Shown here: one piece after another, positions 1 through 40,620 of the stretch | How positions within the stretch are numbered: position 1 is the stretch's first letter | Layout of the letters: the number at the start of each line of letters is the position of its first letter | From: Bacillota bacterium | GTDB lineage: Bacteria; Bacillota; Bacilli; Alicyclobacillales; SLC66 | Length of the DNA stretch: 40,620 nucleotides | NCBI GenBank assembly: GCA_021846165.1 | Contig: JAJZCL010000003.1 | Location: 1 to 40,620 of the forward strand | Direction of reading: 5' to 3' | Program-made: the position numbers and the translations under genes | The notes under the pieces: model-generated | Seen by the model: only the letters and a program-made list of their open reading frames with translations | Database searches by the model: none | Told to the model about the DNA's origin: nothing

Positions 1-546
1 CCGCCCACCAGTTGTCCCCATCCGCCCGTGAATGCGGCGGCGTTCCCTCGGGTGTCCAGCTTCCCTTCCTTGGTCGCCTTGATCAGCTTGTCGGTTTCCA
101 CGAGCAACCCGCTCATGATGTCGATGCATCCGTTCAGGTTGTTCTTGATCTCGTTGAAGTCCCCATGGTACACATCGGTGATTCGCGGCGGGATGTCGCC
201 CTTGCTGATCCGATCCACATACTCCGCCGTCACATTGATCGGCCCCACGAACGCATCGATCATCTCGTTCACGCCGCCCACCAGTTGTCCCCATCCGCCC
301 GTGAATGCGGCGGCGTTCCCTCGGGTGTCCAGCTTCCCTTCCTTGGTCGCCTTGATCAGCTTGTCGGTTTCCGCGAGCAACCCGCTCATGATGTCGATGC
401 ATCCGTTCAGGTTGTTCTTGATCTCGTTGAAGTCCCCATGGTACACATCGGTGATTCGCGGCGGAATGTCGCCCTTGCTGATCCGATCCACATACTCTGC
501 CGTCACATTGATCGGCCCCACGAACGCATCGATCATCTCGTTCACG
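1..546 (-). repeat. Two near-identical 273-bp in-frame tandem repeats (91 residues each)
   Basis: Positions 1-273 and 274-546 align without gaps and differ at only three bases that I can see: 100/373, 192/465 and 225/498. Only the first changes an amino acid (Val/Ala). A third, clearly older copy starts at 547 and keeps the reading frame but diverges after 13 bases. The repeats encode HAMP pairs of the receptor. The window begins inside the array, so further copies may lie to the left. Confidence 0.95.
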
Positions 547-1544
547 CCGCCCACCAGTTTTGCCCAGTCACCTTGATAAGCTGAAGAATTGCCACGTGTA
601 TCTAATTTGCCTTCCCGTGTCGCCTGAATCAAACGATCCATCTCATGAAATAAAAGACGCAGCGTTTCTATGACGCGTTTCATACTGATGCCTAACACAT
701 CTTTTTCAGATAAAACGCGAATTTCCGTTTGCATATCTCCCGCAGCAATACGCTGGGCTGCCTGCGCTTGGCCATTAATCGCATCTGTTAAAACATGGAA
801 CGCGCGAGCCAACTGACCGATTTCATCCTTGCCTTTACTGTCAATAGTGACATCCATATCGCCTTGCGCCAATTTTTCAGCTGCACTTGTAATCTTCTTC
901 AAAGGTCGAGCGATCTGACCCGCAATCAACCACCCTAAAACAAGAGATAAGATAATCAACAATAATATCCCGATGATCGCCACTGTATTGCCCTGAGCTG
1001 CACTTGCAGCCACTTGATTTTGAATGGCTTTGGCTGTTTGTTGATTCCTTGTAGCCATATCACGAATTGGATTTATTACATTATTAAACGATACTTTTGT
1101 ATACTGAGCCTGGGCTTTCATAAGCGCCGCTTTACTACCCGTCGACGCTGTTTGAAATGCCTGATTATTCCCTTGCAGATAACTCTGCCAGTATTGGCGG
1201 AAATTATTCACATCAGTCACGCCAACACTGGTTAGCCCCAAAGACTGCAATTGATTCACCATAGTGTTAATTTGCGATACCGACTGATTATAGAGGCTTT
1301 TATTCTGATCCCTCGCTGTTGCTGTCGAAGCCATCAACGCCCAAGAGCCATGATCGTCCACTGCGTTCACAAGATTCTCAAGTGTTAACGCAAGAGCAAC
1401 CTTTTGATTGGCAGAAGCTAAAGCATGGTTGACCTGATTTTCTCTTTGCATGTTTTGCCATGTAAGAAAACCAATAACAATTAAAGAGATTAACAAAATA
1501 CCCATAAATCCCGCCATGATCTTTGTTCGCACTGACTTCATCAT
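1..1544 (-). CDS. Methyl-accepting chemotaxis protein with poly-HAMP array (partial, C-terminus beyond window)
   Basis: This is a transmembrane chemoreceptor expected to signal to CheA/CheW. Translation of the minus strand from the ATG at 1544 (or 1541) is open for 514 codons to the window edge. A GGAGGA ribosome site lies at 1549-1553. A hydrophobic segment at residues 9-28 and another at about 188-208 bracket an extracellular sensing region of about 155 residues. A first HAMP follows (ARPLKKITSAAEKLAQGD, residues 212-229), then a second diverged HAMP, and then repeat units of 91 residues containing the motif KGDIPPRITD, each unit plausibly holding two HAMP domains as in poly-HAMP proteins. 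The methyl-accepting signalling hairpin is not reached, so calling it a chemoreceptor rather than a histidine kinase rests on the cheW/cheR neighbours and on receptor-like HAMP repeats. It is the last gene of the cheW-cheR-hydrolase operon, 20 bp after the hydrolase. Confidence 0.88.
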   Translation of the reverse strand, partial: MMKSVRTKIMAGFMGILLISLIVIGFLTWQNMQRENQVNHALASANQKVALALTLENLVNAVDDHGSWALMASTATARDQNKSLYNQSVSQINTMVNQLQSLGLTSVGVTDVNNFRQYWQSYLQGNNQAFQTASTGSKAALMKAQAQYTKVSFNNVINPIRDMATRNQQTAKAIQNQVAASAAQGNTVAIIGILLLIILSLVLGWLIAGQIARPLKKITSAAEKLAQGDMDVTIDSKGKDEIGQLARAFHVLTDAINGQAQAAQRIAAGDMQTEIRVLSEKDVLGISMKRVIETLRLLFHEMDRLIQATREGKLDTRGNSSAYQGDWAKLVGGVNEMIDAFVGPINVTAEYVDRISKGDIPPRITDVYHGDFNEIKNNLNGCIDIMSGLLAETDKLIKATKEGKLDTRGNAAAFTGGWGQLVGGVNEMIDAFVGPINVTAEYVDRISKGDIPPRITDVYHGDFNEIKNNLNGCIDIMSGLLVETDKLIKATKEGKLDTRGNAAAFTGGWGQLVG

Positions 1545-1564
1545 AAATCCTCCTTTATGAGATC

Positions 1565-2161
1565 CTAATTTTTGCAACAGATCATCTGATAGGATGAGCG
1601 CAACACCTCCATCGCATTCTCTTGACACGGTTCGCCATGGCCAAAATAAATTGTCCGAATGTCCATCTTGCACAACCGTTCAAACGTTCGAACGAATCCT
1701 TCTTCATAATCACTGCCTGGTGACGTGATCACGAGGGGGGTGTCTCCAGCAAATAACAGTTTGTTCACTTCGTCATACAGCAGAATGGAATCGGTACTGT
1801 GTCCTGGCATATGAATCACGCTCAAATACCCATCACCTGCCTTGATCTGTTCTCCATCCTTTAATACATGATCCACACCATCAAACGTTTCTGAGAAAGC
1901 CATAATTCTGGCGTTGAATTCTTCCTTTAGGATTTTGATCATGCCAGTGTGATCATAGTGTGAATGGGTTAAGATCACTTGTTCCACTTTTCTTTTCCCC
2001 ACTCCCGTTGACGCCACCTGTAAGCGCTGAAGAATTTGCGGGTCACGACCGGCATCAATCAACGTATTCACGTCCGACAATGCATTCCAGGTGCCTGTCA
2101 GTAAATAAACATTAGAAGTATACACTGGACTTTTTTCTGTTAAATTGATAATTTTCATCAT
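1565..2161 (-). CDS. Metallo-beta-lactamase-fold hydrolase in chemotaxis operon
   Basis: This 198-residue protein carries the complete zinc-binding set of the metallo-beta-lactamase fold: HSHYDH at residues 66-71, His121 in the HMPGHS motif, Asp140 in FAGDT and His175 in FGHGEP. It has no signal peptide, so it should be cytoplasmic. The HxHxDH form is that of hydrolases (glyoxalase II or lactonase type) and not the HxExDH form of diiron oxygen or nitric-oxide reductases. The substrate cannot be read from the sequence. It lies 38 bp after the cheR-like gene and 20 bp before the receptor, all on the same strand, so it is probably co-transcribed with them. Two ATGs stand in tandem at 2161 and 2158; neither has a strong ribosome site. 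Confidence 0.85.
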   Translation of the reverse strand: MMKIINLTEKSPVYTSNVYLLTGTWNALSDVNTLIDAGRDPQILQRLQVASTGVGKRKVEQVILTHSHYDHTGMIKILKEEFNARIMAFSETFDGVDHVLKDGEQIKAGDGYLSVIHMPGHSTDSILLYDEVNKLLFAGDTPLVITSPGSDYEEGFVRTFERLCKMDIRTIYFGHGEPCQENAMEVLRSSYQMICCKN

Positions 2162-2199
2162 GTCTCAGTCCAATTCCGGTATTAAGTGCTTACTTCTGA

Positions 2200-2814
2200 T
2201 TATATTTTCTGGAAGAGTTGAACTTGTGAAACAACTTGTACAAATAGACCCTTAAGTTCCTCCGGAAGTTTCTGCGTCTGTTCCACTGCCAAAAAACCAC
2301 CTACCGAAAGCGCTTGATGAAACATTCGGAAAACTTCCACGCGTTCTCGCTGAGAAAAATGCAGCAGAACATTTTTGCAAAGAATGAGATCCAACTGCTC
2401 TGCCGGCGGTTGCAAGGAAAGTAAATCATGACGCAGAAAATGAACCACTTTACGGATTTCTTCCGAAATTTGATACGTTTCGCCAGATTCGTCTGCAAAA
2501 AAGTACCTATCCAAAATCTCTCCCGGGATCCGTTCCACTTGATCCCTCGGATAACGCCCTTCCGCAATAATCGCTTCAAATTGCTGACTTTGGTCAATGT
2601 CTGTCGCCAAAATGCTCACATTGCGAAAGTACATGTAACCAACATTTTCTCTGAGCAATATAGCCAGCGAGTAGGGTTCAGGACCCATTGCACAACCCGC
2701 ATCCCAAATCTTAATCCGTTGTCGAGAGCGGAGCGATTGCAACGCATGGTCACGAATCATTTCCAACGTTTGCATGTCGCGAAAAAAATAAGTGAATGCC
2801 ATACTCATCACCAT
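2200..2814 (-). CDS. cheR: CheR-type methyltransferase lacking the N-terminal helical domain
   Basis: CheR methylates receptor glutamates using S-adenosylmethionine. The 204 residues contain the catalytic-domain landmarks: TYFFRD at 8-13, the SAM-binding loop DAGCAMGPEPYSLA at 38-51 and an acidic ATDID at 70-74. A normal CheR is about 260-280 residues and starts with a helical domain of about 70 residues that helps bind the receptor; here the protein begins directly at the catalytic domain. Only 27 bp separate it from the upstream cheW, so the missing domain is not hidden in another frame nearby. The ATG at 2814 has no strong ribosome site; the ATGs at 2808 and 2802 are alternatives. The fold assignment is solid. 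Activity on receptors is inferred. Confidence 0.82.
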   Translation of the reverse strand: MVMSMAFTYFFRDMQTLEMIRDHALQSLRSRQRIKIWDAGCAMGPEPYSLAILLRENVGYMYFRNVSILATDIDQSQQFEAIIAEGRYPRDQVERIPGEILDRYFFADESGETYQISEEIRKVVHFLRHDLLSLQPPAEQLDLILCKNVLLHFSQRERVEVFRMFHQALSVGGFLAVEQTQKLPEELKGLFVQVVSQVQLFQKI

Positions 2815-2841
2815 TCTATCGATTGCTAGTAGATTTCGCCG

Positions 2842-3336
2842 TTAAGCGAGCCCTCCTAAAGTTTCCATCTCATCGTCAGATAGTAGCCTTTCACAGTCGA
2901 GAAGCAGCTTAACCTCGCCTTCCACCTTGCCAATCCCTTTGATGTATCGATTTCCGCCTTTGTTCAAATCAGGCGGCGGTACGATCTCTTCATCAGGTAT
3001 CGACAGCACTTCCGCCACACTATCTACGATTAACCCGATGGAAATATCCTGAATGTCGATCACAATGACGCATGTGCGGTCATTGTAATCAATCAGCGGT
3101 TTTTTAAAACGCGCTCGGACATCCATAAGAGGAATGATCTTGCCGCGAAGATTGATGATCCCGCGAATATAACCAGGCATTTCCGGAACTTCCGTGATTG
3201 GTTGCAACTTGATGATCTCCGTCACATACTGGATCTCCAATCCGTAAAACTCAGTGCCCAGCGAAAACGTCAGGTACTTGCCCTTCTGAGTATCTTCTTC
3301 CAGATCAAGCGCTTCGTCCGAGGTTAGATTCGACAT
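2842..3336 (-). CDS. cheW: CheW chemotaxis coupling protein
   Basis: CheW links receptors to the kinase CheA. The 164-residue protein has a short acidic N-terminal extension, then the CheW fold with FSLGTEFYGLEI, the conserved VPEMPGYIRGIINLRGKIIP region, and a C-terminal acidic tail. The ATG at 3336 has a GGGGTGGAG ribosome site a few bases upstream. It is the first gene of the operon cheW, cheR-like, hydrolase, receptor, and sits about 25 bp downstream of a terminator that follows a c-di-GMP riboswitch, so its expression is probably set by c-di-GMP. A second CheW is encoded at 23138-23515 beside cheA, so this copy may serve a dedicated receptor set. Confidence 0.95.
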   Translation of the reverse strand: MSNLTSDEALDLEEDTQKGKYLTFSLGTEFYGLEIQYVTEIIKLQPITEVPEMPGYIRGIINLRGKIIPLMDVRARFKKPLIDYNDRTCVIVIDIQDISIGLIVDSVAEVLSIPDEEIVPPPDLNKGGNRYIKGIGKVEGEVKLLLDCERLLSDDEMETLGGLA

Positions 3337-3360
3337 AACTCCACCCCTTCCCTTATTAAG

Positions 3361-3400
3361 TAAAAAAACAAAAAGCGACCTTGGTTTCGAAAGGGCCGCT
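3361..3400 (-). terminator. Rho-independent terminator after the c-di-GMP riboswitch
   Basis: On the minus strand AGCGGCC and GGTCGCT form a 7-bp stem (one G-T pair) around a 13-base loop, followed by TTTTTGTTTTTTT. It lies between the aptamer and cheW, as expected for the expression platform of a transcriptional riboswitch. Confidence 0.8.
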
Positions 3401-3422
3401 CTGCCTACGCATACAGAAAATC

Positions 3423-3517
3423 ATCGTTGCAGCCCGGCGATCATAAACTCCACCGCTGAAGTCTTTAGACCCGTGGTTTTGCGTCCCACCATTTCTGACG
3501 GTTTGCCCATTCGATTA
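3423..3517 (-). ncRNA. Cyclic-di-GMP-I (GEMM-I) riboswitch aptamer
   Basis: The minus strand reads GGGCAAACC, then a six-pair helix (CCGTCA/TGGTGG, with two G-T pairs) closed by a GAAA tetraloop, then GGGACGCAAAACC, the CCTAA-like segment GGGTCTAAAG, a CCAC/GTGG helix, and GCCGGGCTGC at the 3' side. Order and sequence match the GEMM-I consensus, including the tetraloop and its receptor segment. The aptamer binds c-di-GMP. It precedes a terminator and then cheW. The part of the 3' strand reading GGGCTGC could alternatively pair with GCAG and GCCC at the base of the terminator, which would make ligand binding favour termination (an OFF switch); that direction is only an inference. Confidence 0.92.
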
Positions 3518-3545
3518 AACATGCTATTAATATTTTAAAAGAAAT

Positions 3546-3574
3546 ATATCGATATTCAAAATTCCTTGTTGTTA
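3546..3574 (-). promoter_or_regulatory. Possible motility-sigma (sigma-D-like) promoter for the riboswitch transcript
   Basis: On the minus strand TAAC (3571-3574) and ATCGATAT (3546-3553) are separated by 17 bases, resembling the sigma-D pattern TAAA/GCCGATAT with mismatches. A sigma-A reading is also possible: TTGAAT overlaps the same stretch, with AAAATA 17 bases on. Start sites have not been mapped. Confidence 0.3.
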
Positions 3575-3640
3575 GGTTAATTCTAATCTTCGTTACCAAC
3601 TGCGTTAAGTTATTTTAGGATTGGTTCAAAAAGACTACGT

Positions 3641-4630
3641 TCAAAATGAGCAATCAAATGCGATCGGCGTTTCCATCAGCGCTTTGACTGCCGCCAAATC
3701 GTTAGTCTTGCCTAGCACCCACATTAATTTGGGAACAATGGCTTCCGTGTTCATGTCTTTCGAGACAATTACGTGGGGAATCAGCATGACTCTTCGCCCC
3801 ACTTCGTACAGGCTAAGGTCTTCCCCTTCCTGCAGACACTGTGTCGTCACGACAACCGCCACACCCTTGGCCGTCAATCTCTCAATACTAGGCAACAAGT
3901 TCCGCTGTAATGACGGAATCCCGCCATTGCCAAAGCTTTCAATCACTAATCCCCTCACGCCGTCAGCAACCCGATCCAGCAAATCCGGATGAATCCCCGG
4001 ATACAGCTTGATCAACGCCACATCAGTGACTAGCGAGGCATCGAATCGCAATGCCTCACCTGTCGGCGCAAGATTGATCCTATACTTAATAATACCGTCT
4101 TCCATGTGACCCACATCAGGAAAGTTGACGCTCTCAAACGCATCAAAACTTTTCGTGCGGATCTTAACTGCCCTCGTCCCCGCAATGATTTTGCCGTCAA
4201 AAACGACAAACACACCGCCGATTTCTTCCATCGCAACGCGCACGGCATCGCGAAGGTTGCGCCTCGCGTCCGTTTTCTGATTATCAAACGGCGCCTGCGA
4301 TCCGGTCAGGATCACTGGCTTCGCCAGCCCTTGCAGAAAATAGGAAATCGCCGCCGCCGTATACGCCATGGTATCGGTTCCGTGCGTAATCAAAAAACCG
4401 TCATATTCATCATAATGCGCCGCCACCGTTGCGGCGATTTCCACCCAGTTCTCAGGCTGCATATTGGTGCTGTCAATATCAAACAGCGACAGTCGTCGAA
4501 TTTCACACGACAAACTCGAACTGCGCAAGTATTGTTCAATCTGCGCGTAGTCGTTTCCCGGTGTGAGTCCCAAGTTACCCTGAACTGACGCGATCGTTCC
4601 GCCTGTCGTGATTAACAACAGTCTTCTCAT
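3641..4630 (-). CDS. ansA: L-asparaginase, cytoplasmic type I
   Basis: The enzyme hydrolyses L-asparagine to aspartate and ammonia. The 329-residue protein shows the N-terminal nucleophile motif TTGGTIAS (nucleophile Thr12), DSTNM at 53-57, the second catalytic motif THGTDTMAYTA (residues 82-92, Thr85-Asp86) and TGSQAPFDNQKTDARRNL. There is no signal peptide, which fits the cytoplasmic type. The ATG at 4630 follows a GGGTGA ribosome site and lies 14 bp after the stop of an upstream chemoreceptor, so the two are probably one transcription unit. That pairing suggests, but does not show, that the receptor senses asparagine, aspartate or a related nutrient. Confidence 0.95.
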   Translation of the reverse strand: MRRLLLITTGGTIASVQGNLGLTPGNDYAQIEQYLRSSSLSCEIRRLSLFDIDSTNMQPENWVEIAATVAAHYDEYDGFLITHGTDTMAYTAAAISYFLQGLAKPVILTGSQAPFDNQKTDARRNLRDAVRVAMEEIGGVFVVFDGKIIAGTRAVKIRTKSFDAFESVNFPDVGHMEDGIIKYRINLAPTGEALRFDASLVTDVALIKLYPGIHPDLLDRVADGVRGLVIESFGNGGIPSLQRNLLPSIERLTAKGVAVVVTTQCLQEGEDLSLYEVGRRVMLIPHVIVSKDMNTEAIVPKLMWVLGKTNDLAAVKALMETPIAFDCSF

Positions 4631-4644
4631 TTCACTTCACCCAT

Positions 4645-6372
4645 TTAGACTTTGAATTGGCTTAACATCTGTTGCACATCCTGCGCCAGTTTACTAAGCG
4701 ATGTGGCCGATGCCGTGATTTCCTGCATAGAGGCAAGTTGTTCTTCCGACGCAGCCGCAACCGTCTGCGCCTCATCACTAGCGCCTTCCGATATTTTCGC
4801 CATATTATCAATGCTTGCCGTGATCTGCTTAGCAGTTTCGAGAATTTCCCGCGATGCGGTCGTCACGTTTTGCACCTGCTGGGAAACGCCTTGCGTAGAT
4901 TCAAAAATGTTCGCAAATGACTTACCCGCCGCATCAATAACTTCAATTCCTTGCCTTGTCTTATTTGCAACTTCCGTCATCGCCGCGACAGACTGCGAGG
5001 TATTGGTCTGTATATCCTGAATTATTTTAGTAATTTGACTTGCCGATGCAGCCGACTCTTCTGCTAGTTTTCTGACTTCTTCCGCCACGACGGCAAACCC
5101 TCTCCCTTGATCTCCCGCCCTGGCCGCTTCGATGGCGGCGTTCAGCGCGAGCAAATTGGTCTGTTCCGCAATGCCCGTGATCGTTTCGATGATTTGCCCG
5201 ATTTTCAGCGAATGCTCTTGCAATACCGCCATCAGCGAAGAGGTGTTCTGAACAGATTCGTTGATCGTACGCATCTGTTGCACCGCTTCCTGCACCGAGC
5301 GATTGCCGTCATCCGCCATCTGCGTCATGTTCAAGGAAGATTGCGAAACTGCCGTCGTCGTGTCGGTCACATGACGGAGACTTCCGGAGATCCCCTCCAT
5401 CGAGCGCACGCCTTCTCTCGTACTCTCCATTTGCCTTTCCGCACCGCCCGCCACATCCTGAATGGAAAGCGCGATCTGGTTGGTCGCTTTAGCCGTTTCC
5501 TCGGCGCTGGCAGTCAACTCCTCAGAAGCAGCGGCAACGTGTTCAGACGTTTCCGCTACGCCGGTGATCAAGGTTCTTAACTTTTCGGCCATGACGTTCA
5601 TCGACGACACAAGCTCGCCCACTTCATCCGAGCGGCGCAAACTCATGGGTTCACCCGTCAAGTCACCCTCCGATACTCGCTTTAAGTTTGCCGAAATCTT
5701 TGAAATCGGAGCGATCACACTGCGGAAGTAAAACATCGACACCAACGCGATCACGATCACAATCAGTCCGATGACAATCGCCAAAATCGTGTCGAACCTC
5801 GACAAAAGGGAGGCGGTGTCAATGCTGTTCGTCACCCTGTTATCCGAGATGGTTTCTAATTGACTCAAATCCGCCGTCAACCTGTTCGAAGCGCTCGAGT
5901 TGCCCACGTACATGATCTGCTGGGCCAGCTGGTGTTGACTGTAATTCATTTGCTGGATTTGCACGAAGAAGCCTTCATAACTGAGCGCATCAGCGATTGA
6001 CTTGTCGACGATATTCGATTCCTGCGAAGTGACGGCAAGCGTTTTGGCCTTGTTCAAATCCGTGTTAAGGCCGTTCTGCGCTGACAACACTTGTGCCAGC
6101 GTGGTTTTGACCAAGGTGTTGGTCTGCCCGTATGTGTACATTCCCACCCACATATTGGACTGGTCGTCCATTTTCAAAAAATTGTCGTTTGCTTGATGAA
6201 TCAATTGATTAAACACGATGTTCTTGTTTTTCATGTTGTTCAAATTCTGTCTTAAATTCAGTGAAAAAACGCCGCTAATCGCCACCATCGCCACGATCAA
6301 CACGACGAGCAACCCCATCAGAGCCGTGATCTTCATCACAATACTGTGCTGCATACTACGAAACCACCCCAT
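4645..6372 (-). CDS. Methyl-accepting chemotaxis protein
   Basis: This is a complete chemoreceptor. From the ATG at 6372 (GGAGG at 6380-6384, seven bases away) it is 575 residues; an upstream in-frame start at 6444 would add 24 residues but lacks a comparable site. It has an N-terminal membrane segment ([18 protein letters not shown]), an extracellular region of about 170 residues with the look of a four-helix bundle, a second membrane segment ([20 protein letters not shown]), a HAMP linker ([17 protein letters not shown]) and a long cytoplasmic coiled coil. The hairpin tip contains [20 protein letters not shown] and [18 protein letters not shown], which bind CheW/CheA. No C-terminal pentapeptide tether is evident. 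It is followed after 14 bp by ansA. Confidence 0.95.
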
Positions 6373-6530
6373 TGCGCGCCCTCCAAACCACAGGAATTGT
6401 GCCAAACTAAAGATCCATTTCACATCACCATTAACCTCAACCATTTTATCAACATTCCAAGCAAATATCTAGAAAAAAAATTCGCGTTGGCTTTTGTGCC
6501 CAATCCGTGATAGAGGATCGCATGGGTGCA

Positions 6531-6562
6531 TTGATCCTTGAATGCAAAGATCATGGTATAGT
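6531..6562 (+). promoter_or_regulatory. Putative promoter of hemY
   Basis: TATAGT at 6557-6562 is preceded by TGG, giving an extended -10 element. TTGATC at 6531-6536 is a -35 candidate, but its spacing of 20 bases is long. The start codon is 40 bases downstream. Confidence 0.45.
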
Positions 6563-6601
6563 TACATTTGATTGGGCAAATTCTGAAATCAGGTGAAGAA
6601 C

Positions 6602-8077
6602 ATGAACCGCAAACACGTGGTGATCGTAGGCGGAGGAATTACCGGCCTTGCCGCCGCATACCGCCTGCGCCAACTGAATGCGAAAGGCGCTGCGATCACA
6701 TGCACATTGATCGAGAGCTGTGACCGTCTAGGTGGAAAAATAGCGACAAAAATCACGAACGATTATACGCTGGAACTGGGACCTGACTCGATCTATACCC
6801 GTAAACCCACCGGCACCCAATTGATCCGCGAAATCGGCCTCGAAAACCAAATGATTGCCGTGAATTCTGGCGGCGGCACGCTGATTTGGCACAACGGCGA
6901 ACTGCAACCGCTGCCTCCTGGAGTAAGTACGGGGGTTCCGTCCGATCTTGCGGCCATGGCAAAAACGAAACTCCTTTCTACAGAAGGCAAAGCGCGTGCG
7001 CTGGCTGACCTCCTGCTCCCGCTGTCCCCCTTGCATGGAGATGTGGCGATCGGGCACTTGCTGCGCAAGCGTCTTGGCAACGAAGTGGTCGACATCCTTG
7101 CCGCGCCGCTGTTGGCGGGCATCCACGCGGGCGACATTGACCGCATGAGCCTTGACGCCGTCATGCCGATGTGGCGCACCCTGTACGAAGAACATCGCAG
7201 CCTCATCCTCGCGGCGGTCACCTTGAAGAAAAAAGCGCAGGCGGCGCCCTTCCCTGCGGCGGTTCCGCAACCGCTCTTCATCAATTTACGAGGCGGACTT
7301 AACCAGCTTGTCGACCAATTGAGGCACGAAATCTCCGACTTCGCCGACGTCCGTCTCCATACCCGCGCCGTCGGCGTCGCGCCCGCACAAGACGGCAAGC
7401 ACACGGTCACCACCTTGTACGAAGGCGACACCGACACACTTGCAGCCGACGCCGTCATCCTCGCGATCCCCGCGTTTACTGCGGCGGAATTGCTTGGCGC
7501 ACTTGCGATCGACCTGCGACCGTTGCAGGCCATCCGTTACGCTCACACGGCCACGGTGTCATTCGGCTATCACAACCCCCCCGCTGCTTTGCAAATGAAC
7601 ACATCTGGATTCCTCGTTCCGCGCAACGAGGGCGCAACCATTACCGCATGCACCATCGTGTCCAACAAATGGAGCAATGCCGTCACCAACGGCGACCTGT
7701 TGGTTCGCTGCTACGTCGGACGTGACGGCGACGAGGCGGCGGTTGACTGGGAGGATGATCGGCTGATTCAAGCCGTCAGGCGCGATTTGCACAACAGCAT
7801 GGGACTGAACGCACAGCCTGACTTTGTTGAGATTAAGCGGTGGCATCATTCGATGCCTCAGTACGATGTCGGTCACTTAGAACGGGTTCAAGCGATGGAA
7901 GCAGAACTCGCCACACACCCGCGCATTCTTCTCGTCGGCGCCGCCTACCGCGGCATCGGCATACCCGATTGCATTAAAGACGCCACCAGAGCGGTCGAAC
8001 GACTGCAAACGTTATGGACGTCAACTACTGAATCACATCGCGCGCCCCGTAATAATGCGCAATATAGTAAGGATTAG
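6602..8077 (+). CDS. hemY: Protoporphyrinogen/coproporphyrinogen III oxidase (HemY/CgoX)
   Basis: This FAD enzyme oxidises the porphyrinogen ring late in haem synthesis; in Gram-positive bacteria the family oxidises coproporphyrinogen III. The 491-residue protein begins with the dinucleotide fold VIVGGGITGLAAAYRL, then SCDRLGGKI, and ends with the FAD-binding segment VGAAYRGIGIPDCIKDA. It has no membrane segments. The ATG at 6602 is preferred because AGGTG lies six or seven bases before it; a GTG at 6593 is in frame. hemE and hemH lie 16 kb away rather than adjacent as in Bacillus. Its last 18 codons run into the convergent wall-hydrolase gene (53-bp overlap), past the conserved end of the family, so the tail looks like an extension. 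Confidence 0.93.
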   Translation: MNRKHVVIVGGGITGLAAAYRLRQLNAKGAAITCTLIESCDRLGGKIATKITNDYTLELGPDSIYTRKPTGTQLIREIGLENQMIAVNSGGGTLIWHNGELQPLPPGVSTGVPSDLAAMAKTKLLSTEGKARALADLLLPLSPLHGDVAIGHLLRKRLGNEVVDILAAPLLAGIHAGDIDRMSLDAVMPMWRTLYEEHRSLILAAVTLKKKAQAAPFPAAVPQPLFINLRGGLNQLVDQLRHEISDFADVRLHTRAVGVAPAQDGKHTVTTLYEGDTDTLAADAVILAIPAFTAAELLGALAIDLRPLQAIRYAHTATVSFGYHNPPAALQMNTSGFLVPRNEGATITACTIVSNKWSNAVTNGDLLVRCYVGRDGDEAAVDWEDDRLIQAVRRDLHNSMGLNAQPDFVEIKRWHHSMPQYDVGHLERVQAMEAELATHPRILLVGAAYRGIGIPDCIKDATRAVERLQTLWTSTTESHRAPRNNAQYSKD

Positions 8078-8939
8078 AAAATACCTGATTCACCACGATG
8101 ACGCCCACATTGTTCAGGGACGACGACTCGATCATTGCCCCGTTGCCAATGTAGATGCCCACATGCGTGACGTGGTTGGCGTACAGACTCGCGCTCGAAT
8201 CGGTGTTTTGGAAAAACAGGAGATCGCCAGGCTGGAGATCGTTTTGCGCGACCGCCACCCCTTGTGTCGCCTGATCGTGCGATTCACGCATCATCGTGAT
8301 GCCAAAGTGGGCAAACACGTAGTCGACAAACCCCGAACAGTCAAATCCAGTGGCGGGCGTTTGCCCGCCCCAGCAGTAGGGCACTCCCAGGAGCGACTGA
8401 GCATACTGAACCACACTCTGACGGCTGACCGTCGCCGTGGGGGCTGAGGTCGGCGCGACCACGGGAACTGGCGCAGGCGCCGCAGTAGGGGCTGACGCCG
8501 CGCCAACGGCGGTCGTGGGAGTTGTTGTGGGAACGGGTTGCGGCTTTGCAGTGAGCGGCAGATAAATCACGTTGCCTGGCATAAGGTTGTTGAAGTTGGC
8601 TACCTGCGCGTTGACCGCTTCCACCTGCGGCAGCGTGTCACCGTTTGCAACCGCGATCGTATACAGCGTGTCGCCGGGTTGCACCGTGTAGGTGGAAAGT
8701 GGAATTTGCACGGCCTCGCCAGGCACAATCGCGGCGTAGTTGACAATCTGCGGATTGGCGGCTTCGAGAGCGGGCAAGGTGACCCCATTGTTGATGGCGA
8801 TTTTATAAAACGTGTCACCCGCCTGCACTGTGTACGCCACTGCACCCGTCGCAGCAAACGCAGGTATCAGCGGCGATGTCGCCATCACCAAGCCTGCCGC
8901 AAACACGACAGCCACGACTTTACGTTTCAAAATCAACAC
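8025..8939 (-). CDS. Secreted LysM-NlpC/P60 peptidoglycan endopeptidase
   Basis: This is a secreted cell-wall hydrolase expected to cut peptide stems of peptidoglycan. The 304-residue protein has a basic start and hydrophobic signal segment ending near AFA (residues 27-29), two LysM repeats (YTVQAGDTFYKIA at 36-48; YTVQPGDTLYTIA at 84-96), a Pro/Thr/Ala-rich linker of about 40 residues, and a C-terminal NlpC/P60 domain with the catalytic Cys201 in GFDCSGF and His259 in THVGIYIG. The third catalytic position, usually His, falls near the residues MIESSS. The start is uncertain: GTG at 8939 lies almost on the GAAGGG site, so TTG at 8936 or 8930 is as likely. The 3' end overlaps hemY. Confidence 0.92.
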   Translation of the reverse strand: MLILKRKVVAVVFAAGLVMATSPLIPAFAATGAVAYTVQAGDTFYKIAINNGVTLPALEAANPQIVNYAAIVPGEAVQIPLSTYTVQPGDTLYTIAVANGDTLPQVEAVNAQVANFNNLMPGNVIYLPLTAKPQPVPTTTPTTAVGAASAPTAAPAPVPVVAPTSAPTATVSRQSVVQYAQSLLGVPYCWGGQTPATGFDCSGFVDYVFAHFGITMMRESHDQATQGVAVAQNDLQPGDLLFFQNTDSSASLYANHVTHVGIYIGNGAMIESSSLNNVGVIVVNQVFSNPYYIAHYYGARDVIQ

Positions 8940-8969
8940 ACCCTTCAGGTAAGATGATCACAAGTTCTC

Positions 8970-8997
8970 TATCTAACCACAGAACCCTTTGTCACAA
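8970..8997 (-). promoter_or_regulatory. Putative promoter of the NlpC/P60 gene
   Basis: On the minus strand TTGTGA (8992-8997) and TAGATA (8970-8975) are 16 bases apart, about 30 bases before the start codon region. Confidence 0.4.
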
Positions 8998-9163
8998 CCT
9001 GTAATATACTGGTGAAATTAGTGGTTAAATAGTCTGTCTTTTCCGTCGTTCATTCTAGCGTTTTTTTGATCGAAACCCGCCAATGGCTTGCCAGAATGAA
9101 CCGCCCGAAGTATAATCTCTGCGGCCATGACAATACGTTGATTGATGGAAATGGGGTATTTTA

Positions 9164-10588
9164 TTGTCTGCTCACTATGACGTTGTGATTGTTGGCGCCG
9201 GTCCAGCCGGTCTGTACGCCGCCTATGAGTTAACGCGCAAGATGCCCTCGGCAAACGTGCTGCTGGTGGATAAAGGAGTGGAAGCAAAGTACCGTCACTG
9301 CCCTATTTTAGAAGGTAAAATCGACAAGTGCCCACCCGCCAACAAGATTAAGACGTACGCCAGTTGCTGGCCCGCTTGCGGCATCATCAACGGTGCTGGC
9401 GGCGCCGGCAGTTTCAGCGACGGCAAGTTCAACATCACCGCCGAGTATGGCGGCTACTTGACAGAGTACCTGCCCGCTTCGGAAGTCCTATCCCTCATCC
9501 GCTATGTGGATGAGATCAACCTGGCGCACGGCGCTCCGCAAGCGATCACCGATCCAACCACCGACGCCGTCAATATGATCGAAAAGCGCGCGATTGGGGC
9601 GGGACTGAAGCTGCTGCGCGCGCGCGTTCGGCACATTGGCACCGAAAACAACATGATCCTGATGAACAACATTTTTTCCTACCTCGGCGAACGCATCGAC
9701 CTCCGCTTTCGCACACGCGTCGATGACATTATGATCACGAACGGTAAAGTGATAGGCATTCGACTGGCAGACGGGGAAGAGATCCACAGTCGTTTTCTGC
9801 TTGTGGCACCGGGTCGGGACGGCTCCACCTGGCTATCGGACGTGCTGCGTCGCCATCAATTGAAGATGACGCGCAACCAGGTGGATATTGGCGTCCGCGT
9901 CGAAACTTCCAACATCGTCATGAAGGAGATCAATGAGAACCTGTACGAAGGGAAATTCATCTTCGAGTCGCCGTCGACCGGACTGCGAGTGCGCACGTTT
10001 TGCAGCAACCCGTCTGGGCACGTCGTCGTCGAAAACCACACCGGCGTCATGGCTGCCAACGGGCACGCCTATAAAGACCCGGCACTTGGTTCGGACAACA
10101 CCAACTTCGCCCTGCTCGTCAGCCACCGTTTTACTGAACCGTTCGATCAGCCGAACGAGTTCGCCAAGCAAATCGCCAGGCATGCCAACGCGCTTTCGAA
10201 CGGTTCGATCATCATCCAGCGTTATGGGGATCTGCGCAAAGGCAGGCGCAGCACGCGAGATCGCATCCGCGAAGGGTTTGTCGAACCCACTTTAAAAGAA
10301 GCGGTGCCGGGGGATTTGGGACTGGTTTTGCCGTACAAAACGATGGTCGCGTTACAAGAAATGATCGAAGCCCTCGACCAAGTGACGCCCGGCATATCAA
10401 GTGACCACACGCTGTTTTACGGCGTGGAAGCCAAGTTCTACGCAGCGCGCGCCGATGTCGACAACACCATGCAAACGAAAATTCAGGGTCTGTATTGCGC
10501 AGGCGACGGCCCTGGCATATCGCGGGGCATCTCGCAGGCGGCAAGCAGCGGCGTGTTCGCGATGCGCAACATCATTTCGCAGTTGTAA
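9164..10588 (+). CDS. FAD-dependent dehydrogenase, COG2509-like
   Basis: This 474-residue flavoprotein starts with the FAD-binding motif VVIVGAGPAGLYAAYEL, followed by a Cys-containing stretch (HCPILEGKIDKCPPANK, then YASCWPACGIINGAGGAGSFSDGK) typical of the COG2509 group of FAD-dependent dehydrogenases. A C-terminal segment GLYCAGDGPGISRGISQAA closes the FAD site. The family's physiological reaction is not established and nothing here fixes it. The start is read as TTG at 9164, with GGGGT seven bases upstream; an in-frame TGA shortly before prevents a longer protein. The antiporter gene begins 29 bp after it, so the two may be co-transcribed. Confidence 0.85.
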   Translation: MSAHYDVVIVGAGPAGLYAAYELTRKMPSANVLLVDKGVEAKYRHCPILEGKIDKCPPANKIKTYASCWPACGIINGAGGAGSFSDGKFNITAEYGGYLTEYLPASEVLSLIRYVDEINLAHGAPQAITDPTTDAVNMIEKRAIGAGLKLLRARVRHIGTENNMILMNNIFSYLGERIDLRFRTRVDDIMITNGKVIGIRLADGEEIHSRFLLVAPGRDGSTWLSDVLRRHQLKMTRNQVDIGVRVETSNIVMKEINENLYEGKFIFESPSTGLRVRTFCSNPSGHVVVENHTGVMAANGHAYKDPALGSDNTNFALLVSHRFTEPFDQPNEFAKQIARHANALSNGSIIIQRYGDLRKGRRSTRDRIREGFVEPTLKEAVPGDLGLVLPYKTMVALQEMIEALDQVTPGISSDHTLFYGVEAKFYAARADVDNTMQTKIQGLYCAGDGPGISRGISQAASSGVFAMRNIISQL

Positions 10589-10617
10589 AAAGGGACTCTG
10601 CAAAGGGGGGCATTGAG

Positions 10618-11865
10618 GTGTTCGAGTTTGCATCGTGGCAAGATTCTTGGTCGCTACTGGTCATCGTTCTGGTCGGCGGCCTGATCATGGCGAAGCTCAC
10701 GGAGAAGCCGAAAATCCCCGATGTCGTCGGGTACTTAGTCTTGGGCATTGCGCTTGGCCCAAGCGCCATCAACCTCATTCACGTCCCAAGCCAAATCCCG
10801 ATCAACCAGATGCTGATCAATTTGGGCGCCACGCTGATCCTTTTCGAGGGTGGGATGGGACTGTCCTTGGAAACGCTGAAAAAAACCGCCGTGACCGTCG
10901 TGCTGTTGGCTACCGTGGGCGTGCTGGTGACAGCCGCCGTGGTGGGGACCGCTGCGCACTGCTTGCTAGCGCTGCCGTGGGTCACTGCCTTTTTGCTCGC
11001 CGGCGTCATCGCGTCGACCGATCCAGCCACACTGATTCCGGTGTTCACCCGCATCAACGTCAAGCAACGCCTGCAACAAACCATCGAAGCCGAGTCCGCG
11101 CTGAACGACGCGACCTCGGCAGTGCTGGTGTTCACGATGATGCGACTCAGTTCCTCAAGCGGCCAAGCGATCCCACTGTACCAACCCATCCTTGAATTTG
11201 GAAAGGAAGCTGGACTTGGCCTCATCATTGGCGTTCTTTTCGGGTTCATCGCCCTCGCTCTCGTGTCCCATCGAGTGTGGGGGGGATTCCACGAATACGG
11301 TTCCTTGGTCATGCTGACCACCGCCATGGGCGCGTTTCTCATCGCAACCGACCTTGGCGGAAGCGGGTTCATGGCCGCGTTCGCCGCCGGACTGATGAGT
11401 GGCAACGGTCATTCGCTGCGCATGCCGCTGCCACTCCACACGCGCGATAACATCCTGCACTTCAACCATGCGATCACGATTTTATTTCGCATGCTCATTT
11501 TTGTTTTATTGGGCAGTCAGGTTGACTTCAAAAACATTCTGCACTATTTATGGCCCGCGCTGCTGCTGGTTGCCATCCTCATGCTGATAGCCCGTCCCCT
11601 CACTGTCGCGTCTGGCGCCCTGCCTGACCGAAGGGTGAAGTGGAAGCGCAACGAACTCTTGTTCATGTGCTGGACCAGGGAAACAGGTGTGATCCCCGCA
11701 GCGCTGGCCAGCATGGTGTCCGCTCAGAATGTACCGCACAAGGACATCATCAACGCCGTGACTTTTGTCGCGATCATGGTCACCATCCTCGTTCAGGCCA
11801 GCAGCACGGGCGTCCTAGCGGAAAAACTACACCTGCTCGTTCCCGTACGCGAAGAAGAGGTGTAA
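10618..11865 (+). CDS. Cation:proton antiporter, CPA1 (NhaP-like) family
   Basis: This is an integral membrane antiporter exchanging Na+ or K+ for H+. The 415-residue protein has about 12 hydrophobic segments and the family landmarks ATLILFEGGMGLSLE, ASTDPATLIPVF and ESALNDATSAVLVF, the last holding the Asn-Asp pair used in ion binding. The GTG start at 10618 follows AAAGGGGGG with a seven-base gap; upstream in-frame codons overlap the FAD gene and are unlikely to be used. No C-terminal TrkA-type or long cytoplasmic domain is present. Whether Na+ or K+ is carried cannot be told. It ends 13 bp from a convergent CoA-binding gene. Confidence 0.92.
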   Translation: MFEFASWQDSWSLLVIVLVGGLIMAKLTEKPKIPDVVGYLVLGIALGPSAINLIHVPSQIPINQMLINLGATLILFEGGMGLSLETLKKTAVTVVLLATVGVLVTAAVVGTAAHCLLALPWVTAFLLAGVIASTDPATLIPVFTRINVKQRLQQTIEAESALNDATSAVLVFTMMRLSSSSGQAIPLYQPILEFGKEAGLGLIIGVLFGFIALALVSHRVWGGFHEYGSLVMLTTAMGAFLIATDLGGSGFMAAFAAGLMSGNGHSLRMPLPLHTRDNILHFNHAITILFRMLIFVLLGSQVDFKNILHYLWPALLLVAILMLIARPLTVASGALPDRRVKWKRNELLFMCWTRETGVIPAALASMVSAQNVPHKDIINAVTFVAIMVTILVQASSTGVLAEKLHLLVPVREEEV

Positions 11866-11878
11866 TCGAGCGACCCGA

Positions 11879-12310
11879 CTATTCCCGTTTCTGAATCAGC
11901 AGGCTGTGCATGAGCATGATGCAGCGATCCATCACCATCGTTTTGCCGTGGCGTTTGGCAATGTCCGCCGCCTCTTCGCTGTAGATTCCCTGCTGTGCCC
12001 AGATCACCGGGGCACTGGTCTGCACCGCTTCGCCCACCACCTGAGGCAGGGCGTCGCTGCGCCGAAACACGTCGATGATATCGACCGGATCAGGAATGTC
12101 CGCCAGCGAAGCATACGCCTTTTCTCCCAAAACAGCATCGACTTTGGGGTTGACAGGGATGATGGTATAGCCCCGTTTCTGCATCTCTTTGGCCACAAGG
12201 TGGCTTTCGCGATCAGGTTGGTCAGACAGACCGACCACCGCGATGCGCTTGGATTGCTTTAATATTTCTGTTAATTTTTCCAGACTTGGGTTTTCAAACA
12301 CTGTCATCAT
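11879..12310 (-). CDS. CoA-binding domain protein (YccU-like)
   Basis: This is a small cytoplasmic protein of 143 residues with a single Rossmann-like CoA-binding domain: RIAVVGLSDQPDRESHLVAKEM, then GYTIIPVNPK and VDIIDVFRRSDALPQVV. The family resembles the CoA-binding part of succinyl-CoA synthetase alpha; its cellular role is not known. Two tandem ATGs at 12310 and 12307 follow AGAGAGGG very closely; the second has the better spacing. It is a single gene, divergent from the glycosylase gene that starts at 12352 and convergent with the antiporter. Confidence 0.9.
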   Translation of the reverse strand: MMTVFENPSLEKLTEILKQSKRIAVVGLSDQPDRESHLVAKEMQKRGYTIIPVNPKVDAVLGEKAYASLADIPDPVDIIDVFRRSDALPQVVGEAVQTSAPVIWAQQGIYSEEAADIAKRHGKTMVMDRCIMLMHSLLIQKRE

Positions 12311-12351
12311 CCCTCTCTGTTCGAGTTGATTTTATCAAAAGGAGTTTTTTT

Positions 12352-13068
12352 ATGAAAGCAGTGCTGCTGCGCATATATCAGCTTCTCGACGACCACTATG
12401 GCCCCTTGCACTGGTGGCCCGCAGACACCAAGGACGAGGTCGCCATCGGCGCGATCCTAGTACAGAACGTAACCTGGTCGAACACAATCAAGGCGATCGA
12501 CCGCCTGCGCGATGCAGGATTATTAACGCTCGAAAGCCTCGTCGACGCACCCTTGACGCACGTCGAAGCGTGCGTCGTCAGCACGCGTTTTTACAAGATG
12601 AAAGCGAAAAAACTACAGGCCTTTGCCGTTCATTTTTCAACTAAATGGAACGGCGATTGGCAACGGCTACAGAAGGCGGGACTTGCCGTTGCTCGCCCCG
12701 ACCTGCTCTCCGTGTGGGGCATCGGTCCGGAAACGGCGGACGACATCCTGCTGTACGCGGCAGCGTTGCCGACATTCGTCGTCGACGCATACACCACGCG
12801 CATCTTCACCCGCCTTGGCATCGTGAGTGAAGGCATTCGTTACGAACCGTTGCGCACATTGTTCATGGATTACCTTGAGCCAGACACGGCGCTCTACAAT
12901 CAGTACCACGCCCTGATTGACGCGCTCGGACACCGCGTCTGCCTAAACAAACAACCACGATGCTCCGCCTGCCCAGTGCTTGCACTTTGCGCACACGGAC
13001 AAGCCGCTAATCCAGTTCCGTCGATTCCAAAGACGGCAACTCCTCGACACTCCGCAACCGCTGATTGA
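12352..13068 (+). CDS. Endonuclease III-related base-excision glycosylase (COG2231-like)
   Basis: This DNA-repair enzyme of the HhH-GPD superfamily has 238 residues. The helix-hairpin-helix is VWGIGPETADDILLYA (121-136), the catalytic aspartate is Asp145 in FVVDAYTTR, and four cysteines (197, 204, 207, 213; spacing 6, 2 and 5) form a [4Fe-4S] loop. The lysine that gives endonuclease III its lyase activity is replaced by Glu127, as in the COG2231/MagIII group, so it is more likely a monofunctional glycosylase acting on alkylated or mismatched bases than a true Nth. The ATG at 12352 follows AAAGGAG with seven bases between. The C-terminal tail of about 25 residues overlaps the convergent rmuC by 62 bp. 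Confidence 0.9.
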   Translation: MKAVLLRIYQLLDDHYGPLHWWPADTKDEVAIGAILVQNVTWSNTIKAIDRLRDAGLLTLESLVDAPLTHVEACVVSTRFYKMKAKKLQAFAVHFSTKWNGDWQRLQKAGLAVARPDLLSVWGIGPETADDILLYAAALPTFVVDAYTTRIFTRLGIVSEGIRYEPLRTLFMDYLEPDTALYNQYHALIDALGHRVCLNKQPRCSACPVLALCAHGQAANPVPSIPKTATPRHSATAD

Positions 13069-14200
13069 TCACGCGCGTGCGCGTTTCAATCTGATCAAAA
13101 TCATGACCCGCCTGTTCGAGTCGCCGCCTCGCCTTCTCGATTGCGTCGCCAAACTTTTGAAACTCGTACTTGACGCTGCCGAGCATGCGCCAAACTTCGG
13201 AGGATCGCTGCTCAATCGCGAGCGTGCGAAAGCCGATTTGTAGGCTTGTCAAGACCGCTCCGAGCGTGGTGGGGCCAGTCAACAACACCCGCTCCTTGCG
13301 TTGCAACTCCTCCAGCAACCCCGGTCTGCGCAAAAGTTCCGCATATAGACCTTCGAGCGGAAGGAACAAGATGGCGAAGTCGGTGGTGTGCGGCGGCACG
13401 ACGTACTTGCCGCGAATGCTCGCAGCTTCTTCACGCACCCTGCGCTCCAGGCTCTTGGACGCCTCCGCCACAGCAGTCGCATTCGCCCGCTCCTCAGCAT
13501 CTACCAGACGTTGGTAGTCTTCAAGCGGAAACTTGGCGTCAATCGGCAGCCACACGGGCTCGTCAGCCCCGCCTTTCCCTGGCAGGCGCACCGCAAAATC
13601 GACACGCTCGACGGCGCCCGGACGCACCGACACGTTCGCCGCGTACTGCTCTTGCGTCAACACTTGCGCAAGCAGGTGGTCAAGTTGCATTTCCCCCCAG
13701 ATCCCGCGCACCTTCACGTGGCTCAAGATGCGCTTGAGATCGCCAACGCCGCCCGCCAGTTGATGCATCTCGCCAAGCCCCTGATGCACCTGTTCGAGCC
13801 GCTCGGAAACAAGCCGAAACGAGTCGCCAAGCCGCTGCTCCAAGGTGTTGTGCAGCCTTTCGTCGACCGTTATGCGCACCTGTTCCAGTTTCGTGTCGAG
13901 CGCTTGGCGCATGCCATTGACCGCTTGCTGCGATTCGAGTCGTAGTGATGTCATCCACCGCGCCAACTGATCTAGCGTTTCCTGCCGGAACAGGGACTGC
14001 CCCTCCGTCCATTCACGCCGATTGCGCTGCCCCTCATCGCGCATTTCGCGTTCCAGTCGTTCGAGCGCCGCGGCAAGCGCCTCCACCTTTTGCTCCAATT
14101 GCGCAGCACCGCTTTTACGCGCGGGGCGCAACCTGATGAACAGCGCCACCTGCAACACAATTACGGCCAGCGATACCGCAGCAAACCACGGCCACGCCAT
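13007..14200 (-). CDS. rmuC: RmuC-family DNA recombination protein
   Basis: RmuC proteins limit inverted-repeat recombination. This one has 397 residues: an N-terminal membrane anchor (WPWFAAVSLAVIVLQVALFI), a coiled coil of about 140 residues, and the nuclease-like core with GIWGEMQLDHLLAQVL, VDFAVRLPGK and LPIDAKFPLEDYQRL. The ATG at 14200 is chosen because AGAGGG lies seven bases upstream; an in-frame start at 14218 has nothing comparable. The last 62 bases overlap the 3' end of the convergent glycosylase gene. Both products act on DNA, but they are on opposite strands and need not be linked in function. Confidence 0.92.
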   Translation of the reverse strand: MAWPWFAAVSLAVIVLQVALFIRLRPARKSGAAQLEQKVEALAAALERLEREMRDEGQRNRREWTEGQSLFRQETLDQLARWMTSLRLESQQAVNGMRQALDTKLEQVRITVDERLHNTLEQRLGDSFRLVSERLEQVHQGLGEMHQLAGGVGDLKRILSHVKVRGIWGEMQLDHLLAQVLTQEQYAANVSVRPGAVERVDFAVRLPGKGGADEPVWLPIDAKFPLEDYQRLVDAEERANATAVAEASKSLERRVREEAASIRGKYVVPPHTTDFAILFLPLEGLYAELLRRPGLLEELQRKERVLLTGPTTLGAVLTSLQIGFRTLAIEQRSSEVWRMLGSVKYEFQKFGDAIEKARRRLEQAGHDFDQIETRTRVINQRLRSVEELPSLESTELD

Positions 14201-14229
14201 ACACAATCCCTCTTTCACGCAAGCTGTTC

Positions 14230-14257
14230 TTGACCTTTTATGAATATACTATACACT
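14230..14257 (+). promoter_or_regulatory. Putative sigma-A promoter of dedA
   Basis: TTGACC (14230-14235) and TACACT (14252-14257) are separated by 16 bases and lie about 45 bases before the dedA start. The same AT-rich stretch contains TATAGT on the minus strand and may also serve rmuC. Confidence 0.6.
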
Positions 14258-14301
14258 ATACAAAAAATTGGACTTGATTTGATCAGAACAGGATGGTGTC
14301 C

Positions 14302-14934
14302 ATGTCTGCCCATACGTTGCTTTCCCATTACGGATACGCGGGGATCGCATTTGCACTCATACTGGAATTTTTGCTGATTCCGTTCCCAGCCGAAACCATT
14401 CTGGTGTTTTCCGGAGTGATGTGGCACGAAGGGGTATTTCGCATCGTTCCCCTGCTGGCGGTAGCGATCTCCAGTTCTTGGATCGGTTCATTGCTCGCCT
14501 ACCTGATCGGAAGCTACATCGGACGACCCATTCTGTTGAAGGTTGGACGTTATGTCGGCCTGACCGAAGCCAAATTGTACAAAGCGGAACTCGCATTCAG
14601 ACGCTATTCGCTACCGATCGTCGGCCTTGGCAGATTTATCGCCGGCATCCGCGTACTGAGTGCATACGTTGCCGGTCTGGATAAAATGGGAATCCGACTT
14701 TATATGGTCACCACCTTTATTTCTGCCACCCTGTGGGCCGCATTGTTCATTTTCCTTGGCGGCACCGTAAGCGCAGAGTGGCACCATATCCTCACATGGG
14801 CATCGACGCACCCGCTGATCGCAAGCGTTGCGGGACTCGCGGCCATCGCCCTGCTGTACGTGATCTGGCGCCTGAAACACAAATTCGTCAAAATCGACGC
14901 CAGTGATCTTTCCTCAAAACCAGACTCGCCCTAA
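14302..14934 (+). CDS. DedA-family membrane protein
   Basis: DedA proteins are inner-membrane proteins linked to lipid (undecaprenyl phosphate or phospholipid) translocation and proton-motive-force homeostasis. The 210-residue protein has the family landmarks: an early FLLIPFPAETILVFSG re-entrant segment, LLAYLIGSYIGRP, and the signature GRFIAGIRVLSAYVAGLDKM, with four or more hydrophobic segments and a basic C-terminal tail. Starts at 14293 and 14296 are in frame; the ATG at 14302 has AGGATGG at better spacing. The two ABC transporter genes follow on the same strand after 79 bp. Confidence 0.92.
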   Translation: MSAHTLLSHYGYAGIAFALILEFLLIPFPAETILVFSGVMWHEGVFRIVPLLAVAISSSWIGSLLAYLIGSYIGRPILLKVGRYVGLTEAKLYKAELAFRRYSLPIVGLGRFIAGIRVLSAYVAGLDKMGIRLYMVTTFISATLWAALFIFLGGTVSAEWHHILTWASTHPLIASVAGLAAIALLYVIWRLKHKFVKIDASDLSSKPDSP

Positions 14935-15013
14935 GCGTTGCTGTTTTAGCACGTCGATTTTTGCCGGTAACCTATTGTACAATGATGCCATTGATTCGGT
15001 GGAGAGTGAGACC

Positions 15014-16744
15014 GTGTACCGATGGCTAATGCAGATTCGCTTGAAACAAAAAATCGGTTGGCCGGATCTGGTCGTTGTGGTTTTGATCGCGGGCACCTTG
15101 TATGCTGTGCTGGATCTAGGCAAGGGGATGGTGGAACCGTTTTCCGTACAAGCCGCCAGTACGATCTCGCTTGATCCCAAGTATCTTCCTTACTACGCTG
15201 GGCGCTCACTGTTGCGCATGTTTATCGCTTACCTGCTTTCGCTCGCCTTTACGCTCGCATACGGGCGCTTTGCCGCCTATCACAAAACCGCGGAAAAAGT
15301 GATGATCCCCGCTCTGGATATTTTGCAATCTGTCCCGGTGCTGGGGTTTCTGTCGATCACCGTCACAGGTTTTTTGGCGCTTTTTCCCCACACCATGTTA
15401 GGCGCGGAATTCGCCTCGATCTTCGCGATTTTTACAAGCCAGGCCTGGAACATGACGTTTAGTTTTTACCACTCGTTAACCGTTCTTCCGAATGACCTGA
15501 AAGAAGCGGCGAAGATCAACCGCCTTCGCACCTGGGCTCAGTTCAGCAAGTTAGAGGTGCCTTTTAGCATGATCGGGCTGGTGTGGAACAGCATGATGTC
15601 GTTTGGCGGAGCGTGGTTTTTTCTCGCCGCCTCCGAATCGATTACCGTCCTGCACAACCACATCCAACTGCCCGGCATCGGTTCCTATATGGCTGAGGCG
15701 ATCGCACAGGGGAACATCCCCGCCCAGATGTACGGCATCTTAACGATGGTCATTGTCATCGTCGCTGTCGATCAGTTGGCTTGGCGACCGCTGGTGGCAT
15801 GGTCACAAAAGTTCAAACTGGATCAAAACGACGAGAAGGACGCGCCGACCTCCTGGTTTTTGCAACTGTTGCGGCGCTCCGAATGGGTGCAGCAGGCGTT
15901 TGGCGCACTGGCAAACGCTATCGTCGCTATGTTCCCGATGCGCACAAAGCCTTTGCCGCAAGTCGCCGCGGCAAACGATCTGAAGAGAAGGAAGCAGGTG
16001 TGGCGGTGGATTTGGATTTTGATTTGGGCGCTCGTCATGCTGTTCGCTCTGAGATACCTGTGGGCCGCGTTTAACGACATCGCGAAACTCGGACTGATGC
16101 AGATCCTTTTCGCCGTCAAAATGGGCTTTTACACGTTTTTGCGCGTGTCTGTCGCAACGGTGTTGGGGGCGCTTTGGACTGTCCCGATCGGCGTGGCGAT
16201 CGGCCTAAACGCTAGGCTGTCGCGTATCGCCCAACCGCTCGTGCAGGTGTTTTCTTCATTTCCCTTTAACCTGTTTTTCGGTTTGATCGCCATGATTTAC
16301 ACCGCATTTCATATCAATTTCAACTGGGGCGCAATCCCGCTGATGATGCTCGGCACGCAGTGGTATATTTTGTTCAATGTGATAGCGGGAGCAATGGCCA
16401 TTCCATCCTCTTTAAAAGAGGCCTCGCTGATCTTGCGCCTGACCCTTGTACAGAGGTGGAAAACGCTGATTTTGCCCGCCATCTTCCCTTATCTCGTCAC
16501 CGGGCTGATCACGGCCAGCGGCGGCGCCTGGAATGCCAGCATCGTCGCAGAAATCATCAACTGGAAGCAGAAGACGCTGACGGCAAATGGCCTAGGCTCT
16601 TACATCGCCACCGCGACCACCAACGGCAACTGGGCGGAAATTTCGCTTGGGATCGCCGTCATGTCAATATTCGTTATCCTCATCAACCGCTTGCTGTGGC
16701 GGCCGATGTACCGATTGGCCGAGAATAAATTCCACCTCGAATAA
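15014..16744 (+). CDS. ABC transporter permease, fused double (NitT/TauT type)
   Basis: This integral membrane permease contains two copies of the binding-protein-dependent transport domain in one chain of 576 residues. The first half has an EAA loop around KEAAKINRLRTWAQFSKLEV, the second around KEASLILRLTLVQRWKTLIL; each half has about six hydrophobic segments. Such fusions occur in the nitrate/sulfonate-like transporter class. The GTG at 15014 is supported by GTGGAG about nine bases upstream; an ATG further in (15029) is possible. The ATPase begins 14 bp after the stop. No substrate-binding protein gene adjoins the pair, so the substrate is unknown. Confidence 0.9.
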   Translation: MYRWLMQIRLKQKIGWPDLVVVVLIAGTLYAVLDLGKGMVEPFSVQAASTISLDPKYLPYYAGRSLLRMFIAYLLSLAFTLAYGRFAAYHKTAEKVMIPALDILQSVPVLGFLSITVTGFLALFPHTMLGAEFASIFAIFTSQAWNMTFSFYHSLTVLPNDLKEAAKINRLRTWAQFSKLEVPFSMIGLVWNSMMSFGGAWFFLAASESITVLHNHIQLPGIGSYMAEAIAQGNIPAQMYGILTMVIVIVAVDQLAWRPLVAWSQKFKLDQNDEKDAPTSWFLQLLRRSEWVQQAFGALANAIVAMFPMRTKPLPQVAAANDLKRRKQVWRWIWILIWALVMLFALRYLWAAFNDIAKLGLMQILFAVKMGFYTFLRVSVATVLGALWTVPIGVAIGLNARLSRIAQPLVQVFSSFPFNLFFGLIAMIYTAFHINFNWGAIPLMMLGTQWYILFNVIAGAMAIPSSLKEASLILRLTLVQRWKTLILPAIFPYLVTGLITASGGAWNASIVAEIINWKQKTLTANGLGSYIATATTNGNWAEISLGIAVMSIFVILINRLLWRPMYRLAENKFHLE

Positions 16745-16758
16745 GGGGGTCGCACGAA

Positions 16759-18066
16759 TTGGTAAACCTGATTGAAGTGCGCAACGTCAGCAAAGATTTT
16801 GATGGCGCGAACGGACACCACTTTCGTGTTCTGAGCGACATTCAACTAACCGTTCAAGAAGGAGAGATCGTCGCCCTGCTCGGTCCGTCAGGTTCCGGCA
16901 AATCGACGCTTTTGCGCATCATCGCGGGACTTGTCAGCCCGACAAACGGCGAGGTGTATTACCGCGACCGCCTTTTTTCTGGTGCCAATCCGGGCGTCAG
17001 CATGGTGTTTCAGTCTTTTGCGCTGTTCCCTTGGCTAACCGTTTTAGAGAACGTCGAGCTTGGCTTGCGCTACGCCCCGTTAACGCGCGCAGCCAAGCGG
17101 GATAAGGCGATTGAGGTCATCGACATGATCGGACTGGACGGGTTTGAAGGCGCCTACCCCAAAGAGCTGTCGGGCGGCATGCGCCAGCGCGTGGGACTAG
17201 GCCGGGCGCTCGTGATGGCGCCAGACATCCTGCTCATGGACGAGCCGTTTTCCGCGCTGGACGTGTTGACGGCGGAAAACCTTAAACGCGACCTGTTGGA
17301 GCTTTGGCAAATGGGCAAAATCCCCACCAAGGCGATGGTGTTGGTCACGCACGGGATCGAAGAAGCGGTTTACATGGCGGATCGCGCCATCGTTCTGTCC
17401 CGCGACCCAGCGCGCGTCAGCCACAACCTGTCGATTCCCCTCGCACACTGGCGAGACCGCAAATCAGAGCCATTTACCCGCCTCGTCGACGAACTGTACT
17501 CCATCATGACGCAGCAAAAAGAAGTGCGTGCCATTTTACAGGAACCAGCACAAGCCACGCGCAAAATCACCACCATCCCCAACGTGACGGCGGGCGCGGT
17601 CACCGGCTTTATCGAACTGATTGACGACCTTGGCGGCAAGGTGGACTTGTACAAGATCGGCGAAACGCTGCTGCTCGACCTTGAAGACCTGCTGCCGATT
17701 GTGGAAACCGCAAGAATTTTCGGATTTGGCACCGTCACGAGCGGCGACTTCGAACTGACAGGCATCGGCAAGCGTTTGGCTGACGCCACCGTGCTTGAGC
17801 GCAAAACCATCGTACGCGATCAGGCACTCAAGTGCGTGCCACTGATGGAACGCATTCTTTGGGTGCTGGAATCTAAGCGCAATGGGCAGATGCCACGCGA
17901 ATTTTTCCTGGAGATCCTGCAAAACAGCCTCGGCAAAGACGAGGCGGAAGAACAACTCGATTCGATCATCAGTTGGGGACGATACACAGAACTGTTCGCC
18001 TACGATGAGGACTCCAAGCTGATCTACTCCGAAGAGGCGGAAACGCGCGAAACCCGCGCCGAATGA
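16759..18066 (+). CDS. ABC transporter ATPase with C-terminal AAA-associated domain
   Basis: This is the energy-coupling subunit for the permease just upstream. Of 435 residues, the first ~250 form an ABC ATPase: Walker A GPSGSGKST, Q-loop FQSFALFPW, signature LSGGMRQRVGLGRAL, Walker B ILLMDEPFSALD and H-loop VTHGIEEAVYMADR. The remaining ~160 residues match the C-terminal domain (AAA-associated) attached to some NitT/TauT-type ATPases, thought to be regulatory. The start is TTG at 16759, eight bases after AAGGGGG. The C-terminus is rich in glutamate. The transporter runs either with an unlinked binding protein or without one. Confidence 0.92.
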   Translation: MVNLIEVRNVSKDFDGANGHHFRVLSDIQLTVQEGEIVALLGPSGSGKSTLLRIIAGLVSPTNGEVYYRDRLFSGANPGVSMVFQSFALFPWLTVLENVELGLRYAPLTRAAKRDKAIEVIDMIGLDGFEGAYPKELSGGMRQRVGLGRALVMAPDILLMDEPFSALDVLTAENLKRDLLELWQMGKIPTKAMVLVTHGIEEAVYMADRAIVLSRDPARVSHNLSIPLAHWRDRKSEPFTRLVDELYSIMTQQKEVRAILQEPAQATRKITTIPNVTAGAVTGFIELIDDLGGKVDLYKIGETLLLDLEDLLPIVETARIFGFGTVTSGDFELTGIGKRLADATVLERKTIVRDQALKCVPLMERILWVLESKRNGQMPREFFLEILQNSLGKDEAEEQLDSIISWGRYTELFAYDEDSKLIYSEEAETRETRAE

Positions 18067-18244
18067 GAATACCTCGCGCTCATGGGCGAAAGCACACACC
18101 ACTCCTCCCATCTTTGCGCCGTACACAAACACCCGCACCGCAGCGATCACAAGGCCGACAATTTGGGAACGATACCAACAAAGGAGCGCACTACTTCGCA
18201 AACTGATCAAGAAAATGGTACCCTAACTTAGAGGAGGGGTTCAC

Positions 18245-19447
18245 ATGGATTCGCAAGCCATCATCGCTCTCACCGAAGCCCACGGCGCACACAACTACCA
18301 CCCGCTTCCCGTCGTCATTCACAGCGCGAACGGGGTGTATGTCTACGATGTGGAAGGCAAAACGTACATGGATATGCTCAGTTCCTACTCGGCGGTCAAC
18401 CAGGGTCACCGGCACCCGAAAATCATCCAGGCGCTAAAAGATCAGGCGAATTTGGTCACCTTGACGTCAAGAGCCTTTCACAACGATAAACTTGGGGTTT
18501 TTTATGAAAAACTAGTCGCCATCACCGGCAAGGACATGATTTTGCCCATGAACACCGGCGCGGAAGCGGTCGAAACGGCTGTCAAAACGGTGCGCCGTTG
18601 GGCCTATCAGGTCAAAAAAATCCCTGACAATCAAGCGGAAATCATCGTTTGCAGCGGCAACTTTCACGGTCGCACACTGGGTGCCGTTTCCATGTCGTCA
18701 AACCCGGAATATCAGCGCGGATTCGGTCCGCTCGTTCCGGGGTTCAAGGTGGTTCCGTATGGCGACTTGGACGCCTTGGTGGCAGCGATCACGCCGAGCA
18801 CCGCAGCGTTTCTGGTGGAACCCATCCAAGGGGAGGCGGGCATCATCATTCCTCCCGCCGGTTACCTACGCGCGGCGTATGAGGAGTGCAAGAAGCATCA
18901 CATCCTCTTCGTCGCAGATGAGATCCAAACTGGTTTTGGAAGAACTGGCAAGATGTTCGCGTGCGCATGGGAGGACGTCACTCCGGACGTTTACATCCTT
19001 GGCAAGGCGCTCGGTGGTGGGGTATTTCCCATTTCTGCCGTGGCCGCAAATCAGGACATTTTGGGGGTGTTTGAACCGGGGTCGCACGGCTCGACCTTCG
19101 GTGGCAATCCGCTCGCAGCGGCAGTGGCGATCGCAGCGCTGGAAGTGACCGTCGATGAGAACCTACCTGCCCGGTCGCTTGAGCTTGGGATCTATTTTGT
19201 CAACCAATTGCAACAAATCACAAATCCGCACATTGTGGAAATCAGGGGCAAAGGGCTGTTTGTCGGGCTGGAACTTGACACGGCGGCACGTCCGTACTGC
19301 GAGGAGTTAATGAGCGAGGGTCTGCTGTGCAAAGAAACGCACGACAACGTCATTCGTTTTGCGCCCCCGCTCATTATTACAAAGGAACAAATTGACGAGG
19401 CGATGATCACCATCAGAAAGGTAATGACAGCCGCCATTTCTGTATAG
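18245..19447 (+). CDS. rocD: Ornithine aminotransferase
   Basis: The enzyme transfers the delta-amino group of ornithine to 2-oxoglutarate, giving glutamate semialdehyde in arginine/ornithine breakdown or proline formation. The 400-residue length matches bacterial RocD. PLP-fold features are visible: [47 protein letters not shown] (Asp225) and the PLP lysine Lys254 in [10 protein letters not shown]. The ATG at 18245 follows GAGGAGGGG. The closest alternative, acetylornithine aminotransferase, is less likely given the [13 protein letters not shown] and [11 protein letters not shown] segments. No arginine-catabolism partners are adjacent; the next gene encodes a wall glycosyltransferase 26 bp on. 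Confidence 0.93.
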
Positions 19448-19473
19448 CGTAGACGAGAGTGGGAGAGGGCACG

Positions 19474-20172
19474 ATGAAACGCTTTACGGTTGGTCTGATC
19501 AGTCTGGTTTTGCTTGTATGCGTGGCTGGTTACCTTTATGTGGAGTCTGTCTGGAATCCTTCGATGACCGCCACGCTTACGAGCAAAGTACACGCCATCA
19601 GCGCGAAACACGGGGGTTACGTTCCACTTGCTGACATTCCTAAATTTTTGCAGCTGGCGCTGATCGCTACGGAAGATCAGAATTTTTACCACAATATGGG
19701 GTTTGATGTGGAAGGCATCGCCAGGGCCGTGATCGCCGATGTGAGCGCCGGCAAATTAGTACAAGGAGCCAGCACCATCACGGAACAACTGGTTAAAGAC
19801 ATTTTTTTAACAGATCAAAAGTCAATCAGTCGGAAAATCAAGCAGATCGCCATAGCCATCATGCTAACCCAGCGCATGTCTAAAAACGAGATTCTCGGAC
19901 TGTATTTGAACGAAGTGTATTTGGGTCACGGAGCATATGGCGTCGGTGACGCGGCCAAGGTGTATTTTCATCGTTCCGTGACTAACTTGACGCCAGCGCA
20001 GTGTGCGCTGATCGCCGGGCTGCCGCAGGCGCCGAAAGGATACGATCCACTGCTGCATCCGCAACTCGCCAAACAACGTCAACTAGAGGTTTTGCAGCGC
20101 ATGGTCAGTGTCGGCGATATTTCAAAGGCGCGTTCCGAAACGATCGCAAAAGCGCCATTAGGATTTCCGTAA
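19474..20172 (+). CDS. Monofunctional peptidoglycan glycosyltransferase (GT51)
   Basis: This membrane-anchored enzyme polymerises lipid II into glycan chains. It has 232 residues: one N-terminal membrane segment (VGLISLVLLVCVAGYLYV) and a GT51 domain with catalytic Glu67 in ATEDQNFYHNMGFD, QGASTITEQLVKDIF (97-111) and KNEILGLYLNEVYLGHGAYGV (137-157). In TITEQL a glutamate replaces the first glutamine of the usual TITQQL. The protein stops at the linker where bifunctional class A penicillin-binding proteins continue into the transpeptidase domain, and no transpeptidase coding follows in any frame. The ATG at 19474 has GAGAGGG close by; a GTG at 19459 is in frame. Confidence 0.92.
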   Translation: MKRFTVGLISLVLLVCVAGYLYVESVWNPSMTATLTSKVHAISAKHGGYVPLADIPKFLQLALIATEDQNFYHNMGFDVEGIARAVIADVSAGKLVQGASTITEQLVKDIFLTDQKSISRKIKQIAIAIMLTQRMSKNEILGLYLNEVYLGHGAYGVGDAAKVYFHRSVTNLTPAQCALIAGLPQAPKGYDPLLHPQLAKQRQLEVLQRMVSVGDISKARSETIAKAPLGFP

Positions 20173-20281
20173 GGTTGGGAATAGGGCGACGATGACTGGA
20201 TCCGATTTTGATCCTCCAGCTTCCCTCATCGCTTACAAAAAAGCGCACGTTCACCCAACGCAGCGGAGACCAGACTTCCAT
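20105..20281 (-). CDS. Candidate 58-residue protein, unrecognised
   Basis: A minus-strand frame starts at an ATG at 20281 with an excellent ribosome site (AAGGAG at 20288-20293, six bases away) and gives a Trp/Arg-rich 58-residue product (MEVWSPLRWVNVRFFVSD at its start). It overlaps the 3' end of the glycosyltransferase gene by 68 bp. I do not recognise it. The ribosome site and protein-like composition favour a gene; the overlap, its size and lack of family argue for caution. The frame is open further upstream to 20371 without a better start. Confidence 0.22.
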   Translation of the reverse strand: MEVWSPLRWVNVRFFVSDEGSWRIKIGSSHRRPIPNLTEILMALLRSFRNAPLKYRRH

Positions 20282-20483
20282 ATGCCGCTCCTTGATCATG
20301 GCAACCACCTCTGCCATGACCATAGCACTTGAGATCAGCGAGAACTGTCGAACTAACGTGGCGAATGACAAGCAATTATCGACAAATCATAAACTTTATA
20401 ATTATCGTTTTATTATTTCGAGCTATGTGTGATAGAATATGTAATGATGGCATGGTTTGTGGCGATAGGAGGGGATATTGACG
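20173..20483. other. 311-bp stretch before the small membrane peptide
   Basis: Apart from the weak 58-residue candidate on the minus strand and an AT-rich promoter region near 20410-20438, I see nothing definite here. No terminator for the upstream rocD/glycosyltransferase genes is clear. Confidence 0.6.
20410..20438 (+). promoter_or_regulatory. Putative promoter of the 29-residue peptide gene
   Basis: TTATTA (20410-20415) and TAGAAT (20433-20438) are 17 bases apart in an AT-rich stretch about 45 bases before the small gene. Confidence 0.45.
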
Positions 20484-20573
20484 ATGATGGACGCAAAAGA
20501 AAAGACCTGGAGCTATACGATTCTTGGTGTAGCGGTGGTGTTAATGGCGTTGGTGATGGTGGCCTTAGGCTAA
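20484..20573 (+). CDS. Predicted 29-residue single-pass membrane peptide
   Basis: A tiny gene starts with tandem ATGs at 20484/20487, seven bases after a perfect AGGAGGGG ribosome site. It encodes 29 residues: a charged start (DAKEKTW) followed by one hydrophobic helix (YTILGVAVVLMALVMVALG) that runs to the end. A hairpin with a short T run follows nine bases after the stop, and a promoter-like pair lies upstream, so this looks like a self-contained transcription unit. I do not recognise the family; small subunits of membrane complexes and regulatory peptides have this shape. It sits between the glycosyltransferase and cheA. Confidence 0.65.
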   Translation: MMDAKEKTWSYTILGVAVVLMALVMVALG

Positions 20574-20581
20574 CGGGAATC

Positions 20582-20605
20582 CGCTCGCCGTCAGGCGAAC
20601 GTTTT
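20582..20605 (+). terminator. Putative terminator after the 29-residue peptide gene
   Basis: CGCTCGCC and GGCGAACG form an eight-position stem with one mismatch around a GTCA loop, followed by TTTT. Confidence 0.55.
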
Positions 20606-20676
20606 GATACAATAAGATCGACTAACATAGATGCACGTTTTTGAGATGTAGGATGGCTAATTTGCGATAGTTAGAT

Positions 20677-20699
20677 TCCCTTGGATCTATCCGAAGGGA
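20677..20699 (+). promoter_or_regulatory. Inverted repeat in the cheA upstream region
   Basis: TCCCTTGGAT and ATCCGAAGGGA form a ten-pair inverted repeat with a two-base centre and one unpaired G. It lies about 55 bases before the cheA start. It could be an operator or a leader hairpin; it has no adjacent T run. Confidence 0.45.
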
Positions 20700-20753
20700 G
20701 AAGGTCAGATTGTCGAGTGATTTTTTGGTTTCCACGATAAGGAGTGACTTAGC

Positions 20754-23090
20754 GTGAGTAAAGAATATCTTTCCATGTTCATTGATGAAACACGCGAACA
20801 CTTACAAGCATGGTCAGACGGTATGATCAGCATGGAAAAGTCTGGAGACTTAACTGCAGTTGCCACTATTTTCCGTGCCGCTCACACCATAAAGGGCATG
20901 GCGATGACCATGGGCTATAAACACATGGGAGAAGTCACTCACAAAGCGGAAAATTTATTGGATGACTTGCGCAACAACAAGATCAAGATTACGACTCCAA
21001 TTGTGGACGCACTTCTCCATGCGCTCGACATGCTGGAAATGTTGCTTGACGATATTGAAAGTACGGAAGAAGAATCAGATCGCAACATTCTACCGATTAT
21101 TGACGAACTGAAGGCAGCCCACGAAGGTAGAGATTATGTATCGATAAGCGCCCCATCGGCAAATCATCATGTAGAGCCAGCGGCTGCACATGATGATTTG
21201 CCTGGCATCAACGATCAGGCTCTAATCCATAAAGTCGCAGAAAAGGCCATGGAGCAAGGATACCGCATCTATGAGATCGTGATTGGTTTTTCGAGTGATT
21301 GCGTGATGCCTTTAGCTAGGTTTGCGCAGTGGCTTCAGGTCATTGACCAAGACTCGTTGCTGCACACCGATCCTGACGCCACCATTTTAGATACAGGGGA
21401 TTATTCTGGCGATATTACGGCAGTCATCGCATCCCGCGAAGACTTTGAAGCGGTTGGCGAGGCGCTTTCTTCTATTTCTTCCGAGATCATCGTCAGATCG
21501 ATTAGCGAGTGGACAAAGAGTGAACAGAATACATACGTCAAAACGGAAAACCTGCTTCCAAAAGATGGACACATTACTGATGACGACCATGTAAAACGAG
21601 TCATCCAACAAGCGCTGAAGCAGGATTATCGTGTCTACGAAGTGGGGGTTTTGCTCGCTGAAACCTGTCAGATGAAGTCAGCTCGGATTTTCATGGTGTT
21701 TGAGGCGATCGGCGGCCAGAATCACTTGCTTTTTACCAAACCACACGTACAACTGATCGAAAAGGAAGAAATGAATCGGGATGTGCTGTTTGTGATTTGG
21801 ACAAAGGAGGACTTGACGACTGTGCAGAAAGCCATTCAAAGCATTTCCGAAGTGGATATTGTGGAACTGCGCGAATGGGTCAAGGATGGCGATGAGACCC
21901 TACGCGGACCCAATCTGGCTCAAAAGTCTGATCAACAAAAAGCGTCGACTGCGGAGAAGCGCAAGATGAGTACGGTGCGGGTCGATACTGAGAAGTTGGA
22001 CGACCTGATGAACCTTGTGTCGGAGCTGGCCATTGACAAGACGCGTCTGGAAAGGATTCGCACCGAAGTGCCTCATGTCGGGCTGTCTGAAACCGTCGAT
22101 CACATGAGCCGCTTGTCAAGTCAGTTGCAGGAGTTGATCATGTCCATTCGCATGGTGCCTGTAGAAACGGTATTTAACCGTTTTCCGCGCATGGTGCGCG
22201 ACACATCGCAACAACTTGGCAAAGAGGTTGAGTTTACGATCATTGGCCAGGACACCGAGCTTGATCGCACTGTGGTCGAAGAAATCGGCGACCCCATCAT
22301 GCACATGCTGCGCAATTCGCTCGACCACGGCATTGAGAGCATGATGCAAAGGCGTGCCTCCGGTAAACCTGAAAGAGGCCACATTGAGTTGCGCGCCTAC
22401 GCCGCTGGTAACCATGTTTTTATTGAGGTGGAAGACGACGGGCACGGCATTAATCGCGACAAGGTATTCAAGAAAGCCCTGGAAAAGGGCATCGTGAGCA
22501 GTTCGGAACACCTTACTGACCACCAAATTTTCCAGTTGATGTTTGCCTCCGGTTTTTCTACCGCCGATCAAGTCAGCGACTTGTCTGGGCGCGGTGTGGG
22601 TCTTGACGTTGTGAAGTCCAAGATCGAGTCCTTATCGGGCAAAGTGGACGTTTTTAGTGAAGAAGGCAAGGGCACTAAGTTTGTCATTCGACTGCCAATG
22701 ACGCTGGCGATTATGGACGGGCTTATGGTGAAGATCGGCGACCACCCATACTTGATTCCGATTGGAAGCATAACGGAAACTGGCGTCTTGCGAAACACGC
22801 AATCGGTTAACGGTTCTGAAGTTGTGATTTGGCGCAATCGAGTCGTGCCCATCGTGCGCTCACGCAAAATTTTTAACGAACCCATCGTCAGTGATGAGGG
22901 ATTTGTCGTATTTGTTAACCGTGGCGATAAAGTGGTAGGCATTGTGGTCGATGAACTGCTCGGTCAATTTGAGGTGGTACTCAAGACACTTGATCAACGC
23001 CTCAAAAAAATCCCTTACTTCGCAGGTGCCACGATCTTGGGAGACGGTGAAGTGTCCCTGATTATCGACGCAAACGCATTCATCGATTGA
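20754..23090 (+). CDS. cheA: Chemotaxis histidine kinase CheA with two P2-like modules
   Basis: CheA is the receptor-coupled kinase that phosphorylates CheY and CheB. The 778 residues read: P1 phosphotransfer domain 1-105 with His44 in RAAHTIKGMA; a P2-like module at about 155-255; a second, related module at about 278-378; dimerisation domain P3 about 405-470; ATPase P4 about 471-645 with N box MLRNSLDHGIE, G1 DDGHGI and G2 GRGVGLDVV; and CheW-like P5 650-778. The two middle modules share the pattern GYRIYEIVIGF / DYRVYEVGVLL and end alike (SISEWT / ELREWV). Ordinary CheA has one P2. The start is GTG at 20754 after AAGGAGTGA. cheW follows; no cheY, cheB, cheC or cheD lies in the window. Confidence 0.96.
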   Translation: MSKEYLSMFIDETREHLQAWSDGMISMEKSGDLTAVATIFRAAHTIKGMAMTMGYKHMGEVTHKAENLLDDLRNNKIKITTPIVDALLHALDMLEMLLDDIESTEEESDRNILPIIDELKAAHEGRDYVSISAPSANHHVEPAAAHDDLPGINDQALIHKVAEKAMEQGYRIYEIVIGFSSDCVMPLARFAQWLQVIDQDSLLHTDPDATILDTGDYSGDITAVIASREDFEAVGEALSSISSEIIVRSISEWTKSEQNTYVKTENLLPKDGHITDDDHVKRVIQQALKQDYRVYEVGVLLAETCQMKSARIFMVFEAIGGQNHLLFTKPHVQLIEKEEMNRDVLFVIWTKEDLTTVQKAIQSISEVDIVELREWVKDGDETLRGPNLAQKSDQQKASTAEKRKMSTVRVDTEKLDDLMNLVSELAIDKTRLERIRTEVPHVGLSETVDHMSRLSSQLQELIMSIRMVPVETVFNRFPRMVRDTSQQLGKEVEFTIIGQDTELDRTVVEEIGDPIMHMLRNSLDHGIESMMQRRASGKPERGHIELRAYAAGNHVFIEVEDDGHGINRDKVFKKALEKGIVSSSEHLTDHQIFQLMFASGFSTADQVSDLSGRGVGLDVVKSKIESLSGKVDVFSEEGKGTKFVIRLPMTLAIMDGLMVKIGDHPYLIPIGSITETGVLRNTQSVNGSEVVIWRNRVVPIVRSRKIFNEPIVSDEGFVVFVNRGDKVVGIVVDELLGQFEVVLKTLDQRLKKIPYFAGATILGDGEVSLIIDANAFID

Positions 23091-23137
23091 CGCGGTAACC
23101 ATGGATGAACTTGAATGAATGGACGGGAGGTTATGTT

Positions 23138-23515
23138 TTGAAAATCGTTACCTTTCGCATCAGCAGCGAGTTGTATGGACTGCCGGTGGACACCGTAAAA
23201 TCGATTGAGCGCATACAGCCGATACGCCCTGTGCCGATGGCGCCGGAAAATATCGTCGGCATCATGAACCTGCGCGGTGTGGTCATGACGGTGATCGATT
23301 TGCGGGCAATGCTGAATATGCCCCAATCTGATTTTACACCGGATACCAGATTGCTTGTCATTAAGGATGTTTCCTATATCGTTGATGAGGCGATGGATGT
23401 GCTGGAAGCCGATTTGTCCCACACGGAGATGCAGGATGAAGATCACCCACTTGTGGAAGGCATTCTTCAGCAAGGCGACAAACTGATTGTCATGATTAAA
23501 TCCGAAAGCCTGTAG
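23138..23515 (+). CDS. cheW: CheW coupling protein, partner of adjacent CheA
   Basis: This 125-residue CheW-fold protein shows FRISSELYGLPVDTVKSIER and the conserved MAPENIVGIMNLRGVVMTVIDLR segment. The start is taken as TTG at 23138 because GGGAGG at 23125-23130 is seven bases upstream; an ATG at 23105 would add 11 residues but has no clear site. It follows cheA by 47 bp and is surely part of the same unit. It is shorter than the other CheW in the window (164 residues) and lacks its acidic extensions. Its 3' end overlaps the convergent hemH by 20 bp. Confidence 0.93.
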   Translation: MKIVTFRISSELYGLPVDTVKSIERIQPIRPVPMAPENIVGIMNLRGVVMTVIDLRAMLNMPQSDFTPDTRLLVIKDVSYIVDEAMDVLEADLSHTEMQDEDHPLVEGILQQGDKLIVMIKSESL

Positions 23516-24419
23516 ATGTTACCGCTCGAAAGAGTGACTCAATCAATAACGGGTCATCGTTGAGAGATCGCGTCCTCGAAAAGCGCAACCTAAGTTGCTG
23601 CGCCCACTTCATCGCCTCCACGTCGAGGTCGTACAACACCTCTAGGTGGTCGGCGATGAACCCGAGGGGACAAACCACTATATGGTCGTAACCCTGCTCC
23701 CCTACCTCTCGCATCACTTTCGGCAATTCAGGGTCTAGCCACGGTTCTTGCGTCCTGCCAGCACTTTGCCACGCGAATCTCCAGTCCTTGATCTCTGCTT
23801 TCTTGGCCAGCTGCTCACAGTGATCCATCAACTGCGAAGGATACGGATCCTGCGTTTTTAAGATCCGTTTTGGCAGACTGTGAGCGGTAAACACCACCAT
23901 TACCTTTCCCGCCATGGCAGACACCGCTTCCTGAAGTCGGATTGCGAGCGCCTCGTTTAAGGGTTCTTGACGATACCAGTCGCGAACGAACGTCATCGTC
24001 ATCCCAAGCGCCTCCGCCTTTTGTTGCGCTTCCTCAATATACACGCCCACGCTGTATGCGGAGTAATGGGGGGCGAGTACGATTCCCACCGCTTCTAAAA
24101 CCCCTTCGTCCGCCATTCGCGCTACCGTTTCAGAAATAAAAGGCTGAATGTGCTTATAGCCGACGTAGACATTGACTGCGTCGTCAGATGCACCCGCACT
24201 TTCCCGCAATCGCAGCGCTAACCCCGCTGCCTGACGCGCTGTGATCTCAGACAACGGGGACGACCCGCCAATCGCGCGGTATCGCCCCTGCAGTTCCTCA
24301 AGTTGTGCCACTGTCGGCGGATTTCCTCTCCTGATGTGCGTATAGTAACGCCCAATCTCTTCCATTGAAGCTGGGGAACCGTAAGCCATCAGCAGAACCG
24401 CTTTCCTGTCCGCAATCAT
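23496..24419 (-). CDS. hemH: Ferrochelatase (coproporphyrin type, HemH/CpfC)
   Basis: The enzyme inserts iron into the porphyrin ring; in Bacillota this is coproporphyrin III. The 307-residue protein is soluble. His180 in VVFTAHSLPKRI and Glu260 in GFIADHLEVLYD correspond to the metal-handling histidine and glutamate of Bacillus ferrochelatase, and HYSAYSVGVYIEEA is also conserved. Cysteines for an iron-sulfur cluster are absent. Its ATG overlaps the hemE stop (ATGA), so translation is coupled. The 3' end overlaps the convergent cheW by 20 bp with no terminator in between. Confidence 0.95.
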   Translation of the reverse strand: MIADRKAVLLMAYGSPASMEEIGRYYTHIRRGNPPTVAQLEELQGRYRAIGGSSPLSEITARQAAGLALRLRESAGASDDAVNVYVGYKHIQPFISETVARMADEGVLEAVGIVLAPHYSAYSVGVYIEEAQQKAEALGMTMTFVRDWYRQEPLNEALAIRLQEAVSAMAGKVMVVFTAHSLPKRILKTQDPYPSQLMDHCEQLAKKAEIKDWRFAWQSAGRTQEPWLDPELPKVMREVGEQGYDHIVVCPLGFIADHLEVLYDLDVEAMKWAQQLRLRFSRTRSLNDDPLLIESLFRAVTSTGFRI

Positions 24420-25471
24420 GCAAATTCCTTCCTCGCGTTGATCACACGCCCACTGTATTCTCCGACAAATCGAGTCAGATTTTTGAGTACCTCGGGGTTC
24501 ACCTGCGGCAAGACACCGTGCCCCAAGTTAAACACAAACCCCGGCTGAGCGACAGCTTCGTCAACAATCGCGCGCGCCCGTTCCTCAATGACAGGCCAAG
24601 GGGCGAATAAGAGAGCGGGATCCAGGTTCCCTTGCAACGCAACCTTCCCTTGTGTGCGTTGGCGTGCGACAGGGATAGGCACACGCCAGTCGATCCCCAC
24701 GGCACTCGCCCCTACCTCGGCAAAGTCGCCGAGCAACTCGCCCGTATTGACACCAAAATAAATACTCGGCACACCCAAGTCTTGCAGACCGGCAAAGATC
24801 TTTTGCATGACAGGCAATACGTGCTGCCTGTAATCGACTGGCGCCAGACTCCCCACCCAACTGTCAAACACCTGCACCGCGTCAGCGCCCGCTTTTACCT
24901 GAGCGCGTAGGTACGTGACGATCAGTTCGCCAAGTTGTTCCATCAACAACGACCACGCTTTTGGATCCTGATGCATCATGGTTTTGGTCCTTAAGTAATC
25001 CCGCGACGGGCCGCCTTCGATCATGTAGCTGGCAAGCGTAAAAGGCGCCCCCGAAAAACCGATCAGCGGCACTTCAAGTTGGGTTTTCAGCAACTGGATC
25101 GTTGCGAGAACGTGCGGCAGATCCATGTGCGGGCGAATTGGCCGCAAAGCCTGCACATCGCTAAGGCCGCGAATCGGGTTGGCGATCTCCGGCCCCCTGT
25201 CTTTGACGAGCGAATACTGGACGCCAATCGGCCCGAGCGGAATCATGATATCGGAAAAAAGAATCGCCGCGTCCACGCCGAGTTGCTCGACCGGTAAGCG
25301 CGTTACCTGCGCGCAAAGCGCAGGATTTAAGCAAATCTCCTCCAGCGTATGGGTCTTCCTGATCTCCCTGTACTCGGCCTGATAGCGTCCCGCCTGGCGC
25401 ATGTACCACACAGGCAACCGCTCCACTTTCTCACGTCTTAGCGCACGCAAAAACACGTCATTGTTCAGCAT
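24416..25471 (-). CDS. hemE: Uroporphyrinogen III decarboxylase
   Basis: The enzyme removes four acetate carboxyls from uroporphyrinogen III to give coproporphyrinogen III. The 351-residue protein contains both family signatures: PVWYMRQAGRY near residue 22-32 and GFSGAPFTLASYMIEGG in the middle. The ATG at 25471 follows AAAGGAG with a seven-base gap. It is the first gene of the hemEH pair (4-bp overlap). The third member of the usual Bacillus cluster, hemY, is absent here and lies at 6602. Confidence 0.97.
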   Translation of the reverse strand: MLNNDVFLRALRREKVERLPVWYMRQAGRYQAEYREIRKTHTLEEICLNPALCAQVTRLPVEQLGVDAAILFSDIMIPLGPIGVQYSLVKDRGPEIANPIRGLSDVQALRPIRPHMDLPHVLATIQLLKTQLEVPLIGFSGAPFTLASYMIEGGPSRDYLRTKTMMHQDPKAWSLLMEQLGELIVTYLRAQVKAGADAVQVFDSWVGSLAPVDYRQHVLPVMQKIFAGLQDLGVPSIYFGVNTGELLGDFAEVGASAVGIDWRVPIPVARQRTQGKVALQGNLDPALLFAPWPVIEERARAIVDEAVAQPGFVFNLGHGVLPQVNPEVLKNLTRFVGEYSGRVINARKEFA

Positions 25472-25505
25472 CTGATAACTCCTTTTTGCACAACATACCT
25501 TCTAT

Positions 25506-25534
25506 AGCCTACTCTTCATGGCGCAAAAGCTCAA
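25506..25534 (-). promoter_or_regulatory. Putative promoter of hemEH
   Basis: On the minus strand TTGAGC (25529-25534) and TAGGCT (25506-25511) are 17 bases apart, 34 bases before the hemE start. Confidence 0.45.
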
Positions 25535-25551
25535 CTTCCCGACTTTGCAAG

Positions 25552-25580
25552 TTGATCCAACCCATTCACTGCGATATGAT
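25552..25580 (+). promoter_or_regulatory. Putative sigma-A promoter of ccdC-like gene
   Basis: TTGATC (25552-25557) and TATGAT (25575-25580) are exactly 17 bases apart, with an AGGAGG ribosome site starting 19 bases later. Confidence 0.65.
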
Positions 25581-25611
25581 AATCACGATCATTTAGCGAG
25601 GAGGCAAGCAT

Positions 25612-26124
25612 GTGCCTTCCTTATCCCCGCAAACCCTGCAGGTTGTAAGCACACTGGTGATTGTGGTGGTAGCACTGCTCATCATCTTGATCCGCATGAA
25701 GGCGGCGAAAAGGCCGACTTCTGCGAAAAAAATTCTGATTCCGCCGCTTAGTATGTCGACTGGGTTCCTGATGTTTCTGTTTCCGATCATGCGGATTCGT
25801 TTGTTATATGCGCTCGCAGCGTTACTTGTCGGCCTAGTGTTTTCGATCCCACTCATCACCAGTTCCAAAATGTTTCGCGGCGACGACCACCACGTGTACC
25901 TCAAGCGTTCCCCGACATTTGCCGCCGTGTTGCTGAGCCTGTTGGTCGTGCGCGTTTTGCTCCACTCCTATATTGAGCAATGGATCACAGTTCCACAGAC
26001 GGGCGCCGTTTTTTTCATTCTCGCCTTTGGCATGCTGCTGCCGTGGCGGATCGCAATGCTCCTCACGTACCGCAAACTCACTCGCCATGAGCGCGAGTTT
26101 TTTAAGAAGCTGATGGAGAACTAA
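25612..26124 (+). CDS. ccdC: CcdC-family membrane protein (DUF1453-like)
   Basis: This is a 170-residue integral membrane protein with about four or five hydrophobic segments. The stretch RMKAAKRPTSAKKILIPPLSMSTGF (residues about 28-52) and the segments VYLKRSPTF and FFILAFGMLLPWRIAML match Bacillus CcdC, encoded in Bacillus near the cytochrome c maturation gene ccdA; CcdC itself is not essential there and its role is unclear. The GTG at 25612 follows AGGAGG with seven bases between. No cytochrome c maturation gene adjoins it here. Its stop lies one base from the stop of the convergent antiporter gene. Confidence 0.85.
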   Translation: MPSLSPQTLQVVSTLVIVVVALLIILIRMKAAKRPTSAKKILIPPLSMSTGFLMFLFPIMRIRLLYALAALLVGLVFSIPLITSSKMFRGDDHHVYLKRSPTFAAVLLSLLVVRVLLHSYIEQWITVPQTGAVFFILAFGMLLPWRIAMLLTYRKLTRHEREFFKKLMEN

Positions 26125-26125
26125 T

Positions 26126-27583
26126 TTATGCCCAACCGAGCGCAAAGTAAAACGCCAATGCGACCCCTCCTGCGAGCAACGCGGGCAGCAACAGCGGCCG
26201 CGCCAGCGCCATCACTGGCCGATCAAGAACGAGTGCCAGCGTGGCGGTGTTGTCGCTCAGCGGCGATGCAAATCCACCCAGCGTCCCGCCCGCAAAGATC
26301 GCAGCCAGCGTAAATACCAGCGACACGCCCGTGGCCGTAGTCAGCGAAACCGCAATCGGTAGAAGCAAACCCCATACCCCAAAGGTGGAACCCAAAAAAT
26401 ACGACAAGACCGAGGCCGTCGCAAACAGCAGCGGCAACACGAACGGACGCGGCAGCTTTGCACCAAGCGCAGCCGTCACCCAGTGTGTAAAGCCAAGCGC
26501 CGTGGCCACGCCTGCGACCGCCCAAACAAGAGTCAAGAGCAACACAACCGGCATCATTTCGTTGCCGCCTGCGAGCGCCGCTTTGGTCAAGTTGCCAAAT
26601 GACTCGCCGCGAATTCGCAAAAACAACATTGACACCGCCAGCGTTGCGAACAGCGCCTGCATCATCGCCTTGCTGGCATCGGCATGCAAAAACGAACCCA
26701 TCAGGCTGTGCGCATACGAAACGCCGCTGAAGTAGGTAAAGACAAGGGTGAGCGCCCACAGCAGGATCATCGGCACGAGAAAGTGGAGGACGTGTGGCGC
26801 CGTTGTCGATTCGATCACCTGTGATCTGACCGCCATCTGGTGTTCCCCAGATCCGCCAACGCCAAGCGCCCCCCACTCTCCCTGCAGCGACAATTGACCG
26901 ACGCGCACAGCCATTGTGCGCGGCCGCTGCGCTTTTTTTTCGCGCGTAAAAAAACTCTGCCACACCCCCCACAGGAGGATCGCCCAAGCAAAAAAATTAA
27001 ACGGCAGTGTCGCCAAAAACAACGAATACGCGGATCCAGCATAGTGAACGGAGTGCGCGGCAAGCGCACACAGTCCCACCATATAGCCGACAAAGATCGT
27101 ACCCAGCGGCAGCAAAGCGGCAATTGGAGTAGCGGTGGCCGTTAACACCACGCCCGCGCGTAGGGCGTCAGCGGCGTTCTTCGCCAGTCCCTTAGAGAGC
27201 AAGGGGCCGATCGCGAGAATACGAAAGTCGGGCGCCATCGCCGTCCACAGCGACGACAGCCATAATACCCCGTACGCTCGCCTGCGCGTGCGCGTCCACG
27301 GTTCCAACCAGTGAATAAACCCCTGTATTCCACCAGACGCCCGCAACAACCCGATGAACGCGCCAAACAGATACAAAAACACAAGCAGATGCAGATTCCC
27401 CGGTACCAACAGTTCCAGGTACAGATAGTGAAGCAGCGTGTCAAGCATCGGCATGATGCTTGGCGTGAGCAGCCATGCGCCTATGACCAGTCCTATGCCA
27501 AGCCCGATCAGCACTTGCTTCGTCCATAACGAGATCACAATCACAACGACCAGCGGAATCATCGACACCCAGTTCGCAGTCAC
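26126..27583 (-). CDS. NhaC-type Na+/H+ antiporter family protein
   Basis: This is an integral membrane transporter of 485 residues with about 12 hydrophobic segments. It has the two-fold pattern of the NhaC/ArsB-like superfamily, with LWTAMAPDFRILAIGPLLSKGLAKN in the first half and GGTLGGFASPLSDNTATLA in the second; the last resembles the SPLSDTT motif of NhaC. A charged loop of about 60 residues sits in the middle. Na+/H+ exchange is the likely role but amino-acid or organic-acid exchange is possible. The GTG at 27583 follows AAGGGGG by seven bases; an in-frame ATG at 27628 is less well placed. Confidence 0.82.
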   Translation of the reverse strand: MTANWVSMIPLVVVIVISLWTKQVLIGLGIGLVIGAWLLTPSIMPMLDTLLHYLYLELLVPGNLHLLVFLYLFGAFIGLLRASGGIQGFIHWLEPWTRTRRRAYGVLWLSSLWTAMAPDFRILAIGPLLSKGLAKNAADALRAGVVLTATATPIAALLPLGTIFVGYMVGLCALAAHSVHYAGSAYSLFLATLPFNFFAWAILLWGVWQSFFTREKKAQRPRTMAVRVGQLSLQGEWGALGVGGSGEHQMAVRSQVIESTTAPHVLHFLVPMILLWALTLVFTYFSGVSYAHSLMGSFLHADASKAMMQALFATLAVSMLFLRIRGESFGNLTKAALAGGNEMMPVVLLLTLVWAVAGVATALGFTHWVTAALGAKLPRPFVLPLLFATASVLSYFLGSTFGVWGLLLPIAVSLTTATGVSLVFTLAAIFAGGTLGGFASPLSDNTATLALVLDRPVMALARPLLLPALLAGGVALAFYFALGWA

Positions 27584-27634
27584 GTTGTTGCCCCCTTCAG
27601 GGGTATTTTGACGTAACCGCGAGTGCATTATCCC

Positions 27635-28588
27635 TCAGTAACCCCGTTTTCGGTCAACCACGCCTTCCAGCGCCAATCCTTGCAAATCGCGCAGGTAGTT
27701 GTCATAAAAAAAGCGACTGACATCGCGAATCCTGCTCGGTCCTGCGATGTGCGGTGTGATGTATACGTTTGGAAGGCTCCAGAATGGATGGTTCTGCGGC
27801 AGCGGCTCTTCTTCGAACACGTCCAGCACAGCCGCCCGCAGTGCGCCCGCCTGCAACCGCGACAACAGCGCCGCCTCGTCCACCGTGCGACCGCGCCCGA
27901 TATTGATCAGTATCGCATCTTGTTTGAGCGCCGCCAGCACCGCCTCGTCGACGACACCTTCCGTTTCCTGCGTCAACGGCAAAACCACGACCAACACGTC
28001 CACTTTTGTGGCAAATGCGAGCCACGCTGACGGAGAAAAGTGTTCATCGACCAAGTCTCGCTGACACCCTGATCGACTGAGGCCGATCACATTCATGCCA
28101 AACGCCCTGCCGATGCGTACGACTTCCTTGCCAATCGAGCCCAATCCCGCTACTCCAAGCGTCTTGCCTGCGAGGGTGGCCACCCTTTTCGGCTTCCATT
28201 CCCGCGTCCGCTTGGCATCAAGGAAGCGATCTACCTCATGATACTCATGCAACAGCCAAGTGAACACGTACTCTGCCATATCCTTGCCAAACTGACCGAC
28301 TATCCTCGTCAGCGCAACCCGCTCAGGCAACCGGTTCGCCACTGCGTCTACGCCCGCCCCCATCCACTGTACCCAGCGCAGATTGGGCATGCGCTGATAA
28401 AGCTCCGCCGGAAAGTTCCACGCCAGCATGACCTCTGTCATGTCTAGCCACGCGCTGGCCGTCGCCACATCGCGCGCGACGGCCACCCGTTCCAATCCTG
28501 CTGTAATGAGAGCCTGTGCGTAACGATCCGCCTGCGTTTCGTGATACACGAGAATGAGCGGCTCGGATCCATGCGGCACGACCTTCAT
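27635..28588 (-). CDS. D-2-hydroxyacid dehydrogenase family protein
   Basis: This is an NAD(P)-dependent oxidoreductase of 317 residues that interconverts a 2-keto acid and a D-2-hydroxy acid. It has the nucleotide fold GVAGLGSIGKEV (145-156) and the catalytic set Arg232 in NIGRGRTVDE, Glu261 in DVFEEEPLP and His280 in ITPHIAG. The substrate is not clear; the N-terminal half is divergent and has the WMGAGVDAV turn found in glyoxylate/hydroxypyruvate reductase-like members. The ATG at 28588 has GGAGGGAG upstream and overlaps the nudix stop (ATGA), so the two genes are translationally coupled. Confidence 0.92.
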   Translation of the reverse strand: MKVVPHGSEPLILVYHETQADRYAQALITAGLERVAVARDVATASAWLDMTEVMLAWNFPAELYQRMPNLRWVQWMGAGVDAVANRLPERVALTRIVGQFGKDMAEYVFTWLLHEYHEVDRFLDAKRTREWKPKRVATLAGKTLGVAGLGSIGKEVVRIGRAFGMNVIGLSRSGCQRDLVDEHFSPSAWLAFATKVDVLVVVLPLTQETEGVVDEAVLAALKQDAILINIGRGRTVDEAALLSRLQAGALRAAVLDVFEEEPLPQNHPFWSLPNVYITPHIAGPSRIRDVSRFFYDNYLRDLQGLALEGVVDRKRGY

Positions 28589-29064
28589 CGCATCATCTCC
28601 CTCCACATTTTGATCATCAATTCTTGCTCAGATGGCAACTTCACTTCTGAGTGTTGTACGGGATCGATCCAACGGCAGTCGTCGACTTCTTCGTTACGGC
28701 GAAACGGCTGGATGTCCACGGCTTCACAAAGCACCGCGACATCAAACGTCGTCGGCGTTTCAAACACCCCCAACACCTTAATCGCCCGCGCTTGAATGTT
28801 GGCTTCTTCCCGCAATTCACGCTCCACTGTGAGATAAGGGTGTTCGTGACGCTCCTTGACGCCACCTGGAAACCTCCACGTATACCTTCGTCCATACGTA
28901 TGATGCAAAACGAGCAAACGCCCAGCGTCATTCGATACGAGCGCCACCACCCCGATCACGTATTTGGGTTTAATCCAGTACACCACAAGATGGGAAAGCG
29001 ATTGCGGCAACGCACGATAAACCGCCACAACCATTTTGCGCCAAACTTTCCCTATGCTAACCAA
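28585..29064 (-). CDS. Nudix hydrolase
   Basis: Nudix enzymes cleave nucleoside diphosphates linked to another group. This protein has the box GGVKERHEHPYLTVERELRE followed by EANI: all metal-binding glutamates are present, but the glycine that normally follows EEx is Asn. The segment YTWRFPGG just before it is typical. The N-terminus is amphipathic. The start is uncertain: TTG at 29064 has GGGAGG eight bases away, while GTG at 29100 and ATG at 29034 are in frame without a better site. The substrate is unknown. It is coupled by ATGA overlap to the hydroxyacid dehydrogenase. Confidence 0.9.
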   Translation of the reverse strand: MVSIGKVWRKMVVAVYRALPQSLSHLVVYWIKPKYVIGVVALVSNDAGRLLVLHHTYGRRYTWRFPGGVKERHEHPYLTVERELREEANIQARAIKVLGVFETPTTFDVAVLCEAVDIQPFRRNEEVDDCRWIDPVQHSEVKLPSEQELMIKMWREMMR

Positions 29065-29191
29065 CTCGTTGACCTCCCACCGATTGTCCAACCAAATCAC
29101 CCGGATCTCTTATCCCAAGTGAGTGGCATCATTGTGAATGATTCCGTATACTAAGGCTACATGATGCAATTTCATAGTTAGGGGCAACCAT

Positions 29192-29593
29192 ATGGACAAG
29201 CGGTACTACAGTATCAGCGAGGCAAACTCCCTGCTCCCGCAAATCTCAAAAACCATGGAAGCACTGAAAAGGGCGCGCGAAGACATCGCCATTCGCCGCC
29301 TATACATTGATCGGAAAAAGCGCGAGCAACCATCGAGCGACCCAGATCGTTTTTTTACTGAAGAAACAGAGATTGAATTTGCGGTCATGGCGGCGCGGCA
29401 ACAAATTGACCACCTGCTCAGCCAATCGATCGAGATTAAGGACATTGACACGGGACTCGTCGATTTTTTGACTGTCGTCAATGGCGAGGAGGCCTACTTG
29501 TGCTGGCGCTCGGGCGAACCGGAAATTCTCTACTGGCACGGTATCGCGGACGGTTACAATCACCGCAAACTGCTCGACGAGTTGCAAGGATAA
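29192..29593 (+). CDS. DUF2203 family protein
   Basis: This is a 133-residue soluble protein beginning YYSISEANSLLPQISKTMEAL, the conserved opening of DUF2203, followed by a charged helical region and the C-terminal block IKDIDTGLVDFLTVVNGEEAYLCWRSGEP. The family has no known function. The ATG at 29192 follows TTAGGGGC by a suitable distance. It stands alone on the plus strand, divergent from the nudix gene and convergent with the metallohydrolase, with a gap of 11 bp. Confidence 0.9.
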   Translation: MDKRYYSISEANSLLPQISKTMEALKRAREDIAIRRLYIDRKKREQPSSDPDRFFTEETEIEFAVMAARQQIDHLLSQSIEIKDIDTGLVDFLTVVNGEEAYLCWRSGEPEILYWHGIADGYNHRKLLDELQG

Positions 29594-29604
29594 TCGTTCT
29601 TGCA

Positions 29605-30237
29605 TCAAGAAAAATGAAAATAGGGATTGTGCATCCTTTCCTCGCCGATGGTCGATTCCTCTTCGTGACCGGGATAGATCGCAACTCGATCGGGCAGCGG
29701 CCAGATCTTGTACTGCAACGACTGCATGAGTTGCTCGATGTCCCCGCCCGGCAAATCCGTTCTGCCGATCGTTCCCGCAAATAACGTGTCACCCGTGAAC
29801 AGCACATCTTCACGTTCTTCGTATAGGCATACACACCCTGGGGTGTGACCGGGGGTTTCCAGCACGCGAAAACGATACGAACCCACTTCGAGTACGTCGC
29901 CATCGCGCAAGTATCGATCCGGTGCCCTACTGGGTACAGAGCTTCCAAACAGGCTTTTCGTGATGTGAGGGAGCTGCAACAGCGTTTCCACATCACGCTC
30001 GTGAAGGTACAGCGGTACGCCGTATAGATCCCGCATGCGTTCATTGCCGAGTACATGGTCATAGTGCGCGTGGGAATTGACGATGCTGACCACTCTCAAA
30101 TCATGCTCTCGAACAAACTCAATCACTTCGGTCATCTCTTCGTCACCCGGATCGAGGATCATGACAGCGCCACCGGGTTCTCCCACCACATAGGTATTCG
30201 TATACAGTTCATTAATGACAAGACGCTCGATCAGCAT
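29605..30237 (-). CDS. Metallo-beta-lactamase-fold hydrolase (glyoxalase II-like)
   Basis: This 210-residue cytoplasmic hydrolase has the zinc motif SHAHYDH (His56, His58, Asp60, His61), TPGHTPGCVCL, LFTGDTLF and YPGHEEESTI, i.e. the glyoxalase II-like subgroup commonly found beside rel/dtd in Bacillota (YqgX-type). The likely substrate is a thioester such as S-lactoylthiol, but this is not proven. The ATG at 30237 follows GGGAGGAG. It is the last gene of the minus-strand block that begins at the comN-like gene, 37 bp after dtd. Confidence 0.92.
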   Translation of the reverse strand: MLIERLVINELYTNTYVVGEPGGAVMILDPGDEEMTEVIEFVREHDLRVVSIVNSHAHYDHVLGNERMRDLYGVPLYLHERDVETLLQLPHITKSLFGSSVPSRAPDRYLRDGDVLEVGSYRFRVLETPGHTPGCVCLYEEREDVLFTGDTLFAGTIGRTDLPGGDIEQLMQSLQYKIWPLPDRVAIYPGHEEESTIGEERMHNPYFHFS

Positions 30238-30274
30238 TGCCCAGCTCCTCCCGAAATCCGACTTGTGAACGCAG

Positions 30275-30721
30275 TTATAAGTGTTCCGTGTCTAGCCATA
30301 GTGTAACCGGTCCGTCATTGGCAAGTTCCACATCCATCATCGCGCCAAAGCGACCGGTTTGCACAATCAACCCACTTTCCCGCAACAATTGGTTGAACTC
30401 TTCGTAAAGCGCCTGCGCAAATTCTGGCTTGGCCGCCGCCATGTAATTCGGTCGCCTGCCCTTACGCGTATTCCCGTACAACGTAAACTGCGAAACCGAC
30501 AAAATCATCCCGCCAACGTCAAGACAAGAGTCGTTCATCTTGCCATCCGGGTCTTCAAATATGCGCAGGTTGAGAATTTTTTCCGCCGTATACGTCAAGT
30601 CGGGCTTAGCGTCCGAGTGTGTAAAACCGACAAGCACCAGCAACCCGCGTCCAATCTCCCCGACCACTTCTTGTCCCACCCGCACACGCGCATAACGCAC
30701 CCGTTGCACCACCGACCGCAT
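30275..30721 (-). CDS. dtd: D-aminoacyl-tRNA deacylase
   Basis: Dtd removes D-amino acids (and glycine from tRNA-Ala) misattached to tRNA. The 148-residue protein has the canonical start [13 protein letters not shown], the SVSQFTLYG active-site motif and [10 protein letters not shown] with the Gly-cis-Pro element. The ATG at 30721 matches the family start; a GTG at 30727 would add two residues. It follows rel by 15 bp on the same strand, the usual rel-dtd arrangement in Bacilli. Confidence 0.97.
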
Positions 30722-30736
30722 GACCACGACGCCCCT

Positions 30737-33052
30737 TCATTGAATCACACGCCTGACCGCATAAATGTCCTTTAAACGCTTGATGCGATCCACCACCTGA
30801 CGCAGGTGATCCACGTTGCGAATGCTGATGCTGAGGTGAATCGTCGCCATTTTGCGTTTGTCCGCCTTGCCGGAAACGGCAGTGATGTCGGTCTTGGTTT
30901 CGACCACGGCGTTCATCACTTCGTTAATCAATCCCCGGCGATCAAGCGCCGTCACCTCAATATCGACGTTGTACGACTGGCTTAATGACTGTTCCCATTC
31001 CACCTCTAGGATGCGAGACCCTTCTTCGATCAGCGCCTGCACATTCGGGCAGTCCGTCCGGTGTACCGACACCCCCCTGCCCCGCGTGACAAATCCAGTG
31101 ATATCGTCGCCTGGAACAGGATTACAACAACGTGAAAACCGCACCAGCACATTGTCGATGCCTTTAACGCGAACGCCAAGTCGGTTCTTATTAACGTCTT
31201 TTTTTTTCAGTTCGCGCTCCCGATCCTTATCGCGCACAGGAACGGCGGAGAGCGCTTCGACCGTGTCCATGGCTGGTTCGTCCTTGCGAATCCGCTCCAG
31301 GATGCGAGTCATCGCCTGGATCGGCGACACAGTGCCATGACCAATCGCGGCGAACAAGTCTTCGCTTTTATTGAAGTTCAGCTTACCCAAAACATCCGGC
31401 AAGTACTGCGCGATCACCGTGTGCGGATCGAGGCGATGCTTGTGGATTTCTTTTTCCAACAACTCCCGGCCTTTTTCAACGTTTTGATCGCGCCGTTCCT
31501 TTTTGAACCACATTCGAATTTTTTGCCGCGCTTGCGACGTTTGCGCGATCTTCAGCCAATCCTGACTGGGGCCATACGACAGCTTGGAGGTCATCACCTC
31601 GACGATATCGCCAGTGTGAAGGCGTGTATCGAGCGTGACGATGCGCCCGTTCACTTTCGCGCCAACGCAGCGGTTGCCGACATCCGTGTGAATGCGGTAC
31701 GCAAAATCAATCGGACAGGAGCCGGCAGGTAGCTCAATGACGTCTCCTTTGGGCGTAAACACAAACACCTGGTCTGCGAACAGATCCATTTTGAGCGTTT
31801 CTAGAAACTCCTGGGCATCGCGAAGATCCTGCTGCCACTCGATCATTTCGCGGAACCAGGCGAGCTTTTTCGCAAATGTTCCCTGCGTCGACTGCAGGTT
31901 GCCAGCGCTTGCCTCTTTGCCGTAATTCTGTTCCTTGTAAATCCAGTGCGCAGCGATGCCATATTCCGCTGTTCGGTGCATCTCCCAAGTTCGGATCTGA
32001 ATTTCGAGCGGTTCGCCGTTCGGTCCGACCACCGTGGTATGCAGGCTTTGATAAAGATTGGGTTTCGGCATTGCGATGTAGTCCTTAAACCTGCCTGGAA
32101 CCGGCTTCCACATGGTATGCACAATTCCCAACACCGAGTAACAGTCCTTGACGCTATCCACAATCACGCGAACGGCAAACAGGTCGTAGATCTCATTGAA
32201 CTCTTTCTTTTGTTCTTTCATTTTGCGGTAGATGCTGTAAATGTGCTTGGCGCGACCAGAAATCTCCGCGACCACATTCAACTCGCCTAGTTTGCCGCGC
32301 AGGACGTCGATCACCTGCTGGATGTACTTTTCCCGTTCGCCACGCTTTTTCGCCATGATGTTGACGATCCTGTAATACTGCTGGGAATCGATATAACGCA
32401 GGGCAATGTCCTCAAGTTCCCATTTGATCGTCGACATGCCCAGACGATGGGCAAGCGGCGCGAAGATCTCCAGGGTCTCTTCCGCTGTTTTGCGCTGCTT
32501 CTCGGGCGTGCGATACTTGAGGGTGCGCATGTTGTGCAAGCGATCCGCGAGGCGAATCAGCGCCACGCGAATATCTTTGGCCATCGCCAAAAACATCTTG
32601 CGCAGGTTCTCCGCCTGCTGTTCTTCGCGCGATTCAAAACGCAGGCGCTTGAGCTTGGTCACGCCGTCGACCAGGTGCGCAATCTCCGCTCCGAACTGAC
32701 GGATCAATTCTTCATCGGTCACCTTCGTATCCTCAATTACGTCGTGCAACAGAGCGGCGGCGAGCGTCATCGAATCGAGCTGGAGGCCAGCAAGTATTTC
32801 CGCCACAGCGACAGGGTGTATAATGTAGTCTTGGCCTGAGCTACGCTTTTGTCCGCGATGGTGCAGTTCGGCATACATGTACGCCCGCACCAGTAGACCA
32901 AGTTCCGCAGCCGTCAAATATGGTACCTTTGGGAATAGCTTTTTCAGAGCCTCTTGCGCCCGATCTACACTGACAGGTACCGCATCTACAGGCACTTCAT
33001 TGTCGACACTGATATCTTCATCGAGTCCCCGATCCAACGACTTGGCTTCCAC
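30737..33052 (-). CDS. rel: Bifunctional (p)ppGpp synthetase/hydrolase Rel
   Basis: Rel makes and breaks the stringent-response alarmone (p)ppGpp. From the GTG at 33052 it is 771 residues with the standard order: HD hydrolase domain (HHRGQKRSSGQDYIIHP; LLHDVIEDTKV), synthetase domain (YDLFAVRVIVDSVKDCYSVLG; GRFKDYIAMPKPNLYQSLHT; EIQIRTWEMH), TGS domain (VFTPKGDVIELPAGSCPIDFAY), a zinc-finger/helical region with RCCNPVPGDDITGF, and a C-terminal ACT domain. Both catalytic halves look intact. GTG at 33052 has AGAGAGGGGG about eight bases upstream; ATG at 33085 is in frame but poorly served. It lies between apt and dtd. Confidence 0.97.
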   Translation of the reverse strand: MEAKSLDRGLDEDISVDNEVPVDAVPVSVDRAQEALKKLFPKVPYLTAAELGLLVRAYMYAELHHRGQKRSSGQDYIIHPVAVAEILAGLQLDSMTLAAALLHDVIEDTKVTDEELIRQFGAEIAHLVDGVTKLKRLRFESREEQQAENLRKMFLAMAKDIRVALIRLADRLHNMRTLKYRTPEKQRKTAEETLEIFAPLAHRLGMSTIKWELEDIALRYIDSQQYYRIVNIMAKKRGEREKYIQQVIDVLRGKLGELNVVAEISGRAKHIYSIYRKMKEQKKEFNEIYDLFAVRVIVDSVKDCYSVLGIVHTMWKPVPGRFKDYIAMPKPNLYQSLHTTVVGPNGEPLEIQIRTWEMHRTAEYGIAAHWIYKEQNYGKEASAGNLQSTQGTFAKKLAWFREMIEWQQDLRDAQEFLETLKMDLFADQVFVFTPKGDVIELPAGSCPIDFAYRIHTDVGNRCVGAKVNGRIVTLDTRLHTGDIVEVMTSKLSYGPSQDWLKIAQTSQARQKIRMWFKKERRDQNVEKGRELLEKEIHKHRLDPHTVIAQYLPDVLGKLNFNKSEDLFAAIGHGTVSPIQAMTRILERIRKDEPAMDTVEALSAVPVRDKDRERELKKKDVNKNRLGVRVKGIDNVLVRFSRCCNPVPGDDITGFVTRGRGVSVHRTDCPNVQALIEEGSRILEVEWEQSLSQSYNVDIEVTALDRRGLINEVMNAVVETKTDITAVSGKADKRKMATIHLSISIRNVDHLRQVVDRIKRLKDIYAVRRVIQ

Positions 33053-33103
33053 ACTGGCCACCCCCTCTCTAAGCGACGATCCCATACGACGCCGTTCGGT
33101 CGA

Positions 33104-33622
33104 TCAGTACTCGTACCGCACGAGCGACAGCGCATCATACCCTTCGATGCGCACCCGTCCCTGTAAAGCGACAAGCTCAATCAAAAAACCAAAACCCGCG
33201 ATTGCCGCACCCGACCTTTCCACTAATTGTGCGACCGCATTGACCGTACCGCCCGTCGCAAGCAAATCATCGACAATCAGAACGCGATCCGTCGCCGCTA
33301 ATGCGTCGGCGTGAATTTCGACGTGATCGTGCCCGTACTCCAGATCATACGCCAACGACAGCGTCCGATCAGGCAGTTTTCCCTGTTTGCGAACGGGCAC
33401 AAATCCAACGCCTAGCGCATAGGCGACAGGTGCCCCGACAGCAAATCCACGCGCCTCCGGTCCCACCACTACCGTCGCCCCCCGCGAATTGCCATAGTCA
33501 GCCAGACGATCCACTGCATAACGAAACGCAGTCGGATCTTTGAGCAGTGGCGTTATATCCTTAAAACTGATACCAACTGTAGGAAAGTCTTCAATCACTC
33601 GAATGTGATCTTGTATCTTCAA
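33104..33622 (-). CDS. apt: Adenine phosphoribosyltransferase
   Basis: Apt salvages adenine to AMP using PRPP. The 172-residue protein begins [21 protein letters not shown], the usual Apt opening, and has VGPEARGF and the PRPP-binding motif [13 protein letters not shown] (114-126). A longer frame opens at 33673, but a strong promoter lies inside that extension and its -10 is at 33644-33649, so the TTG at 33622 (AGGTG at 33630-33634, seven bases away) must be the start. It is followed by rel after 51 bp. recJ, which precedes apt in many Bacilli, is missing; a CDF transporter takes the upstream place. Confidence 0.95.
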
Positions 33623-33643
33623 CGCACAACACCTGATTTCCTC

Positions 33644-33673
33644 ATTATACCTGACGCTGCTTTGCTTCGGCAA
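33644..33673 (-). promoter_or_regulatory. Sigma-A promoter of apt-rel-dtd
   Basis: On the minus strand TTGCCG (33668-33673) and a perfect TATAAT (33644-33649) are 18 bases apart. Transcription should begin near 33637, giving a leader of about 15 bases and fixing the apt start at 33622. This makes a separate promoter for apt and the genes after it. Confidence 0.75.
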
Positions 33674-33690
33674 TTGAATTTTACTATATA

Positions 33691-34602
33691 TTATAAATAC
33701 GGATTGATGTGAACCAACACTTCTTGTACGCGAGGAAATTTTTGCATCATGGAGTGCTTAACCGCACGCGCAATTTCGTGACCAGCCAACACGGTGAGTT
33801 CTGGATCGACGCTGATGCGCACATCGACCACCAGGTAGGTGCCGTGAGAACGGGCACGCACGCTATCGACGCGGCGAACGCCATGAATGTCGTAGATCAT
33901 TGTTTCCATTTCCGAAGTTTCTTCTGACGTCAACACTTGCTCCAGCAGGGACGTGTAGGACTCCACCGCCATTTTGTATCCCATGTGCGCAATCAGGATC
34001 GACACGACCAGTGCGGCAAGCGGGTCGGCGTAAAACAAAATTCGCACCTGCCACCACGCGCCTAAGAGCGCGATCCCGATGCCGACCGCCGCGGCGAGGG
34101 ATGCGTACACGTCCGACCTGTGATCTTTCGCGCCCGCAATCAGTGCCGGAGAGTTGATTCTTTTGCCGATGCGAATTTGGTAACGATACACCACCTCTTT
34201 GCTGATGACGGCAAAAACGGCAGTCGCAAGCGCCCACACATCCGGTTCCGGAGGAGGCAGGAAAAACTGCCGCACGGCGGAAGACGCGACTTCGAACGCA
34301 GCCAAAATCAACAAAACGGCCACCAGACTGGCGGCCACAATTTCCGCCTTTCCGTGACCGTATGGGTGATCCTTGTCGGCTGGGCGTCGTGCGACGCGCA
34401 TGCCGACAAGCACTGCGAACGAGCCAAACACATCGGCGCCGCTGTGAACCGCATCAGCAATCAACGCCTGACTGTGAACCAACAGTCCCACTGTGCCTTT
34501 CAAAACGGTCAAAAAAATGTTGAAATAAAGACTAAATCCCGCCATTTTCCCGGATTCGTTCCGAGGTTCTCGCCGCCCAACGACGTCTTTCCTGCTGTTC
34601 AT
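33691..34602 (-). CDS. Cation diffusion facilitator (CDF) transporter
   Basis: This is a metal-ion/proton antiporter of the CDF family, probably exporting Zn2+, Mn2+, Fe2+ or Co2+. The 303-residue protein has six hydrophobic segments, metal-site motifs DAVHSGADV in the second and DHRSDVYAS in the fifth (with the typical HPYGHGKAE between), and a C-terminal cytoplasmic domain ending VLVHINPYL. The ATG at 34602 lies one base after the secF stop with GGTGG seven bases before it; an in-frame extension to 34707 would overlap secF and looks artificial. It is followed by apt. Confidence 0.93.
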
Positions 34603-34603
34603 T

Positions 34604-35512
34604 TTATGCCACCGCGCGCTTTTTCTTACTTTTACCGAATGATCGGCTACGCCACACCACCCACAACGGGCTGGCGATAAAGATCGACGAATACGCACCG
34701 CTGACAAGACCGATCAAAAGCGCAAACGTAAAGTTATGGATCGAGCTGCCGCCAAACAAGAATAAGGTGATGGCCGCAAACAGCACGGTCAACACCGTGT
34801 TAATGGAGCGTGTCATCGTCTGCCAGAGCGAATGATCCACAAGTTCTTCCAACTCTCGCAGCGTTTTGACCTTCGCCGCCTTCATGTTTTCGCGGATGCG
34901 GTCAAAAATGACGATGGTGTCGTTGATCGAGTACCCGACAATCGTCAACACCGCCGCAATAAACGGCAAGTCAACCTGTATCCGCAACAGCGCAAAAAAG
35001 GAAATCACGATAAACGCATCGTGCAACAGCGCGACAATCCCCGACACAGCAAAACGGTACTCGAAGCGGATCGCCACATAGACGACAATGCCAAGCGAGG
35101 CCAGTGCCACCGCCCAGATGGCGGTTTGCGATTGTTCCTTAGCGATCATCGGGTCGACCGAAGAAAACTCTGCCGGCACCAGCGCTTTCGGAAATTCCTT
35201 GTGCAGCGCCGTGTTAATCGCCGCTTCCTGAGTGGCGGTCAGCGTCGTCCCGAGCCGCACCACCGCCGTTTGACCGTTTGTACCGGCGCTCGTCACCGCA
35301 CCCGTCGGAACACTTAGCCCCACCGTGGAAAACGCCTGCTGCACCTGGGCGCTCCGGAATGACTGGTTAAGCTGAACCTGAATCTGTGCGCCCGCCTTAA
35401 AATCCGTGCCAAGGTTCAGACCAAAAATCAGCATGACAATGATTCCGGCCAACGTAATCGACCCCGACAACAGGAAAAACCACTTTCTTCTTGTGACAAT
35501 CGCAAATCTCAC
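34604..35512 (-). CDS. secF: Protein translocase subunit SecF
   Basis: SecF with SecD uses proton-motive force to drive the late stage of Sec export. The 302-residue protein begins RFAIVTRRKWFFLLSGSIT, then the GLNLGTDFKAGAQIQV motif, and has the six-segment SecF layout with GYSINDTIVIFDRIRENM. The GTG at 35512 overlaps the secD stop (GTGA) and has AAGGTGG nine bases upstream; a GTG at 35551 would overlap secD further. secD and secF are separate genes here, whereas Bacillus subtilis has a fused secDF. Confidence 0.96.
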   Translation of the reverse strand: MRFAIVTRRKWFFLLSGSITLAGIIVMLIFGLNLGTDFKAGAQIQVQLNQSFRSAQVQQAFSTVGLSVPTGAVTSAGTNGQTAVVRLGTTLTATQEAAINTALHKEFPKALVPAEFSSVDPMIAKEQSQTAIWAVALASLGIVVYVAIRFEYRFAVSGIVALLHDAFIVISFFALLRIQVDLPFIAAVLTIVGYSINDTIVIFDRIRENMKAAKVKTLRELEELVDHSLWQTMTRSINTVLTVLFAAITLFLFGGSSIHNFTFALLIGLVSGAYSSIFIASPLWVVWRSRSFGKSKKKRAVA

Positions 35513-36738
35513 TTGCTTGCGGCCACCTTTCTCTTCGCGCCGTACAGCCACGAGTTTTTCACCAGATTGGCGCGCGTCAAAAGCTGCAACAGTGTACGGC
35601 TCAGGAACACCGCCGTCATCAGACTAACGAGAATGCTCGTGATGAGCGCCACGCCGAATCCGCGTACATCGCCCGTTCCATACCAGTACATCACGATCCC
35701 CGCGATCAGCGTCGTGACGTTGGCATCAAGGATGGTGCGCAGCGCCTTGCGTTGCCCCGACACCACCGATGACTGCAAAGACTTGCCGTTCCGGAGTTCA
35801 TCCTTAATGCGCTCGTACGTGATGATGTTGGCGTCGACCGCCATGCCGATGCCCAGCACAAGCGCCGCAAGGCCGGTCAGCGTCAGTGTCACCTGCAAAC
35901 CCGCGAAAACAGCGATGACCAGATAAATGTAAGCGCAAAGCGAGAGTACCGCGACCACTCCTGGCAACCGGTAAATCAGGATCATAAACACGAAAATCAG
36001 GATCACAGCGACCAGCGCCGCAATCAGCGTCGCGTGCAGGGCAGCTTGTCCCAACGACGGCCCCACGGTCATCGACGACAGTTCGTGCAGCGGCAAAGGC
36101 AGTGCGCCAGCGTTCAACAGCTTGGCCAAATTCACCGCCTCCTGAACGGACGGACTGCCTTGAATGACCGCATTCCCCCCTGAAATCACCGATTGGATCG
36201 TTGGATCGTCGATCATCTTGTTGTTAAGCCAGATTGAAACCCTCTGATGCAAGTACTTCTGCGTGATCGCCTCAAACTTCGCCGCATCCTTAAAGGTGAT
36301 CGCGACATCCGGCGCTCCTGTCGTCGGATCTGCCTCGTAATGGGCGTTGTCCTTGACGTCCTTGCCCGTCATCAGCACCTGACCTGTCGGCGACTTGAAC
36401 GCGAGGTTGGCCTCCTGCGACAAAAACTGCCGCGCCTGCAATTGATTGAACTTGCCCGCTAAGTCCACGCGCACGCGGTTGCCGTTCTCCACCTGGATCT
36501 GCGGCTCCGAAACCCCGAGTACGTTAATGCGATTGCTAAGCGCCGCCACCGTGGCCGTAATGTCACTCGTCGTCACCGTTTGCCCGTTGCTGCCAATCTG
36601 GTACAGGACGTCAATCCCGCCTTGCAGGTCAAGCCCCAAAGGGATCCTGGTATACAACATTTTGCTTGTCGAAAAAATAATGCCGAAAATCAACACGACC
36701 AACACAAAAAAAGTCGTGAGGCGTCCCCACTTGATCAT
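35509..36738 (-). CDS. secD: Protein translocase subunit SecD
   Basis: SecD is the partner of SecF. The 409-residue protein has a first membrane segment (LTTFFVLVVLIFGIIF), GLDLQGGIDVLYQI, a long extracytoplasmic domain and a C-terminal membrane block with GLAALVLGIGMAVDANIITYERIKDELR. The length is near that of short Gram-positive SecD rather than the 600-residue proteobacterial form. The ATG at 36738 follows a perfect AGGAGG; an in-frame start at 36756 has none. A possible promoter lies between it and the comN-like gene. Confidence 0.96.
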   Translation of the reverse strand: MIKWGRLTTFFVLVVLIFGIIFSTSKMLYTRIPLGLDLQGGIDVLYQIGSNGQTVTTSDITATVAALSNRINVLGVSEPQIQVENGNRVRVDLAGKFNQLQARQFLSQEANLAFKSPTGQVLMTGKDVKDNAHYEADPTTGAPDVAITFKDAAKFEAITQKYLHQRVSIWLNNKMIDDPTIQSVISGGNAVIQGSPSVQEAVNLAKLLNAGALPLPLHELSSMTVGPSLGQAALHATLIAALVAVILIFVFMILIYRLPGVVAVLSLCAYIYLVIAVFAGLQVTLTLTGLAALVLGIGMAVDANIITYERIKDELRNGKSLQSSVVSGQRKALRTILDANVTTLIAGIVMYWYGTGDVRGFGVALITSILVSLMTAVFLSRTLLQLLTRANLVKNSWLYGAKRKVAASK

Positions 36739-36772
36739 GGCGTACCTCCTAGACATTCTTCACAACATGACT

Positions 36773-36801
36773 ACGATACAATCTTTTGGGGTAGGTTGCA
36801 A
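36773..36801 (-). promoter_or_regulatory. Putative promoter of secDF
   Basis: On the minus strand TTGCAA (36796-36801) and TATCGT (36773-36778) are exactly 17 bases apart, 35 bases before the secD start. Confidence 0.5.
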
Positions 36802-36813
36802 TGTCGTTTGATT

Positions 36814-37611
36814 TTAATTTATATCGTTCAGCAAATCCTCCAGCGACTCGGACACGCCGCGGGATGCCGCTTTCTGCAAGTCGTAGTTTTTGATCGCCTG
36901 CACTTGCAACGCCAAAATCGCGCCCACCAACTCGTGCAAACGGCGCGGACGGTTCTTCTTCAGTTGCTGAAAATACTTCCATATATCTATAGGTCTGATG
37001 TTTTCGTAGCCCAGAAAAGCGAATTCGCGCGACTTGTCTTGTAACAGTTCAAACATATCCAGATCCGGTTCGCCTTCCAGCAAGTTAGGCACCTCGACGA
37101 CCTCCACCAACACGCCTTCCTCAACAGTCGACGCACTTGCTAACGCTGCCAGATCGCGTGCTTTTTGCGCCAGTGGATGCTCAAGGCGCAGTGGCTCGAC
37201 GCTCGCGACTGGAATGGAGTCAAACTTCAGGACGAAAGGTTCTTCCTCATTTTGCGCCGCCGTCGTCAGCCACAAGTCGCCGTCGTCAATCGCCTCGTCG
37301 CCCAAAACGACCTCGTCAACCAAAGCGACCTCGTCGCCCAAAACGACCTCGCCAACCAAAGCGACCTCGTCGCCCAGAGCAGGTTTCGCAACGACCATCG
37401 ACGCCGTCCCGTCCGCCTGCGCGAGTGTCCCCGCTTCCCGCCTTTGAAACACCACGCGCTTCGCCCCCGCGGTCTGATTCACCGCACCTTCTGATTGCGC
37501 ACTGTCCTGCCGCGTGTCAACGTTCCGTCGCCCGCCGAACACCTTGACCACACCGCGCACTGGTGCGCCTTCAGAAAAATTGGCGCCGTCCCGCTCCACC
37601 ATCTTCGCCAC
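36814..37611 (-). CDS. ComN-like post-transcriptional regulator domain with long repeat-bearing N-terminus
   Basis: The last ~85 residues (KSREFAFLGYENIRPIDIW, then KKNRPRRLHELVGAILAL) resemble the short family of Bacillus ComN, a ~98-residue protein near secDF and spoVB in Bacillus that affects comE mRNA. Position between secD and spoVB supports this. The 265-residue protein, however, has an N-terminal extension of about 170 residues: a basic start, then an acidic valine-rich repeat (GDEVALVGEVVL, GDEVALVDEVVL) from a DNA minisatellite, then a segment rich in acidic and Leu/Ala residues. The start is GTG at 37611 after AGGAAGTGA, with ATG at 37602 as alternative. The role of the extension is unknown. 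Confidence 0.6.
   Translation of the reverse strand: MAKMVERDGANFSEGAPVRGVVKVFGGRRNVDTRQDSAQSEGAVNQTAGAKRVVFQRREAGTLAQADGTASMVVAKPALGDEVALVGEVVLGDEVALVDEVVLGDEAIDDGDLWLTTAAQNEEEPFVLKFDSIPVASVEPLRLEHPLAQKARDLAALASASTVEEGVLVEVVEVPNLLEGEPDLDMFELLQDKSREFAFLGYENIRPIDIWKYFQQLKKNRPRRLHELVGAILALQVQAIKNYDLQKAASRGVSESLEDLLNDIN
37293..37376 (-). repeat. 36-bp minisatellite (two full copies and a part) inside the ComN-like gene
   Basis: Copies begin at 37293, 37329 and, in part, 37365. The two full copies differ by one base. Each 36-bp unit is itself two related 18-bp halves, giving 12-residue acidic/valine repeats in the protein. The repeat keeps the frame, so copy number could vary without breaking the gene. 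Confidence 0.9.
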
Positions 37612-37648
37612 TCACTTCCTTGTCTGTCTATTTTCCCACCAAACGAGA

Positions 37649-37666
37649 GCTTCCTCAAGCGGAAGC
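37649..37666. promoter_or_regulatory. Inverted repeat between comN-like gene and spoVB
   Basis: GCTTCC and GGAAGC flank a six-base centre, midway between the two divergent genes. A perfect TTGACA (37676-37681) lies just after it in the spoVB direction, but no convincing -10 follows. It may be an operator. Confidence 0.35.
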
Positions 37667-37735
37667 CGGACTAACTTGACAAGCTTTTTCATAGACTCCA
37701 GTGATGTCGATTCTGCAAACGAGGTGCTTGCCCCC

Positions 37736-39325
37736 ATGATCCGTCAGTCATTCGCGAAAGGCGCCAGCGTACTGATCGCGGCGAGTCTAGTCACGCGCGT
37801 GCTGGGTTTTGTGTATCGCATCTTTCTCACTCGCCTGATCGGAGCAGAAGGAATCGGACTGTTTCAAATGGTGTTCCCACTTTTGACGCTCGCGCTCACC
37901 CTCGTTACCGCCGGCATGGGTGTCGCCGTGGCGAAAATCATCGCGGAAATCCAGATCGTCGGCGACCGCAGGCGCCTCTCGCAAGTGATGACCCTTGCCA
38001 CAACGATCACGCTCGGACTCGCGCTCGTCGGAACGGGCCTGCTGTTCGCATTCGGTCACGCCCTGGCGATCCGGATCTTTCCCGATCCACGCGCCTACAT
38101 CCCCTTTATCACGCTCATCCCAGTGCTGACCGTGATCGCCCTGTCATCGGTGCTGCGCGGCTACTTTCAAGGGTTGCAACAGATGTCGACGCCGTCCGTC
38201 GCTTCCATTATCGAAACTGCCGTTCGCATTGCGGCGGTCTGGGCCATAGCCACACTCTCGTTGCAAAAAGGCCTCGCCTATGCGGCAGCCGGCGTGTCTG
38301 CCGGCATGATCATCGGCGAACTGTCGGGACTCGTGTATATGTATGCAGTATATCGCAAAAAAGGCGGCATTCGCACCTTGCCGTTGCCGACCTTTACCGG
38401 GCGCACCGAGTCGTGGCGAGGCAGTTTGCGAGCACTCCTGCAACTCGCCATACCCGTCACCCTTAGCCGCTTGCTCGGTTCACTCGCGTTCGCGATCGAA
38501 CCGATCCTCGTCACACGCTCCCTGCACAGCATGGGCTATGCGGCACCGCTCGCCACGCAGATGTACGGCGAGTACAGCGGCATGGCGGTGCCATTGCTGC
38601 TGTTCCCCACCGTCATCACCTACTCGCTTGCGGTGCAACTCGTGCCCGCCGTGTCCGAGGCGCTGGCCGCCAAAAACAGACGACTTGTCGAAAGAAGGTT
38701 ATACCAGTCCTTTCGCGCCACCGCCATCGTCGGATTGCCGTCGTCGCTCGTGCTGACGCTGCTTGCGACGCCGCTTTGTTTCGCCTTGTTCCACCACGCC
38801 CAAGTGGGGCGACTACTCGCGATCATGGCGCCAGCCGGCTTCCTGCTGTACTTGCAGGCGCCGCTCTCCGGCATCTTGCAAGGCATCAACCGCGCCGGCA
38901 TCGCGATGCGCAACTCTCTCATTGGCGCGGCTGTGAAACTAATCGCTATCTACCTGCTCATTACCCGCCCCGGCATGGGCGCCGAAGGCATCGCCTGGTC
39001 TGTCGCCATTTCCGTCGTCGTCACGACGTTTTTGCACATCGCCTCCGTCCATCGTCACGTTGGGTTCTACGTCGACGCGATCGATACCGCAAAACTCCTC
39101 GTCGCAACCTTAGTCACCGGCGTGTACCTTCACTTCGCATGGCTCCACTCCGCCTTCCTCAACAACTTAGGCCAACAACTCCTGCTCGTCATCAGCAGCG
39201 GTTTGACTCTTTACCTGCTCCTGCTGCTCACCATGCGCTCGCTCACCTCGCACTCGTTCCTCCGCATCCCCGTCGTCGGCAGACCGCTTGCAAGGTGGAT
39301 CAGGCTGATTCCGTTCGTCAGGTAA
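37736..39325 (+). CDS. spoVB: SpoVB-type polysaccharide flippase (MOP superfamily)
   Basis: The protein is an integral membrane lipid-linked oligosaccharide flippase related to SpoVB, needed for spore cortex, and to MurJ/YtgP-type lipid II flippases. It has 529 residues with about 14 hydrophobic segments; the opening SFAKGASVLIAASLVTRVLGFVYRIFLTRLIGAEGIGLFQM is typical. The position beside a comN-like gene and secDF, as in Bacillus, favours SpoVB over its paralogues. The ATG at 37736 has GAGGTG nine bases upstream; codons further upstream are antisense to the comN-like gene and are not expected to be translated. Confidence 0.88.
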   Translation: MIRQSFAKGASVLIAASLVTRVLGFVYRIFLTRLIGAEGIGLFQMVFPLLTLALTLVTAGMGVAVAKIIAEIQIVGDRRRLSQVMTLATTITLGLALVGTGLLFAFGHALAIRIFPDPRAYIPFITLIPVLTVIALSSVLRGYFQGLQQMSTPSVASIIETAVRIAAVWAIATLSLQKGLAYAAAGVSAGMIIGELSGLVYMYAVYRKKGGIRTLPLPTFTGRTESWRGSLRALLQLAIPVTLSRLLGSLAFAIEPILVTRSLHSMGYAAPLATQMYGEYSGMAVPLLLFPTVITYSLAVQLVPAVSEALAAKNRRLVERRLYQSFRATAIVGLPSSLVLTLLATPLCFALFHHAQVGRLLAIMAPAGFLLYLQAPLSGILQGINRAGIAMRNSLIGAAVKLIAIYLLITRPGMGAEGIAWSVAISVVVTTFLHIASVHRHVGFYVDAIDTAKLLVATLVTGVYLHFAWLHSAFLNNLGQQLLLVISSGLTLYLLLLLTMRSLTSHSFLRIPVVGRPLARWIRLIPFVR

Positions 39326-39331
39326 GAGAAC

Positions 39332-40039
39332 TCACAAGGTCGGGTTGTCCATCCGATCTTGACTCTTGTTGTCAAGTCGATCCACATGCAGAGTTTTGCC
39401 GTCCCAACCCGCGTAAAACACCTCTTGCGGAGAATGGTAACCGAGCATGGTCAACTGCTCCAGCAACCAGCGCGGGGACTTCTGGATGGCGGTCAGCTTG
39501 TCATAATCGATCTGCCCGTCTACAATAAGCGAAGTCGCCATTTCGAGCGGGCTTGTCACCACACTCAGGTCGCTTGGCGTGACGGGTTGTTTTTCTGCCT
39601 TCGGAAACACCGACAGCTTACCGGACGTTTCTAGAATGGCAAACTCCACGTCGGCGACACGACTGATGTTTTTTTCCCGCAATTGCATCAAAAGATCGTT
39701 CATACTATAGCGCGTGCGCTTCATTTCGCTGTCGTTGATCTTGCCTTTCGCAATCAGAACCGTCGCCTTGCCCTCAATTAAGTCGTGCATGCGGCGGCTT
39801 TTTAGCGACAAAAACGCCACACCGATTTGCAGCAACACGAGCATGACGATGACAAACGCCCCGTGCCAAATTGGCAGCTTCGTATCCTGCAGGGACACGG
39901 CGGAAATTTCCGCGATCATGATCGACACGACAAGATCAAAGATGGACAGTTTGCCGATTTCCCGCTTGCCCATGACGCGCAGCGCCACCAGCACGAAAAA
40001 GTATGTGAAAATCGTACGGGTCAACAACATCCAGAGCAT
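39332..40039 (-). CDS. YetF/DUF421-family membrane protein
   Basis: This protein has 235 residues, with three N-terminal membrane segments (RTIFTYFFVLVALRVMGKREIGKLSIFDLVVSIMIAEISAV region) and a cytoplasmic or extracytoplasmic C-terminal domain of about 150 residues that includes GKATVLIAKGKINDSEMKRTRYSMNDLLMQLREK. This is the YetF family, present in several copies in spore formers; function is poorly known, with reported roles near the spore. The ATG at 40039 has GAGGAAA close by; upstream in-frame codons to 40114 run through the trmB promoter region. It converges with spoVB (6 bp) and diverges from trmB. Confidence 0.9.
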   Translation of the reverse strand: MLWMLLTRTIFTYFFVLVALRVMGKREIGKLSIFDLVVSIMIAEISAVSLQDTKLPIWHGAFVIVMLVLLQIGVAFLSLKSRRMHDLIEGKATVLIAKGKINDSEMKRTRYSMNDLLMQLREKNISRVADVEFAILETSGKLSVFPKAEKQPVTPSDLSVVTSPLEMATSLIVDGQIDYDKLTAIQKSPRWLLEQLTMLGYHSPQEVFYAGWDGKTLHVDRLDNKSQDRMDNPTL

Positions 40040-40091
40040 TTTCCTCAACCCCCACTGCAAACGCTGACCCTTAGTATGAGGAGGAACCGCC

Positions 40092-40620
40092 ATGCGAATT
40101 CGCGGCAACGACAAAATCGCCGACTACCTCGAACAAGGTGCGGCCATTCTCCATCTGTCGCCGCAACCGATCCCCTTGGAACTTGCGGCGCAATTCACTG
40201 AGCGACGCCTAGAAATCGGGTGCGGCAAAGGCGCGTTTCTGGCGCAGATTTCCACTCTGCACCCTGATGTTCTGTTCGTCGGCATCGACAAATTCGTGCC
40301 GATTGTCGCACGCGCGGCGGCACAGGCGGCTAAAAGAGAGCTGATCAATGTTCGCATCTATAAAGCAGACATCTCAAGCGCACCTGAGTTTTTACCGGCA
40401 CGGTATTTTTCGGTCATATACCTTAATTTTTCCGATCCATGGCCAAAGCGCAGGCAGGAAAAACACCGCCTCACGCACCCGCGCTTGCTCGCGCTCTACG
40501 AGCGACTATTGACGCGGGGAGGCACGCTTGAGTTCAAGACCGACAACGCGGAGTTTTTCGCATGGAGTTTGAGATCTTTAGAAAAATCAGGCTGGCAAAT
40601 GCTCGAAGTGGACGAGAACG
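40092..40620 (+). CDS. trmB: tRNA (guanine-N7-)-methyltransferase TrmB (partial, 3' end beyond window)
   Basis: TrmB methylates G46 of tRNA using SAM. The 176 residues present contain the SAM-binding EIGCGKGAFL (41-50), the acidic GIDKF, and the signature NFSDPWPKRRQEKHRLTHP (112-130) plus EFKTDN (147-152), which are diagnostic of the family. The ATG at 40092 follows GAGGAGG with suitable spacing. The gene is cut by the window edge with an estimated 40 residues missing. It is divergent from the YetF-like gene with only 52 bp between the start codons. Confidence 0.97.
   Translation, partial: MRIRGNDKIADYLEQGAAILHLSPQPIPLELAAQFTERRLEIGCGKGAFLAQISTLHPDVLFVGIDKFVPIVARAAAQAAKRELINVRIYKADISSAPEFLPARYFSVIYLNFSDPWPKRRQEKHRLTHPRLLALYERLLTRGGTLEFKTDNAEFFAWSLRSLEKSGWQMLEVDEN

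Follow-up and report, generated by a model that had tools for sequence, protein, structure and literature searches.

The question raised by this locus is which signal governs the expression of a chemosensory operon, and in which direction that signal acts. The window, i.e. the whole stretch of 40,620 nucleotides that was analysed (contig JAJZCL010000003.1 of a Bacillota bacterium), carries near its beginning a run of minus-strand genes headed by cheW. The original prediction had proposed that c-di-GMP is coupled here, via a riboswitch in the cheW leader, to the supply of CheW, a CheR-like enzyme, a hydrolase and a poly-HAMP receptor. The genes of this run are:

2842..3336, minus strand: cheW, first gene of the putative operon (PF01584, E 5.4e-40)
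2200..2814, minus strand: short CheR methyltransferase, catalytic domain only (PF01739, E 1.9e-43; no CheR_N match)
1565..2161, minus strand: metallo-beta-lactamase-fold hydrolase (PF00753, E 2.5e-20; nearest solved structures include glyoxalase II)
3..1544, minus strand: poly-HAMP chemoreceptor with its 3' end missing (4HB_MCP_1, HAMP and HAMP_2)

The proposed cheW target is borne out by its domain match, and the remaining genes could be specified further: the CheR-like enzyme is a short form of CheR whose N-terminal domain finds no match, the hydrolase has the metallo-beta-lactamase fold, and the receptor contains the expected HAMP domains while its gene runs off the contig end, which leaves the operon incomplete in the window. 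The complete receptor gene of a relative carries MCPsignal, and in G002, a genome of the genus, the run goes on past the whole receptor gene to a full CheR and a hemerythrin. The short cheR and metallo-beta-lactamase genes sit between cheW and the receptor gene in all four genus members, and in none of the other clusters examined. The possibility that the metallo-beta-lactamase protein is an oxygen-sensing ODP chemotaxis partner was considered and rejected: it matches ODP (1.5e-6) much less well than Lactamase_B (2.5e-20), and this reading is also countered by its HSHYDH motif and by the glyoxalase II-type hydrolases among the matched solved structures. The window encodes a further CheA-CheW pair at 20754-23515, and PF01584 is matched six times in the genome, in part within CheA proteins; hence, we read the cheW at 2842-3336 as part of an accessory system. 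The original notion of control over the supply of CheW was too broad in this respect, as further CheW proteins are encoded elsewhere in the genome and the target forms an accessory chemosensory cluster of its own. Flagellin was found in G002 and in G010, a genome outside the genus, and not in the incomplete assemblies of the window genome (G000), G001 and G003. A 273-bp tandem repeat (window positions 1-566; 2.1 copies, 98% identical) falls within the HAMP_2 section of the receptor gene. The contig ends inside this repeat, so the true copy number may differ from 2.1, and the assembly may have broken there.

Ahead of cheW the leader shows the following elements:

3580..3608, minus strand: promoter-like pair TTAACG-17-TAGAAT (consensus scan; aligned hexamers in relatives)
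3425..3517, minus strand: class I c-di-GMP (GEMM-I) aptamer (RF01051 match and fold covariation)
3429..3438, minus strand: strand A GCCGGGCTGC, the aptamer 3' strand able to pair with strand T (folding)
3395..3404, minus strand: strand T GCAGAGCGGC, antiterminator partner overlapping the terminator 5' arm (folding)
3374..3400, minus strand: terminator hairpin AGCGGCC/GGTCGCT (folding; longer stems at the equivalent place in three relatives)
3362..3373, minus strand: terminator T-tract TTTTGTTTTTTT (sequence)

The class assignment of the aptamer held up well, as did the interval of 2842-3517 given for it together with cheW. A covariance scan of the whole window (cmscan) recovered RF01051, c-di-GMP-I, at 3517-3425 on the minus strand with 68.6 bits (E 1.6e-11), far above the gathering cut-off of 35 bits; the alignment spans model positions 1-87 of 87, i.e. 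a full-length aptamer, and this is the sole Rfam match within the window. From its 3' end it is 88 nt to the start codon of cheW (3336). The aptamer fold is backed by covariation: in 25 homologous aptamers 97.5% of cells are paired, with 94 double changes versus 26.7 +/- 4.5 in shuffles. The GAAA tetraloop that had been pointed out is present, along with the conserved junction bases, and the conserved bases are kept even though the window aptamer is only 78-82% identical to its orthologs. Hence, the cheW leader holds a class I c-di-GMP riboswitch aptamer, which is predicted to bind its ligand. We take G3507, A3480 and C3429 of the window to correspond to the ligand-contacting bases G20, A47 and C92 of the Vc2 aptamer. 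This correspondence bears on the identity of the ligand, since 3',3'-cGAMP aptamers share this fold and were initially annotated as sensing c-di-GMP; recognition of cGAMP is linked to a G20A change, whereas the selectivity base of the window, G3507 in what is presumably the G20 position, is G, the c-di-GMP type. That cGAMP rather than c-di-GMP is the ligand appears extremely improbable.

The proposal of a terminator after the aptamer likewise stands, in the form of the stem at 3374-3400 and the T-tract at 3362-3373, and all three relatives keep a longer stem followed by a T-tract at the equivalent position. Taken by itself the energy of the window terminator is ordinary (z -0.45), and at -10.2 kcal/mol it is the weakest of the cheW set, as against -13 to -19 kcal/mol in the relatives. 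A simple terminator scan missed this hairpin, whose loop has 13 nt versus the 3-8 allowed. The minimum-energy fold of the whole leader has no special stability (z 0.75) and hence is no evidence by itself. On the promoter side, the consensus-scan score of TTAACG-17-TAGAAT (3608-3580) is alone not beyond chance, and promoter-like hexamers occur at the equivalent position in the three relatives when the alignment is read by eye; a second promoter-like site at 3559-3532 was rejected as it is not conserved in them.

The aptamer, the terminator and the gene order ahead of cheW are kept in all three genus relatives (G001-G003), and these features, like the aptamer class, can be read directly from the sequence. 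Among 79 loci with relatives of the window cheW that were compared, six have aptamers. Three of these belong to the genus members, with the aptamer just before cheW; in a fourth (L038, from G010) it lies just before cheA, and in the remaining two, from Lucifera (L083) and Selenomonadales (L108), it precedes an ORF that by eye is cheY-like, followed by cheA. With a further genome, G163, where it again lies before cheA, the aptamer precedes a cheA-cheW cluster in four lineages beyond the genus. An Rfam scan of the cheW loci L032-L107 found, beyond c-di-GMP-I, just one c-di-AMP riboswitch and no c-di-GMP-II; the former (RF00379, 75.3 bits, L107:3726-3875) lies upstream of another relative's cheW locus.

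Most loci examined elsewhere in Firmicutes have the order cheA-cheW-MCP-cheR, with cheB next in G010. In the genus of the window the cluster is split, with cheA-cheB on a separate contig, and in G002 and G003 the cheA half has its own aptamer besides that of the cheW half, with 76-80% identity between the two (cheA was not found in the incomplete assembly of G001). Overall, identity between cheA and cheW aptamers is 75-80%, above that of either to the remaining aptamers in these genomes, and tree support for grouping them is low; a duplication of the leader when the cluster was split would be the simplest reading of such similar aptamers on both halves. Homology between the promoter regions of cheA and cheW is no more than suggested, with 23-37 of 300 shuffles scoring as well, and in the same comparison the window's own cheW leader has none to the cheA promoter regions. 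Separately, G003 encodes a further cluster of cheA, cheW and a poly-HAMP receptor (C113, L168) with no aptamer over threshold.

The window genome itself has a cheA ortholog (G000:C43:7438-9408, 74% identical), whose leader (L167:9408-9660, minus strand) has no aptamer even with filters off, at the place where G002 and G003 have one. Retained in this leader are AATGGACTAGTCTnTATGnAACTTATT on the promoter side and CCGTTC/GAACGG, a stem resembling a terminator. It looks as if the aptamer was lost from the cheA leader in the window lineage, with the caution that the assembly is fragmented (129 contigs, 83% complete). A fuller scenario, to which we would give slightly less than even odds, is that the whole accessory chemosensory system is under riboswitch control, that the leader was duplicated at the split, which kept both halves responsive to one signal, and that the window lineage then lost the cheA-cheB aptamer, uncoupling the supply of kinase from that of coupling protein and receptor.

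We propose that the c-di-GMP riboswitch in the cheW leader controls the accessory chemosensory operon through premature transcription termination. At low c-di-GMP strand A (3429-3438) would pair with strand T (3395-3404), block the terminator and leave the operon on; at high c-di-GMP the ligand would pair with C3429, strand A would be held in the aptamer, and the terminator would form and turn off the downstream genes, which probably make up one transcript. We put the probability of this OFF switch as a whole, including the predicted ligand binding, direction and single transcript, at roughly 0.78; the 12 GGDEF matches of the window genome count in its favour. The architecture resembles that of its nearest known counterpart, Cd1 (Cdi-1-3) of the Clostridioides difficile flgB operon, which also combines a class I aptamer with a non-overlapping terminator (PMC9262584, PMC6200980). 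In the window the aptamer ends at 3425 and the terminator begins at 3400, 24 nt apart and with no shared bases, so both can coexist as in Cd1. The Cd1 antiterminator takes up C87 and G86 (PMC9262584), just as the predicted A:T helix takes up C3429, the expected ligand-pairing base in which strand A ends, plus the preceding G. Both targets are related to motility, that of Cd1 being an early flagellar operon and that of the window an accessory chemosensory cluster; the transcriptional OFF response of Cd1 was established by experiment (PMC9262584, PMC6200980), whereas that of the window is a prediction.

The original prediction of OFF control had drawn on pairing between the aptamer 3' strand and the terminator base. 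This pairing can indeed fold, with a predicted P of 0.99 in a transcript that reaches only the terminator 5' arm, but in the window leader it is not beyond chance (79 of 500 shuffles as good), nor do the three cheW orthologs stand out (84, 255 and 220 of 500). In G002, G003 and G010 the leader of cheA does show it more strongly than shuffles would (0, 9 and 10 of 500); for the leaders from Lucifera and Selenomonadales it stays at chance level. The two full folds of the window leader are nearly equal (-41.8 versus -40.2 kcal/mol, a difference of 1.6 kcal/mol), and after synthesis of the whole terminator its fold has a slight to clear advantage in the absence of ligand as well, so that OFF control would hinge on timing during transcription. 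OFF nevertheless is the likely and best-supported direction, as judged from the non-overlap, the pairing logic of Cd1 and the stronger pairing in the cheA leaders.

The class of the aptamer does not by itself fix this direction. In C. difficile every functional class I switch acts in the OFF direction (PMC6200980), whereas Bc2 of B. thuringiensis is ON, and Bc1 of the Bacillus cereus group, which like the window aptamer lies upstream of chemotaxis (MCP) genes, is reported to turn reporters on, though it precedes a receptor gene only and has a long expression platform with two terminators (PMC11218506). With such precedents in Bacilli, the ligand might instead prevent termination, so that the operon is made at high c-di-GMP, e.g. 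for surface behaviour. The pilM riboswitch of Geobacter metallireducens, a transcriptional ON switch with the same aptamer fold that binds cGAMP, has a terminator that uses aptamer bases (PMC9262584); an ON switch of this type would need the same, whereas the window terminator starts 24 nt on and shares none, and we regard ON control as unlikely. Non-functional class I aptamers do occur in C. difficile, and one might also view the window aptamer as a decaying copy, with the operon level set only by partial termination; the weak window terminator and the missing aptamer of the partner cheA leader would fit such decay. Against it stand the score far over the cut-off and the retention of the conserved bases at the above level of divergence, which make it distinctly improbable.

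The significance of such a switch would lie in its target. The effects of c-di-GMP are mostly observed at the flagellar motor or at flagellar genes; if placed on the core components of a chemosensory array, a riboswitch would allow this messenger to determine the amount in which one sensory system is built. Neither the riboswitch class nor the kind of target is new: c-di-GMP riboswitches have been reviewed as preceding motility and chemotaxis genes, including an MCP gene in B. anthracis (PMC6366702). Our literature search turned up none described for a cheA/cheW operon; such cases may be listed in the original GEMM papers. What appears new is the aptamer ahead of the cheA-cheW cluster in several lineages, with each half of the split cluster carrying one in two relatives. 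With the operon split, similar switches on its two parts and one of these apparently lost in a natural genome, comparison across the genus could tell whether the balance between the parts is of consequence. Beyond chemotaxis, in three relatives (L175, L176 and L177) a c-di-GMP-I aptamer was also seen before a 67-aa ORF that contains EEGQGMVEYGLIIALVA and by eye resembles Flp-type pilins.
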